A DNA stretch of 64,000 nucleotides from Aurantimonas endophytica (GTDB taxonomy: Bacteria; Pseudomonadota; Alphaproteobacteria; Rhizobiales; Rhizobiaceae), in the NCBI RefSeq assembly GCF_014196845.1, contig NZ_JACIEM010000001.1, positions 992,001 through 1,056,000 of the forward strand. The letters are read 5' to 3'. Of the stretch, positions 1 to 64,000 are shown one piece after another. Positions within the stretch are counted from its first letter, which is position 1. Every line of letters begins with the position of its first letter. The notes under the pieces are model-generated. The model did not search any database and was not told where the DNA came from. It was given only the letters and a program-made list of their open reading frames with translations. A program made the position numbers and the translations under genes.

Positions 1-814
1 ATACCGCGTCCGGGGCGGGACCCTCGTCGGCGGTGACCTTTTCGACTTCTGGGTCGGCCCATTCTATGTCGGGTTCTTCGGCGTCACGGCGGCGTTCTTC
101 TCGCTGCTCGGATCGCTGCTGATCTTCTACGACATCAGCCAGGGCGACACCTACAATATCTTCGCTGTCAGCGTCGCACCGCCCTCCGTCGCCTACGGCC
201 TCGGACTGGCGCCGCTCGACGACGGCGGCATCTGGCAGCTCGTCACCATGTGCGCGATCGGCGGCTTCGTCTCATGGACGCTGCGCGAGATCGAGATCTG
301 CCGCAAGCTCGGCATCGGCTGGCATGTGCCGATCGCCTATTCCTTCGCGGTGCTGGCCTATGTGTCGCTGGTAGTGATCCGACCGCTCCTGCTGGGCGCC
401 TGGGGCCACGGCTTTCCCTACGGCATCATGAGCCATTTGGACTGGGTCTCGAATGTCGGCTACCAGTCCCTGCACTTTCACCTGAACCCGGCGCACATGC
501 TGGCGGTGACGTTCTTCTTCACCACGACGATGTTTCTCGGCCTCCACGCCGGCGTGATCCTTGCAGCCGTGAACCCCGGCAAGGGCAAGACGGTCAAGTA
601 TGGCGAGCACGAGAACGCCTATTTCCGCGATTTCATCTGCTACTCGATCGGCCCCTACGGCATCCACCGTCTCGGCCTGTTCTTCGCCCTGAATGCCGGA
701 TTCTGGAGCGCGGTCTGCATCATCATCTCCGGCCCGTTCTGGGATGGCGGCTGGCCGAACTGGTTCGACTTCTACCTCCAGACCCCCGCCACCATCGGCG
801 ATGTCAGCTACTGA
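1..814 (+). CDS. pufL: Photosynthetic reaction centre L subunit (5' truncated)
   Basis: This is the L chain of the type II reaction centre, the membrane core that binds the special-pair bacteriochlorophylls and quinone A/B sites with PufM and PufH (PuhA). The open frame begins at base 2 with [11 protein letters not shown], which matches the region about ten residues after the usual PufL start, so only a few N-terminal codons lie outside the window. Five hydrophobic membrane spans and the His-containing stretch HLNPAHML are visible. It ends with TGA 14 nt before pufM, with an AAGGGAGG ribosome binding site between them. The family assignment is secure; only the start is missing. Confidence 0.97.
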
Positions 815-828
815 AGGGAGGACCAGCC

Positions 829-1812
829 ATGGGCTACTACGCCAGCATCTACAACAGGGTCCAGATCCGCGGCCCCTTCGATCCGGGGGTTCCGCTACCG
901 GCCGGGGATGTGCCGCGGATCCAGGCCAAGGGCTTCAGCCACCTACTCGGCAAGATCGGCGACCCGCAGCTGGGGCCCCTCTATCTCGGCTGGTCGGGCG
1001 CTGCCTCGCTCGCCTTCGGCTTCATCGCCATCGAGATCATCGGGCTCAACATGTGGGCGTCGGTGAACTGGGACCCCTACGCCTTCGTGCGCAACATCGC
1101 CTTCCTGTCACTCGATCCGCCGCCAGCCAAATACGGGCTCAACCCGCTGGTGCCGCTGGGCGACGGCGGCTGGTGGATCCTTGCCGGCTTCTTCCTGACC
1201 ATGTCCGTTCTTCTGTGGTGGGTCCGCTCCTATACCAGGGCCCGGGCTCTCGGCATGGGCACCCACACCTCATGGGCCTTCGCCTCGGCGATCTTTCTGT
1301 TCCTCAGCCTCGGCCTGTTCCGGCCGGTGCTGATGGGCTCCTGGTCGGAGGCGGTGCCCTTCGGCATCATCACCCACCTCAACTGGACCGCATCGGTCTC
1401 GGTCCTCTACGGCAACTGGTACTACAACCCGTTCCACATGCTCTCGATCGTCTTCCTCTACGGCTCGACGATGCTGTTCGCGATGCATGGCGCGACGATC
1501 CTCGCCGTGTCCCGCTTCGGCGGCGAACGCGAGGCGGAGGAGATCGTCGACCGCGGCACCGCGGCAGAGCGCGCCGGCCTGTTCTGGCGCTGGACCATGG
1601 GCTTCAACGCCTCCTACGAATCCATCCACCGCTGGGCCTGGTGGTTCGCGGTGCTGACCACCTTCACGGGCGCGATCGGCGTGCTGCTCACCGGCACGGT
1701 CGTCGACAACTGGTACCTCTGGGGCGTCAGGCACGGCATCGCGCCGGAGTACCCCTCCGTCTATCCCGCCTTTCCCACCCCTGACGACACGATGAGGAGC
1801 GTCACGCAATGA
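829..1812 (+). CDS. pufM: Photosynthetic reaction centre M subunit
   Basis: PufM (327 aa) is the second heterodimer chain of the type II reaction centre in the intracytoplasmic membrane. Visible features are the N-terminal [14 protein letters not shown] segment, five membrane spans, and the conserved [11 protein letters not shown] stretch that carries a bacteriochlorophyll/iron-region His. The ATG at 829 follows GGGAGGACC, and an open frame extending further upstream is only pufL read in another phase. The stop overlaps the start of pufC by 4 nt (ATGA), indicating translational coupling. Length is normal for the family. Confidence 0.98.
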
Positions 1813-3323
1813 GATCGGCTCCCATCGTCCTTTCCATCGTGGCAGGCGCCCTCGCCCTGCTCGGCCTGGCGATCCCGCCCTGGATCCTGCCACCGATCGA
1901 GACACTCGAGACCGGCGCGCCGGGCACCGGCCTGGCGCAGCTCCGGGACGCCGACCGCCAGCTGCAATATGCGGCGCTTCCGGTTCCGCTGGATCCGGCC
2001 GACAACACGGACAGCCCGCTCGCCAGCGAGATCTACGAGAATGTCCAGATTCTCGGCAATCTCACCGACGCGGAGTTCACCCGGCTGATGCTGGCGATCA
2101 CCGAATGGGTCTCGCCGGTCCAGGGCTGCGAGTACTGCCATGACCTGACTTCAGAGGAGGGCTTCGCCAGCGACGCCCTGTACACGAAGGTCGTGTCCCG
2201 CACGATGCTGCGGATGGTCCAGCACATCAACGCTCAGTGGGCCGAGCACGTCGCTCCCTCCGGCGTCACCTGCTATACCTGCCATCGCGGCGAGAACGTG
2301 CCGCCGGCGCTCTGGTACAGCCAGAATGAACCAACCGGCGACCAGTTCCTCGGCAAGCCGCAGTCCTGGCATCTTGAGGCCGCGTCGATCACAGAGTTCT
2401 TCTCCGACGTGCCCTATAGCCAGTATCTGCAGGCCGATCCCCTGTCGGCTAACATCGAATCCCGCACGCCCTTCCCCGGCCCGGACAGTCCTGGCACGAC
2501 CGTGGAAGGCGCGGAGAACCTCTACATCTTCATGATGCAGATGTCGGAATCGCTCGGCGTCAACTGCACCTACTGCCACAATTCCCGTTCCTTCCAGGAC
2601 TGGACCCAGTCGACCCCGTTCCGCTGGATCGCCTATTGGGGCATCCGGATGGCGCGCGACATCAACGTCAACTACATCGAGCCGCTGGCCGCGGTCCTGC
2701 CCGACAATCGCAAGGGCCCGCTCGGCGACCCGGGCAAGGCCAATTGCGGCACCTGTCATCACGGCAACAACAAGCCGCTCGGCGGCTACAATCTGCTGGA
2801 GCATTATCTGGCCGGCCTCACCGTGGACGGACAGCCGCCGGACCCAGGGCCGAAGCAGGCGATCATCCTCGGCGAAGCGGTTCCCGTGGCGCAGGCAGGA
2901 CCCGACGCGGCGGCAGAACAACCCGCAGTCGTCGCGCCGCCGATCGCCGAGGACGCGATCGAGCAGTCGGTGGAACCAGCCGGCGAAGGCACCGGACTGC
3001 CGCCGGCGGGCGAGCCGGATGCGCCGGCCGCCGACCCGACCTTGGGCGGCACGGTCACGCCGACTCCGGCCGCACCGGCCGATCCGGCGCCAGCCCCGCC
3101 CGGCCCAAGCGACGCCCCGTCGCCGGATGGGTCGGCGCCGCAGGCGCCGGTTCCCGGCAGTCCCGAGGTGACGCCCGAAGCTTCGCCAGCGCCCGGAGCG
3201 CCGGAGGCCTCCGACGCGCCCTCGATGGGCCAGCCGCCGAGCAACCCGCTGCCTGTAAATCCGCAGCCAGGGCCTGCGGCAGATCCGGCGCCGACCACGA
3301 TCGTCCCCGCGCCTCAAAACTGA
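1809..3323 (+). CDS. pufC: Reaction centre tetraheme cytochrome c subunit with a long Pro/Ala tail
   Basis: PufC (504 aa) re-reduces the photo-oxidised special pair on the periplasmic side. Four CXXCH haem motifs are seen at residues about 107, 155, 253 and 313, with Met-containing helices before the first three, as in tetrahaem PufC. The N terminus is one hydrophobic helix (residues 5-25) without a lipobox Cys, so the protein is probably membrane-anchored by an uncleaved helix. Usual PufC ends soon after the fourth haem; here about 150 further residues (from about 345) are extremely rich in Pro and Ala with many Gly, Asp and Glu. No pufX follows. The gene is last in the puf operon and is followed by a terminator. 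Confidence 0.96.
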
Positions 3324-3346
3324 TCCACCCGGAGCGATCCCAAACC

Positions 3347-3376
3347 GAAAAAGGCGCCCTACAAGGCGCCTTTTTC
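3347..3376 (+). terminator. Rho-independent terminator of the puf operon
   Basis: A perfect 12-bp stem (GAAAAAGGCGCC / GGCGCCTTTTTC) with a 6-nt loop, ending in five T, lies 23 nt after the pufC stop. The A-run on the left arm means it could also act leftward, but the converging operon ends more than 500 nt away. Confidence 0.9.
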
Positions 3377-3936
3377 TTGCCGACCGAGCTTCCGGCTGTT
3401 CGCCGAGGCCCTTGCGCGGCCCGCCGCGGGGGAGGAGCGGACAGGGATAGCGCCGCGCGCGACCTTCTGCGGCCTTGCCCGAGCGGACCGGGGTTCGGTG
3501 CGCCGCCGCCTATTTCCGATGTCTGGGTCCGTTCAGGGCGAGCAGGCAATTGCAGACGATCTCAAGCGTCGGCCCCTGCCATCGGTCTCGGTACTTTCGA
3601 GCCTCGCGCTCCGACGAGAGGGCCGCGACGTCCCTCGCACCAACGTTCGTCGCAACGGGCAGCAGCGCTTCTTCACGAGCGGCGAAGGGCACACGAAGGA
3701 CAAGCGGCAGCCCGAGATCGGCAGCGCCGGACGAAGCGAACCGCTAAAGGGCGCTTGTCGGCACCGAGTGATGGCTGGTGAAAACGGCCGAATTGTCGCG
3801 CAGCCGCAACCGGCACCGGGCGATCGCTTGTCGGCGGCTGAACGGGCCGCAGCATCATTGCCGCAAGCCATTGCCAACGGACAAGCCGAGGCCGGCCATG
3901 ATCTGCCGGAAAGATCGGCCTGCCGGCGTCTGCAAA
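3377..3936. other. 560-nt spacer between the converging puf and bch-puh operons; no gene recognised
   Basis: Several short open frames exist on both strands, but none has a good ribosome binding site, a recognisable motif or the composition of its neighbours. No tRNA-like fold, repeat array or insertion-sequence end was recognised. It may hold decayed sequence. Confidence 0.5.
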
Positions 3937-5940
3937 CTAGTGGACGATCGCCGGCCGTAGGCCTTGCGCGTCGAGGGCCGGAGCCATGGCAGACCTGCCC
4001 TCGGCGGGACCCGCTTCGGCAACCAGATCGGCGAAGATCTGGTCGAGCCGAGCCATGTCGAGGTTCCGGCCGATCGCCAAAGCGCGTGGCGCCTCGGACG
4101 GTGTCGGCAGATGTGCCGCGATGGAAGGCCAGCCGCCGGCGACATCGAACCGCAGCCAGCCGCCCCTCGACCGCACGATCCCCTTCATCCGGGCGATCTC
4201 GCCGACCTCGCCGGCGGCTATCACCGCCAGCGTCTGGCGCAACCGCTCCGCGTCGACGGGTCCGGCAAGGTGACGGCTCCAGGAGGAAAAGCCCATCGCA
4301 GCCTCTTCATGGGCATGATCATGGCCGTGACCGTTCCCGTTGCCGCCTGCGTCGATGGGGTGATGAGCATGCGCGTCGTGGCCGTGAGAATGCGCGCCGA
4401 GATCGTGGGAACGCGCGTCGTGATCGTGCCCGTTATGATCATGGCGATGCGCAGATATTTCGGCGGGCGTGGCAGCAACGGCGTCTGCCGCCGGCCCGGC
4501 ACCGTTGCGCGCCGCGCCGGCGTGACCGCCATGGCTGTGGCCGCGATCCAGCGCGTCAACGCCCTCCGTCTCCCGCCAGGTCGTCAGCGCGGTGGACGTA
4601 TCGATCCCGGCCTCGACCACGCCGTAGCGGGCCGGCAGGATCTCTGCCGCCGGGTTGAGCGCCGTCAGCGTCTCGCGCACCGTCTCGCATTCGCCGGGCG
4701 TGACGAGATCGGTCTTGTTGAGGATGAACACCGGGGCAAGCTTCGCCTGCAGGCGGAAATACTCCGGCATGCGGGCGAAATCGCGCAGGAAGGCGCCCGC
4801 GTCGATGACGGTGTAGAGCCGCAGCGACCGCAAGAGGTCGCCGATCTCCCGCTCGTGCAGGACGCGCAGCAGCGACGCGACGTCGGCGACGCCGGACGGC
4901 TCGATCAGGACGCGTTGCGGCTTGATGCGCGCGACCACCTCGCGCAGCTGCGCCGACAGGTCCTTGCGCAGCGAGCAGCAGATGCAGCCATTGGCGAGTT
5001 CGACGACGTCGGCACCCTGGCCCTCGAGCAGCGAACCGTCGATGCCGAGCTCGCCGAAATCGTTGACGAGGACGACTGTCTTCACGTTCGGGTCGGCCTC
5101 GGCCAGCATCCGCCGCAATGTCGTCGTCTTGCCGGCGCCGAGGAAGCCGACGACGATCTCGGCATCGAAGGGCTGGCGCTCGCCGCGCGATTTCAGCCCC
5201 GGCGCCCAGATCGCGCCGGACGGCATCGGCAGCACCAGCATCCAGTGCTCGAGGATCGCCAGGCCCATCAGCACGGCGAGGAAGGTGTAGCCGGCGCGCT
5301 CGAAGGCGCTGGCGCCCTCCGCCATCGCGGCGACGACGAGCAGCGCAGTGATCACCGTCGAGATCGTCACCGAGAACGGAAACAGCAGGTTCATCGAGCG
5401 CTTGGTCAGGAAGCTCTTGAGGAACTCCAGATGCTCCGGGAGGAACTCCTCGTTGAGGTTGCGCACACCGAGGAAGACGTTGAGCTTGGCGCTCTGGTGC
5501 ATCCACCACAGCACCATGAAGGTCCACATGCCGATCTGGTTGGGTCCGCCCCAGGTCAGCCAGACGACCGCCACCGCCGCCGCGATGATCGCCAGCTCGT
5601 GGTAGAGGCTGGTCTGGATGGCATGGCCGAAATGCTTCCAGCCCCGGCAGTCTTCCGGACAGGGCTGCTTCCGGCTGCCGGTGACGTAGCCCATGTAGAA
5701 GCTCATCTCTTGCCAGCCCCAGGCCAGCAGCCCGAAGGTAAATGCCCAATAGGCGCCGGCGATCGTCGCGTCGCCCGCCGTGCGTTCGAGACCGATCAGC
5801 GAGATCGCGAAGATTACCGTCGCGCCGATCATCGAGTATTTGAAGGTCCAGCGCGGCAGGCCGTCGAGATAGATGATGAGGACCGTCGATGCCCACCAGA
5901 CGCCAAGAGCGAAGAGGGCTGGATAGAGATACTCGGTCAT
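3937..5940 (-). CDS. puhE: PuhE fused to a COG0523/CobW-type metal-chaperone GTPase
   Basis: This 667-aa protein has two parts. Residues 1 to about 245 are PuhE (DUF3623, photosynthetic complex assembly protein): about six to seven membrane spans and the conserved YWAFTFGLLAWGWQEMSF and GPNQIGMWTF stretches. From about 258 a CobW/COG0523 GTPase follows: Walker A GFLGAGKT (265-272), metal-binding CICC (319-322), EPSGVAD (347-353), NKTD (408-411). A His/Asp-rich segment (about 467-545) precedes the CobW C-terminal domain (about 550-645). COG0523 proteins deliver or sense Zn, Co or other metals; PuhE aids reaction centre assembly. The ATG has GGAG upstream. It is the last gene of the superoperon, 105 nt after acsF. 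The frame is continuous, with no sign of frameshift. A role in metal supply for pigment or AcsF assembly is inference. Confidence 0.9.
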   Translation of the reverse strand: MTEYLYPALFALGVWWASTVLIIYLDGLPRWTFKYSMIGATVIFAISLIGLERTAGDATIAGAYWAFTFGLLAWGWQEMSFYMGYVTGSRKQPCPEDCRGWKHFGHAIQTSLYHELAIIAAAVAVVWLTWGGPNQIGMWTFMVLWWMHQSAKLNVFLGVRNLNEEFLPEHLEFLKSFLTKRSMNLLFPFSVTISTVITALLVVAAMAEGASAFERAGYTFLAVLMGLAILEHWMLVLPMPSGAIWAPGLKSRGERQPFDAEIVVGFLGAGKTTTLRRMLAEADPNVKTVVLVNDFGELGIDGSLLEGQGADVVELANGCICCSLRKDLSAQLREVVARIKPQRVLIEPSGVADVASLLRVLHEREIGDLLRSLRLYTVIDAGAFLRDFARMPEYFRLQAKLAPVFILNKTDLVTPGECETVRETLTALNPAAEILPARYGVVEAGIDTSTALTTWRETEGVDALDRGHSHGGHAGAARNGAGPAADAVAATPAEISAHRHDHNGHDHDARSHDLGAHSHGHDAHAHHPIDAGGNGNGHGHDHAHEEAAMGFSSWSRHLAGPVDAERLRQTLAVIAAGEVGEIARMKGIVRSRGGWLRFDVAGGWPSIAAHLPTPSEAPRALAIGRNLDMARLDQIFADLVAEAGPAEGRSAMAPALDAQGLRPAIVH

Positions 5941-6045
5941 CGACTGGACTCCACGGCGTCATGAACAGGCGGGCGGCCCGCCCTGTCCCGGTCGTCGGGG
6001 CAGGACGTCGATCTTGTCAGCGGCAGCGTCGGGCGCCGCCGCCGG

Positions 6046-7131
6046 CTACCAGGCGGGGACGAGCCGGCTGTCGACCGGGATTTCGTTGCGGATGACCGGC
6101 AGCGTGTAGAGCCGCGCGAAGGTCAGGGCGGCGGACGCCTTGCCCTTCCAGGCCATCAGCCGCCCGGCGATCCCACCCTTTTCCTGCCCCGCCGCCACGG
6201 TGCGGCTTGCCGCGAGGATCCGCTCCAGGCCGGCGCGGAAGCGGGGATCGTCGATGTCGAGCATGATCGGGAAGACCTGGCGCGAGATGTCCGAAGTGAT
6301 GCGGAACACCCGGTAGTCGTACGCCGTCGGGTCGAGGCCGAGGGCCTTGTGGAACTCCGGCCTGGCATGATCGCGGACATACATCGTCGCGAACACCGCC
6401 AGCAGGAAGAACCGGATCCACAGCTTGTTGCGCCCTTCGAGGACGCTGCGGTCCGCGCGCATCAGGAGCGAGAACGCCTCGCCGTGGCGGAACTCGTCGT
6501 TGCACCACTTCTCGAACCATTTGAAGATCGGGTGGAAGCGGCGCTCGGGGTGCTGCTCGAGATGCCGGTAGATCGCGATGTAGCGGGCGTAGCCGATCTT
6601 CTCGGACAGATAGGTCGCGTAATAGATGAATTTCGGCTGGAAATAGGTGTATTTCTTGGCCTTGGTCAGGAAGCCGAGATTGACGCCGATGCCGAATTCC
6701 TTGAGCGCGTCGTTGATGAAACCGGCATGGCGGGCCTCATCGCGGCTCATCAGCGAGAACAGCTCGCAGATGTCGGGATTGGTGCCACGCCGCTTCATCT
6801 CCTTGTAGAGCACGCAGCCGGAGAATTCCGCCGTCAGGGACGAGACGAGGAAGTCGACGAACTCCTTGCGCAGGCCTTCGGGCAGGCTGTCGAGATCGAT
6901 CGTGTTCCAGTCGGCGTTGCGCCGGAAATGGCCCTTGTTGGGGTCCGACTTCAGTTCGGCGATGAGCTCGTCCCATTCGCGGCGCACGCCGGAGACGTCG
7001 ACCTTGTCGAGCTTCTCGAAATCGGTCGTGTAGAAGCGCGGCGTGAGCAGCGTATCCTGCTGCGCCGCCTTTGTGGTCTCGTTGAGCGCGTCGGCTCCGG
7101 CCGACGCGGCAATCGATGCATGCGCGTTCAT
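6046..7131 (-). CDS. acsF: Aerobic Mg-protoporphyrin IX monomethyl ester cyclase
   Basis: AcsF (361 aa) is the oxygen-dependent di-iron monooxygenase that forms the fifth (E) ring of bacteriochlorophyll. Di-iron ligands are visible: E102, E132-x-x-H135 (DEARH) and E213-x-x-H216 (DEFRH). Length is typical of the family. The start codon overlaps the stop of the upstream small gene (bciE) by 4 nt. Its presence indicates that pigment can be made under oxygen; the anaerobic alternative BchE is not in this window. It is part of the puhABC-bciE-acsF-puhE end of the superoperon. Confidence 0.97.
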
Positions 7132-7430
7132 AGGCTTGCCCTTTCCGAAAACGAGAACTCGCAGAGTTCCATGAATTCGAGATCGCCGGTCATCCGGACC
7201 CAGCCTCTCTCCAGCCAGCCGGCGCGCTTGATGGTGGCGACGCGGCGCACGCTGGCGCGGTGGCCGTACGGGACCTCGACCGGCGCCCCGTGCACCAGCA
7301 CCTCGTCGCCGGGCTCGACGGTGACGCCGCCGTCGAAGCGCACATGCGCCTCGAGGCTCTCGAAAGTGTTCACCACCTCGACGGTACAGCCGACCTCTTC
7401 GCGGCGGCCGCCTAACAGTGCCTGGATCAT
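7128..7430 (-). CDS. bciE: Small AcsF partner, BciE-type cyclase subunit
   Basis: The 100-aa product starts [12 protein letters not shown] and contains a conserved hydrophilic core ([16 protein letters not shown]) and an aromatic, acidic C terminus. No signal or membrane span is visible. Size and exact position, wedged between puhC and acsF with 4-nt overlaps on both sides, match BciE, the small protein needed by the alphaproteobacterial class of the aerobic cyclase. The assignment rests on position, length and general resemblance rather than on a catalytic motif. It would act in the cytoplasm or at the membrane with AcsF. Confidence 0.75.
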
Positions 7431-7915
7431 TGTCCGCCCTCCCCGGTCGGATCGAGCAGGGCCGCGAAGGCCTGGATGTTGGTCTCGCCGAAGGCGCGCA
7501 GCTCGACCTGCTGCGGTGTCCGCGGGTCTTCCAGCACCAGTCGCCCGTCCGCCTTCAGCGCCAGCAGGAAGGGCGCGGCATCGTCGATGCCCTTGCGCAG
7601 CCGGTTGCGCTGCAAATTGCGCAGAGCCTCGATCGCGAAGGCGCCCTCGCCCTCGACGATGGTGATCAGCGCCTCGCGGGAGTGGGCGTCGAGCAGCGCC
7701 GCCGATCCGTCCGTCCGCTCGTCGAGCGCCAGTTCGCGATGGGCGAGCGTTTCGACCGTCGGCGTTCCGGCGATGCCGATGCCGGTGGCGCGGCCGGTGC
7801 CGATCACGGCGATGGCGCCGAGCGCCAGCGCTGCCGCACCGAACAGGATCGGCTTGGGGATCGGCCGGTCCGGGGTGGGATAGAAGTTGATCGCGCTCTG
7901 GCGGGGCTTGGCCAT
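7427..7915 (-). CDS. puhC: Photosynthetic complex assembly protein PuhC
   Basis: PuhC (162 aa) supports assembly of the reaction centre-LH1 core. A short cytoplasmic N terminus ([14 protein letters not shown]) leads into one membrane span (residues about 21-40) and a periplasmic domain. The ATG at 7915 is chosen because TTGAGGAGGCG precedes it; the longer open frame upstream overlaps puhB and has a different composition. The stop overlaps the bciE start by 4 nt, and puhB lies 10 nt upstream. Confidence 0.92.
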
Positions 7916-7925
7916 TCTCGCCTCC

Positions 7926-8585
7926 TCAAACCGCTGCCGCATGGCCGGCCGGCGCGGAGCGGGCCGAAACCGGTGGGGGTGCGACGGCGACGCGCTGGCC
8001 GCCCTGCGCCGCGACCAAGGTCTCGGACAGGAGCCGCGCGACAGCTTCGGCATCCGGCACCGCCCGCAGCATCGGCTCGCTGCGGCCGAGCCGCCACGGC
8101 CGCGCATAGGGCCAGAGTTGAAAATAGGAGGGGCGCCCGGCATCCGGCAGCGTCAGCGGAATGTCGCCCGATCCGTCCGCGTAGAGCCGCACGGCGGCAG
8201 CCTCCACGTCCTTCAGCGGCACGTTGAGCTGCGCCGGCAACGCGACGCCATAGCGCAGCACCAGCCGCCGCTCGGTGATCGTGAAGGTCGTCGCCCGAGC
8301 GGTCAGATATGCGAGCAGGAGGATCAGCGAGACGCCGAGACCGAGCGACGGCAGAAGCGTCAGGACCGCGTTCAGCGCCGCGAGGGCGATGCCGGTCTCC
8401 CAGTAGGTCATGCCGAACCGCCACAGGGCGAAGGCGAGGAAGTAAACGCCCACCGCCTTCAGCTGGAATGCCCCGAGCGCAAGGCGCCACCAGTCCGGCT
8501 TTCCCTGCCAGAGCATCCGTTCCCCGGCAGGCAGCTCCTCCTGCTTGAGTTCGGTGCGGATATCGTCGAATTCCGCCATGGTCAT
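7926..8585 (-). CDS. puhB: Photosynthetic complex assembly protein PuhB
   Basis: PuhB (219 aa) assists reaction centre assembly in the membrane. It has two to three hydrophobic segments (about residues 40-100) and a PH-like domain (about 100-185) with the TFTITERRLVLRYG strand pattern typical of bacterial PH domains. The C terminus is Ala/Pro rich. The ATG at 8585 overlaps the puhA stop by 4 nt; a second ATG two codons later is possible. Confidence 0.93.
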   Translation of the reverse strand: MTMAEFDDIRTELKQEELPAGERMLWQGKPDWWRLALGAFQLKAVGVYFLAFALWRFGMTYWETGIALAALNAVLTLLPSLGLGVSLILLLAYLTARATTFTITERRLVLRYGVALPAQLNVPLKDVEAAAVRLYADGSGDIPLTLPDAGRPSYFQLWPYARPWRLGRSEPMLRAVPDAEAVARLLSETLVAAQGGQRVAVAPPPVSARSAPAGHAAAV

Positions 8586-9367
8586 GCGAGGAATCCTTTC
8601 GGTGTCGTGCCGGCATAGAGGTAGCCCCCGGCGAAATAGCCGTTGAGCCGGTCTTCCTCGCGCAGGGTGATCTGGTCGGGACTGGCAAGGCCGGGCACGC
8701 GGCTGAACTGGTCGGCGGTCAGCGAGCCGAAGTGCACGGCCCGCCGGGAGGCGCGGATATCGGCGAAGCTCACCGGCGCGAGGATTCGACGACCGCCGGC
8801 CTCGAGGCTGGTCTCCACCTCGAGGTAGCGGATGAAGTATTCCGCCGCGTTGAGCCAGATGTCGACGATCGTGCCCACCACGCGGCCGTCGGAGGCCACC
8901 ACTTCCATGCCGACGAGATCGGGATCGCCGGCCGCGATCCGGTATTGCGGGTTGCTCCGCATCGGCGCGATCTTCAGCGTGCCCTCATAGGTCAGATCCG
9001 GCACGTCCTCCTTGAGCGCGTAGGAGGCGGGGCCGACGCCGTCGACCAGCGGATCGCCGAGCGGCAGCAGCGGCGCGCCGGGGAATTCATAGGCCGGAAT
9101 GGCGTTGATCTCCCGCTCGCGGGCCGGACGCGGCGCCAGCTGGACCGAGCCGTCGGAGCGCCGGAACACCTTGGGAGACGGCATCGGCGGGAACCCGACC
9201 ACCTGCATCCGCCCGCCGGTGCCGCGCGTGCGGTCGGACTCCAGCGGGTAGCCCTCGCGCTTGTCCTCGGACCGCAGGTAGTAGACGAGGCCGAGGAAGA
9301 ACAGGAAGAACAGGAAGACGAGCAGCAGCGGGATATCGAACTGCTCGGTGAAGGGGATGAGGGGCAT
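8582..9367 (-). CDS. puhA: Photosynthetic reaction centre H subunit
   Basis: PuhA (261 aa) is the H chain of the reaction centre. It has a single N-terminal membrane helix (about residues 13-32, LLLVFLFFLFFLGLVYYL) and a large cytoplasmic PRC-barrel domain, with the conserved stretches DPLVDGVGPASYA and VVGTIVDIWLNAAEYFIRYLE. The ATG at 9367 is preceded by GGGAGAG. The frame stays open far upstream through the lhaA region, but that extension is a shadow in another phase of lhaA. Length is typical. Confidence 0.97.
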   Translation of the reverse strand: MPLIPFTEQFDIPLLLVFLFFLFFLGLVYYLRSEDKREGYPLESDRTRGTGGRMQVVGFPPMPSPKVFRRSDGSVQLAPRPAREREINAIPAYEFPGAPLLPLGDPLVDGVGPASYALKEDVPDLTYEGTLKIAPMRSNPQYRIAAGDPDLVGMEVVASDGRVVGTIVDIWLNAAEYFIRYLEVETSLEAGGRRILAPVSFADIRASRRAVHFGSLTADQFSRVPGLASPDQITLREEDRLNGYFAGGYLYAGTTPKGFLA

Positions 9368-9393
9368 GGCAGTCTCTCCCAGGCGGCGACGGT

Positions 9394-10829
9394 TCAGTTG
9401 GGCAGGTCGGCCAGGCCGAAGCCGGGCGACGGGGCCGGCCGCGGCTTGACCCGGGCCGGAACGACCAGCGGACCCAGCGCGGCAAGCGTTAGGAACAGCA
9501 GGCCAATCTCGAAATGGTAGACGACGCCGTAGGCGGCGGCCGGTCCGCTGAAGGCGGCGCCGAGCCAGCCCGCATCGGCGAGCAGGCCGACACCGTCGCG
9601 CAGGAAACCGCCAAAGGCGACGGCAAGGCCGAGGGCCATAGCCTGGACGGCGCCCCAGGCGCCGAGCACGAGGCCGCTGCGGCCCTCGCCGGCGATGCCC
9701 ATCGCGGCGATCAGCATCGACACCGAGAACAGGCCGGCGCCGAGACCGATCCCGGCGGTGCCGGCGCAGAACAGGCCGACCGAGCCGAACGGCGCCGAGA
9801 GGATGACGGCGGAGAAGCCCGGCAGCCCGAGCATCAGGCCGACGGCGGCGACGACATAGACGTTGCCACCGCGGGCAAGAACTCGCGCGGCAACGAGATA
9901 GCCGGCGAAGCTGCCGGCCGCGAACAGCGCCGTCAGCAGCGTCGTCGAGCCGACCCGCATGCCGAGCACCTCGCCGCCATAGGGCTCGAGCAGGATGTCC
10001 TGCATCCCGAAGGCCGCCGTGCCGAAGGCCAGCGTCACCAATAGCCGCATCAGGCCCGGCTCGGCGGCGAGCGAGGCGATCGCCTCGCGCAGCTTCGGCT
10101 TTTCGGGCGGCGCGGTATCCGGCCCGATGTCGCGCCGCCGCGGCTCCTGCTTCCAGATCGCGATGGCGGTCAGCGCGCAGGTGATGATCGCCGACCAGTT
10201 GAGGATCTGGATGAGGCGGAGCGGTGTGAAATCCGCCAGCAACTGGCCGATCACCACGGCGCCGACGAACATGCCGAGCAGCAGCGTCGTATAGAGCATG
10301 GCGACGACGCGGGGCCGCTTCTCGGGCGGCGCCAGATCCATCGCCAGCGCCAGACCCGCCGTCTGCACCGTGTGCATGCCGGCACCGACCATCAGGAAGG
10401 CCAGCGCCATGCCGGCTTCGCCGAAACCGTCGGTGCCCGGCATGTCCTCGGCGATGATCAGCAGCGAGACGGGCATGAGCGTCAGGCCGCCGAACTGTAT
10501 CAGCGACCCGAACCAGATATACGGCACCCGCCGCCAGCCGAGATAGGACCGGTGGTTGTCCGACTTGAAGCCGATCAGCGCCCGCGCCGGGGCGGAGATC
10601 AGCGGCAGCGCCATGGCCACCGCGATCACCGACAGCGGAATGCCGAGCTCGACCGCCATCACGCGGTTCAGCGTGCCGCCGAGCAGCACCAGCGTCAGGC
10701 CGACCGAGACCTGGAACAGCGACAACCGCAACAGCCGACCGAGCGGCAGGTCCGTCGCCGCCGCATCGGCGAACGGCATCAGCGCCCGGGTGAAGGCGCC
10801 GAATTCGAAGCGGTTGCGGACGATCTCGG

Positions 10830-10833
<4 letters not shown>
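9394..10833 (-). CDS. lhaA: LhaA/PucC-family light-harvesting 1 assembly transporter
   Basis: This 479-aa MFS-fold protein (BCD family, 12 hydrophobic spans) belongs to the LhaA/PucC group that aids insertion of light-harvesting antenna and may deliver bacteriochlorophyll. Typical stretches are GGTLNRVMAVELGIP near the start, and FGMQDILLEPYGGEV and LGAWGAVQAMALG in the second half. The start codon overlaps the bchM stop by 4 nt. Position between bchM and puhA is the classical lhaA position, distinguishing it from the second family member downstream of bchG. Confidence 0.93.
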
Positions 10834-16153
<5,320 letters not shown>

Positions 16154-16182
<29 letters not shown>

Positions 16183-17713
16183 AGAGCGTCTCCACGGTGA
16201 TCCGGGACAGACCACGTTCGGCTGCGAAGCGTTCGGTGTTGCGGCGGGCCTTGCCGCGCACGAAGAAGGGGATCTTGCGGAGCTCGGCCTCGGCGTCCTC
16301 GCCCCAGCCGGCGGCCTCCAGCGTCGCCGCCTCGGCCTGCGCAGCGGCCGGCGCGACCGCCTCGACCCGCTCGCCGGCGCCCAGATGCGACGGGCGCGCC
16401 GCGTCGTTGAACTCGAAATCGTCGCGGAACATGCCGAGCAGGTGCTCCTCGAGCCCCATGACCAGCGGATGCACGAACGTGTCCCAGAGGACGTTGGCGC
16501 CCTCGAACCCCATCTGCGGCGAGTGGCGGGCCGGATAGTCCTGGACGTGGACAGGCGCCGAGATCACCGCGCAGCCGATCCCGAGCCGCTTGGCGATGTG
16601 GCGCTCCATCTGCGTGCCGAGCACGAGTTCCGGCTGCAGCGCCGCGATCGCTTCCTCGACCTCGAGATAGTCGTCGGTGATCAGCGCGGTGAGGCCATGT
16701 GCCTCACCGACGACCCTCACCTCGCGCGCGAACTCCCGCGAGTAAGTGCCTAATCCAACAAGCGTAAAGCCGAACTCCTCGGTCACCATCCGTGCGGCGG
16801 CGATGGCGTGGGTCGCGTCGCCGAAGACGAAGACGCGCTTGCCGGTGAGATAGCTGGAATCGACCGACCGCGAGAACCACGGCAACCGCGTCTCGGGCAG
16901 CGACGTTTCGGCATCGATGCCGGCCAATTGCCGGACTTCTGCGATGAACTCCTGCGTCGCGCCGACGCCGATGGGCACGACCGTGGTGAATGCCTGGCCG
17001 AAGCTCCGCTTCAGCCACCTTGCGGCGACGCCGGCAATCTCGGGATAGAGGACGACGTTGAAATCCGCCTCGCCGAGCCGCGCGAGGTCCGCCGGCGAGG
17101 CGCCGAGCGGCGCGACCACCCCGACATCGACGCCGAGGGAGGCGAGCAGCGTGCGGATCTCGGCGAGATCGTCGCGATGCCGGAAGCCGAGCGCCGTCGG
17201 CCCGAGGATGTTGCAGAGCGGGCGCCGGCGCGCCGGCCGTTCCGGAGCCGTCGATCCGTCCGCCGAAGCGGGCGGCGCGGCAAGCGTGCGCACCAGCTGG
17301 TAGAAGGTCTCCGCCGCGCCCCAGTTTTCCTTGCGCTGGTAGGACGGCAGCTCGAGCGCGATCACCGGCACCGGCAGGCCGGCTGCCTTGGCGAGGCCGC
17401 CCGGATCGTCCTGGATCAGCTCGGCGGTGCAGGAGGCACCGACCAGCATCGCCTCGGGGCGGAAGCGCTCATAGGCCTCGCGTAGCGTCGTTTGGAACAG
17501 CGCCGCCGTGTCGGATCCGAGATCGCGGGCCTCGAAGGTCGTGTAGGTCACCGGCGGGCGCTTGTCGCGCCGCTCGATCATGGTGAACAGGAGGTCGGCG
17601 TAGGTGTCGCCCTGCGGCGCGTGCAGGACGTAGTGGACGCCCTCCATCGCGGTGGCGATGCGCATGGCCCCGACATGCGGTGGTCCCTCATAGGTCCAGA
17701 CGGTGAGTTGCAT
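16154..17713 (-). CDS. bchB: Dark-operative protochlorophyllide reductase subunit B
   Basis: BchB (519 aa) forms the NifDK-like catalytic heterotetramer with BchN and reduces ring D of protochlorophyllide. The N terminus [18 protein letters not shown] is diagnostic. Asp36, the unusual non-Cys ligand of the NB cluster, is present. The small C-terminal domain (about 460-515, with [12 protein letters not shown]) is also present. It starts 11 nt after the bchN stop with GAGGGAGGC upstream. Confidence 0.97.
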
Positions 17714-17724
17714 CGCCGCCTCCC

Positions 17725-19584
<1,860 letters not shown>

Positions 19585-19741
19585 TCAAAAAACTTTACAC
19601 CGGACTGTCATCCGGGCGTTGCAATCGCCCCGCGATTGAGAGACATTTATTTGGAGGAAAAACAAAAAGCTTCGTCAGGCGCCACGACTGCTGGCACCCG
19701 GCCATAATTCGAAGTAATCGATGCGCCGGAGGGAGGAACCG

Positions 19742-20692
19742 ATGGCCGGGATTCTGCGTGAGAATGTGCCGGGTCGCGACCTCACCGCGGCTCGACCGCG
19801 CCGCCCGCTACCGTCAACTGAATTGGACACACGCCCCTCGCCCTCACCGTCCGGGGCCCGCGCCATGTCTCCACCGGAGAACGGCTGGGAGAACCGTCTC
19901 GCCCAGGCGATCGTGTCGATGGTGATCCCGCGGCTGTATGATGCCCACCGGATGCCGCGCGCCACGTCAGCGGCGGTCGCGACGCTCCGGCGACGGACCC
20001 ACGTCGACCGGATCGTCGGTCTCGTCCTGTCCGATCGCCATGAGGCGCAGTGGCAGTTTCTGGTCGACCTCGTCGAGGAGGGGCTCGACCTCGACGACAT
20101 CTTTCTTCACGTCATGGCGCCGACGATCCGGCAGATCGGAGTGCTTTGGGAGGAGGACAGGCTCAGCTTCGTCGACGTCACCACCAAATCTGCGCATCTG
20201 CAACAGATGATGCGCCGCATGGCGAGCGAACTCGCCGTCACGTCACAGCGAAGCACCCGGCGCCTGCTGCTCGCGCCCGTCCCGGGCGAGCAGCATACGT
20301 TCGGCCTGTTCGTGCTGGCGGAGATGTTCCTCAGGGCCGGCTGGGCGACGCTTGTCGAGCCGGCGGCGACATGGGAGGAACTGCACAATGATCTGGCGAC
20401 CCAGCAATTCGACGCGATCGGCCTCAGCGTCGGCAGCGAGCGGATGCTGGAGGGCATGGCCGGATCCGTCGCGTCGCTGCGCGCCGCCGCCCTTTCTCCC
20501 GACCTGCGGGTGTTTCTGGGCGGCTGGGCTTTCCAGGCGACCCAGGAACCGCTAGAGGGCTACGGTGCGGATCTGGTGGAGACGGATGCGCTTGCAGCCA
20601 TCGCCAAGGCGGATATGCTGTGCCCGCGTCGGGACTGCGCATTGAGCAGTTACCAGTCAATCCCGGAGGGACTTGGCATAGATAGCGGGTAA
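19742..20692 (+). CDS. ppaA: PpaA/AerR-type cobalamin-binding photosynthesis regulator
   Basis: This 316-aa protein has an Ala/Pro-rich N terminus, a helical cap (about 50-165) containing LWEEDRLSFVDVT, and a B12-binding Rossmann domain (about 170-300). The motif GEQHTFG (182-188), a variant of DxHxxG, provides the presumed axial His185. AerR/PpaA proteins bind cobalamin and modulate PpsR/CrtJ repression in response to light or redox. The ATG at 19742 follows GGAGGGAGGA; an earlier ATG at 19721 has no such site. The gene ends 1 nt before ppsR, the usual pairing. Confidence 0.9.
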   Translation: MAGILRENVPGRDLTAARPRRPLPSTELDTRPSPSPSGARAMSPPENGWENRLAQAIVSMVIPRLYDAHRMPRATSAAVATLRRRTHVDRIVGLVLSDRHEAQWQFLVDLVEEGLDLDDIFLHVMAPTIRQIGVLWEEDRLSFVDVTTKSAHLQQMMRRMASELAVTSQRSTRRLLLAPVPGEQHTFGLFVLAEMFLRAGWATLVEPAATWEELHNDLATQQFDAIGLSVGSERMLEGMAGSVASLRAAALSPDLRVFLGGWAFQATQEPLEGYGADLVETDALAAIAKADMLCPRRDCALSSYQSIPEGLGIDSG

Positions 20693-20693
20693 C

Positions 20694-22133
20694 ATGGGAA
20701 TCAATTACTCCAATTCCGGCAGCGCCTTCTCGGACCCGGGCCGATCCTTCGCGAATCTCGAAGCAACGCTCGTCGCCAACATGGTGACGGCATCGACCGA
20801 CATTGCCCTTCTGATCGACGTCAAGGGTGTCATCGCCGACGTCGCTGTCCGCGATGCGGAGCTTTTCGGCGACGTGCCTGCGAGCTGGATCGGCAAGGCC
20901 TTCGCCGACGTCGTGACGGTCGAGTGTCGCGCGAAGGTCGGCCGGATGCTCAGCGACGGCAACCCGAGCGAGGCGGCGCCGCGCCGCGAGATCAACCACC
21001 CCATGCCCGGCGGTCCGGACCTGCCGATCAGCTACGCTATGCTCTCGCTGACCAGGGACGGCGCGCGTCTTGCCCTCGGCCGCGATCTTCGCACCATCTC
21101 GATCCTGCAGCAGAAGCTGGTCGAGACGCAGCTGGCGATGGAGAGCGACTACGCCCGGCTGCAGAATGCCGAGTCCCAGTACCGCGTCTTCTTCGATACC
21201 TCTTCCGACCCGATCATCATTGCCGACGCGGCCAGCGGCAAGATCCTCGAAGCCAATTCGGCGGCGCGGCGGATGCTGGAGAGCGACGGCCGCCAGATTG
21301 CCGGCGCCTCGGTTGAATCGCTGTTCGCCGAGCGAAGCGTCCGGGACCTCGACAGGCTCGTTGCCGCAGCCCGAGCCTCCGGCGATATCGAGATCGCCGA
21401 TCTCGCGCTTCGGGATGATGACAGCGCAACCGGCATTTCCGCCCGTTTCTATCGCCAGCATGGCGCGACGCGGCTTTCCATCCGCTTCGGACGCAACGGC
21501 ACCGACAGCCTGTCGCCCGGTGCACACGACCTGATAGCCAAGGCTGGGCGCGAGCTGCCGGACGCGATCGTCGTGGTCGACAGCGATCTGAAGATCGTAG
21601 CGGCGAACGAGAGTTTTCTTGATCTTGCCGAGATCGCCACCGGGCGCCAGGCAACCGGCAAGTCGTTGGGTGACATCATCGGCCGGCGCGGCGTTGAGAT
21701 GGCCGTGGTCAAGACGGCGGTGGAGGCCGAGGGGGTCGTGCGGAGCTTTTCCACCGTGCTCCACACCCAGCACGGCGGGGCGGTCGACGTCGAACTCAGC
21801 GGGTCGATCCTGAAGGAGAGCGGCCAGCAATTCTACGGCTTCTCGCTGCGCCGGGCGGCGCGCGCGCCCCAGCTTGCCTCCGCCACGCAGCCCTTGCGCT
21901 CGGCCAACGACATGACCGGACTGGTCGGACGGGTGCCGCTGCGCGAGATCGTCCGCGAGACCGCCGACATCATCGAGCAGCTGTGCATCGAGGCAGCGCT
22001 CGACCTGACCCGCAACAACCGTGCCTCGGCGGCCGAGATGCTCGGCCTTAGCCGCCAGAGCCTCTATTCCAAGCTCCGCCGCTACGGTATCGGCGACCCC
22101 TCCCCCGATGCGGGCGAGGATCCGGCGAACTAG
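20694..22133 (+). CDS. ppsR: Transcriptional repressor PpsR/CrtJ
   Basis: PpsR (479 aa) represses bch, crt and puc genes under oxygen. Visible are an N-terminal PAS-like domain (about 20-130), a Gln-containing helix (about 135-165), two PAS domains (about 165-270 and 285-400), and a C-terminal Fis-type helix-turn-helix (about 435-470, NRASAAEMLGLSRQSLYSKL). The HTH-region cysteine (LCIEAAL) is present. I see no cysteine in the first PAS region corresponding to the second redox Cys of Rhodobacter PpsR. Gene order ppaA-ppsR is conserved in purple bacteria. Confidence 0.95.
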   Translation: MGINYSNSGSAFSDPGRSFANLEATLVANMVTASTDIALLIDVKGVIADVAVRDAELFGDVPASWIGKAFADVVTVECRAKVGRMLSDGNPSEAAPRREINHPMPGGPDLPISYAMLSLTRDGARLALGRDLRTISILQQKLVETQLAMESDYARLQNAESQYRVFFDTSSDPIIIADAASGKILEANSAARRMLESDGRQIAGASVESLFAERSVRDLDRLVAAARASGDIEIADLALRDDDSATGISARFYRQHGATRLSIRFGRNGTDSLSPGAHDLIAKAGRELPDAIVVVDSDLKIVAANESFLDLAEIATGRQATGKSLGDIIGRRGVEMAVVKTAVEAEGVVRSFSTVLHTQHGGAVDVELSGSILKESGQQFYGFSLRRAARAPQLASATQPLRSANDMTGLVGRVPLREIVRETADIIEQLCIEAALDLTRNNRASAAEMLGLSRQSLYSKLRRYGIGDPSPDAGEDPAN

Positions 22134-22206
22134 CGCCGAGTGCTGCGGCGTGGCCATGTCGTCGCCGCAAGCGTAAGCGCAGCCTGTCAGTAGGCCGAGA
22201 CTGATG

Positions 22207-22224
22207 TGTCAAGATTGATTGACA
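22207..22224. promoter_or_regulatory. PpsR/CrtJ-type operator in front of bchG
   Basis: TGTCAAGATTGATTGACA is a perfect palindrome matching TGT-N12-ACA; with one more base each side the arms are GTGTCAA and TTGACAC. The right arm TTGACA is also a consensus -35. A 17-bp spacer leads to a poor -10 (TAGCCT, 22242-22247), placing the start point at about the bchG ATG. Confidence 0.85.
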
Positions 22225-22253
22225 CAACGCGGGCGCCCGCATAGCCTCTGGTC

Positions 22254-23174
22254 ATGAGCCGCCTGACCCTCGACGCAACCCGGCAGACGCGTCCGACCGC
22301 CTCGGCGGCGCTCGAACTGTTGAAACCCATCACCTGGTTCGCCCCGATGTGGGCATTCGGCTGCGGTGCCATCTCGGCCCGCTCCTCGGCGCTCTCCGAC
22401 GGGACCGCAGTCTTCTGGATCGTCATCGCCGGGATCGTCCTGTCCGGCCCGCTGCTCTGCGGGGCCAGCCAGGCTGTCAACGACTGGTTCGACCGGCATG
22501 TCGACGCGATCAACGAACCGCAGCGGCCGATCCCCTCCGGCCGCATGCCCGGGCGCTCCGGGCTTTATCTGGCCATCCTGTGGACCGGGCTGTCCCTCGT
22601 CGTGGCGGCCTTGCTCGGCCCCTGGGTGCTGGCGGCTTCGATCGCCGGCTGCGCCCTGGCGTGGGCCTACAGCGCGCCGCCGTTCCGCCTCAAGCGCAAC
22701 GGCTGGTGGGGCAACGCCGCCGTGGCGATCGCCTATGAGGGCCTCGCCTGGTTCACCGGCGCGGCGGTGGTCGCCGGCGGCCTCCCCGACGGAGGGATCA
22801 TCCTGCTGGCCGTCCTTTACAGCATCGGCGCCCACGGCATCATGACCCTCAACGACTTCAAGTCGGTGGAAGGCGATACGGCGCTCGGCGTCCGCACCCT
22901 GCCGGTGCAATACGGCGTGACCACTGCCGCGATCCTCGCCTGCGTCGTCATGCTGATGCCGCAACTGCTCGTCGTGGCGCTGCTCTTCCTCTGGTCCGCG
23001 CCGATCTACTCGCTCACCGTGGCCGCACTGATCGGGGCCCAGCTGGTGCTGATGCGCCGGTTGCTCGCCGCGCCGCGGGAGCGAGCCCCCTGGTACAACG
23101 CCACCGGCACCAGCCTCTATGTCGCCGGCATGATGGTCGCGGCCTTCGCCGTCAGCAGCGTGATCGGAGGCTGA
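22254..23174 (+). CDS. bchG: Bacteriochlorophyll synthase (prenyltransferase)
   Basis: BchG (306 aa) esterifies bacteriochlorophyllide a with geranylgeranyl diphosphate. It is a UbiA-family protein with about eight to nine spans. The first Asp-rich motif NDWFDRHVDAINEPQRPIPSGR is at 76-97 (quoted here in two parts: NDWFDRHVDAINEP and QRPIPSGR). The second, NDFKSVEGD, is near 200. An in-frame TAG at 22242 rules out an upstream start, and no Shine-Dalgarno is seen. It heads the bchG-bch2-bchP operon. Confidence 0.97.
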   Translation: MSRLTLDATRQTRPTASAALELLKPITWFAPMWAFGCGAISARSSALSDGTAVFWIVIAGIVLSGPLLCGASQAVNDWFDRHVDAINEPQRPIPSGRMPGRSGLYLAILWTGLSLVVAALLGPWVLAASIAGCALAWAYSAPPFRLKRNGWWGNAAVAIAYEGLAWFTGAAVVAGGLPDGGIILLAVLYSIGAHGIMTLNDFKSVEGDTALGVRTLPVQYGVTTAAILACVVMLMPQLLVVALLFLWSAPIYSLTVAALIGAQLVLMRRLLAAPRERAPWYNATGTSLYVAGMMVAAFAVSSVIGG

Positions 23175-23179
23175 AGGCG

Positions 23180-24508
23180 ATGGGGCTGTCATGGTTGCAG
23201 ATCGTCCGCCTCGCCCTCGTCCAGACGGCACTGGGCGCGATGGTCGTGCTGACCACGGCAACGTTGAACCGCGTCATGGTGGTGGAACTGGCGCTGCCGG
23301 CAATGCTACCCGGCGCGTTGGTCGCGCTGCATTATGCGGTGCAGATGCTGCGACCCCGCTTCGGCCACGGCGCCGATGGCGGCCGGCGGCGCACGCCCTG
23401 GATCATCGGCGGCATGGTCGTGCTGGCGGTCGGAACGGTAGGCGCCTCTGCTGCGACAGCGCTCATGTCCGTCTCGACGCTCGCCGGGACGATGGCCGCG
23501 GCCTTCGCTTTCCTGCTGATCGGGGCGGGCGTCGGCGCCGCCGGCACCAACCTCCTCACCCTCGTCGCCACCAGCGTTGCCCCCGACCGCCGCGCGCCGG
23601 CCGCGACGCTGATATGGATCATGATGATCGCCGGCTTCGCCGTGACGACCGGCGCCGCCGGCGGCTTTCTCGATCCCTACTCGCCGCTGCGGTTGGTCGT
23701 CGTCACCGCCGTCGTGGCCGGCGCGGCCCTGGTCCTGGCTGTCGCCGCCGTGCAAGGCATCGAGCCGGCTTCTCCCGCCGCCCGGCTTAACGAGCCGCAG
23801 GCAAGGCCGGCGTTCCGCCAGGCGTTCGGTGAAGTCTGGCGGGAGCGGCAGACGCGGCGCTTCACCATCTTCGTCTTCGTGTCGATGCTCGCCTACAGCG
23901 CGCAGGACCTCATCCTCGAGCCCTTCGCCGGCCTCGTCTTCGCCATGACCCCGGGCGGGACGACCCGCTTGTCGAGCGTCCAGCACGGCGGCGTGGTCAT
24001 CGGCATGGTGCTGGTGGCCCTCGCCGGCGCCCTTCTCTCGCGCCGCTTTCCCGGGCTCCTGCGCGGTTTCTGCGTGCTCGGCTGCGTCGGCTCCGCCGCC
24101 AGCCTGGCAATGCTCGCCACCGCCAGTGGCGCGCCGGACGGCTTTCCGCTGCATGAGACGGTGTTCGCGCTCGGCGTTTCCAACGGCGTCTTCGCGGTGG
24201 CGGCGATCGGGTCGATGATGGCGCTCGCCGGGGACGGCAAGAAGGCCCGGGAGGGCGTCCGGATGGGCCTCTGGGGCGCGGCGCAGGCAATTGCCTTCGG
24301 TGCCGGCGGCTTTGCCGGAACCGTCCTCGTCGATGCGGCAACGGCCATCGTCGGTCGGTCCGACGCGGCCTACGGCATCGTCTTCGGCCTGGAAGCGATC
24401 CTGTTCCTCATATCGGCAGCGCTCGCACTCGGCGCGATATCGGTGGCGGGGTCGCACCGGGTTCCCAAAGCGGCGAGCGCCGGCAACGACCGGGCGGTGG
24501 CGGCATGA
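23180..24508 (+). CDS. bch2: Second PucC/LhaA-family (BCD) MFS transporter
   Basis: This 442-aa MFS-fold protein shares TTATLNRVMVVELALPAM at the N terminus and SAQDLILEPFAGLVF and MGLWGAAQAIAFG later with LhaA. Its position between bchG and bchP corresponds to orf428/bch2 of Rhodobacter. Family members are thought to handle bacteriochlorophyll or its intermediates during antenna assembly; the specific role of this one is not known. The start follows GGAGGCTGAAGGCG, 5 nt after the bchG stop, and the stop overlaps bchP by 4 nt. Confidence 0.88.
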   Translation: MGLSWLQIVRLALVQTALGAMVVLTTATLNRVMVVELALPAMLPGALVALHYAVQMLRPRFGHGADGGRRRTPWIIGGMVVLAVGTVGASAATALMSVSTLAGTMAAAFAFLLIGAGVGAAGTNLLTLVATSVAPDRRAPAATLIWIMMIAGFAVTTGAAGGFLDPYSPLRLVVVTAVVAGAALVLAVAAVQGIEPASPAARLNEPQARPAFRQAFGEVWRERQTRRFTIFVFVSMLAYSAQDLILEPFAGLVFAMTPGGTTRLSSVQHGGVVIGMVLVALAGALLSRRFPGLLRGFCVLGCVGSAASLAMLATASGAPDGFPLHETVFALGVSNGVFAVAAIGSMMALAGDGKKAREGVRMGLWGAAQAIAFGAGGFAGTVLVDAATAIVGRSDAAYGIVFGLEAILFLISAALALGAISVAGSHRVPKAASAGNDRAVAA

Positions 24509-25719
24509 GCACGTCGGGAGGCGGTATGGACAGCGCGGATGTCGTGGTGGTCGGCGGCGGGCCCGCGGGGGCAACCGCCGCGGAGATGCTGGCGCGGGCC
24601 GGCCGATCCGTCGTGCTGCTCGACCGAGACGGGCGGATCAAGCCATGCGGCGGGGCGATCCCGCCGCGGCTGGTTGGCGACTTCGACATCCCTTCCGAAC
24701 TGATCGTGGCACGCATCGGCTCGGCCCGGATGGTTGCCCCGTCGCAACGGCGCGTCCCGATGCCGATCGAGGACGGCGGCTATGTCGGCATGGTCGATCG
24801 CGAACATTTCGACGAGTGGCTGCGCGTCCGCGCCGCCGCCGCCGGGGCGCGGCGCCTCACCGGCACCTTCGAGCAGATCGAGCGGGATGCCGACGGCGGC
24901 GCGGTCGTGCGCTACCGTGCGCCCGGTCTCGCCAAAGATGCAGCGTCCGGCGCGATCGCGGCGCGGCTGGTGATCGGCGCCGACGGCGCCCGTTCCGCTG
25001 TCGGCCGGCAGAACATCAAAGGCGCCGACCGGATGAAGTTCGTCTTCGCCTATCACGAGATCGTCCGGTCGCCTGTCGCGGGCGAGGCCGATTTCGATTC
25101 ACGCCGCTGCGACGTGTATTACCAGGGGGTGATCTCGCCGGATTTCTACGGCTGGGTCTTCCCGCACGGTGCGACCGCCAGCATCGGCACCGGTAGCGCC
25201 GAAAAGGGTTATGGTCTGCGTCCGGCCGTGGCACGGCTCAGAGCCGCCACCGGACTCGACCGGGTGGAGACGATCCGCCGGGAAGGCGCGCCGATCCCGC
25301 TGAAACCGCTCAGGCGATGGGATAATGGCCGCGACGTGATCCTCGCCGGCGACGCCGCCGGGGTCGTGGCGCCAGCCTCGGGGGAAGGCATCTATTACGC
25401 CATGATCAGCGCAAGGATGGTCGCCGAGGCCGGCCTCGCATTCCTTGCCACCGGCGACGCCAGAGCGCTTTCAACGGCACGCAAGGTCTTCATGCGGGAG
25501 CACGGACGCGTGTTCTGGATCCTCGGCATCATGCAAACCTTCTGGTACCGTTCCGACCGCCAGCGCGAACGCTTCGTGGCCATCTGCCGCGACAAGGACG
25601 TGCAGCGCCTGACGTGGGAGGCCTACATGAACAAGAAGCTTGTGCGCGCACGACCCGCGGCCCACATCAAGATCTTCTTCAAGGATCTCGCGCACCTGCT
25701 TCGCCTGGTATCGCCCTGA
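24505..25719 (+). CDS. bchP: Geranylgeranyl reductase (bacteriochlorophyll)
   Basis: BchP (404 aa) is a flavoprotein that saturates three double bonds of the geranylgeranyl tail to phytyl. The FAD motif GGGPAGATAAE lies near residue 17. DRDGRIKPCGGAIPP, IGADGARSAVG and a C-terminal GDAAGVVAPASGEGIYYA follow. The first ATG overlaps bch2; a second at 24526 has GGGAGG just upstream and gives MDSADVVVVGG, so either may be used. It is the last photosynthesis gene recognised in the window. Confidence 0.96.
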   Translation: MSTSGGGMDSADVVVVGGGPAGATAAEMLARAGRSVVLLDRDGRIKPCGGAIPPRLVGDFDIPSELIVARIGSARMVAPSQRRVPMPIEDGGYVGMVDREHFDEWLRVRAAAAGARRLTGTFEQIERDADGGAVVRYRAPGLAKDAASGAIAARLVIGADGARSAVGRQNIKGADRMKFVFAYHEIVRSPVAGEADFDSRRCDVYYQGVISPDFYGWVFPHGATASIGTGSAEKGYGLRPAVARLRAATGLDRVETIRREGAPIPLKPLRRWDNGRDVILAGDAAGVVAPASGEGIYYAMISARMVAEAGLAFLATGDARALSTARKVFMREHGRVFWILGIMQTFWYRSDRQRERFVAICRDKDVQRLTWEAYMNKKLVRARPAAHIKIFFKDLAHLLRLVSP

Positions 25720-26065
25720 TCGAAAAAACTCGGCTCGTCGTCGAGGATCCGGCGCCGTCGCGTCGGCCGCCGCGTGGCACATCACGCGCCGGCCTTGCGT
25801 CCTTCCCCCGCCGATGCCTTGCCTCCTTCGTCCGAGCAAACGACGCGACCGACTTGGGCGCCGGCTTTTCAGGCAGTGATCAAAACCTCGTAATAACGCC
25901 GCTGGTGACCCTTAGTTATCGCGGCCGCACCGCACAGACACCGCCCCCTGACCGGCGGAGCGAACTTGCTGATACCCATGGACGGATTACAATCCCCCTG
26001 GAAATTCTAAGATGTATTGGGCAATGACATCGTAACGTCCCCTCCGTCGCAGGCTCGCTGATTCG
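25720..26065. other. Spacer between bchP and the MocR-type gene; no gene seen
   Basis: No coding frame with support was found in these 346 nt. An imperfect 21-bp palindrome, GATGTATTGGGCAATGACATC (26011-26031, written in parts GATGTATTG / GG / CAATGACATC), lies 34 nt before the next ATG and could be an autoregulatory site. Confidence 0.4.
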
Positions 26066-27391
26066 ATGTGGAAGCCGCAACTCGAAATTGGCAACATCCG
26101 CTTCAGGCAGATCGTCGACCAGCTGGCCACCGACATCGCATCCGGCATGCTGCAGGCCGGTGATCGCCTTCCGCCGCAGCGCGAACTGGCGACGAGCCTC
26201 AACGTCAAGCTCTCGACGGTCAGCCGCGCCTACCAGGAGGCGGCCCGCCAGCGACTGGTCGGCGGTGAGGTCGGGCGGGGGACCTACGTTCTCGGGCCGG
26301 GCACCGATGCGAACATGTTCGCTTCGCGACCACCCGCGCCGCCGGTGTACGATCTGTCGACGGCGGTTCCGGCTTCGCCGCCCGGGGATGAAGCGTTGGC
26401 CGCCGCGCTTGCGGGCCTGACGCCGCGCGATCATGCGGATCTTGCCGGTTACCCGCCGCCGCGCCTGATCGAGCGGACCCGCCGCGCCATCGGCGACTGG
26501 TTGACGTGGCGAGGCTTGGAGCGGCGACCACAGATCATCGTTCCCTGCGCAGGGGCACATGCCGCGTTGCAGGCGCTGCTCCTCGAGAAGACACGTCCCG
26601 GCGACCCGATCCTCGTCGAATCGTTCACCTTTCCCGGGATTAAGATCCTGGCCAAGCAGCTGCGCCTCCGTCTGGTTCCGGTGGAGCAGGATGGCGAGGG
26701 GGTGACGCCCGAGGGTCTGGACGCTGCAGCCGGAGGCTCGGCCGCGCGGATCGCCATCCTCGTGCCCACCCTGCAGAACCCAACCGGGGCCGTGATGAGC
26801 GAGCAGCGCCGGCGGGCGGTGGCGGCTGTCGCCGTTCGCCACGACCTGACCGTGGTCGAGGACGACGTCTACGGCCCGTTGGGCGCCCTGCCGCCCCTGT
26901 CGCGAGATCTTGGTCCCCGCGGCGTCATCGTCTCCGGCCTGTCCCAGTCAGTGCTTCCGGGCCTGCGCTTCGGCTTCGTCGCCGGCGACGACCGAAGCCT
27001 GGAGAAGCTGCAGGACAGCCTGCATCTGACGACATGGCTGATGGCTCCTTTCTCGATGCTGATCGGTTCCAACTGGATTGACAACGGATTCGCCCAGACG
27101 CGCGTCGAGTGGCAGCGTGCGGAGATCGCCGCGCGCTGGCGCCAGATGCTCGCCATGCTCGGGCCGACCGCCCAGCCGCCGGCCCCGCACGCATGGTTGC
27201 AGGTCGAGGGCGATCCGGACGAGATGGTCTTGCGCTGCCGGGCCGCCGGGGTGGGCGTCGTTTCCGCCGGCACGTTTGCCGCCGGCCGCAAATCGATCGC
27301 CCGAATTCGAATCTGCCTCACCGCCGCAGCGACCCGCAACGACCTCGCCGAGGCGCTCCGGATCCTGGCCGTCCTCGGCGTTCGCACCTGA
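26066..27391 (+). CDS. MocR-type GntR regulator with aminotransferase-like domain lacking the PLP lysine
   Basis: The 441-aa protein has a GntR winged helix (about 10-78, LPPQRELATSLNVKLSTVSRAY) and a fold-type I aminotransferase domain (about 95-435). TLQNPTG (about 235-241) and VEDDVYG (about 264-270) are conserved PLP-site motifs. The Schiff-base motif normally reads S-x-S-K-x-x-x-P-x-x-R; here it reads GLSQSVLPGLRFG, placing Gln294 at the Lys position (codon CAG, 26945-26947). MocR proteins regulate vitamin B6, GABA or taurine genes. No target is obvious: bchP lies upstream and an ATP-grasp gene downstream. It may bind PLP non-covalently or use another ligand. Confidence 0.88.
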   Translation: MWKPQLEIGNIRFRQIVDQLATDIASGMLQAGDRLPPQRELATSLNVKLSTVSRAYQEAARQRLVGGEVGRGTYVLGPGTDANMFASRPPAPPVYDLSTAVPASPPGDEALAAALAGLTPRDHADLAGYPPPRLIERTRRAIGDWLTWRGLERRPQIIVPCAGAHAALQALLLEKTRPGDPILVESFTFPGIKILAKQLRLRLVPVEQDGEGVTPEGLDAAAGGSAARIAILVPTLQNPTGAVMSEQRRRAVAAVAVRHDLTVVEDDVYGPLGALPPLSRDLGPRGVIVSGLSQSVLPGLRFGFVAGDDRSLEKLQDSLHLTTWLMAPFSMLIGSNWIDNGFAQTRVEWQRAEIAARWRQMLAMLGPTAQPPAPHAWLQVEGDPDEMVLRCRAAGVGVVSAGTFAAGRKSIARIRICLTAAATRNDLAEALRILAVLGVRT

Positions 27392-27546
27392 GTACGGGGG
27401 ATCGGTCGCTACATGCCTGCAGCCGCGGCAATTGCGGCACCAGGCTGCGCAATGGCGAGGCAATCGGCAACCCGTTCTTTGGAAAGGCTTGCTTTTCCGG
27501 GGCTCCGCTTTCTCTTTAGGCTGAGTGAACGATCTGGGGGACAACG

Positions 27547-28959
27547 GTGAAGCCATTCGACGACATGCTGCTGGCTGACGGGACGGTCCGTCAGCCCTAT
27601 CGACGCTTTCACGAATGGTTCTGTGCCCAGAACACCGAGGAACTCGGCGCCAAGGCGCACGAGGCGGAGGAGTTCTTCCGCCGCACCGGTATCACCTTCA
27701 ATGTCTATGGCGACGAGGAGGCGGCAGAGCGGCTGATCCCCTTCGATCTCGTGCCCCGAATCATCGCCAAGGCGGAGTGGGATCGTCTGGCCGAAGGCAT
27801 CGAGCAGCGCGTCCAGGCCCTCAACGCCTTCCTCGACGACATCTACCATGACCAGGAGATCATCAAGGCCGGCAAGCTGCCGCAGAGCCTGATCACCGGC
27901 AACGAGGCCTATCTGCCCGAGATGGAGGGATTCCGCCCGCCTGGCGGCGTCTACACCCACATCATCGGCACCGACATCGTCCAGGTTGCCGAGAACGAGT
28001 TCTACGTGCTCGAGGACAATGCCCGCACCCCGTCCGGCGTCTCGTACATGATCGAGAACCGCGAGACGATGATGCAGATGTTCCCCGAGCTGTTCGCGCA
28101 GAACCGCGTGCGACCGGTCGAGACCTACCCGCATCACCTGCGCCGCTCGCTGGCCGCGGTCGCGCCGCCCGCCTGCAAGGACAAGCCGGTGGTTGCCGTG
28201 CTCACCCCCGGCATCCACAACTCGGCCTATTACGAGCACGCCTTCCTGGCAGACCAGATGGGTGTCGAGCTCATCGAGGGTTCCGACGTCCGGGAGATCG
28301 GCGGACGCATCCAGATGCGCACCACCGAGGGTTACACGCCGATCGACGTGCTCTATCGCCGGGTCGACGACGCCTATCTGGATCCGAAGGCCTTCCGGCC
28401 GGACTCGGTGCTCGGCATACCGGGCATCATGGAAGTCTACCGCAATGGCGGCATCACCATCGCCAATGCCCCGGGGACGGGTATCGCCGACGACAAGGCG
28501 ATCTATTCCTACATGCCGGAGATCGTCGAGTTCTATACCGGCCGCAAGGCGCTGCTGGAGAACGTGCCCACCTGGCGCTGCGCCGACGAGGACAGCCTCG
28601 CCTACGTGCTCGAGCACCTGGCGGAACTGGTGGTGAAGGAGGTGCACGGCTCGGGCGGCTACGGCATGCTGGTCGGCCCTGCGTCGACCAAGGCCGAATG
28701 CGCGGAGTTCGCCGCCAAGCTTCGCGAACGTCCGGGCAACTACATCGCCCAGCCGACGCTGGCGCTGTCCACCGTGCCGATCCTGACCGACCAGGGATTG
28801 TCGCCGCGCCACGTCGATCTCAGGCCGTTCGTCCTCGTCTCCGACACGATCCACATCATCCCGGGCGGGCTGACCCGGGTCGCACTGAAGGAGGGCTCCC
28901 TCGTGGTGAATTCGAGCCAGGGTGGCGGCACCAAGGACACCTGGGTCCTGCGGGATTGA
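27547..28959 (+). CDS. Circularly permuted ATP-grasp type 2 protein (COG2308, DUF404/DUF407)
   Basis: The 470-aa product is a predicted amidoligase of the circularly permuted ATP-grasp group. Recognisable stretches are FPFD-like IPFDLVPR near the N terminus, TPSGVSYMIENR, the DDKAIYSYMPEIV segment and VVKEVHGSGGYGM near the ATP site. The start is GTG at 27547 preceded by TGGGGGA. With the alpha-E gene 58 nt downstream and the Anbu gene beyond, it forms a known genomic association predicted to make and cleave a small peptide-like product; the substrate is unknown. Confidence 0.92.
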   Translation: MKPFDDMLLADGTVRQPYRRFHEWFCAQNTEELGAKAHEAEEFFRRTGITFNVYGDEEAAERLIPFDLVPRIIAKAEWDRLAEGIEQRVQALNAFLDDIYHDQEIIKAGKLPQSLITGNEAYLPEMEGFRPPGGVYTHIIGTDIVQVAENEFYVLEDNARTPSGVSYMIENRETMMQMFPELFAQNRVRPVETYPHHLRRSLAAVAPPACKDKPVVAVLTPGIHNSAYYEHAFLADQMGVELIEGSDVREIGGRIQMRTTEGYTPIDVLYRRVDDAYLDPKAFRPDSVLGIPGIMEVYRNGGITIANAPGTGIADDKAIYSYMPEIVEFYTGRKALLENVPTWRCADEDSLAYVLEHLAELVVKEVHGSGGYGMLVGPASTKAECAEFAAKLRERPGNYIAQPTLALSTVPILTDQGLSPRHVDLRPFVLVSDTIHIIPGGLTRVALKEGSLVVNSSQGGGTKDTWVLRD

Positions 28960-29017
28960 GGCCGATCCGATGACCGCGATGTCGACCGACCATTCCATCC
29001 TGCTGAGGCTCTAGATC

Positions 29018-29965
29018 ATGGCTCTTCTCGGACGTACCGCCAACGGGCTGTTCTGGATGTTCCGCTACATTGAGCGCGCCGACAACATGGCGCGCCTGGT
29101 GGAGGCGGGCCTGCGCATCTCGCTCACCAACCTTTCCGCCGAACCGGACGAGTGGCAATCCGTATTGGTCTCGGCCGGTGTCGAGCACGCCTATCTGGAG
29201 AAATACGACGATTTCGACGCCGACTCGGTGATCGACTTCCTGCTGCGCGACCGCGACAATCCTTCGAGCATCCGCTCCTGCTTCGACACGGCGCGAAGCA
29301 ACGGCCGCATGGTGCGCACCGCCCTCACCCGCGACCTCTGGGAAACCGTCAACGAGAGCTGGCTGATCGTGAAGCAGCGCCTGGTCGGGCCGGTCAGCCA
29401 GCGCGAACTGCCGGCGGTGCTGGACATGGTCAAGCGCCAGTCGGCGCTGATCCGGGGTGCCTTCTATGGCACCATGCTGCGCAACGAGATCTTCGACTTC
29501 TGCAATGCCGGGTCCTTCGTGGAACGGGCCGACAACACGGCACGGATCCTCGACGTGAAATACTGGGTGCTGCTGCCCGAGCATTCCTCGGTCGGCTCGC
29601 CGCTCGACAATTTCCACTGGGTCTCGATCCTGCGCTCTGTCTCGGCGCATCGCTCCTACGCATGGGAGTACAACAATGACTACCAGGCGACGAGCATCAT
29701 CGACTTCCTGATGCTGAACCGGCGGATGCCCCGCTCGCTCGCCTATTGCTACAAGGCGCTGGAAGAGAGCCTGACCTATCTCAACCGCAACCACGAATCC
29801 CACCACCCCTGCCACCTGACCGCCGCCGGGCTCAACCGACGCTTCGCCGAGACGTCGGTCCAGGAGATCATCGATGGCGGGCTGCACGAGTTTCTCGAGA
29901 GCTTCATCGTCGAGAACAACCGCCTCGCCGTGGAGATCGCCAAGAGCTACCGCTTCTATCCCTGA
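29018..29965 (+). CDS. Alpha-E domain protein (COG2307)
   Basis: This 315-aa all-helical protein begins with the characteristic LLGRTANGLFWMFRYIERADNMAR pattern (in parts: LLGRTANGLFWMFRY, IERADNMARL), repeated at AGSFVERADNTARILDVKYW. The family almost always accompanies COG2308 ATP-grasp genes and is predicted to act with them as a peptide-ligase partner or scaffold. No signal peptide or membrane span is visible. GAGG precedes the ATG. Confidence 0.92.
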   Translation: MALLGRTANGLFWMFRYIERADNMARLVEAGLRISLTNLSAEPDEWQSVLVSAGVEHAYLEKYDDFDADSVIDFLLRDRDNPSSIRSCFDTARSNGRMVRTALTRDLWETVNESWLIVKQRLVGPVSQRELPAVLDMVKRQSALIRGAFYGTMLRNEIFDFCNAGSFVERADNTARILDVKYWVLLPEHSSVGSPLDNFHWVSILRSVSAHRSYAWEYNNDYQATSIIDFLMLNRRMPRSLAYCYKALEESLTYLNRNHESHHPCHLTAAGLNRRFAETSVQEIIDGGLHEFLESFIVENNRLAVEIAKSYRFYP

Positions 29966-30128
29966 CGCAACGGATTGCTCTTCGCAGGCCTTGCCGAGGC
30001 AAATCGTCCTGATTGCGGTGAAGATCGCGGGAATCGGTTCGCCAGCGATTGCGGGTTCAGCCGCATCGTCTAATGATCCCCCGGCGCGAAGCGGCGAGTC
30101 CGGCGCGATTCGGGGGTATCGAAAAGCG

Positions 30129-30860
30129 ATGACGTACTGCGTCGGTCTCTCCGTCGACCAGGGCCTGGTCTTCATGTCCGACAGCCGCACCAATGCCGGT
30201 GTCGACAATATCTCCGTCGTGTCGAAGATGAAGGTCTGGGAAGTGCCGGGCGAGCGCTTCCTGTGCCTGCTCAGCGCCGGTAACCTCGCGACGACACAGG
30301 CGACGATCTCGCTGCTCGACGAGCGCGGCCTAGCGCCGGCCGAGCGCAACCCGTCGATCCTCACCCAGCCCTCGATGTTCCAGACCGCCAAGCTCGTCGG
30401 CGAGACCGTCAAGGAGGTGATCTCCTATACGACGCCCGCCGGCCAGTCGGCCGACGCGATGTTCTCGGGCTCGTTCATCCTCGGCGGCCAGATCAAGGGC
30501 GGCAAGCCGCGGATCTTCCTGATCTATCCGCAGGGCAACTTCATCGAGGCCGGCGTCGACAATCCGTTCTTCCAGATCGGCGAGCATAAATACGGCCGGC
30601 CGATCATCATCCGCACCTACGATCCGAAGATGTCGCTGGAGGAATGCGCCAAGCTGCTGCTGGTCTCCTTCGACTCGACGATCCGCTCGAACCTCTCCGT
30701 CGGCCTGCCGATCGACATGCAGTTCTACGAGGCGGACAGCCTGAAGGCCGGTTACAAGCGCCGCTTCGACAAGAACGATCCCTATTACCAGACGATCTCA
30801 GAGGGCTGGTCGGACGCCCTGAAGAGCGCCTTCGACGCGTTGCCGCCCTTCGAGCGCTGA
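30129..30860 (+). CDS. Anbu (bacterial proteasome homologue, COG3484)
   Basis: The 243-aa product is the Anbu peptidase, an Ntn-hydrolase related to HslV and proteasome beta subunits. It starts MTYCVGLSVDQGLVFMSDSRTN (parts: MTYCVGLSVDQG and LVFMSDSRTN); Met removal would expose Thr as the N-terminal nucleophile. Family stretches SADAMFSGSFILGGQIKGG and YGRPIIIRTYDPKMSL are present. Length is normal. In most genomes a transglutaminase gene separates alpha-E and Anbu; here the 163-nt gap holds none. The longer frame upstream has no ribosome site and was not used. Substrate unknown. Confidence 0.92.
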   Translation: MTYCVGLSVDQGLVFMSDSRTNAGVDNISVVSKMKVWEVPGERFLCLLSAGNLATTQATISLLDERGLAPAERNPSILTQPSMFQTAKLVGETVKEVISYTTPAGQSADAMFSGSFILGGQIKGGKPRIFLIYPQGNFIEAGVDNPFFQIGEHKYGRPIIIRTYDPKMSLEECAKLLLVSFDSTIRSNLSVGLPIDMQFYEADSLKAGYKRRFDKNDPYYQTISEGWSDALKSAFDALPPFER

Positions 30861-30887
30861 CACGGCATAAAACGCGAGGACCCGAGC

Positions 30888-31502
30888 ATGGCGACAACCC
30901 TCCTGCGCACGCTTGCCGATCTCGAGGCCGTCTACGGCGAGCCGGTTCGCGGTTCGCTGATGAAGGAAATCGACCACCTCTCGCCGCACTACCGGGCCTT
31001 CGTCGAGCACGCGCCCTTCGTGCTGGTGGCGAGCGCGGGTCCGGGCGGCCTCGACTGCTCGCCGCGCGGCGACGCGCCCGGCTTCGTTACCGTCGCCGAC
31101 GAGCGGACGCTGTTGCTACCCGACCGGCGCGGCAACAACCGGGTGGACACGCTGCGCAACGTCGTCGAGGACCCGCGTGTCGCACTTCTGTTCCTGGTCC
31201 CCGGCGTCGGCGAGACGCTGCGGGTCAACGGAACGGCGGAGATCGACGTCGATCCAGAACTGCTGGCGAGCTTCGCCGTTCAGGGCAAGGCGCCCCGCTC
31301 CGTGCTGCGGGTGCATGTCGAGCGCGTCTATTTCCAGTGCCAGAAGGCGCTTGCGCGCTCCCGTCTCTGGGAGCCCGAGTCGCGGATCGAGCGGAGCCAG
31401 CTGCCCAGCACCGGCGAGATCCTCGCCGCGCTCGACCGCGAAGTGGACGCGGCGGCCTACGACGCCGCCTATCCCGAGCGCATGCGCCAGACGATCTACT
31501 GA
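30888..31502 (+). CDS. PNPOx-like FMN-binding flavoprotein
   Basis: The 204-aa protein has the split-barrel fold of the pyridoxamine-phosphate-oxidase-like family (MSMEG_1061 type). SPRGDAPGFV, LPDRRGNNRVDTLRNVVEDPRVALLFLVPG (cited as LPDRRGNNR and NVVEDPRVALLF) and HVERVYFQCQKALARS are typical. Such proteins bind FMN or F420 and are oxidoreductases of unknown physiological role. It starts 27 nt after the Anbu gene, probably by co-location rather than function. A weak GAGGACCCGAGC precedes the ATG. Confidence 0.85.
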   Translation: MATTLLRTLADLEAVYGEPVRGSLMKEIDHLSPHYRAFVEHAPFVLVASAGPGGLDCSPRGDAPGFVTVADERTLLLPDRRGNNRVDTLRNVVEDPRVALLFLVPGVGETLRVNGTAEIDVDPELLASFAVQGKAPRSVLRVHVERVYFQCQKALARSRLWEPESRIERSQLPSTGEILAALDREVDAAAYDAAYPERMRQTIY

Positions 31503-31533
31503 TCAGCGCCAGACGACCGGGCAGACGAAACCC

Positions 31534-31896
31534 TCACGGCTCCCGCCGCAGCCCCTTCGCTGCCAGTTCGTCGAGATAGGTCTGCCAGCGCTGCGCCGCG
31601 TCGCGGGCAAGCTCCGCGAGATAGCTCCAGGAATAGATGCCGCTGTCGTGGCGGTCGTCGAACACGATGCGCACGGCGTAGCGGCCGATCGGTCGGACGT
31701 CGGTGATCCGCACGTCGCGCTTGCCGCCGATCGTCTTGCGCTGTTCCGGCGAATGGCCCTGCACCTCCGCCGACGGCGACATCACCCGCAGCATCTCGGC
31801 CGAAAGCTCGTCCCGAGCGCCGCCCGGCTGGACCAGGATGAGGGTCTGGCGGTCGGGGCTGACGCGGATTTCCTCGGGGGGTACAGATGCGTTCAT
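31534..31896 (-). CDS. DUF971 (gamma-butyrobetaine hydroxylase-like N-terminal) protein
   Basis: The 120-aa protein matches the DUF971 family: an acidic start ([12 protein letters not shown]), then [20 protein letters not shown] and [23 protein letters not shown] (cited in part: [12 protein letters not shown]). Stand-alone DUF971 proteins are linked to metal or Fe-S maturation in some bacteria. The ATG at 31896 is preceded by GAGGACC; the longer frame upstream enters moaA's promoter region. It is divergent from moaA, 116 nt apart. Confidence 0.85.
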
Positions 31897-32012
31897 CGCG
31901 GATGCGGTCCTCTCGTATGCGCTTCGGCTTTTCGCCGGTGTGCCGGCTTTGTGTGTCGGCGACTGCGGTTGGCGGCTTGACCCGGCGTGACGGGGCTTCC
32001 ACATTCGGGGCA

Positions 32013-33056
32013 ATGGATATCACCCGCCTCCTCGACCCCGTCGCCCCGGCCTCCTTCGGATCGGAAATGATCGATCCGTTCGGCCGCAGTATCACCTATC
32101 TGCGGGTTTCGGTCACCGATCGCTGCGATTTCCGCTGTGTCTACTGCATGGCCGAGGACATGACGTTCCTGCCGAAGCGGGACCTCCTGTCGCTGGAGGA
32201 ACTCGACCGGCTGGCCAGCTGCTTCGTCGAGAAGGGCGTCAAGCGCCTGCGACTCACCGGTGGCGAACCGCTGGTGCGCAAGAACATCATGCACCTGATC
32301 CGCTCGCTGTCTCGGCATCTGGAGAGTGGCGCGCTGGAAGAGCTGACGCTGACCACCAATGGTTCGCAGCTCGCGCGCTTCGCGCCGGAGCTTGCCGATT
32401 GCGGCGTCAGGCGGCTCAACGTCTCGCTCGACACGCTCGACCCGGACAAGTTCCGCCAGATCACCCGCTGGGGCGAACTCGACAAGGTGATGGCAGGGAT
32501 CAGGGCCGCGCAGGCCGTTGGGATCCGCGTCAAGCTCAATGCCGTTGCGCTGAAAGGCTTCAACGAAGGCGAGATACCCTCGATGATCGAGTGGGCGCAT
32601 GGCGAGGGTATCGACTTCACCCTCATCGAGACCATGCCGCTGGGCGAGATCGACGAGGACCGCACCGACCAGTATCTGCCGCTCAGCAAGGTCCGCGCCG
32701 ACCTCGCGGATCGCTGGACGCTGCGCGATATTCCCTACCGGACGGGCGGGCCAGCCCGCTATGTGGAAGTCGCCGAGACCGGCGGTCGCCTCGGCTTCAT
32801 CACGCCGATGACCCACAATTTCTGCGAAAGCTGCAACCGCGTCCGCATCACCTGCACCGGAACGCTGTTCATGTGTCTCGGGCAGGAGGATGCCGCCGAC
32901 CTTCGTGCGCCGCTGCGCGCCTCGGAAGGGAACGAATTGCTCTCAAATGCCATTGACGAGGCGATCGGCCGCAAGCCGAAGGGCCATGACTTCGTCATCG
33001 ACCGCACGACGCGGAAACCTTCGGTCTCACGGCACATGAGCGTGACCGGAGGATAA
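32013..33056 (+). CDS. moaA: GTP 3',8-cyclase (molybdenum cofactor synthesis)
   Basis: MoaA (347 aa) is the radical-SAM enzyme that rearranges GTP in the first step of molybdopterin synthesis, with MoaC. The N-terminal cluster motif C-x3-C-x2-C (C38, C42, C45 in RCDFRCVYC) and the C-terminal cluster ([18 protein letters not shown], about 270-290) are present, and the protein ends in the conserved -GG. ATG 32013 gives [10 protein letters not shown]; no strong ribosome site is visible. No other moa gene is nearby. Confidence 0.96.
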
Positions 33057-33060
33057 TCCC

Positions 33061-33540
33061 GTGGGATATCGACGACTGTCTCTGGCGGCGGCCGGACTGG
33101 CCCTCGCCTTCACTGCTGCAGCACCTGCGCTGGCAGATGACGTGACCTATCGCAACGAACGCTTCGGGACGACCGCCACCTTCCCGGCCGAGTTGTTTCC
33201 GGACCCGTTGCCGGCGCCGACGAATGGCGACGGCCTCGGCTGGACCTCGCCGGAAGGCGCGGAAATCTTCATCTACGCCCGTCCCCGCCAGGAAGGCGAA
33301 ACGCCGCGGACCGTGGTGCGCGACCGCGGCTCGGTCGACGACGTCACCTATGATCGCTCCGGACGGCGATGGGTGGTGGTGTCCGGCTACCGGGACGGTC
33401 GCATCTTCTACGAGCGCTACATCTTCCGCGGCGACCTCGTGCATTCCGTGTCGATCCGCTATCCGGAAGCGCTTCGCGCCACCTACGATCCGCTCGTCGG
33501 TCCGGTGACGATGTCGCTGCGCGGACCGTCCAGCGGCTGA
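33061..33540 (+). CDS. Secreted protein of unknown function
   Basis: The 159-aa product starts at GTG 33061, 4 nt after moaA. It has a typical signal peptide (RRLSLAAAGLALAFTAAAPALA, cleavage after ALA near residue 25; cited as ALAFTAAAPALA). The mature part, about 135 residues with alternating charged and aromatic residues (VTYRNERFGTTATFP, YDRSGRRWVVVSGY), looks like a small beta-rich periplasmic domain. I do not recognise the family. Proximity to moaA suggests co-transcription only. Confidence 0.75.
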   Translation: MGYRRLSLAAAGLALAFTAAAPALADDVTYRNERFGTTATFPAELFPDPLPAPTNGDGLGWTSPEGAEIFIYARPRQEGETPRTVVRDRGSVDDVTYDRSGRRWVVVSGYRDGRIFYERYIFRGDLVHSVSIRYPEALRATYDPLVGPVTMSLRGPSSG

Positions 33541-33685
33541 CCGCCCCCTCGCCCCGCGAAAGCCCGGACCGGGACGGGACTTGAAAGATCGAGCGGCGCG
33601 CAACCGCATTCTGGCCTCGCCAAGCGGCAGGGGTGAGCGTAAGGGAGACTGATCGTCCCTTCCGCAGTTTTCCCTGGCCGCCTCC

Positions 33686-34582
33686 TTGTACAGCGACAAC
33701 ATCCGCGCCGCCCTGTTCATGCTGCTGGCCATGGCGGGCTTCGTCATCAACGACACATTCGTCAAGATCGCCTCGGCGGATGTCTCGCCGGCGCAGATCA
33801 TGGCGATACGCGGCGTTGCGGCTTCGCTGTTCCTCTACATCCTCGCCTGGAAGCTGCGCGCGCTGCGGCCGATGCGGCTGGCGCTGTCGCCGCGGCTGCT
33901 GCTGCGCACCGCCGCCGACATCCTAGCAACGCTTTCCTATATCACCGCCCTCGGCCAGATGCCGATCGCCAACGCCTCGGCCATTTTCCAGGCGCTACCG
34001 CTGACCGTCACGCTGGGGGCCGCCTTGTTCCTCGGCGAACCGGTCGGCTGGCGGCGCTGGACGGCAATCGCCGTCGGCTTCATCGGGGTAATGATCATCG
34101 TGCGGCCCGGCACGGAGGGGTTCACGATCTACTCCGTCGCCGTGCTTGCCTCGGTGGTCTTTGCCGCGGTCCGCGATCTCTCCACCCGCCGCATGGACAA
34201 GGCGGTCCCGTCGATCTTCATCGCTCTGGTGACCTCCATAGCGGTCTCCCTGGTCGGCTGGCTGCTGCTGCCTTTCTCCGGCGGCTGGCAGCCCGTCTCC
34301 ACCTCGCTCCTCGTCACCCTCTGCTGCGCTGCGGCCGCGATAGCCGTCGGCTACATCTTCATCGTCCAGGCGATGCGAACCGGGGACATGGGTTTCGTGG
34401 CGCCATTCCGCTACTCGATCCTGCTCTATGCGCTGCTGCTCGGCTATCTGGTATTCGGCGACCTGCCTGCGCCGCTGACCCTGCTCGGCGCGGCCATCGT
34501 GGTGGCGAGCGGCCTCTATACGCTGTATCGCGAGCGGCTGCGCGGCGTGGTCGAGGTCCCGCCGACCCAGCAGGTGCATTGA
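33686..34582 (+). CDS. DMT-superfamily (EamA) exporter
   Basis: The 298-aa membrane protein has ten predicted spans in two EamA halves, with LFLGEPVGWRRWTAIAVGFIGVMIIVRPG (cited as FLGEPVGWRRW and GFIGVMIIVRPG) as the signature. Family members export amino acids or other metabolites; the substrate cannot be told. The start is uncertain: TTG at 33686 or ATG at 33719 inside the first helix. The gene stands alone between the secreted-protein gene and an MFS gene. Confidence 0.88.
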   Translation: MYSDNIRAALFMLLAMAGFVINDTFVKIASADVSPAQIMAIRGVAASLFLYILAWKLRALRPMRLALSPRLLLRTAADILATLSYITALGQMPIANASAIFQALPLTVTLGAALFLGEPVGWRRWTAIAVGFIGVMIIVRPGTEGFTIYSVAVLASVVFAAVRDLSTRRMDKAVPSIFIALVTSIAVSLVGWLLLPFSGGWQPVSTSLLVTLCCAAAAIAVGYIFIVQAMRTGDMGFVAPFRYSILLYALLLGYLVFGDLPAPLTLLGAAIVVASGLYTLYRERLRGVVEVPPTQQVH

Positions 34583-34655
34583 TGATGTTCGCTGCCCCCC
34601 TGCCGGGGCGCTTCAGCCGTTCTGCGTTGCCGCACGATCCCGCAGGGAAGTCCCC

Positions 34656-35855
34656 ATGACCGACCAGACCACCACCGCCATCGCCCGGCGTCCGATGCTC
34701 GTCACGTTGATGATCGCCTCGGCGCTGTCGCCGCTGGCGATCAACATCTTCATTCCTTCGATGACGTCGATCGCACGGGATCTCCAGGCCGACGGCGCGA
34801 CCATCGGACTCGGCCTGTCGTTGTATCTGATCGCGACGGCGCTCATTCAGCTGATCGCGGGCCCGCTGTCCGACCGCTATGGCCGGCGGCCGGTGATCCT
34901 CGGCGGCATGATGCTCTTCCTTGTCGGCACGGCCATGTGCCTGGCCGCCGAGGGACCGGGACTGTTCCTGGCCGGCCGCATCGTGCAGTCGGCGAGCGCG
35001 ACCGGCATCGCCCTCTCCCGGGCGATCGTGCGCGACGTCTACAGCCGCGAACGCGCGGCAGCGATGATCGGCTACGTGACGATGGGACTTGCGGTGGCGC
35101 CGATGATCGGCCCCGCTCTCGGCGGACTGATGGATACCGCCTTCGGCTGGCGTAGCGTGTTCTGGCTGCTCGGCGGCGTCGGCGTTCTCACCGTCGGGTT
35201 GCTCGCCTTCGACCTGTCCGAGACCAACGCCGAGCGCGGCAAGCCGTTCTTCTCGCAGTTCGGCAGCTACTCGCTCCTCCTGGGATCGAGCGCCTTCTGG
35301 ATCTACGTGGGCGCATCGGCCCTCACCTCGGCTGTGTTCTTCGCCTTTCTCGGCGGCGCGCCCTTCATCGCCGTCGAGGTGCTGCACATGACCCCCGCCG
35401 GCTACGGCTTCTGGTTCATCCTCTGCTCGATCGGCTACGTCATCGGCAATTACGGAACCGCACGCTATTCGGAACGCCTCAGCATCAAGACGATGATGGT
35501 CGCGGGCACCACGCTGACGGTCTTCGCCGCCGTGGTCGGCGCGGTCGCGATCGGCGCCGGGATGCAGTCGCCGATGACGCTGTTCGCGCCGATGATGCTG
35601 GTCGGTCTCGGCAACGGCCTCGTCCTGCCCACCGCGACGGCCGGCGGCGTCAGCGTGCGCCCCGAGGCGGCGGGCGCTGCGGCGGGCCTTCTTGGCGCCT
35701 GCCAAATCGGGCTCGGGGCAGTCGCCTCGATCCTCGCCGCGATTCTCGCAACAGGCACGGGCGGCGCTTTCGGGATGGCGCTGCTGATGCTCGGCTTCGG
35801 GATTGCCGGCCTCGTCTGCACGCTTCTGGCCAAGCGGGTGCGGAACAGCGGCTGA
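34656..35855 (+). CDS. Bcr/CflA-type MFS drug exporter
   Basis: The 399-aa protein has twelve spans and the DHA1 motif GPLSDRYGRRPVILGG (about 67-82), with AINIFIPSMTSIARDL typical of the Bcr/CflA group (bicyclomycin and sulfonamide exporters in E. coli). The ATG at 34656 follows AGGGAAG. The substrate is not deducible. It is separated from the DMT gene by 73 nt and may share a transcript. Confidence 0.9.
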   Translation: MTDQTTTAIARRPMLVTLMIASALSPLAINIFIPSMTSIARDLQADGATIGLGLSLYLIATALIQLIAGPLSDRYGRRPVILGGMMLFLVGTAMCLAAEGPGLFLAGRIVQSASATGIALSRAIVRDVYSRERAAAMIGYVTMGLAVAPMIGPALGGLMDTAFGWRSVFWLLGGVGVLTVGLLAFDLSETNAERGKPFFSQFGSYSLLLGSSAFWIYVGASALTSAVFFAFLGGAPFIAVEVLHMTPAGYGFWFILCSIGYVIGNYGTARYSERLSIKTMMVAGTTLTVFAAVVGAVAIGAGMQSPMTLFAPMMLVGLGNGLVLPTATAGGVSVRPEAAGAAAGLLGACQIGLGAVASILAAILATGTGGAFGMALLMLGFGIAGLVCTLLAKRVRNSG

Positions 35856-35985
35856 GATATCGGTGGGGCCTATCGTCACGGTTGCCTTGCAAGGCGAAAA
35901 AATGGCAGCATCGCCTGTCTTCGCGGCATGCTGCTTTTCCGGGCGTCCGAGCAGCGTGACCGCCAACAACAACGATGAGGTCTCC

Positions 35986-36783
35986 ATGCGATTCACCCGA
36001 ACTCTCGCGCTCGCCACCGCGGTCGCTGCCCTGCTCGCCGGTCCCGCGGCCGCACAGGAAAGCGACGCCGACAAGGACTGGTCCAAGGTCGTGATCGGGA
36101 CCGAGGGTGCCTATCCGCCCTTCAACTTTCTCGACGCGGCCGGCGAGCTCAAGGGCTTCGACGTCGACATCGCCAAGGCGCTTTGCGACCAGATGAAGGT
36201 CGAGTGCACCTTCGTCACCCAGGACTGGGACGGCATGATCCCGGCGCTCCAGAACGGCAATTTCGATGCCCTGATCGCCTCGATGTCGATCACGCCGGAG
36301 CGTGAGCAGCAGATCGCCTTTAGCGACAAATACTATCAGACGCCGCCGGCCATCGCCGTGCCGAAGGATTCCGACATCGCGGAAGCCACGGCCGAGGCGC
36401 TTTCCGGCAAGGCGATCGGCGCCCAGACGGCGACCACGCACGCCCAGGCCGCCGAAGCCCTGTTCCCGGACGCCGACATCCGGCTCTATCCGACCGCCGA
36501 AGAGTACAAGCTCGACATCGAGAGCGGCCGCGTCGACGCGGTGATGGACGATGTCGTGGTCCTGTCCGAATGGATCGACAGCGAGGCAGGCGCCTGCTGC
36601 AAGATCTTGGGCACGCTGCCCGCCGACCCCGCCATCTATGGCAGCGGCGTCGGGATCGGCCTGCGCAAGGGCAACGATAAGCTGAAGGGCATGTTCGACG
36701 AGGCGATCGCCGCCATCCGCGAGAACGGCACCTACAAGACCATCCAGGACCAGTATTTCGACTTCGACGTCTACGGCGAGTGA
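35986..36783 (+). CDS. Amino-acid ABC transporter substrate-binding protein
   Basis: The 265-aa periplasmic protein has a signal peptide (MRFTRTLALATAVAALLAGPAAA) and the SBP_bac_3 fold: VIGTEGAYPPFNFLD, GFDVDIAKALCDQM, DFDALIASMSIT-like DALIASMSITPERE. It belongs to the His/Lys/Arg/ornithine-binding group. ATG 35986 is used; upstream in-frame extension lacks a ribosome site. The matching permeases lie at 37943-39471, beyond a reverse-strand metallo-beta-lactamase gene, and no ATPase gene is in the neighbourhood. A strong bidirectional terminator follows. Confidence 0.93.
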   Translation: MRFTRTLALATAVAALLAGPAAAQESDADKDWSKVVIGTEGAYPPFNFLDAAGELKGFDVDIAKALCDQMKVECTFVTQDWDGMIPALQNGNFDALIASMSITPEREQQIAFSDKYYQTPPAIAVPKDSDIAEATAEALSGKAIGAQTATTHAQAAEALFPDADIRLYPTAEEYKLDIESGRVDAVMDDVVVLSEWIDSEAGACCKILGTLPADPAIYGSGVGIGLRKGNDKLKGMFDEAIAAIRENGTYKTIQDQYFDFDVYGE

Positions 36784-36796
36784 GACTGGGTCACGA

Positions 36797-36829
36797 AGAA
36801 AGCGCGGCGTCACGCGACGCCGCGCTTCG
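36797..36829. terminator. Bidirectional terminator between convergent genes
   Basis: A perfect 11-bp stem AGCGCGGCGTC / GACGCCGCGCT with a 4-nt ACGC loop (36801-36826) is flanked by AAGAA and TTC. It lies between the stops of the substrate-binding protein gene and the convergent hydrolase gene. Confidence 0.8.
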
Positions 36830-36842
36830 ACGGGCGATGCGA

Positions 36843-37817
36843 TCAGAGTTCGTAGGTCCAGGGGGACGGCTGGAACGCGTAGGTGTCCTCCTCCAGCCCC
36901 TTCACGAGATGGCCGATGCCCGGGAACGAGATGTGCATGCCGGCAACGCGTGTGCGCTCCGCCGCGACCTCTGCCAGGATAGCCTGGCGGGTCGCAATGG
37001 CCGTTGCGCCATCGGCGTCGAAGGCGACGCCGACACCAGGCTTTGCGAACTGCACCGGCGCCACATGGACGATGTCGCCCCAGACGAGGAGACTGTCCTC
37101 GCCGCTGCCGACGAGGAAGCCGCAATGGCCGGGCGTGTGGCCGAACAGCTCGCGGGCGGTGATGCCGGGCACCACTTCCGCGGACCCGGTGAAGGTCTTG
37201 ACGCGGTCACCGTAGCCATCGATCACCGCCTTGGCGCCATCGAAGAAGGGCTTGAACTCGTCGGGCGCCGCTTCGCGGTTGTCGGCACTCGCCCAGAAGG
37301 ACGTCTCGATCTCATGCAGGTGAACGTCGGCATTGGGGAACGCCGGCTGCCCGTCGACCAGCATCGCACCGATATGGTCGGGATGCAGATGCGTGAGCAG
37401 GACCGCCGTGATCGCGTCCGGGGCGATGCCGGCCGCATCGAGCCCGGGCATCAGCTGGCCGAGGCTGGGCAGCATGCCTGCGCCGCCGGCATCGATCAGC
37501 ACCGTCTGGTCCGCCGTCTGCACGGTATAGGCATTGACGCCGGTCACCACCGGCGAGGCGCCCTCCCGGAAGGCGGCGGACAGGATCTCGCTGGCTGCCT
37601 CCGGCGTGATGTTGGACAAGAGCGCGGTATCGATCGTCAGGTGGCCGTCGGAGATAGCGGTAACGATCGCATCTCCCACCTTCAGGCGCTGCACGGCGAC
37701 GAACTGCGAAGCGCCGCCCGCAGCCGCGGATTGTGCGTTCGCCGGGACAAGTGCGAATTTGACGAGAACGGGAGCGGCCAGCGCTCCGGCAAGAAGCGAG
37801 CGTCGGGACATCGTCAT
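36843..37817 (-). CDS. Exported metallo-beta-lactamase-fold hydrolase
   Basis: The 324-aa protein has a Tat-like leader (SRRSLLAG followed by a hydrophobic stretch, end near ANA, residue 28) and an MBL domain with the metal motif HLHPDHIG (143-150), a later HTPGHC and a GDIVH. Such proteins are Zn hydrolases acting in the periplasm, commonly annotated as quorum-quenching lactonase-like or general hydrolases; the substrate is unknown. It sits on the opposite strand between the amino-acid binding protein and its permeases. GGAGA precedes the ATG. Confidence 0.88.
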   Translation of the reverse strand: MTMSRRSLLAGALAAPVLVKFALVPANAQSAAAGGASQFVAVQRLKVGDAIVTAISDGHLTIDTALLSNITPEAASEILSAAFREGASPVVTGVNAYTVQTADQTVLIDAGGAGMLPSLGQLMPGLDAAGIAPDAITAVLLTHLHPDHIGAMLVDGQPAFPNADVHLHEIETSFWASADNREAAPDEFKPFFDGAKAVIDGYGDRVKTFTGSAEVVPGITARELFGHTPGHCGFLVGSGEDSLLVWGDIVHVAPVQFAKPGVGVAFDADGATAIATRQAILAEVAAERTRVAGMHISFPGIGHLVKGLEEDTYAFQPSPWTYEL

Positions 37818-37942
37818 GGCGGAAAGTTCTCCGTGATTGGGAGCACGACACTAGGCCGGTCTCGAAAGGTCGCAAGACCGGTCGGCGGCGAACAATCCGT
37901 CGGCGAGGCTGAGATGCGGCTCCGGACCAGGAGGCGCGCCTG

Positions 37943-38653
37943 ATGCAGGAGGCACTGGTTCTCCTTGGCTTCGGCGAGACCGGATGGGGCGACGAAATCG
38001 CGGCCGGTGTCCTTCTGACCGTGTCGCTGTCGCTGGTGACCTTGCCGATCGGCCTCGTCGCCGGTTTCCTCCTGTCGCTCGCCAAGCAGTCGGAGGACCG
38101 GCTGCTCAATCTCTCGGCCAACATCTACACGACGATCTTCCGCGGCCTGCCGGAGCTCCTGACGCTGTTCCTGGTCTATTTCGGCCTCAACAGCGCGTTG
38201 CGCTCGTTGAGCGGCGCGAGCGGCCTGCCCGAGATCGCGCTGTCGAGCTTTCAGGCCGGCGTCATCACGCTCAGCCTGATATTCACGGCCTTCGCCAGCG
38301 AAGTCTTTCTCTCCGCTTTCCGGGCCATTCCCAATGGCCAGCGCGAGGGCGGAGCCGCATTGGGGCTCCGCAAGTCCCGCGTCATGCTTTTGATCATCCT
38401 GCCGCAGCTCATCAAGATCGCCCTGCCGGGCCTTGGCAATCTCTGGCAGAACCTCATCAAGGACACCGCCCTCGTTTCCGTGATCGGACTGACGGAGATT
38501 TTGCGACAGACACAGATCGCCGCGCGCGTGACCCGGGAGCCCTTCCTGTTCTTCGGCGTCGCCTGCGCCCTCTATCTGATCCTGACCCTGATCTCGTCCT
38601 TTGCGCTCGGGAGAATCGGTCGCTGGACCAAGCGCGGCGAGATGGCGAGTTGA
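37943..38653 (+). CDS. Amino-acid ABC transporter permease (HisQ-like)
   Basis: The 236-aa inner-membrane protein has about five spans and the polar-amino-acid permease signature IFRGLPELLTLFLVYFGL, plus the EAA loop EGGAALGLRKSRVMLLIILPQ (cited as EGGAALGLRKS). AGGAGG lies 9 nt before the ATG. It overlaps the second permease gene by 4 nt (TTGA). Together with the upstream substrate-binding protein it forms an incomplete polar amino acid importer. Confidence 0.92.
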   Translation: MQEALVLLGFGETGWGDEIAAGVLLTVSLSLVTLPIGLVAGFLLSLAKQSEDRLLNLSANIYTTIFRGLPELLTLFLVYFGLNSALRSLSGASGLPEIALSSFQAGVITLSLIFTAFASEVFLSAFRAIPNGQREGGAALGLRKSRVMLLIILPQLIKIALPGLGNLWQNLIKDTALVSVIGLTEILRQTQIAARVTREPFLFFGVACALYLILTLISSFALGRIGRWTKRGEMAS

Positions 38654-39471
38654 GCGTCGCCGAGCGGATCATCGCGGCCTCGCCACCGCCGGAAGCCCTC
38701 GCCCGGCGTCGCCCCATCGCCGGCATCCTCGCCATCGCCTTCTGGATCGTGGCCGCAGTGGGCTTCGTCGTTTACCTCGCCGCGGTTTTCGACCTGACGC
38801 TCTTCAGCCGCTTTGGCCTGTCCTACCTCTCCGGCCTGTGGGTCACCGTCTCGCTGGTCGTCGTCTCCTTCGTCTGCGGCGCGATCGTCTCCGTGCCGCT
38901 TGCCTTCGGCCGCATGTCGAAGAACCTGGTCGCGCAATGGTCAGCGTTTGCCTTCGTCAATTTCTTCCGCGGCACGCCGCTGATCGCCCAGATCTTCCTC
39001 GTCTATTACGGCTTCGGACAGTTCCGCGGGTTCTTCGAGGCGATCGGGCTCTGGGGGTTCTTTCGCGAGGCCTGGTACTGCGCCCTGTTCTCGCTTGCCT
39101 TGAACACTGCCGCCTATCAGGCGGAGATACTGCGCGGCGCCATCGAGAGCGTGCCGCGCGGCCAGTGGGAGGGCGCCAGGTCGCTCGGTCTGTCGCGGCG
39201 CGTGATCTTCTGGAAGGTGGTACTGCCGCAGGCGATGATCGTCGCGCTGCGTCCCTACGCCAACGAAATCATCCTGATGATCAAGGCCTCCGCCATCGTC
39301 GCGATCATCACCGTCTACGACCTGTTCGGCGAGACGCGGCAGGCCTATTCGCGCACCTTCGACTTCCAGACCTATGTCTGGGCCGCCCTGCTGTATCTCT
39401 CCATCGTCGAGGCGCTGCGCCACGCGACGAACTTCGCCGAGCGTCGGCTGACAAGGCATCTGAAGCGGTAG
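38650..39471 (+). CDS. Amino-acid ABC transporter permease (HisM-like)
   Basis: The 273-aa protein has an N-terminal cytoplasmic segment, about five to six spans, and the signature FFRGTPLIAQIFLVYYGFGQ with the EAA loop EGARSLGLSRRVIFWKVVLPQ (cited as EGARSLGLSRR). The start is most likely TTG at 38650, which overlaps the previous stop (TTGA); no ATG or GTG lies at a plausible place. An ATPase gene would be expected next but a dehydrogenase follows, so the ATPase must be shared or elsewhere. Confidence 0.88.
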   Translation: MSVAERIIAASPPPEALARRRPIAGILAIAFWIVAAVGFVVYLAAVFDLTLFSRFGLSYLSGLWVTVSLVVVSFVCGAIVSVPLAFGRMSKNLVAQWSAFAFVNFFRGTPLIAQIFLVYYGFGQFRGFFEAIGLWGFFREAWYCALFSLALNTAAYQAEILRGAIESVPRGQWEGARSLGLSRRVIFWKVVLPQAMIVALRPYANEIILMIKASAIVAIITVYDLFGETRQAYSRTFDFQTYVWAALLYLSIVEALRHATNFAERRLTRHLKR

Positions 39472-39565
39472 CGGGTCTCGACTTCGAGCCGCACAACAGG
39501 GAAAAGCCGATCGGGCCGCCGCACCGCCGGCCCGACATATGCATCGATCAAGGGGGGAAGCCGGC

Positions 39566-40435
39566 ATGGCGAAGACAGCATTCATCGGATTGGGCGTGAT
39601 GGGTTACCCGATGGCGGGTCACCTCAAGGCGAAGGGCGGCCATGACGTGACCGTCTTCAACCGCAGCGCGGAGAAGGCGCAGAAATGGGCGGGCGAACAT
39701 GGCGGCGCCCATGCCACGACGCCGCGTGAAGCCGCCGACGGCGCCGACTTCGTGTTCACCTGCGTCGGCAATGACGACGATGTCCGCTCGGTGGTCTACG
39801 GCGACGACGGCGTCTTCGCCGGCATGAAGCCGGGCGCGACGCTGATCGACAACACCACCGCCTCGGCCGAACTCGCCCGCGAACTCGATGCGGCGGCGCG
39901 CGAAAAGGGCTTCAAGTTCATCGACGCGCCGGTTTCGGGCGGCCAGGCGGGCGCCGAGAACGGCGTCCTGACCGTGATGTGCGGCGGTGAGGAAGCCGAC
40001 TTCGCGGCGGCCAAGCCGGTGATCGATGCCTACGCGAAGATGGTCGGCCTGATGGGTCCGGCCGGCTCCGGCCAGCTGACCAAGATGATGAACCAAATCT
40101 GCATCGCCGGCCTCGTCGAGGGCCTGTCGGAGGCGATCGCCTTCGGCCAGAAATCCGGTCTCGACATCGAGAAGGTGATCGGCGTCATCTCCAAGGGCGC
40201 CGCCGGCTCCTGGCAGATGGAGAACCGCTACAAGACGATGATCGCCGATCATTACGAGCACGGCTTTGCGGTCGAATGGATGCGCAAGGATCTCGGCATC
40301 TGCCTCGCTGAGGCTAGGCGCAACGGCGCCACCCTGCCCGTCACCGCACTCGTCGACCAGTTCTACGCGGAGGTCGAGGCGATGGGCGGCAAGCGCTGGG
40401 ACACGTCGAGCCTGCTCGCCCGCCTCAACCGGTAA
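39566..40435 (+). CDS. NAD(P)-dependent beta-hydroxyacid dehydrogenase
   Basis: The 289-aa protein belongs to the 3-hydroxyisobutyrate/tartronate-semialdehyde reductase family. The Rossmann motif GLGVMGYPMAGHL is near the N terminus. The substrate motif DAPVSGGQAGAENG and the catalytic-Lys region GSGQLTKMMNQ are present. AAGGGGGGAAG precedes the ATG at 39566. The precise hydroxyacid is not clear; closeness to amino acid transport genes could suggest valine or serine-related metabolism, but this is only a guess. Confidence 0.9.
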   Translation: MAKTAFIGLGVMGYPMAGHLKAKGGHDVTVFNRSAEKAQKWAGEHGGAHATTPREAADGADFVFTCVGNDDDVRSVVYGDDGVFAGMKPGATLIDNTTASAELARELDAAAREKGFKFIDAPVSGGQAGAENGVLTVMCGGEEADFAAAKPVIDAYAKMVGLMGPAGSGQLTKMMNQICIAGLVEGLSEAIAFGQKSGLDIEKVIGVISKGAAGSWQMENRYKTMIADHYEHGFAVEWMRKDLGICLAEARRNGATLPVTALVDQFYAEVEAMGGKRWDTSSLLARLNR

Positions 40436-40538
40436 CGCGTTCTCGCCAATGTCGCGCGGGCCGCATGAACAAGCTCGCGCGACGCCGCAACAATCCTCCG
40501 CAACCGATTCTGCCGACTCGTCTATCCGCGCTGGCGAC

Positions 40539-41024
40539 TCAATCCCCGCGCGGCTCCTTGTCGAGCACCAGATAGTCGAGCGGCAGCTCTGTGGTGTACT
40601 TGATCTGCTCCATCGCAAACGACGAGGAGACGTCGCGGATCTCGATCTTCGCGATCATCCGCTTGTAGAACGCGTCGTAGGCGGCGATGTCGGGCACGAC
40701 GACGCGCAGCAGATAGTCGACGTCGCCGCTCATCCGGTAGAACTCGATGACCTCCGGAAACTCGCCGATCACCTCGGAGAAGCGCTTCAGCCATTCGTTG
40801 GAATGCGAATTGGTGCGGATCGAGACGAACACGGTGACGCGGGCATTGACCTTGACCGGGTCGAGGATGGCGACGCGGCGCTTGATGACGCCCTCTTCCT
40901 CGAGCTTCTGGATGCGGCGCCAGCAGGGCGTGGTCGACAGCCCGACACGCTTGGCGACGTCGGCCACCGCCAGCGTCGAATCCTCCTGCAGCAGCCTCAA
41001 AATCTTCTTGTCCAGCCGGTCCAT
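40539..41024 (-). CDS. Lrp/AsnC-family regulator
   Basis: The 161-aa protein has the N-terminal helix-turn-helix (MDRLDKKILRLLQEDSTLAV, STTPCWRRIQKLEEEGVI) and a C-terminal RAM/AsnC_trans_reg domain (MSGDVDYLLRVVVPDIAAYDAF, cited MSGDVDYLLRVVV). Members sense amino acids. ATG 41024 is preceded by CGGGAGTGG; an in-frame upstream start exists but overlaps the terminator region. It converges with the dehydrogenase gene. Confidence 0.93.
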   Translation of the reverse strand: MDRLDKKILRLLQEDSTLAVADVAKRVGLSTTPCWRRIQKLEEEGVIKRRVAILDPVKVNARVTVFVSIRTNSHSNEWLKRFSEVIGEFPEVIEFYRMSGDVDYLLRVVVPDIAAYDAFYKRMIAKIEIRDVSSSFAMEQIKYTTELPLDYLVLDKEPRGD

Positions 41025-41071
41025 CGCCGCACCACTCCCGTCATTCGCTTCGAGTGATAGACAAGCCTCGG

Positions 41072-41107
41072 CAAAAACAACAGGGCGCGGTGGCACGGCG
41101 CGCCCTG
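41072..41107 (-). terminator. Terminator of the GST-UDG transcript
   Basis: On the minus strand a perfect 9-bp stem CAGGGCGCG / CGCGCCCTG with a 9-nt loop (41081-41107) is followed by TTGTTTTTGC. It lies 8 nt after the UDG stop and separates it from the Lrp gene. Confidence 0.85.
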
Positions 41108-41114
41108 CCCGGCG

Positions 41115-41747
41115 TCAGACGAGTTCGGCGACGCGCCGCTGCAGTTCCGGTACCAGCTCGGCGTCGAACCAGGGATGGCGCTTCAGCCATGGCGTGTTCC
41201 GCCAGGACGGATGCGGCATTGGCAGCACCGGCGCATAGCGCCCGCGTCCCGCCAGGATTTTCCGCCAGTCCGCGACGGTCTCGGTCAGGCTCGCGCCCGC
41301 GCCCTCGACGATGTGGAAGCGCTGCGCATGGAGCCCGATCGCCAGCACCAGCTCGACCTGCGGCATCGAGGCCATCACCAGCTCGTGCCAGGTGACCCGG
41401 CATTCACGCCGCGGCGGGAGATCGCCGCCCTTGGCGTCGTTGCCGGGAAAGCAGAAGCCCATCGGCACGATCGCCAGGCGGGCGGGATCGTAGAAGATGT
41501 CCCGCCCGATCCCCAGCCATTGCCGCAGCCTGGTTCCCGAGGGATCGTTGAACGGGATCGTGGTCCGGTCGGCGATATTGCCCGGCGCCTGGCTGGCGAT
41601 GACCAGCCGCGCCGTCGACGAGACCACCAGGATCGGATTCGGCTCGATCGGCAGCGGCGCGCCGAGTGGCGCGTCCCGGCAGATCCGGCAGCCGCGGATC
41701 GTCCCGTACAGCGCTTCGGGCGTCTGCGGAAACGCGCTTTCCGTCAA
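41115..41747 (-). CDS. Uracil-DNA glycosylase family protein
   Basis: The 210-aa protein has the UDG-superfamily layout: an N-terminal CRICRDAP pair, ASQAPGNIADRTTIPFNDPSG (cited ASQAPGNIAD; the motif 1 region), MGFCFPGN, and the C-terminal MPHPSWRN (motif 2, His in the catalytic loop). COG1573-like members without all four Fe-S cysteines are common in Alphaproteobacteria, and repair activity on uracil has not been shown for most. The start overlaps the GST gene stop by 4 nt. Confidence 0.88.
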   Translation of the reverse strand: MTESAFPQTPEALYGTIRGCRICRDAPLGAPLPIEPNPILVVSSTARLVIASQAPGNIADRTTIPFNDPSGTRLRQWLGIGRDIFYDPARLAIVPMGFCFPGNDAKGGDLPPRRECRVTWHELVMASMPQVELVLAIGLHAQRFHIVEGAGASLTETVADWRKILAGRGRYAPVLPMPHPSWRNTPWLKRHPWFDAELVPELQRRVAELV

Positions 41748-42355
41748 GCCGCCGCGCTCGGCCGCGACGAGACCTCGCTGTACCAGCGCGCGACGTTGTC
41801 TAGCCCTTCCGGCATCGCGATTTTCGCCGGCTTCATGAAGTCGCAGGCGATCAGACCGGTGATGTCGGCGACGCTGAAATCGTCGCCCGCGGCAAAGCGG
41901 TTGTCCGCCAGATGCGCATCGAAGACTTCGAGAAATTCGAGTGCCTTGGGCCGGTTCGCTTCACCCCAGGCGGCAATCTGCGGCACTTCCCACGCCGCCA
42001 TCGCCGGATGGGTGTGCCGGAAGGCGGCGGCCACCGCGGCGTAGAACCCGAGTTCGAGCCGGCGATTCCACATCTCGACGCGCGCGCGGTCGAGGGCGCC
42101 GGTGCCGAACAGCGCCGGTTCGGGATGCAGTTCCTCGAAGTAGCGGCAGATCGCGATCGATTCGGTCAGCACGGTGCCGTCGTCGAGTTCGAGCACGGGA
42201 AGCCGCTTCAGGGGGTTGCGCCGGGCGATCTCCTCGGAGCGATGCGCCATCTGGCCCATGTCCACCGCCTCCATCGGCACCTCGAGCCCCTTTTCGGCCA
42301 GGAACACCCTGACACGCCGCGGATTGGGCGCGCGGCCACCGTCGAACAGCTTCAT
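41744..42355 (-). CDS. Glutathione S-transferase
   Basis: The 203-aa cytosolic protein has an N-terminal thioredoxin-fold domain with NPLKRLPVLELDDGTVLTESIAIC (cited LPVLELDDG and LTESIAI, the glutathione-binding cis-Pro and ES motif) and an all-helical C-terminal domain. The substrate is unknown. It begins with GAAGAACGATG and is co-transcribed with the UDG gene. Confidence 0.93.
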   Translation of the reverse strand: MKLFDGGRAPNPRRVRVFLAEKGLEVPMEAVDMGQMAHRSEEIARRNPLKRLPVLELDDGTVLTESIAICRYFEELHPEPALFGTGALDRARVEMWNRRLELGFYAAVAAAFRHTHPAMAAWEVPQIAAWGEANRPKALEFLEVFDAHLADNRFAAGDDFSVADITGLIACDFMKPAKIAMPEGLDNVARWYSEVSSRPSAAA

Positions 42356-42589
42356 CGTTCTTCCTCCCCGAATGCCACTCGATGAGTAGGCAGGTCACAG
42401 GCGACTGCCAAGCCCCCTGCGGTCGCGGCTGCCGCGGGCGACCTGTGCGAGCCGGAGCGTCCATCCCTTCGGGGCGCGGTCGGATTTTCCACAGGCAATC
42501 GGCATTTTCGCTCTTCCTTAAGGCATTTTTTTAAGCTTCCCGAAACATGATCGGTCGTCATCCGCGTATCCAGGCGATCGATCGAGTTC

Positions 42590-44092
<1,503 letters not shown>

Positions 44093-44234
44093 CGCTGCCC
44101 TCGCTGCGCTCGCCTCCATCGTCGCAGCCTTCGATCCAATCTGACAGGATCGTCAGGCCTCGGACGCTTGCCCGTCCGGCGCCGGCTCGCCATATCTCGG
44201 CGAAGGCGGCTGCATGCCGCGAGCCAGGACCGGA

Positions 44235-44477
44235 ATGACCATCGAAAGCCCCTGCAACCTCGTCTGCACCCTCGACCCGCTGAGCGGCTACTGCTTCGGC
44301 TGCGGCCGGACCGGCGCCGAGATCGCCGGCTGGACGGGATTCACCCCGGCCGAGCGGGGCGAACTGATGACGGTGCTGCCGGAGCGGCTGGCCACCCTCA
44401 CCCGCCCACCGCGCCGCGAGACGCGGCGCAGCGCGTTGGCCCGCGCCCGGGCTGAGGGAGGCGCCGACGATGCGTAA
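44235..44477 (+). CDS. DUF1289 cysteine-rich protein
   Basis: The 80-aa protein has the DUF1289 arrangement: SPCNLVCTLDP, then CFGCGRT, giving four cysteines suited to metal or Fe-S binding, and GWTGFTPAERGELM. It ends in a basic tail. ATG 44235 follows CAGGACCGGA; the earlier ATG 21 nt upstream is less likely. It overlaps the next gene by 8 nt. Function unknown. Confidence 0.88.
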   Translation: MTIESPCNLVCTLDPLSGYCFGCGRTGAEIAGWTGFTPAERGELMTVLPERLATLTRPPRRETRRSALARARAEGGADDA

Positions 44478-45177
44478 GAACGTCCTCCTCTGGGTGATCC
44501 TGGCGGTGCTTGGCGTCGCCTGCCTGGTGCTGGTGCTCAATGGCGACGGCGAGATCGCCGGACTTCCGGACGACCAGTTCGCGGGCCTCGCCTATTACGG
44601 CGCCTGGGGTCTGGCGCTCGCCTCGACCGCGCTGCTGATGCTGCGCACCCGCCTCGGCTTCGCCCTGAAGGCAGCGGCGATCTGGGGTCTCGCCTTCCTG
44701 GTGCTGATCGGACTCTACGCTTCCGCCCCCGAGCTGAACGCATTGAAGAACCGGCTCTTTGCCGCGCTCGTGCCGGGCAGCGTCGTAGCCGTCGCCGGCT
44801 CCGACCGCACGCAGTTCATGGCGACGCGCGGCATCGACAACCACTTCCACCTGAACGGGTCGGTCGACGGCACGCCGGTCTCCTTCATGGTCGATACCGG
44901 CGCCTCGGTCGTCGCCATGGATCGCGCCTCGGCCGAAGCACTCGGTATCGCGACCGACAACCTGCGCTTTTCACAGCGCGTCATGACCGCCAACGGCGTC
45001 GCCAACGCGGCACCGCTGCGGCTGGACACGGTCCGGATCGGCGACATCGTACGCCACGACGTCGACGCGGCGGTTATCGAGGGACAGGGTCTTGGTGTGG
45101 TGCTGCTCGGGATGAGCTTCCTGTCGACACTGACATCGTTCGACTTCCGCGGCGACCGGCTGATCCTGACCGACTAG
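44470..45177 (+). CDS. Membrane-anchored retropepsin-like aspartic protease (TIGR02281)
   Basis: The 235-aa protein has three N-terminal membrane segments (about 5-100) and a periplasmic clan AA aspartic protease domain with VDTGASVVAMD (about 140-150) and LGMSFLSTL near the C terminus. Such single-domain enzymes must dimerise. The pairing with a DUF1289 gene, overlapping by 8 nt, recurs in Alphaproteobacteria. The substrate is unknown. Confidence 0.9.
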   Translation: MRKNVLLWVILAVLGVACLVLVLNGDGEIAGLPDDQFAGLAYYGAWGLALASTALLMLRTRLGFALKAAAIWGLAFLVLIGLYASAPELNALKNRLFAALVPGSVVAVAGSDRTQFMATRGIDNHFHLNGSVDGTPVSFMVDTGASVVAMDRASAEALGIATDNLRFSQRVMTANGVANAAPLRLDTVRIGDIVRHDVDAAVIEGQGLGVVLLGMSFLSTLTSFDFRGDRLILTD

Positions 45178-45208
45178 CGGCGCCAGATCGCCGTGGACGC
45201 GACGCGCC

Positions 45209-46030
45209 TCAGAGCAGGCTGTAGACGAAGCGCGCGGCAACCAGCAGCAGGAAGCAGCCGAAGCCGATTTCGAGCTGGCGCCGGCTGAGCCGGTGCGCCA
45301 GCGCCGCGCCTGCCGGGACCGCCAGGAGAGAGCCCGGCGTAATCACTGCGACGGCGGCGAGGCTGACGAAGCCCACACTGTAGGGCGGCAACAGCGGATC
45401 GCCCCAGCCTCCGATGATGTAGGCGACGAGGCCAGGGACCGATATCAGCGCGCCGACACCGGCGCTGGTTGCCACCGCTTGGATCATCGGGCGATTGAAC
45501 AGCGTCATGAACGTGTTGTTGAGAACACCTCCGCCCACCCCCATCAGCGCCGAAAAGGCTCCGATGCAAAAGCCGGCGATCGATCGGCCGGCCAGGCCCG
45601 GCAGGTCCTGGGCGAGGACATAGGGCACTCGTCCAAACAGCATCTTGATGCCGAGCAAGGTGGCCAGCACGGCGAAAATTCCCCGCAGTGCCTCCGAGGA
45701 GGCATAGGTCGCCAACGTGACGCCCGCGATGGTGCCGAGCGGCACGGCCACGACCCATTCTCGCAGCAATTGCCAGTCCACTGCGTCCTTGCGCCAATGG
45801 GCCACCAGCGATCGTACCGAGGTCGGCACGATGATCGCGATCGACGAGCCGATGGCCAGATGCATGGTCACCGAGTGGTCGACGCCGAGCACTTCGAAGG
45901 TCTGATAGAGGATCGGAACGTAGATTGCCCCGCCGCCGATCCCGAAAAGCCCGGCAAGAAAGCCGCCGGCGACGGCGGCAATGAGAATAGGGATGGCCAG
46001 GGAGAGGAGCGACGCGAGATCGAACGACAT
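45209..46030 (-). CDS. TauE/SafE-family anion exporter
   Basis: The 273-aa membrane protein has eight spans in two repeats; FLAGLFGIGGGAIYVP and GAFSALMGVGGGVLNN are the duplicated family motifs. Members export sulfite, sulfoacetate or other organosulfur anions; the exact substrate cannot be read from sequence. The ATG at 46030 (MSFDLASLL) follows AAGAGGACT; the longer frame has no ribosome site. Confidence 0.92.
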   Translation of the reverse strand: MSFDLASLLSLAIPILIAAVAGGFLAGLFGIGGGAIYVPILYQTFEVLGVDHSVTMHLAIGSSIAIIVPTSVRSLVAHWRKDAVDWQLLREWVVAVPLGTIAGVTLATYASSEALRGIFAVLATLLGIKMLFGRVPYVLAQDLPGLAGRSIAGFCIGAFSALMGVGGGVLNNTFMTLFNRPMIQAVATSAGVGALISVPGLVAYIIGGWGDPLLPPYSVGFVSLAAVAVITPGSLLAVPAGAALAHRLSRRQLEIGFGCFLLLVAARFVYSLL

Positions 46031-46118
46031 CAGTCCTCTTAGGCGCGTACACGGCGCGTTACATCCCCGAAGTCGCGATATCCACCGTCTCGCGTGCACT
46101 GAGCGCCTGCGCGAGACG

Positions 46119-47129
46119 TCACGCGGCGTCACGCTCCGCAGGCGTTACGCGAACCGCGGCGAACGCCTCGTGCAGCAGCGCAGGCCCCGCGCCGGGCCGG
46201 ACGGCGCCGTCCGAGAGGATCTGCCGCCAGCGCCGGGCGCCCGGCATGCCGTTGAACAGGCCGATCATGTGGCGTGTCACCTGCCCCAGCCGGCCGCCAT
46301 CGGCGATGTGCCGACCGGCATAGTCCGCCATGGCGTCGATGATGGCGGGATAATCCACCGGCCGCGCCTCCTCGCCGAAGACGCGGGCGTCGACCTCGAG
46401 CAATCGCTCCGGAGTCTGGTAGGCGGCGCGTCCGAGCATCACGCCGTCGACCCGATCGAGCTCGGCGATGGCGGCGTCGAGCGTCTGAAGGCCGCCGTTC
46501 AGTCCGACGAAGACCCCCGGCAGCCGGCGCTTCAGCCGATGCACCCGGTCATAGTCGAGCGGCGGGATATCGCGGTTCTCGCGCGGGCTCAGCCCCTGCA
46601 GCCAGGCTTTGCGGGCATGCACCCATATCGCGGCGACGCCAGCGGCCACGGCTTCGTCCGCGAGACGGTCGAGCGCCTCCTCCGGATCCTGGTCGTCGAC
46701 GCCGATCCGGCACTTCACCGTCACCGGCACCGGGCTCGCCGCGACCATCGCGGCGAGGCACTCGCCGACGAGTTCAGGCTGCAGCATCAGGCAGGCGCCG
46801 AAGACGCCCGACTGGACGCGATCCGACGGGCAGCCGACATTCAGATTGATCTCGTCATAGCCGTAGGCACCGGCGATCCGGCAGGCCTCCGCCAGCTTCG
46901 CCGGATCCGAGCCGCCGATTTGCAGCGCCACCGGATGCTCCGCCGCGTCGAAGCCGAGCAGCCGGTCGCGGTCGCCCCGGATGATAGCGTCCGCGACGAT
47001 CATCTCGGTGTAGAGCAGCGATCGCCGAGTGAGCTGCCGGTGGAAGTAGCGGCAGTGGCGATCCGTCCAGTCGATCATCGGCGCGACCGCGAAGCGGCTG
47101 CCGTCCCGGATATTCGCGTGTGCCGTCAT
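46119..47129 (-). CDS. dusA: tRNA-dihydrouridine(20/20a) synthase
   Basis: The 336-aa flavoenzyme reduces uridine 20/20a in the tRNA D-loop. FAVAPMIDWTDRHCRYFHR, NLNVGCPSDRVQSGVFGACLM (cited NVGCPSDRVQSG, with the catalytic Cys in GACLM) and WVHARKAWLQGLSP are DusA hallmarks. The start MTAHANIRDG at 47129 is chosen because the family motif begins about 14 residues later. It is a single gene between the exporter and a divergent secreted-protein gene. Confidence 0.95.
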   Translation of the reverse strand: MTAHANIRDGSRFAVAPMIDWTDRHCRYFHRQLTRRSLLYTEMIVADAIIRGDRDRLLGFDAAEHPVALQIGGSDPAKLAEACRIAGAYGYDEINLNVGCPSDRVQSGVFGACLMLQPELVGECLAAMVAASPVPVTVKCRIGVDDQDPEEALDRLADEAVAAGVAAIWVHARKAWLQGLSPRENRDIPPLDYDRVHRLKRRLPGVFVGLNGGLQTLDAAIAELDRVDGVMLGRAAYQTPERLLEVDARVFGEEARPVDYPAIIDAMADYAGRHIADGGRLGQVTRHMIGLFNGMPGARRWRQILSDGAVRPGAGPALLHEAFAAVRVTPAERDAA

Positions 47130-47386
47130 GCTGGATGCGCGCCCGTCTGCTGGTGGCGAGAAGCCGCGCGGCGGCCTCGGTTTGCCGGGCGGCATCCGCC
47201 GGCCCTTCGTCCGGCCATATCATGGAACGTGCCTTTTGGCATCGGGACCGGTCCGGCGACCACGGAGGCTCGTTTGTTAACTGCCCTGCCGGATAATCAA
47301 GGCCGTTGCGCCGGCCTTCCGATGACAGCCGGCACCGGCGCGCCCATGTTTCCGACATGGAAAAAGCCTGGCGACGGGAGAGGACG

Positions 47387-47848
47387 ATGTTTCGAGTGGC
47401 CTTGCTGGTGTTGATGCTGACCGGGACCGCGCCAGCGTTTGCCGCCATCCCCGCCACGAATGTGGGAGATGCTGCGCGAGCGGCGGCGCCAGGTCCCCGG
47501 GAAGGCACGGGCGCTACCGAGCGAGTGGTGCAGTACCGCGGCGACCATCGGTCGTGGCGCGGCGACGTCCGCCATCATCGCTATTTCGGCCGCGGCGAAG
47601 ACTGGCGCCGGCACCACCGGGGTTCGTACGACCGACCGCATTGGCGGGATCGTGACCGCGACGAATGGCGACACGACCGCCGGCGCGACCATCATCGGGA
47701 TCGCGAGGCCTATCGCCCGCGCCATGACGACAGGTATGACCGCCGCGGGCGTTGGGACACCGGCGGCAGCAACTTTCGGGGCCGCGAAGCTCACGACCGC
47801 TTCGACGATCGGCGCCGGCGCTTCGACGCCCGCCGCGACCGCTGGTGA
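47387..47848 (+). CDS. Secreted Arg/His/Asp-rich protein
   Basis: The 153-aa product has a signal peptide (MFRVALLVLMLTGTAPAFA) and a mature part that is over half Arg, His and Asp (for example RDRDRDEWRHDRRRDHH), with Tyr and Trp scattered. It looks disordered and strongly charged, like the RcnB-type or low-complexity periplasmic proteins of Alphaproteobacteria, but no family motif is certain. GGGAGAGGAC precedes the ATG. A second frame is also open across most of the gene. Function unknown. Confidence 0.7.
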   Translation: MFRVALLVLMLTGTAPAFAAIPATNVGDAARAAAPGPREGTGATERVVQYRGDHRSWRGDVRHHRYFGRGEDWRRHHRGSYDRPHWRDRDRDEWRHDRRRDHHRDREAYRPRHDDRYDRRGRWDTGGSNFRGREAHDRFDDRRRRFDARRDRW

Positions 47849-47855
47849 CAAGCGC

Positions 47856-48530
47856 TTGACCTTTTCCATCATCGCCCGCTGCCCCCGCACCGGCCAGTTC
47901 GGCATTGCCGCGACGACCGGCGTTCCCGCGGTGGGCAAGCTGCTGACCCACGCCGCGGCGGGCGTCGGTGCCGTTGCAACGCAGGCGCGCGTCAACCCGT
48001 ATCTCGGCATTGACGGCCTCGCCTGTCTGCGCGACGGCATGCCGGCGCGCGAGGCGCGCAACCGCCTGATCGACATGGATCCCGCCATCCAGAACCGGCA
48101 GTTCGCCCTCATCGACAGGCACGGCGACACCGCCGTCTGGACCGGCGACGACTGCCTCGACTGGGCCGGATCGAAGGAGGGCGATGGCTACAGCCTGCAG
48201 GGAAACCGGCTCGCCGGCGAAACCGTTCTCGCCGACGCCGCCGCCGCCTACGAGAGTGGCTCCGGAACCCCTCTCGCCGACCGCCTTCTGGCAGCCATCG
48301 TCGCCGGCGATCTCGCAGGTGGCGACCGCAAGGGCGAACGCTCGGCGACGATCTATATCGTCGATACCGAGGACTATCCGCTGTGGGACATAAGGGTCGA
48401 CGAGCATGAGGCGCCGGTCAAGGAGTTGCAGCGGCTACACGCGCTGTTCGCCCGCGACGTGATCCCGGAGATCCGCCGCATGCCGACGCGCGAGAACATA
48501 GCGGGCGAGGCCGGCGAAGATCCGATCTGA
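47856..48530 (+). CDS. DUF1028 family (Ntn-hydrolase-like) protein
   Basis: The 224-aa product shows the DUF1028 pattern: TFSIIARCPRTGQFGIA, a GVGAVATQARVNPYLG segment, DDCLDWAGSKEGDGYSLQGN (cited CLDWAGSKEGDGYSLQGN) and LADRLLAAI. Family members are predicted Ntn-type hydrolases or peptidoglycan-related proteins. No ATG or GTG is in place; TTG at 47856 gives LTFSII, matching the usual MTFSI start. It begins 7 nt after the preceding stop. Function unproven. Confidence 0.85.
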   Translation: MTFSIIARCPRTGQFGIAATTGVPAVGKLLTHAAAGVGAVATQARVNPYLGIDGLACLRDGMPAREARNRLIDMDPAIQNRQFALIDRHGDTAVWTGDDCLDWAGSKEGDGYSLQGNRLAGETVLADAAAAYESGSGTPLADRLLAAIVAGDLAGGDRKGERSATIYIVDTEDYPLWDIRVDEHEAPVKELQRLHALFARDVIPEIRRMPTRENIAGEAGEDPI

Positions 48531-48583
48531 CCTGGGATGTCTGACCTGAGGGGAATGATCGGTGGCGGATGGCAGGGACCTGC

Positions 48584-49036
48584 TCACGCCCGCTCCCCGA
48601 AGGCACGATCCAATCCTGCCAGCCCCCGTTCCAGGCCGCTTATCTCGTCTTCGGTCAGGTTCTTCAGCACCGTCTTTTCGGCGCTTTCGACCTTCGGGAG
48701 CAGTTGCGCATAGGCGGCGCGGCCGGCTGGCGTCAGTGCCAGGTACTCGAAGCGGCGGTCGGAGGTCGCCCGGGTCCGGTTCAGCCATTTGCGCCGATCG
48801 AGCGAGGAGACCGCGCGGCTGACCTTGGTCTTGTCCATCGCCGTGGTCTCGACGATGTAGGAAGAGGTCTGGGCGCCGTCGTCGCCGCCGAGGATCATCA
48901 GGACACTGAATTCGGGGAGCGTCAGCCCGTGCTGGCCCTTGTGCACCTGGGACGTGACACGTCCGAGCGCCGTTGCCGCGCGGATGAGTCGGCTGCTGAG
49001 AAAGAGGCTTCTGTCGCTATCTCCCGTCGCGGTCAT
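48584..49036 (-). CDS. MarR-family regulator
   Basis: The 150-aa protein has the MarR winged helix: [32 protein letters not shown], and the wing [22 protein letters not shown] (cited [15 protein letters not shown]). ATG 49036 follows AAGGGAACC; the longer frame upstream enters the intergenic region. It is divergent from acpXL and may control it or itself; the ligand is unknown. Confidence 0.9.
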
Positions 49037-49351
49037 GATGTGGTTCCCTTGGGCCCGCGACGCGGGTATTGGCTGATGCTTACATTCGAGAATGCTGGGC
49101 GGCCCAAGGCGTTGCGTCACCGATCGGTGAAATATTGCAAGGCCCCTCGGACGCGCGGCTCTCTCGGCCCACACCCTCCGGCAGTCCGATCGCCGCCTGA
49201 GCCAGAGCAATCGCATGGCGAGAGGCAAGCGAAGCGCCGAGTATCTCGGGCCCGCCCGGCTGCGGATGATCCTCGCTTTGCTTTTCCGGGCGAATTCCCT
49301 ATAGGTTCGCGCCGGATTCAGCACCTCTCCCAACGTTCAAGGATTTCCCCA
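49037..49351. other. Divergent spacer between the marR-like gene and acpXL
   Basis: No supported gene lies in these 315 nt. The region must hold promoters of both divergent genes, but I saw no clear palindrome for the MarR protein or a consensus promoter. Confidence 0.5.
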
Positions 49352-49633
49352 TTGTCTTCAACCTTCGACCGGGTCGCGGACATCATCGCGGAAACGAGTG
49401 AAATCGACCGCGACCAGATCACGCCGGAAAGCCACACGATCGACGACCTCGGTATCGATTCCCTCGATTTCCTCGACATCGTCTTCGCCATCGACAAGGA
49501 ATTCGGGATCAAGATCCCGCTCGAGAAATGGACCCAGGAGGTCAACGACGGCGACGTTCCCACCGAGGAATATTTCGTCCTGAAGAACCTCTGCGCCAAG
49601 ATCGACGAATTGCGGGCCGCCAAGACCGCCTGA
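49352..49633 (+). CDS. acpXL: Acyl carrier protein AcpXL
   Basis: The 93-aa product is the specialised acyl carrier protein for the C28 (27-hydroxyoctacosanoyl) chain of rhizobial lipid A. The phosphopantetheine site is Ser in [12 protein letters not shown], and the long C-terminal part [14 protein letters not shown] and [16 protein letters not shown] is diagnostic for AcpXL rather than AcpP. The start is TTG at 49352 with CAAGGA upstream; no ATG fits. It is the first gene of the lipid A very-long-chain operon. Confidence 0.95.
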
Positions 49634-49734
49634 CCACCGACCGCGCGTCGGCGCGTCGGCGTCGTGGTCATCGGCATGAAGGGATCGCAGGTCCTGCCGA
49701 AGGGAGCGGCAGACCTCGAAACTGGAATGAAGAC

Positions 49735-50940
49735 ATGAGCGACAGTCCAAGGGACGTTGTCATCACCGGGATCGGCCTCGTCTCGTCCCTCGGCGAGGGC
49801 ATCGGCGCACATCTCGATCTCATCGGCCGTGGCCCTCAGCCGTCCATCGACGCCGAAGGTTACGCCCCGTATTTCGTGCATCCGCTGCCGCCGATGGACT
49901 GGTCCAGCCAGATCCCCAAGCGTGGCGACCAGCGCCAGATGGAGACGTGGCAGAAGCTCGGCACCTACGCTGCCGGCCTGGCGCTCGAGGATGCCGGCAT
50001 CCCCGCCGACGAAGCGGTGCGCGCCAAGATCGACATGGTCGTCGCGGCGGGCGGCGGCGAGCGCGATGCAACGGTCGATGCCATGGTGATCGAGCGGGCC
50101 CGCGGCGCCAACGACCGCGAGCAGGTGATCAACGACACGCTGTCGACCGAACTGCGGCCGACGCTGTTTCTCGCCCAGCTCTCGAACCTTCTCGCCGGCA
50201 ACATCTCGATCGTCCACAAGGTGACGGGCTCGTCCCGCACCTTCATGGGCGAGGAAGCGGCCGGCATCTCCGCCCTCGCCTCGGCGCGGGCCCGAATCGC
50301 CGCCGGCCAGAGCGACATCTGCCTGGTGGGCGGCGCCTTCTCCGCCGAGCGCAAGGATCTGATCCTGAACTTCGAGCTCGCCGGGCTGATGCTGCGGGAC
50401 GAGTGGCGGCCGGTGTTTTCCCGCTCGGCGCCGCATGACGGGATCACCGTCGGCAGCGTCGGCGCCTTCCTGATCCTGGAGTCGGCGGAACATGCGGCGG
50501 CTCGCTCGGCGCCCGCCTATGCAAGGCTCGCTGCCGTGTCTGGCGATCGAGGCCGCCGCGAGCCGGCGGCGACCGAAGACCGTTTCAGGCGGATGCTGCC
50601 CGACATCGACGGCAGCGGCCAGGACACGATGATCTTCTCCGGCGCGACCGGCATCGCGGCGCTCACGGATGTGGAACGCAGCGTCCTGCGCGGCTGGCTT
50701 CCCGACGCGTCGCTTCGGGCCTATGGAACGATCCTCGGCCACTCGTTCGAGGCGCAGGTGCCGGCCGGGGTGGCGCTGGCCGCCGGCGCGCTGGCACGCG
50801 GCATTGTGCCACCGCCCTTCGACAGCGGCGAGGAACGTCCGACCGAGACCCCGCCGAAGCACGCCGTCGTCACCGGCATCGGCCATGTTCATGCCGAGGG
50901 CGTCTGCCTGCTCGAAGCGGTGGACGGACGCAGATTGTGA
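49735..50940 (+). CDS. fabF2XL: Beta-ketoacyl-ACP synthase-like protein FabF2XL without active-site Cys
   Basis: The 401-aa thiolase-fold protein begins VVITGIGLVSSLGEGI. At the usual nucleophile motif (T/S-A-C-A) it reads TGSSRTFMGEEAAG (about 164-177), so the catalytic cysteine is absent. It is likely the non-catalytic partner of FabF1XL, comparable to a chain-length factor, in elongating the lipid A C28 chain; this is inference. It starts 102 nt after acpXL, a spacer too short for fabZXL, which occupies this place in other rhizobia. Stop-to-start spacing to fabF1XL is 10 nt. Confidence 0.9.
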   Translation: MSDSPRDVVITGIGLVSSLGEGIGAHLDLIGRGPQPSIDAEGYAPYFVHPLPPMDWSSQIPKRGDQRQMETWQKLGTYAAGLALEDAGIPADEAVRAKIDMVVAAGGGERDATVDAMVIERARGANDREQVINDTLSTELRPTLFLAQLSNLLAGNISIVHKVTGSSRTFMGEEAAGISALASARARIAAGQSDICLVGGAFSAERKDLILNFELAGLMLRDEWRPVFSRSAPHDGITVGSVGAFLILESAEHAAARSAPAYARLAAVSGDRGRREPAATEDRFRRMLPDIDGSGQDTMIFSGATGIAALTDVERSVLRGWLPDASLRAYGTILGHSFEAQVPAGVALAAGALARGIVPPPFDSGEERPTETPPKHAVVTGIGHVHAEGVCLLEAVDGRRL

Positions 50941-50950
50941 GGATGAGGAC

Positions 50951-52237
<1,287 letters not shown>

Positions 52238-52273
52238 CCATCGCCGAAGCCAGCATTCGAGGCTGATAGACCC

Positions 52274-53329
52274 ATGCGGGCATTGCAACTCGTCGGCGAC
52301 CGCGACCTGCGCGAAGTCGACCTTCCGCCGCCACCGCCCCCGGGCCCCGGCGAGGCAACCGTTTCGATCCGGGCGGTCGCGCTGAACCATATCGACGTCT
52401 GGGGCTGGCGCGGCATGGCGTTCGCCAAGCGCAAGATGCCGCTCGTCGTCGGCGCCGAGGCGTCCGGCGTGGTCGAGGCGATCGGGCCCGGTGTCGGCAA
52501 CGTGCTGCCCGGCCAGCTCGTCGCGATCTATGGCGCGCAGACCTGCGGGCTTTGCCGTCCCTGCCGCGAGGGCCGCGACAATCTCTGCGAGCACGTCTCC
52601 GGCGTCCACGGCTTCCACCTCGACGGCTTCGCGCAGGAGAAGGTCAACCTGCCGACCCGCCTGCTCGTGCCGGCCCCTCCCGGCTGCGACGCGATCGGCG
52701 CTGCGCTGGCCCCGGTGACCTTCGGCACGGTCGAGCACATGCTGTTCGATAATGCCAAGCTGGAGCCCGGCGAGACCATCCTCGTCCATGCCGGCGGCTC
52801 GGGCATTGGCTCGGCCGCAATCCAGCTCGCCAAGAAACAGGGGGCGACGGTCATCACCACTGTCGGCTCCGACGACAAGATCGAGCGGGCGAGAGCGCTC
52901 GGCGCCGACCACGTCATCAACTACCGCACCGACCGCTTCGAGGGCGTGACCCGCAAGCTCACCCGCAAGAAGGGCGTCGACGTCGTCTTCGAGCATGTCG
53001 GCAAGGACACCTGGCCTGGCTCCATGCTCTGCCTGAAGCGCGGCGGCCGCCTCGTCACCTGCGGCTCGACCTCGGGCGTGTCGACCGACATGAACCTGAT
53101 GATGCTGTTCCAGCAGCAGCTGCGGCTGATCGGCTCCTTCGGCTGCCGCATGGAGAACATGCGCGACGCCATGCAGAAGATGGCGCGGGGCATCGTTCAC
53201 CCGGTCATCGACACGGAGATCGGCTTCGACGGGATCGCGCTCGCGCTGAAGCGGATGGAAGCCCGCGAAGTCTTCGGCAAGATCATTCTGCACGTGAACC
53301 GCGAGAGCGCGGAAACCCTTAGCTCATGA
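52274..53329 (+). CDS. Zinc-binding MDR dehydrogenase of the lipid A VLCFA cluster
   Basis: The 351-aa medium-chain reductase has the GroES-like N domain with VVGAEASGVVEAIG, a structural-zinc loop of four cysteines (C-x2-C-x2-C-x7-C in CGLCRPCREGRDNLC), and a Rossmann domain with AGGSGIGSAAIQLA. In Rhizobiales this gene (adh2XL/fabXL-type) sits between fabF1XL and lpxXL and probably acts as the reductase in C28 synthesis. The start is 36 nt after fabF1XL; the stop overlaps lpxXL by 4 nt. Confidence 0.92.
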   Translation: MRALQLVGDRDLREVDLPPPPPPGPGEATVSIRAVALNHIDVWGWRGMAFAKRKMPLVVGAEASGVVEAIGPGVGNVLPGQLVAIYGAQTCGLCRPCREGRDNLCEHVSGVHGFHLDGFAQEKVNLPTRLLVPAPPGCDAIGAALAPVTFGTVEHMLFDNAKLEPGETILVHAGGSGIGSAAIQLAKKQGATVITTVGSDDKIERARALGADHVINYRTDRFEGVTRKLTRKKGVDVVFEHVGKDTWPGSMLCLKRGGRLVTCGSTSGVSTDMNLMMLFQQQLRLIGSFGCRMENMRDAMQKMARGIVHPVIDTEIGFDGIALALKRMEAREVFGKIILHVNRESAETLSS

Positions 53330-54270
53330 GTCCACGGGCCACGCGGCTCCTGCTGCGGCTGAAGCGGGCCGGCGACTATGTCGTGGCGCAGATCCTGTTC
53401 GCGATCCTGCGGCTGCTCCGGCTGCTGCCCGCCGAGGCGGGCCTCGCCTTCGCCGACCGGGCCTCCCGCCTGATCGGTCCCCTGACGCCGCGCCACAAGC
53501 TCGCCAAGGACAATCTCCGCCAGGCCTTTCCCGAGCAGGACGAAGCCTGGGTCGAGAAGACCGCCCGCGCGAACTGGGGCCAGATGGGCCGCATCGCGGC
53601 GGAGTACGTCTTTCTCGACGATCTCTTCGACTTCGATCCCGAGCGGCCCGGCGAGGGCCGGATCGAGGTCGAGGGCATCGAGACCTTCATCGAACTGCGC
53701 GAGCGCAAGGGCCCGTTCATCTTCTTCACCGGCCATCTCGGCTGCTTCGAGCTGCTGCCGATCGGTGCCGCGGCCTTCGGGCTGGAATTCACCGCATTGT
53801 TCCGCCAGCCGAACAATCGCTACATCGCCAAGGAAGTGCTGTCGGCCCGCCGGACCACGGGCGGCCACATGGTGCCCTCCAAGGCCGGGGCGGCCTGGTC
53901 GCTGGCCGGCATCCTGCAGCGCGGCGGCGCCGTCGGCATGCTGGTCGACCAGAAGTTTCAGAAGGGCGTCGGCACCACGTTCTTCGGCCGGCCCTGCAAG
54001 ACCAATCCGCTGCTGCCCAAGCTGGCGCGCCAGTACGATGCGGAGATCTACCCTGCCCGCTCGATCCGGTTGCCGAACGGCCGCTACCGGCTGGAACTGA
54101 AGCCGCGCCTCGACCTGCCGCGCGGCTCCACGGGCGCGATCGACGTCGAGGCCAGCTGCCAGCTGCTCAACGACGTCGTCGAGGGCTGGGTGCGCGAGCA
54201 TCCTGAGCAATGGATGTGGTTCCACGACCGCTGGCAGTCGCGCCGGCCCGTGAGGAAGCGCCGCAAATAG
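53326..54270 (+). CDS. lpxXL: Lipid A very-long-chain acyltransferase LpxXL
   Basis: The 314-aa HtrB/LpxL-family membrane-associated protein transfers the 27-hydroxy-C28 chain from AcpXL to lipid A. The H-x4-E/D motif is FTGHLGCFELLP, with GGHMVPSK and a C-terminal WVREHPEQWMWFHDRW. An N-terminal hydrophobic helix (about 20-40) anchors it to the inner membrane. It ends the VLCFA operon. Confidence 0.94.
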   Translation: MSPRATRLLLRLKRAGDYVVAQILFAILRLLRLLPAEAGLAFADRASRLIGPLTPRHKLAKDNLRQAFPEQDEAWVEKTARANWGQMGRIAAEYVFLDDLFDFDPERPGEGRIEVEGIETFIELRERKGPFIFFTGHLGCFELLPIGAAAFGLEFTALFRQPNNRYIAKEVLSARRTTGGHMVPSKAGAAWSLAGILQRGGAVGMLVDQKFQKGVGTTFFGRPCKTNPLLPKLARQYDAEIYPARSIRLPNGRYRLELKPRLDLPRGSTGAIDVEASCQLLNDVVEGWVREHPEQWMWFHDRWQSRRPVRKRRK

Positions 54271-54313
54271 CGTCAGGGCGCGCCGCGACCCGCCTGCGAC
54301 AAATCCGCGCCGA

Positions 54314-54327
54314 TTGATCCCGATCAA
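54314..54327. promoter_or_regulatory. FNR/FixK-type box upstream of the universal stress gene
   Basis: TTGATCCCGATCAA is a perfect TTGAT-N4-ATCAA palindrome. A -10-like GATACT lies at 54350-54355, exactly where a class II promoter with the activator at -41.5 would place it (start point near 54362). The uspA-type ATG is at 54485. Confidence 0.8.
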
Positions 54328-54484
54328 CGCCTTGCCGATCCGTGCGCCCGATACTGCGGCGCATCGTCAGGCGCAGGCTGTTCCGCGGTGAGTCCGTCGC
54401 GGCTCCCGCCGCTTGCGAACGATCATTTTCACGCCGGGTTTGGCCTTCGGACCTTGCGCGCGTGAGGGAGCGAGAGGATCGATT

Positions 54485-55381
54485 ATGAGCACCCTTCAGA
54501 ACGACGACTCATATTCCGGGTCGAAAGGCGAGGCGCTGACGGCGCCGGCCCTCCATCGTATCGCCGACGTCGCCGTTCATCTGGACGGCTCCGGCTACGA
54601 TGAGCCCCGGCTTGCCTACGCGCAGATGCTGGCGACGATATTCGGCACGCATGTCGAAGGCTTCTTCGCCAACCCCATCCCGACCTCCTTCATCCCCGTC
54701 AGCGCCGGCTACGAGCGCGTCGCAGCCGAAATTTGGGAAGAGGGCCGCGCCGCCGGCGATGTCGCGGAAAAAGCGATCCGGAGCCGCCTCGACCGCCTGG
54801 GCGATGGCTGCGCGTTGCGGCGCGTCGACGGCATGCCGCACGAGCTGGCGTTCGCTGCGGCGCGCCTCGCCCGCACACTCGACCTCGTCATCCTGGGACG
54901 TCCCGATGACGACCGGTCGCTGGCCGACATGATCGCGGCGGTACTTTTCGACGCCGGCAGCCCGGCGCTGATCGTGCCGGCGGAGGCAACGGAGGCTAGG
55001 GATCCGCAGACGATCGTCATCGGCTGGCGTGACTCGACCGAATGCTCCCGGTCGATCGCGGCGTCCCTGCCCTTCCTGAAGCGGGCCCGGGAAGTCTTCC
55101 TCGTGTCAGTGGCCGAAGCGACCGCGAGCGAGGAGCGCCACAGCGAGCCGGCGGCCGACATGGCGCGGCACCTGGCTCGTCACGGCATCGCCGTCGAGGT
55201 CCGGCATCTGCCGAAATGGAACCGACCAGCCGACGCGCTGCTCAACGAGGCGAAGATCGTCGGTGCCGAGCTTCTGGTCTCCGGCGCCTACGGCCGTTCG
55301 CGGCTGCGGGAGATGATTCTGGGCGGGGTGACGCGTGACCTCTTGAAATCATCTCCGATTCCGCTGCTGATGAGCCATTGA
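54485..55381 (+). CDS. Universal stress protein (tandem UspA domains)
   Basis: The 298-aa cytosolic protein carries two UspA-like domains; the second ends in the nucleotide-binding pattern GAYGRSRLREMILGGVTRDLL (cited GAYGRSRLRE and LGGVTRDLL), the G-x-x-G-x9-G(S/T) type. Such tandem proteins are often induced by low oxygen, which fits the FNR/FixK box upstream. The ATG at 54485 follows GAGAGGATC; an earlier ATG exists but lacks a ribosome site. Confidence 0.9.
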   Translation: MSTLQNDDSYSGSKGEALTAPALHRIADVAVHLDGSGYDEPRLAYAQMLATIFGTHVEGFFANPIPTSFIPVSAGYERVAAEIWEEGRAAGDVAEKAIRSRLDRLGDGCALRRVDGMPHELAFAAARLARTLDLVILGRPDDDRSLADMIAAVLFDAGSPALIVPAEATEARDPQTIVIGWRDSTECSRSIAASLPFLKRAREVFLVSVAEATASEERHSEPAADMARHLARHGIAVEVRHLPKWNRPADALLNEAKIVGAELLVSGAYGRSRLREMILGGVTRDLLKSSPIPLLMSH

Positions 55382-55406
55382 GGCGAGCAGTACGGGAGGC
55401 ATGACC

Positions 55407-55631
55407 ATGCATACCTCGGAACTCAGCTACAACGTCGAACCCCTCGGCCGGCATTGGACGATCTCGTTCTGCCATACGCCGCATGGCTCGTTCGACCGAC
55501 GCGTCGACGCATTGCGGGCCGCGGTTCGCGACGCGGATCGGGTGCGTCGGATGGGCCATCGCGTGACGGTGGTGGTCGCGCGCCCGAGAGGCGCGGACCT
55601 CGCCGAACGGGTGGTCCAGCTCGCGCCCTGA
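55407..55631 (+). CDS. Small protein of unknown function (DUF2188-like size)
   Basis: This 74-aa protein (from ATG 55407; another ATG two codons earlier) follows a good GGGAGG 9 nt upstream. Its beta-then-helix pattern (WTISFCHTPHGSFDRRVDAL, RRMGHRVTVVVARP) is reminiscent of small DUF2188-type proteins, but the match is uncertain. It begins 25 nt after the universal stress gene and is probably in its FNR-controlled transcript. Confidence 0.65.
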   Translation: MHTSELSYNVEPLGRHWTISFCHTPHGSFDRRVDALRAAVRDADRVRRMGHRVTVVVARPRGADLAERVVQLAP

Positions 55632-55706
55632 TCGTTCTGGTTGGACCAGACATGCGTCCCGCCGCCAGTGACGGCAGGACAATCGTCATGACCTGGCCGC
55701 GACCAG

Positions 55707-56135
55707 CTAGCGCTGGACGATGACGCGGGTATTGCCCATGCCGTGCTTGCGCACCAGCGAGTAGAATGTCTTGGCGTTTGCCGTGTGCAGGCGCACGCAG
55801 CCATGCGAAGCCGGACGGCCGAGGCGGCTGACGGCGCCGGTCCCGTGGATGGCGTAACCGCGGTGGTAGAAGACCGAATAGGGCATCGGCGACATGTCGT
55901 ATTTGCGGGAATGCCACATGCGGTGCATGCGTTTGGCGCGCCAGCTGCCGGTAGGCGTGACGTATCCCTTGCGCGCCGTCGAAACCGGCCAGCGATAAGC
56001 CACCTTGCCGTTTTGAATAACCGTCATGGTTTGACTGGAAAGATCGACCTTCGCTACGAGACCTGCGGCTGCGCTTGAGACCCCGACGAGAATCGATGTT
56101 GCAATCAGCGCCAGGGTGATCAGGAAATTCTTCAT
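55707..56135 (-). CDS. L,D-transpeptidase (YkuD)
   Basis: The 142-aa exported enzyme has a signal peptide (about 1-24, ending SSAAAG) and the YkuD catalytic motif HGTG ... SHGCVRL (SHGCVRL at 110-116, Cys113). It would form 3-3 peptidoglycan crosslinks or attach outer-membrane proteins to peptidoglycan, common in Rhizobiales. ATG 56135 is chosen over the in-frame GTG one codon earlier; GGAG precedes. It converges with the small gene above. Confidence 0.93.
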   Translation of the reverse strand: MKNFLITLALIATSILVGVSSAAAGLVAKVDLSSQTMTVIQNGKVAYRWPVSTARKGYVTPTGSWRAKRMHRMWHSRKYDMSPMPYSVFYHRGYAIHGTGAVSRLGRPASHGCVRLHTANAKTFYSLVRKHGMGNTRVIVQR

Positions 56136-56375
56136 CACGCGAACTCCAACCAGAATTAGCCGTCATATCGCCGCAAAAAAATCTAATTCTGATTTGCAAA
56201 GACTGTCAATTGCCGATGATGTGAGGAGCTCGATCCTCATCAATCATGGTTTCCGAAGTCGTCGACTTTGGCGACAGACAGCAGGACGTCCTGCAGCGAT
56301 CCCGCTGAGGCAGGTTCGGCCGTTCATGAATTCGGCCCAGCAAGTGCCGCCAGTGCAATTCCTGCAGCAGCCGCG

Positions 56376-57167
56376 TCAGCGACCGAGAAACCCCGAGATT
56401 CGGCTACGGGCCGTCTCGGATTCCCAGCAATCGGCCAGCCGGCTCGCCGTGGCGGCAATCGTGTGCTCGTCGATGACCGGGCCGAGCGAGCGCGCGAGTG
56501 CCTTCGCAGCTGCCACGGCCCTTGGCGCGCAGCCGAGATACGGCTCCACCTCCGTCGCCACCGCCGCATCCAGATCGCCCTCGGGCACCGCCCGGGCCAG
56601 GAGTCCCAGCGCGACTGCCTCGGCGCTTTCGAACCGACGCCCCGACATGAACACCCGCCGAGCCCTGCCCTCGCCCATGCGCGCGATCACGTAGGGGGAG
56701 ATCGTTGCCGGGATCAGGCCAAGCCGCGTCTCGGTGAAGGCGAAGCGTGCGGCAAGGCTGCCCACTGCGACGTCGCACACCGCCATCAGGCCAAGGCCGC
56801 CGCCGAACGCCTGGCCGTGGATGCGACCAATCAGCGGCTTCGGCAGCTCGTTGAGTGATTTCAGCATGCGCGCCAGCTGCGTGGCCTCGCGAATTCGCTC
56901 GTCCCGCGAGGCCGCGAACTGCGCCTGCATCCAGCCGAGATCGGCACCGGCACAGAAGCTGCGCCCTTCGCCCGTCAGCACGACGACGCGGACCGCGTCA
57001 TTGGCCGTGAGGACTGCTGCGGCATCGGCAAGCTCGCCGATCATCGCCGCATCCATCGCGTTGTGGCGCTCCGGCCGCGCCAGCGTCAGCGTGGCGATGC
57101 CGTCCGCAGCCACTTCCAGCCTTATCGTCGAATAGCCGCTCACGAACTCAGCTCCGAAGGCCCTCAT
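56376..57167 (-). CDS. Enoyl-CoA hydratase/isomerase family protein
   Basis: The 263-aa crotonase-fold enzyme has GRSFCAGADLGWMQ (oxyanion-hole and catalytic region) and GQAFGGGLGLMAVCDVAV (the second oxyanion loop). FTETRLGLIPATISPYVI resembles methylglutaconyl-CoA hydratase (leucine degradation), but no other liu genes are adjacent, so only the family is firm. The ATG at 57167 is preceded in frame by a GTG. Confidence 0.9.
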   Translation of the reverse strand: MRAFGAEFVSGYSTIRLEVAADGIATLTLARPERHNAMDAAMIGELADAAAVLTANDAVRVVVLTGEGRSFCAGADLGWMQAQFAASRDERIREATQLARMLKSLNELPKPLIGRIHGQAFGGGLGLMAVCDVAVGSLAARFAFTETRLGLIPATISPYVIARMGEGRARRVFMSGRRFESAEAVALGLLARAVPEGDLDAAVATEVEPYLGCAPRAVAAAKALARSLGPVIDEHTIAATASRLADCWESETARSRISGFLGR

Positions 57168-57291
57168 CACCGCCTACATGGATCACGACGGAGGCAGTGA
57201 TCTCGACCGCCGCCTTGCCGACCGTGCGAGGCGGCGGGCGGAGATAATGTGGTGGCGCGGCGTCGAACGGCGGTCGCCATGCCGCCGAGAG

Positions 57292-57696
57292 TCAGAGCCG
57301 CTCGACGAGCTTCACCTGATAGGTGTGCATGGCGTCGCCACTGCGGATCGACACATATTCCCCCGGCACGAAACGTTCTTCGCCGAGGCGGAAGCCGACC
57401 TCGTCGTCGCCCTCACCTTCGGCATAGTCGAAGTACCAGGTCCCGCCGGGCTTGCGGCGCAGGCGTCCGACGAGCTCGGTCTCCCCGTGGACGAAGCGCC
57501 GGACCCGGCAGGCCGCCTGGTGCGTCTTCCATTCCGCGGCATCCAGCCTTCCCTCCGCATCCAGCGGCACGAGAAGGTCGTAGCCGTGCTCCCGGTCGCC
57601 CTCCGGATGTCCCTTCTCGCGGGCGAGTTCCAGGCGCACATGCCGGAAATTCGGCGTCAGTTCCGGCGTCGCGTTCGTCCCGGCGGTCGACATCAT
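57292..57696 (-). CDS. Protein of unknown function behind an FNR-type box
   Basis: This 134-aa product starts MMSTAGTNATPE with GGGAGAA upstream. It is soluble, with no signal peptide, and shows a beta-rich pattern (HGYDLLVPLDAEGRL, GTWYFDYAEGEGDDEVGF, GEYVSIRSGDAMHTYQV). I do not recognise the family. A perfect FNR/FixK palindrome lies 105 nt before the start, so low-oxygen induction is possible. Confidence 0.75.
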   Translation of the reverse strand: MMSTAGTNATPELTPNFRHVRLELAREKGHPEGDREHGYDLLVPLDAEGRLDAAEWKTHQAACRVRRFVHGETELVGRLRRKPGGTWYFDYAEGEGDDEVGFRLGEERFVPGEYVSIRSGDAMHTYQVKLVERL

Positions 57697-57800
57697 GCTG
57701 TTTCTCCCAATCTGGTGCCGCCCCGTCGGCAGGTCGGTCATGCCGCCGAGCCCTGATCGTCGAAGCAGTCGTATCAGGCGCCCGGAACGGCCAGCAAGCC

Positions 57801-57814
57801 TTGATCAGGATCAA
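57801..57814. promoter_or_regulatory. FNR/FixK-type box upstream of the unknown 134-aa gene
   Basis: TTGATCAGGATCAA is a perfect TTGAT-N4-ATCAA palindrome, between the stop of the flavoprotein gene and the start of the 134-aa gene (both leftward). The -10 is less clear than at the other box; GATAC on the minus strand begins 25 nt downstream. Confidence 0.7.
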
Positions 57815-57857
57815 CGGCGGCACAGTCGAACCCGCAACGGGGGCGGTGGGAACAGTC

Positions 57858-59108
57858 TCAGCGTTCGGACAGGCTCGCCACATGCGCCTTGAGATCAAAG
57901 TCGTCGCGCGCCGCTTCGGCCCGCGCGATCTTCAGGTCCTGGGCGAGGATGCGGCGGCCGAGCATGTGCTCCCCGGGCCGGTTCACCGTCTCGATTCCGA
58001 GCAGCCGGTCGCCGCGGAAGCAGTAGGCGATGAGCCGGCCCTCCTCGCCGAGCCGGCCGAGCTCGACATGATCGGCCCCCGCCGTCAGGCCGACGACCTG
58101 CAGCTTGAAGGGGCCCTGGTCGCTCCAGAACCACGGCACGCTGCGATAGGGCTCGTCGCCGCCGACGATCCGTCCTGCGACGGTCTTGGCCTGGTCGACG
58201 GCGTTCTGCACCGATTCAAGCCGCACCGGCCGGTCCGTGAAGGGGCTCTCGAACACGGCGCAGTCGCCGATCGCAAAAATCTGCGGGTCCGCCGTGGTCA
58301 TGAATGAGTCGACGACGATGCCGTTGTCGGTGGCGAGGCCGGCTTCACGCGCCAGCCGGTCCTCCGGCACGACACCGGCGGCGATCAGCACGATGTCGGC
58401 TGCGATCGTCGACCCGTCCGCCAGCAGCACGCCCTCGGCACGTTCCTCGCCGATTACCGCCGCCAGCGCCGTCTGTAGCCGGATGTCGGTTCCCATACCC
58501 CGGTGCTGGTCGAGGAAGAACGCCGAGACCGGTCGCGAGACCGTCCGCCCCATCAGCCGGTCGGCGGCCTCGACCAGCACGACGTCCTTGCCGAGCGAGC
58601 GGACCGCCGCGGCGACCTCGAGCCCGATGAACCCGCCGCCGACGATGACCAGCCGCTCCGCCGCATGGACTGCCGCGCGCAGCGCCTCCGCGTCGGCCGC
58701 CGTCCGCAGTCCGTGGACGCCCGGCAGTGTCACGCCTTCGACCGGAAGTACGCGATTGGCGGCGCCCGTCGCCAGCACGAGATGCTGGTAGGCCAGCTGC
58801 TCGCCCGTATCCAGCGTGACCGTCGAACCTCGCCGATCGATCGCAGCGACCGCCTCCCCCGTCCGCACGGCGATGTCGTTCTTAACGTAGAAGCTTTCCG
58901 GCCGGATCAGCAGGCTGTCGAAGCCGGCGTCGGACTTGATGTAGGTCTTCGACAGCGGCGGCCGCTGGTACGGCAGCCGATCCTCCGCCGCGACGATCGT
59001 GACGGGGGCCGCGAAGCCGAGCTGCCGCAGGCTCGCCGCGACTTGCAGTCCCGCCTGGCCCCCGCCGGCAATGACGACACCGGCGTCGCTGGTACTGGAC
59101 GTATTCAT
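57858..59108 (-). CDS. FAD-dependent ferredoxin/rubredoxin reductase-like protein
   Basis: The 416-aa flavoprotein has an FAD motif AGGGQAGLQVAASL, the RPPLSK stretch, an NAD(P)H motif VGGGFIGLEVAAAVRS (about 150-165), DCAVFESP-type FAD motif AIGDCAVFES, and a reductase C-terminal domain (about 325-405). It transfers electrons from NAD(P)H to a small iron-sulfur or rubredoxin partner; no partner gene is adjacent. The gene is divergent from none and preceded by 123 nt from the GntR gene. Confidence 0.9.
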   Translation of the reverse strand: MNTSSTSDAGVVIAGGGQAGLQVAASLRQLGFAAPVTIVAAEDRLPYQRPPLSKTYIKSDAGFDSLLIRPESFYVKNDIAVRTGEAVAAIDRRGSTVTLDTGEQLAYQHLVLATGAANRVLPVEGVTLPGVHGLRTAADAEALRAAVHAAERLVIVGGGFIGLEVAAAVRSLGKDVVLVEAADRLMGRTVSRPVSAFFLDQHRGMGTDIRLQTALAAVIGEERAEGVLLADGSTIAADIVLIAAGVVPEDRLAREAGLATDNGIVVDSFMTTADPQIFAIGDCAVFESPFTDRPVRLESVQNAVDQAKTVAGRIVGGDEPYRSVPWFWSDQGPFKLQVVGLTAGADHVELGRLGEEGRLIAYCFRGDRLLGIETVNRPGEHMLGRRILAQDLKIARAEAARDDFDLKAHVASLSER

Positions 59109-59231
59109 GCTGATCCGAATCGCTGGAGATCGGCGAGGATAACGCGTTTGCCGTCCGGACTTGAAGCGGCCGAGCGGCAGCGCAGGATGTATGACCCCGC
59201 ACCACTCACGGCGTCCCGCCGATGTCGCCGC

Positions 59232-59924
59232 TCAATCCTGCGCGGACTGGTGCCGCTCGATCAGATTGGCCTGCACGCGCTGCAGGTGCGTCCGCATGAG
59301 GCTGGCGGCTGCCGACAGGTCGCGGTTCTCGATCGCGTCGACGATGGCGTCATGGTCTCCGAAGCTGTGGTGATCGGCGGGCGGCAGCAGCTGGTCGTTG
59401 CGCAGCCGGCCCCAGACGACGGTCCGGCGAACCGCGTTGATCGTGTCGAAAACCGAGAGTAGCAGGGCGTTCCGGCCCGCTTCCGCGATGGTGCGGTGCA
59501 GCCGGTTGTCCCAGTTCTCATATTGCCGCCAGGTCTCGGCGGCGCGGCCACCGTCGGTACAGAGCCGCATCGCCCGGATATCGTCGGCCGTCGCATGGAG
59601 AGCCGCCTCGCGGGCCAGTTCCGGCTCGAGCACCAGGCGGGCGCGCATCACTTCCGCCGGGCTCGTCTGGTTGGCGATGACGGCGATGGAGTCGATCTCA
59701 GTTGTCGGACGCGCCCCCGTGAACGTGCCCTTGCCGACGTGACGCCAAAGGAGCCCGTCGGCTTCCAGCGTCGCCAGCGCCTTGCGCAGGTCGCCGCGCG
59801 AGACGCCGACGATCTCGGCCAGCTCGCGCTCGGGGGGAAGCCGCGAATTGCCCGGCAGCTCCCTTTGCGCCAGCCAGGCCCGCAATTGTACCAGGGCGGC
59901 GCCCCGGCCGTTGTCCACGCTCAT
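59232..59924 (-). CDS. GntR-family regulator of the FCD (FadR-like) type
   Basis: The 230-aa protein has a winged helix (RLPPERELAEIVGVSRGDLRKALATLEADG; cited RLPPERELAEIVGVSRG) and an FCD ligand domain with VLEPELAREAALHA and a metal-type His pattern (NRLHRTIAEA, DHHSFGDHDAIVDAIENRD). ATG 59924 follows GAAGGGC; other in-frame ATGs at 59948 and 59957 lie inside the putative operator region. It is divergent from the ABC transport operon that it probably controls. Confidence 0.92.
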   Translation of the reverse strand: MSVDNGRGAALVQLRAWLAQRELPGNSRLPPERELAEIVGVSRGDLRKALATLEADGLLWRHVGKGTFTGARPTTEIDSIAVIANQTSPAEVMRARLVLEPELAREAALHATADDIRAMRLCTDGGRAAETWRQYENWDNRLHRTIAEAGRNALLLSVFDTINAVRRTVVWGRLRNDQLLPPADHHSFGDHDAIVDAIENRDLSAAASLMRTHLQRVQANLIERHQSAQD

Positions 59925-59964
59925 GAGATGCCCTTCATGGCCGGTCATCGATTTCAAAACTTCA

Positions 59965-60076
59965 CCAATGAAATGATTGGTTAGATTTCACGCATTAGCC
60001 CAATATGTCGAAGCGCACAATTGCGGCTTGACGCCTAACCAATCGTATCATTTACTCTAACCAATCCAGACATTGG
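59965..60076. promoter_or_regulatory. Repeated operator CTAACCAATC in the divergent gntR-ABC spacer
   Basis: CTAACCAATC occurs at 60035-60044 and 60057-60066 on the plus strand and as its complement at 59975-59984. Palindromes CCAAT-N6-ATTGG are at 59965-59980 and 60061-60076. The two plus-strand copies start 22 bp apart, about two helix turns. Confidence 0.75.
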
Positions 60077-60147
60077 ATAAGCCGACGGGAGATCGGTGAG
60101 GAGAGCCAAGGCCGGCGGCTTAGCCCGGCCACCATCGGGAGGCCAAC

Positions 60148-61194
60148 ATGACATCACGACGCATAACGCTCGCAGAAGCTTGCGCGGGCGCCATCGCCTT
60201 CGCGGTCGCCAGCTTCGTGCCGGTCGCGCCAGGCATGGCGCAGGAGGATCCGATCCAGGTGGCGTTCGGCGACATCGCCAGCGTCGAAAGCCTCAACCTG
60301 CTCATCGCCATCGAACGCGCCAAGGAGCGCGGCGTGCCGATGGAGCTGACCTTCTTCAACTCCGAGGACGTGGCCGTCCAGGCGGTGGTCGGCGGCCAGG
60401 CCGACATCGGCGTCGGCGCCCCTTACGCCTTCCTGAAGAACTCGCAGGCGCCGGTGCGCATGTTCTACCGGATGAGCACGCTGCTGTTCTTCCCCGTCGT
60501 GAACAGCGAGATGTACAAGGACTGGTCCGATCTCGACGGCCAGGAGGTCACCGTCCACTCGCGCGGCTCCGGCACCGAGGCGCTGATGCGCCTGATGGAG
60601 CAGACCAACGGCATCAAGTATTCCAACATCAGCTACGTGCCCGGGGCGGAAGTGCGGACCGGCGCGATGCTCCAGGGCAACATCAACGCCACCATCGTCG
60701 ACTCCGCCGGCATGCGCCTTCTCGAGAGCGAGGGCGGCGGCAAGTTCATCCGCCTGCCGATCGACGGCGTCAACGCCACCGACGAGGCGCTCTACGCCAA
60801 CACGGAGCTCCTCGAGGAGCGTAGCGAGGACGTTCAGGTCTTCGTCGAGGAGTTGCTGCGAACCTGGGCGGAGATCGACGCCGATCCGACGATCGTGGCC
60901 AAGCTGCGCGACGAATACGACCTGCTGCCCGACCTGCCGGACGAGGCCGCGGCCGACATCACGGAATACTATACCGAATCCGTCGAGGGCCGCGTCTTTC
61001 CGCTGGACGGCGGCGAGCCGGCGGACGTCCAGGACGACATCGAGTTCCTTGCTGCGGCCGGACAGGTGGAAGCCGACGGCGAGGTCGACGTCGAGGCCTT
61101 CTGGGACTTCGGCCCGCTCGAAGCAGCCAAGGCAGCAGGCGGCACGGCAGCGCCTGCGGAAGCCGGGGCAGCCGACGCGGCACCGGCGAACTGA
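60148..61194 (+). CDS. ABC transporter substrate-binding protein (NitT/TauT type)
   Basis: The 348-aa periplasmic protein has a signal peptide (to about residue 31, GMAQ) and the NMT1/THI5-like fold: IQVAFGDIASVESLNLLIAIE (cited FGDIASVESLNL), GGQADIGVGAPYAF, VTVHSRGSGTEALM. It ends in an Ala-rich tail (about 325-348). Related proteins bind sulfonates, nitrate, taurine or small carboxylates. It leads the operon that includes two permeases, an ATPase and an FAH hydrolase. GGGAGGCC precedes the ATG. Confidence 0.9.
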   Translation: MTSRRITLAEACAGAIAFAVASFVPVAPGMAQEDPIQVAFGDIASVESLNLLIAIERAKERGVPMELTFFNSEDVAVQAVVGGQADIGVGAPYAFLKNSQAPVRMFYRMSTLLFFPVVNSEMYKDWSDLDGQEVTVHSRGSGTEALMRLMEQTNGIKYSNISYVPGAEVRTGAMLQGNINATIVDSAGMRLLESEGGGKFIRLPIDGVNATDEALYANTELLEERSEDVQVFVEELLRTWAEIDADPTIVAKLRDEYDLLPDLPDEAAADITEYYTESVEGRVFPLDGGEPADVQDDIEFLAAAGQVEADGEVDVEAFWDFGPLEAAKAAGGTAAPAEAGAADAAPAN

Positions 61195-61204
61195 CGGGGA
61201 GCGA

Positions 61205-61237
61205 CTGCGCGCTCTGCCATCACGCGACGGCGCGCAG
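61205..61237 (+). other. Hairpin between binding-protein and permease genes
   Basis: An 8-bp perfect stem CTGCGCGC / GCGCGCAG with a 17-nt loop has no T-run. Similar intercistronic hairpins limit downstream expression or stabilise upstream mRNA of binding-protein genes. Confidence 0.35.
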
Positions 61238-61332
61238 CGCTTCATTTCCCGAGGTCACGAATGCCACCCGCAGTCCTGCGCGGCACTGCGCCGTCCTACG
61301 CGCGCGTCCAGAACAACGAGGGTGAGGCCGCC

Positions 61333-62160
61333 ATGTCCACTGCCAACACGACCTTCGATAAAGTCGGCTTCGACCAGGGCAGCGAGCCGCCCGGCCTGTT
61401 GCGGCGTGCCGGCAGCGCCTCCTGGACATGGCGCATCGTGTCGCTGGTCATCTTCTTCCTTGCCTGGGAGATTGCCGGCCGCTCGAACTTCAACTTCGCC
61501 TTTCCGTCCTTTTCCGCAACGCTCGGTGCCTTCTTCGCCATGGTCGCGGACGGGACGATGGGCGCGGCCTACCTGCGCACCATCGAGCCGCTGCTCATCG
61601 GGCTGGTGATCTCGCTGACCGTCGGCATCTCGTCCGGCGTGGCGATGGGCCTGCGCAAGGACTTCGAGTGGTTCACCCTGCCGATGTTCATCGTCATGCA
61701 GGCGGCGCCGATGAGCGCCCTCATTCCGCTAATCACCTTCGTCTACGGCATTGGCCTGACGTCCAAGGTGCTCGCCGTGGTGATGCTGGCGATGCCGGTG
61801 ATCGCCATCAACAGCTACAAGGCGGTGCGCAACGTTCCGCCCTCGCTCGTGTCGATGTGCCAGTCCTTCATGGGCAGCCGGCGCCACCAGATTTTCCGGA
61901 TCATCCTGCCGGCCGCCAGCCCGATGATGTTCGCGGGGCTACGCCTCGGCGTCGCGGAAGGCTTCTCGGGTGTCGTTCTCGCCGAACTGCTGATCACGCC
62001 CACCGGCATCGGCGACCTCATCACCTTCCACCGCTCGGTGGCCAATTACGACAACATGTACGCGGCCATCGCCTCGATCATCCTCTTCGCGGTCCTGGCC
62101 GTCACCGTCCTTCAATACGTCGAAACGGCCCTCTTCCGGCCCGAGACGCGGAGCGCCTGA
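61333..62160 (+). CDS. ABC transporter permease (SsuC/TauC type), first
   Basis: The 275-aa inner-membrane protein has about six spans and the EAA loop (MGSRRHQIFRIILPAASPMMFAGLRLG; cited RIILPAASPMMFAGLRLG). VFVIMQAAPMSALIPLI-like FIVMQAAPMSALIPL is present. The ATG at 61333 follows GGTGAGG; an earlier in-frame ATG has no such site. Its stop overlaps the ATPase start by 1 nt. Confidence 0.92.
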   Translation: MSTANTTFDKVGFDQGSEPPGLLRRAGSASWTWRIVSLVIFFLAWEIAGRSNFNFAFPSFSATLGAFFAMVADGTMGAAYLRTIEPLLIGLVISLTVGISSGVAMGLRKDFEWFTLPMFIVMQAAPMSALIPLITFVYGIGLTSKVLAVVMLAMPVIAINSYKAVRNVPPSLVSMCQSFMGSRRHQIFRIILPAASPMMFAGLRLGVAEGFSGVVLAELLITPTGIGDLITFHRSVANYDNMYAAIASIILFAVLAVTVLQYVETALFRPETRSA

Positions 62161-62984
62161 TGAGTAATGCCGCCATCCTCCCCGCCACGGCACGAGCGCC
62201 CGCCGCCCAGCCTTCGGGGGTCGCTGCCGCACCGCCGATCATCGAGGTCCGCGGCGTCTCCAAGGTCTACGGCGACGTCGTCGCGCTGAAATCCATCGAC
62301 CTCGTGTTCGAGACCGGCAAGATGACCAGTCTTCTCGGCCCGTCCGGCTGCGGCAAGACCACGCTCCTGAAGATCGTCGCCGGGCTGCTGAAACCCAACC
62401 AGGGCGAGGTGCTGGTGCATGGCCGCCCTGTCACCGGCCCCGGGCCCGAGCGCGCCTTCGTGTTCCAGGATTTCGCGCTGATGCCTTGGGCAACGGTGCT
62501 GCGCAACGCCGCCTTCGGTCTGGAGATGCAGGGCCGGCCCAGGGCGGAACGTGAGGACAAGGCCCGGCACTACATCGCCGAGGTCGGCCTCGCCGGCTTC
62601 GAGGACAAGTACCCGCACGAACTCTCCGGCGGCATGCGCCAGCGTGTCGGCCTCGCCCGGGCGCTCGCCGTCGATGCCGACGTGCTGCTGATGGACGAGC
62701 CCTTCTCGGCCGTCGACGAGCAGACCCGCCGCAAGTTCCAGGAGGATCTGATCCGGCTGCGGGAGGTCGAGAACAAGACCTTCCTGTTCGTGACCCATTC
62801 GATCGAGGAAGCGGTCTACGTGTCGGACCGCATCATCATGCTGTCGCCCCGCCCCGGCCGTGTGTCGCAGATCATCGAGCCGGACATCCCGCGCGGCGAC
62901 GATCCCGAGGCGATCCGCCGCGATCCCGTCTATCTCGATACGGTCGACGAGATCTGGCACGGCCTGAAGCATTACGTGGAGTAG
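62160..62984 (+). CDS. ABC transporter ATPase (SsuB/TauB type)
   Basis: The 274-aa protein energises the two permeases around it. Walker A GPSGCGKTT (about 61-69), signature LSGGMRQRVGLARAL, Walker B VLLMDEPFSAVD and the H-loop FVTHSIEEA are all intact. It starts with ATGA overlap at 62160. The longer frame upstream is a shadow of the permease. Confidence 0.94.
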   Translation: MSNAAILPATARAPAAQPSGVAAAPPIIEVRGVSKVYGDVVALKSIDLVFETGKMTSLLGPSGCGKTTLLKIVAGLLKPNQGEVLVHGRPVTGPGPERAFVFQDFALMPWATVLRNAAFGLEMQGRPRAEREDKARHYIAEVGLAGFEDKYPHELSGGMRQRVGLARALAVDADVLLMDEPFSAVDEQTRRKFQEDLIRLREVENKTFLFVTHSIEEAVYVSDRIIMLSPRPGRVSQIIEPDIPRGDDPEAIRRDPVYLDTVDEIWHGLKHYVE

Positions 62985-62989
62985 ATGCG

Positions 62990-63742
62990 ATGACCCTCTA
63001 TGGCTACAAGGTGCCCAAGATGGCGTCGCTGCTGGTCTGGGTGGTGATCTGGGAGATCGTCGGCCGGCTCGAGCTGGTGATGCTCTTCCCGCCATTCACC
63101 GAGGTGCTGGCCGCGCTGGGCGACGTTGTGACCTCGGCGAGCTTCGCCGAGGCGATGCGCATCACGGTCTATTCCTACGTGATGGGACTTTCGCTGGCGA
63201 TCGTCGTCGGCATCGCGATGGGGTTCCTGATGGGTCTCGTGCCGGCGGTCGACGGCCTGCTCAACATGTGGGTGAACATCTTCCTCTCGGCGCCGCTTTC
63301 GGCGCTGGTGCCGATCTTCATGATCCTCTTCGGCATGGGAACGCCCACCGTCATCGTCACCGTCTTCATGTTCTCGGTGTTCATCATCGCGCTCGATACC
63401 AGGGCCGGCGTCCGGCATGTTTCGGGCTCGCTGATGGAGATGGCGCATTCCTTCGGCGCCTCGCGGTTCGAGCGACTGAAGATCGTCTTCCTCGCCGCGC
63501 TGCCGGAAATCCTCTCCGGCGTCCGGCTCGGCGTCATTCGCGGCGTCAAGGGCGTGGTGATCGGCCAGCTGCTGGTGTCGATCATCGGCGTCGGCGCGCT
63601 GTTCACCCTCTACTCGAACAATTTCCTGATGGCGCATTTCTGGGCCCTCATCCTGATCCTCTTCACCCTCGCCCTCACCCTGGCCGGCCTCGTGGCACGG
63701 CTGGAAACCCGCATCGAATATTACGCAGGAGCCAGAAGCTGA
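62990..63742 (+). CDS. ABC transporter permease (SsuC/TauC type), second
   Basis: The 250-aa protein has about six spans and the EAA loop (FGASRFERLKIVFLAALPEILSGVRLG; cited IVFLAALPEILSGVRLG). It differs from the first permease, so the importer may use a heterodimeric membrane domain, not the homodimer usual for Ssu/Tau systems. It begins 5 nt after the ATPase and its stop overlaps the next start by 1 nt. Confidence 0.92.
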   Translation: MTLYGYKVPKMASLLVWVVIWEIVGRLELVMLFPPFTEVLAALGDVVTSASFAEAMRITVYSYVMGLSLAIVVGIAMGFLMGLVPAVDGLLNMWVNIFLSAPLSALVPIFMILFGMGTPTVIVTVFMFSVFIIALDTRAGVRHVSGSLMEMAHSFGASRFERLKIVFLAALPEILSGVRLGVIRGVKGVVIGQLLVSIIGVGALFTLYSNNFLMAHFWALILILFTLALTLAGLVARLETRIEYYAGARS

Positions 63743-64000
63743 TGAACATATCCGTGACCGCCAACCGTCCGGACACAGGCGAGGACTACGTCTTCGCCGC
63801 CCCGAAGACCCCGACCCTGCCTGTGGCCGGCACCAGCCAGCGATACCCGGTACGGCGCGTCTATTGCGTCGGTCGCAACTACGCCGACCACGCCATCGAG
63901 ATGGGTCACGACCCGAACAAGGAGCCGCCTTTCTTCTTCCAGAAGAACCCCGACAACCTGATCGTCGGCGACAGTTTCCCCTACCCCGCGATGTCCTCCG
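63742..64000 (+). CDS. Fumarylacetoacetate hydrolase family protein (3' truncated)
   Basis: Only the first 86 codons are in the window. RRVYCVGRNYADHAIEMGHD and PFFFQKNPDNLIVG are FAH-family hallmarks, resembling fumarylpyruvate or acylpyruvate hydrolases. The enzyme would cleave a diketoacid C-C bond in the cytoplasm. Translational coupling to the transporter suggests the imported compound or a product of it is broken down through an acylpyruvate, as in aromatic-acid (gentisate-type) catabolism; this is inference. Confidence 0.88.
   Translation, partial: MNISVTANRPDTGEDYVFAAPKTPTLPVAGTSQRYPVRRVYCVGRNYADHAIEMGHDPNKEPPFFFQKNPDNLIVGDSFPYPAMSS

Follow-up and report, generated by a model that had tools for sequence, protein, structure and literature searches.

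Two families provide the closest described systems for the protein considered here. The first comprises the COG0523/G3E GTPases, such as YjiA, ZigA/ZagA, CobW, and Nha3. One account of these proteins implicates their CxCC motif in metal binding, cites a prediction that the target is bound through their C-terminal domain, and gives the MeaB fusion IcmF as a precedent for a G3E chaperone fused to its target (PMC9164220). The second is PuhE (TIGR03055, DUF3623), whose gene stands last in the published order puhABC-hyp-acsF-puhE, which carries no fusion in the accessible portion of that source (PMC3176799).

The window, a stretch of 64,000 nucleotides from Aurantimonas endophytica, contains a gene in which these families are joined: here, a COG0523 GTPase has an N-terminal, seven-helix membrane protein of photosynthesis attached. 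We put at roughly 40% the probability that the fused GTPase acts as an in-cis metallochaperone, probably for zinc, which would load a putative cytosolic site in PuhE itself. On the literature and sequence evidence, this reading ranks ahead of metal delivery in trans and of metal sensing. The features concerned are the following:

3937-5940, minus strand: puhE::cobW open reading frame, ATG to TAG, 667 amino acids, zero internal stops
5182-5940, minus strand: PuhE membrane domain, residues 1-253 (DUF3623, TIGR03055, AF2 model, loop Lys and Arg content)
5623-5661, minus strand: CPEDCRGWKHFGH, with C94, C98, H103, and H106, a putative metal site on the cytosolic side, within the TM3-TM4 loop (conservation and covariation)
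5596-5601, minus strand: H114 and E115, near-invariant, with E78 (5707-5709) and E231 and H232 (5245-5250)
4585-5169, minus strand: COG0523 (G3E) GTPase domain, residues 258-452 (Pfam cobW and structural match)
5125-5148, minus strand: Walker A motif GFLGAGKT, residues 265-272
4975-4989, minus strand: GCICC, the CxCC metal motif, residues 318-322
4312-4548, minus strand: His/Asp-rich linker, residues 465-543, predicted disordered
4024-4290, minus strand: CobW_C, residues 551-639 (Pfam; AF2 fold with pLDDT about 96-98)
6046-7131, minus strand: acsF (TIGR02029, 507.5 bits), directly upstream of puhE::cobW and outside the fusion

Pfam models placed DUF3623 at residues 1-253 of the window protein (E 7e-106), cobW at 262-435 (E 3e-41), and CobW_C at 551-639 (E 4e-8; 33.6 bits against a cut-off of 22). 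Like other PuhE proteins, the fusion scores above the TIGR03055 equivalog cut-off (305.6 against 164.05 bits), has seven membrane helices, and lies in the puh operon after acsF, the context expected of PuhE; it differs in its GTPase and CobW_C. All the sequence hallmarks of COG0523 are present, namely GxxxxGKT and NKxD together with CxCC and a CobW_C domain, and the GTPase half structurally matches YjiA, HypB, and UreG. The protein nevertheless falls far below the cut-offs of both the cobalamin CobW equivalog TIGR02475 (102.4 against 332.1 bits) and the ZigA equivalog NF038288 (96.1 against 600 bits). The preliminary description had claimed one uninterrupted 667-codon frame joining PuhE to a GTPase, and the ORF analysis and Pfam/NCBIfam domain search bear this out. 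The motifs it listed (Walker A, CICC, EPSG at residues 347-350, NKTD at 408-411, and the CobW C-terminal domain) were each found. Its His/Asp-rich stretch is also present, with 18 His and 9 Asp in 79 residues and pLDDT below 50 over most of its length in the AF2 model, although it had been placed at 4306-4542, a few bases off. Residues 239-275 contain no in-frame ATG, GTG, or TTG, and the P-loop begins at 265; thus, no separate start is available to the GTPase.

Since the window genome is the same assembly as the window, independent support for the junction comes from relatives. A protein-pattern scan of genome contigs yielded 56 loci, 49 of them with PuhE. PuhE and GTPase share a single frame in 45 of these 49, and four of the 45 are broken or cut (L057, L066, L067, L069). 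Among the fetched loci there are 73 frames with PuhE and GTPase; 53 of these differ from one another, and in 50 both the GTPase and CobW_C are complete. The fusion is genuine and no assembly accident, because 45 of the 56 genome-scan loci hold both halves in one frame. Neither a sequencing error at the junction nor halves that are always separately encoded, the two outcomes that the preliminary description had named as fatal to its claim, fits these relatives. No intermediate consisting of two adjacent genes was found in the fetched flanks of the PuhE loci, which mostly span 1.5-2.5 kb per side (longer for genome-contig loci and shorter at contig ends), with the sole exception of L057. There, in the complete genome of Jiella pelagia (6001-8149), the fusion frame is broken inside the GTPase and the remainder lies in another frame.

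The fusion extends to many genera beyond this genome. Labelled carriers include Jiella, Aurantimonas, Fulvimarina, Pararhizobium mangrovi, Lichenibacterium, Lichenicoccus, Acidiphilium (with A. rubrum, Acetobacteraceae), Acidocella, and Kouleothrix (Chloroflexota), together with MAGs labelled Acetobacteraceae, Proteobacteria, Ferrovum, Croceicoccus, Thiodictyon, and Acidobacteria. Such MAG labels are fallible, as the ‘Acidobacteria’ contig and G876 have identical frames, and G876 was placed in the same family group as G393, whose locus is that of ‘Acetobacteraceae bacterium KSS8’. In a DUF3623 survey, 27 of 385 genomes in a class sample exceeded the cut-off, three of them fused; in a phylum sample, 31 of 398 did so, again with three fused, two shared with the class sample. 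In the family of G393, 73 of 220 genomes have a match: 44 are unfused, 18 are fused (in two of these the contig ends within the GTPase), 7 carry CobW_C alone, 2 are cut off, and 2 hold PuhE fragments. Among plasmid records, none covered 80% of the fusion protein in one place. One MAG (G850) carries two different PuhE::CobW copies (L052 and L053), the second without acsF in front, and another genome (G923) has two unfused PuhE (L188 and L195).

The descent of the fusion was examined in a quick PuhE tree of 151 rows, which remained of 162 after thinning at 95%. One branch of 57 rows (SH-aLRT 97) takes in every one of the 45 fused rows, along with nine true unfused rows, one row with CobW_C and no GTPase (tail-only), a contig-end row (L072), and L151. 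The last is one of four rows called unfused that run off a contig end (with L159, L072, and L207), and it enters the GTPase P-loop and is thus fused. In a quick GTPase tree with long-branch warnings, 43 fused rows occupy one side of a branch (SH-aLRT 87), and the sample of 47 standalone rows occupies the other. Among 120 genomes from the order that includes G393, five fused matches scored 149-319 bits, against 119.5 for the best standalone protein. This pattern fits one origin of the fusion, with vertical and horizontal spread and several losses.

The repeated loss within the clade (nine unfused, untruncated rows among the 57) could be expected of a neutral accident, in which the GTPase would be an ordinary COG0523 protein that merely happens to be attached. 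The window genome has other cobW-family matches, 10 in total including the fusion; two more of these lie side by side at G000:C1:1302502-1304285. We consider a neutral accident very improbable. The fusion has been retained over many genera and occurs within a photosynthesis cluster of Chloroflexota, the fused GTPases branch separately from the standalone ones, and the GTPase is under purifying selection, with dN/dS of 0.03-0.16 in all 12 CxCC-bearing pairs tested.

Motif conservation among the 50 distinct complete fusions is high: Walker A and an NKxD-like motif occur in all 50, an EPSG-like motif in 49, and CxCC in 47. The linker contains at least eight His in 42 of the 47 CxCC-bearing fusions; the other five have His-poor linkers despite CxCC (L040 with 0, L044 with 1, L046 with 1, L094 with 3, and L048 with 6). 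Judging from the three fusions without CxCC (L064, L065, and L180, with 2, 1, and 1 linker His), loss of the motif appears to go with a His-poor linker. GTPase dN/dS for the CxCC-less pair L064/L065 is 0.43, compared with the 0.03-0.16 of the 12 CxCC-bearing pairs.

A further eight frames run from PuhE to CobW_C without a GTPase, so CobW_C can persist in its absence; one of them, L073, retains a His-rich stretch. Pfam confirmed CobW_C in two of the three such frames checked (L164 and L073), while L177 matches a custom profile only. By sequence comparison, the CobW_C of these tail-only rows is of the fused type. They score 77-114 bits against a profile of fused-type CobW_C, compared with 11.6-16.9 bits for 12 standalone rows of the GTPase tree and no match for the rest, and a CobW_C tree sets six standalone CobW_C apart (100/100), though this tree is built on a small number of columns, and its forks are too weak to place the CobW_C-only rows. 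The standalone CobW_C nearest to the fused type (61 bits) is that of L078, a His-rich Lachnospiraceae protein encoded in a COG0523 gene pair (2695-4834), the first member of which has a very long His-rich linker. In the PuhE tree, seven other tail-only rows lie outside the fused branch, at three places. A single clade of CobW_C-only rows and full fusions was mildly rejected (p-AU 0.034, for 80 rows chosen from the 151). The tail-only rows may therefore go back either to an early complete fusion followed by many losses or to CobW_C gained separately.

Forms that lack the GTPase or CxCC would be expected of a tunable regulatory module. The fusion might thus be a sensor of metal status, in which Zn or Fe bound at the linker, CxCC, and the PuhE Cys/His site alters the braking of bacteriochlorophyll production by PuhE, with no delivery of metal. 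The conserved GTPase motifs and low dN/dS weakly suggest turnover instead of passive sensing, and we regard a sensor as unlikely, ranking it behind delivery in trans.

The minus-strand order in the window, by NCBIfam names, is bchM, an ORF that is PucC/LhaA-like by eye, puhA, puhB, puhC, a 100-codon ORF, acsF, and puhE::cobW, with pufL, pufM, and pufC on the opposite strand. The 100-codon ORF in the puhC-acsF gap (7128-7430) has matches in many puh loci and none in NCBIfam, and pufC (1809-3323) continues past its PufC match (28-333 of 504) with about 170 Pro/Ala-rich residues at the C-terminus.

If PuhE were only a membrane anchor, the GTPase could supply metal in trans to AcsF, to the reaction-centre iron, or to (Zn-)bacteriochlorophyll. 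Consistent with such a role, acsF lies directly upstream in 143 of the 151 rows, AcsF was found in 10 of the 12 carriers or relatives searched (including a second Kouleothrix MAG), and Acidiphilium rubrum, which carries the fusion, makes Zn-bacteriochlorophyll. The route of zinc insertion into this pigment is called uncertain in one source (PMC12654162). However, 96 of the 98 rows called unfused share the acsF neighbour, and the same order is already in print; thus, acsF does not mark the fusion.

The carriers themselves also speak against this role. On contig L069 of Kouleothrix aurantiaca, the fusion is preceded by a PufM-like ORF (best match the M half of a bifunctional L/M model, at 388 bits and short of the cut-off), a PufC-like cytochrome that scores under its cut-offs, an MFS-like ORF, and bchG and bchP, each over its cut-off; in a second Kouleothrix MAG (L048), the ORFs correspond in size and order. 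AcsF had no match in two of the 12 carriers or relatives, the L069 genome and the Thiodictyon MAG, and PuhA had none in two of seven genomes searched, both Kouleothrix and one of them the L069 genome, the other five being positive. All of these are drafts, in which a missing match is not proof. BchE exceeds the cut-off in the L069 genome, and in the Thiodictyon MAG it is split into two pieces that both fall short of it. Since some draft carriers gave no match to AcsF or PuhA, these proteins are unlikely to be obligatory clients, and we reject either of them as an obligatory client in general. Many carriers are also not acidophiles, as Jiella, Aurantimonas, and Fulvimarina are marine or mangrove genera, and Zn-bacteriochlorophyll as a general reason for the fusion is unsupported for the same reason. 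Delivery in trans therefore seems rather unlikely. The preliminary description had proposed a metal-handling GTPase tethered to the photosynthetic membrane, encoded beside acsF and reaction-centre assembly genes and perhaps serving as a metal-insertion or metal-scavenging assembly factor. The fusion, the conserved motifs, and a predicted tether on the cytosolic side all stand, while the argument from the acsF and reaction-centre neighbourhood is unsupported in the form given, the adjacency to acsF being shared by unfused puhE. A better candidate client, absent from that account, is PuhE itself.

Confident AF2 models (full length: pLDDT 85.1, pTM 0.77; PuhE alone: 92.5, 0.90) have seven membrane helices. 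Mean Lys plus Arg counts in fused rows are 1.5, 2.2, and 4.1 for loops 1-2, 3-4, and 5-6, against 0.7, 0.2, and 0.2 for loops 2-3, 4-5, and 6-7. By the positive-inside rule, the N-terminus is predicted to be outside and the C-terminus inside, which would place the TM3-TM4 loop and the GTPase on the same cytosolic side. No clear match to the PuhE fold was found among solved structures, although a missing match does not prove a new fold. A PDB sequence search with a whole-protein profile, reduced to 423 positions by the lack of a GTPase in about half the rows, also gave no match. Membership of the TmAT acyltransferases was rejected, as the model has 7 TM helices against 10 in TmAT (9 in TraX). 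In line with this, one source reports that DUF3623, with 7 TM helices, does not share the TmAT fold and has been taken out of the clan (PMC12423673).

The TM3-TM4 loop carries the tetrad Cys-x3-Cys-x4-His-x2-His. It is found in all 45 fused tree rows and in none of the eight tail-only rows. Among unfused rows, it occurs in 15 of the 94 that can be judged (18 of 98 with the four contig-end rows counted), where independence of the four residues predicts about 1 of 98. Within the thinned rows, the GTPase is seen solely on tetrad-bearing PuhE. In MI-APC, which corrects for phylogeny in part only, three pairs rank near the top of 30,383 (C98-H106 third, C98-H103 sixth, and H103-H106 seventh); pairs with C94 are weaker (C94-C98 39th, C94-H106 98th, and C94-H103 4,286th). 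Co-change along the tree places C98-H103 first of 23,275 pairs, with six shared changes, followed by H103-H106 (62nd), C94-C98 (918th), and C98-H106 (4,676th). An independent-pairs test of fusion against tetrad was not significant, having three usable pairs and no power. The tetrad does not require the GTPase, as all three fusions without CxCC retain it and so do most of the unfused rows within the fused clade, and its occurrence in unfused rows indicates that it predates the fusion. By these comparisons, it was gained and lost largely, but not strictly, as a unit.

Two further sets of PuhE residues are conserved. E78, H114, E115, E231, and H232 are each present in 99-100% of the 151 rows and are invariant in 90- and 72-row alignments; judged from helix position, these five Glu and His residues probably lie near the cytosolic membrane face. 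H148 is linked to the fusion (45 of 45 fused rows, against 10 of the 98 rows called unfused), and Y82, S111, and H148 covary (MI-APC ranks 1, 2, and 5).

The fusion, its motifs, their co-conservation, and the selection on them are read directly from sequence, and the topology is predicted; from these we infer metal binding, the identity of the metal, the direction of transfer, delivery in cis, and the role of the loaded protein. In this in-cis mechanism, the GTPase would gather a transition metal, most likely Zn(II), by means of the His-rich linker and CxCC. The metal would then be passed in cis to the CCHH site of PuhE in a GTP-dependent manner, with CobW_C serving as a docking module. The CCHH site would adjoin the near-invariant Glu/His cluster, and metal-loaded PuhE would serve its usual role in pigment supply and photosystem assembly. 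Zinc is preferred, with iron as an alternative, on the strength of two features, the His-rich linker and the spacing of the CCHH residues, which we take to denote a zinc site through its likeness to zinc knuckles.

The nearest parallel is IcmF, in which a G3E GTPase (MeaB) is likewise joined to its target mutase. IcmF is soluble and handles cobalamin, whereas PuhE::CobW has a metal CxCC motif and a membrane partner without known cofactor. The preliminary description knew of no account of this fusion, and we found no paper describing it in the literature searched, which lacked most subscription papers, such that this absence is not proof. The architecture is presumably displayed in domain databases. 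The co-occurrence of the tetrad with the fused GTPase is new here.

These findings have implications for both families. PuhE has a mutant phenotype on record without a mechanism, and for many COG0523 GTPases a client has yet to be named; the fusion gives the GTPase a candidate client and PuhE a candidate cofactor chemistry, and the CCHH motif opens the way to single-residue tests. A broader proposal, which is speculative and on balance doubtful, is that the PuhE family are membrane metalloproteins controlling bacteriochlorophyll supply, with a near-invariant Glu/His site and, in some lineages, CCHH. PuhE-CobW would then be the first COG0523 metallochaperone with its client fixed by covalent fusion, and metal loading would gate photosystem assembly. 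There is a possible, unproven bearing on zinc bacteriochlorophyll in Acidiphilium. More generally, the fusion bears on how purple bacteria ration metals between haem, bacteriochlorophyll, and zinc proteins.
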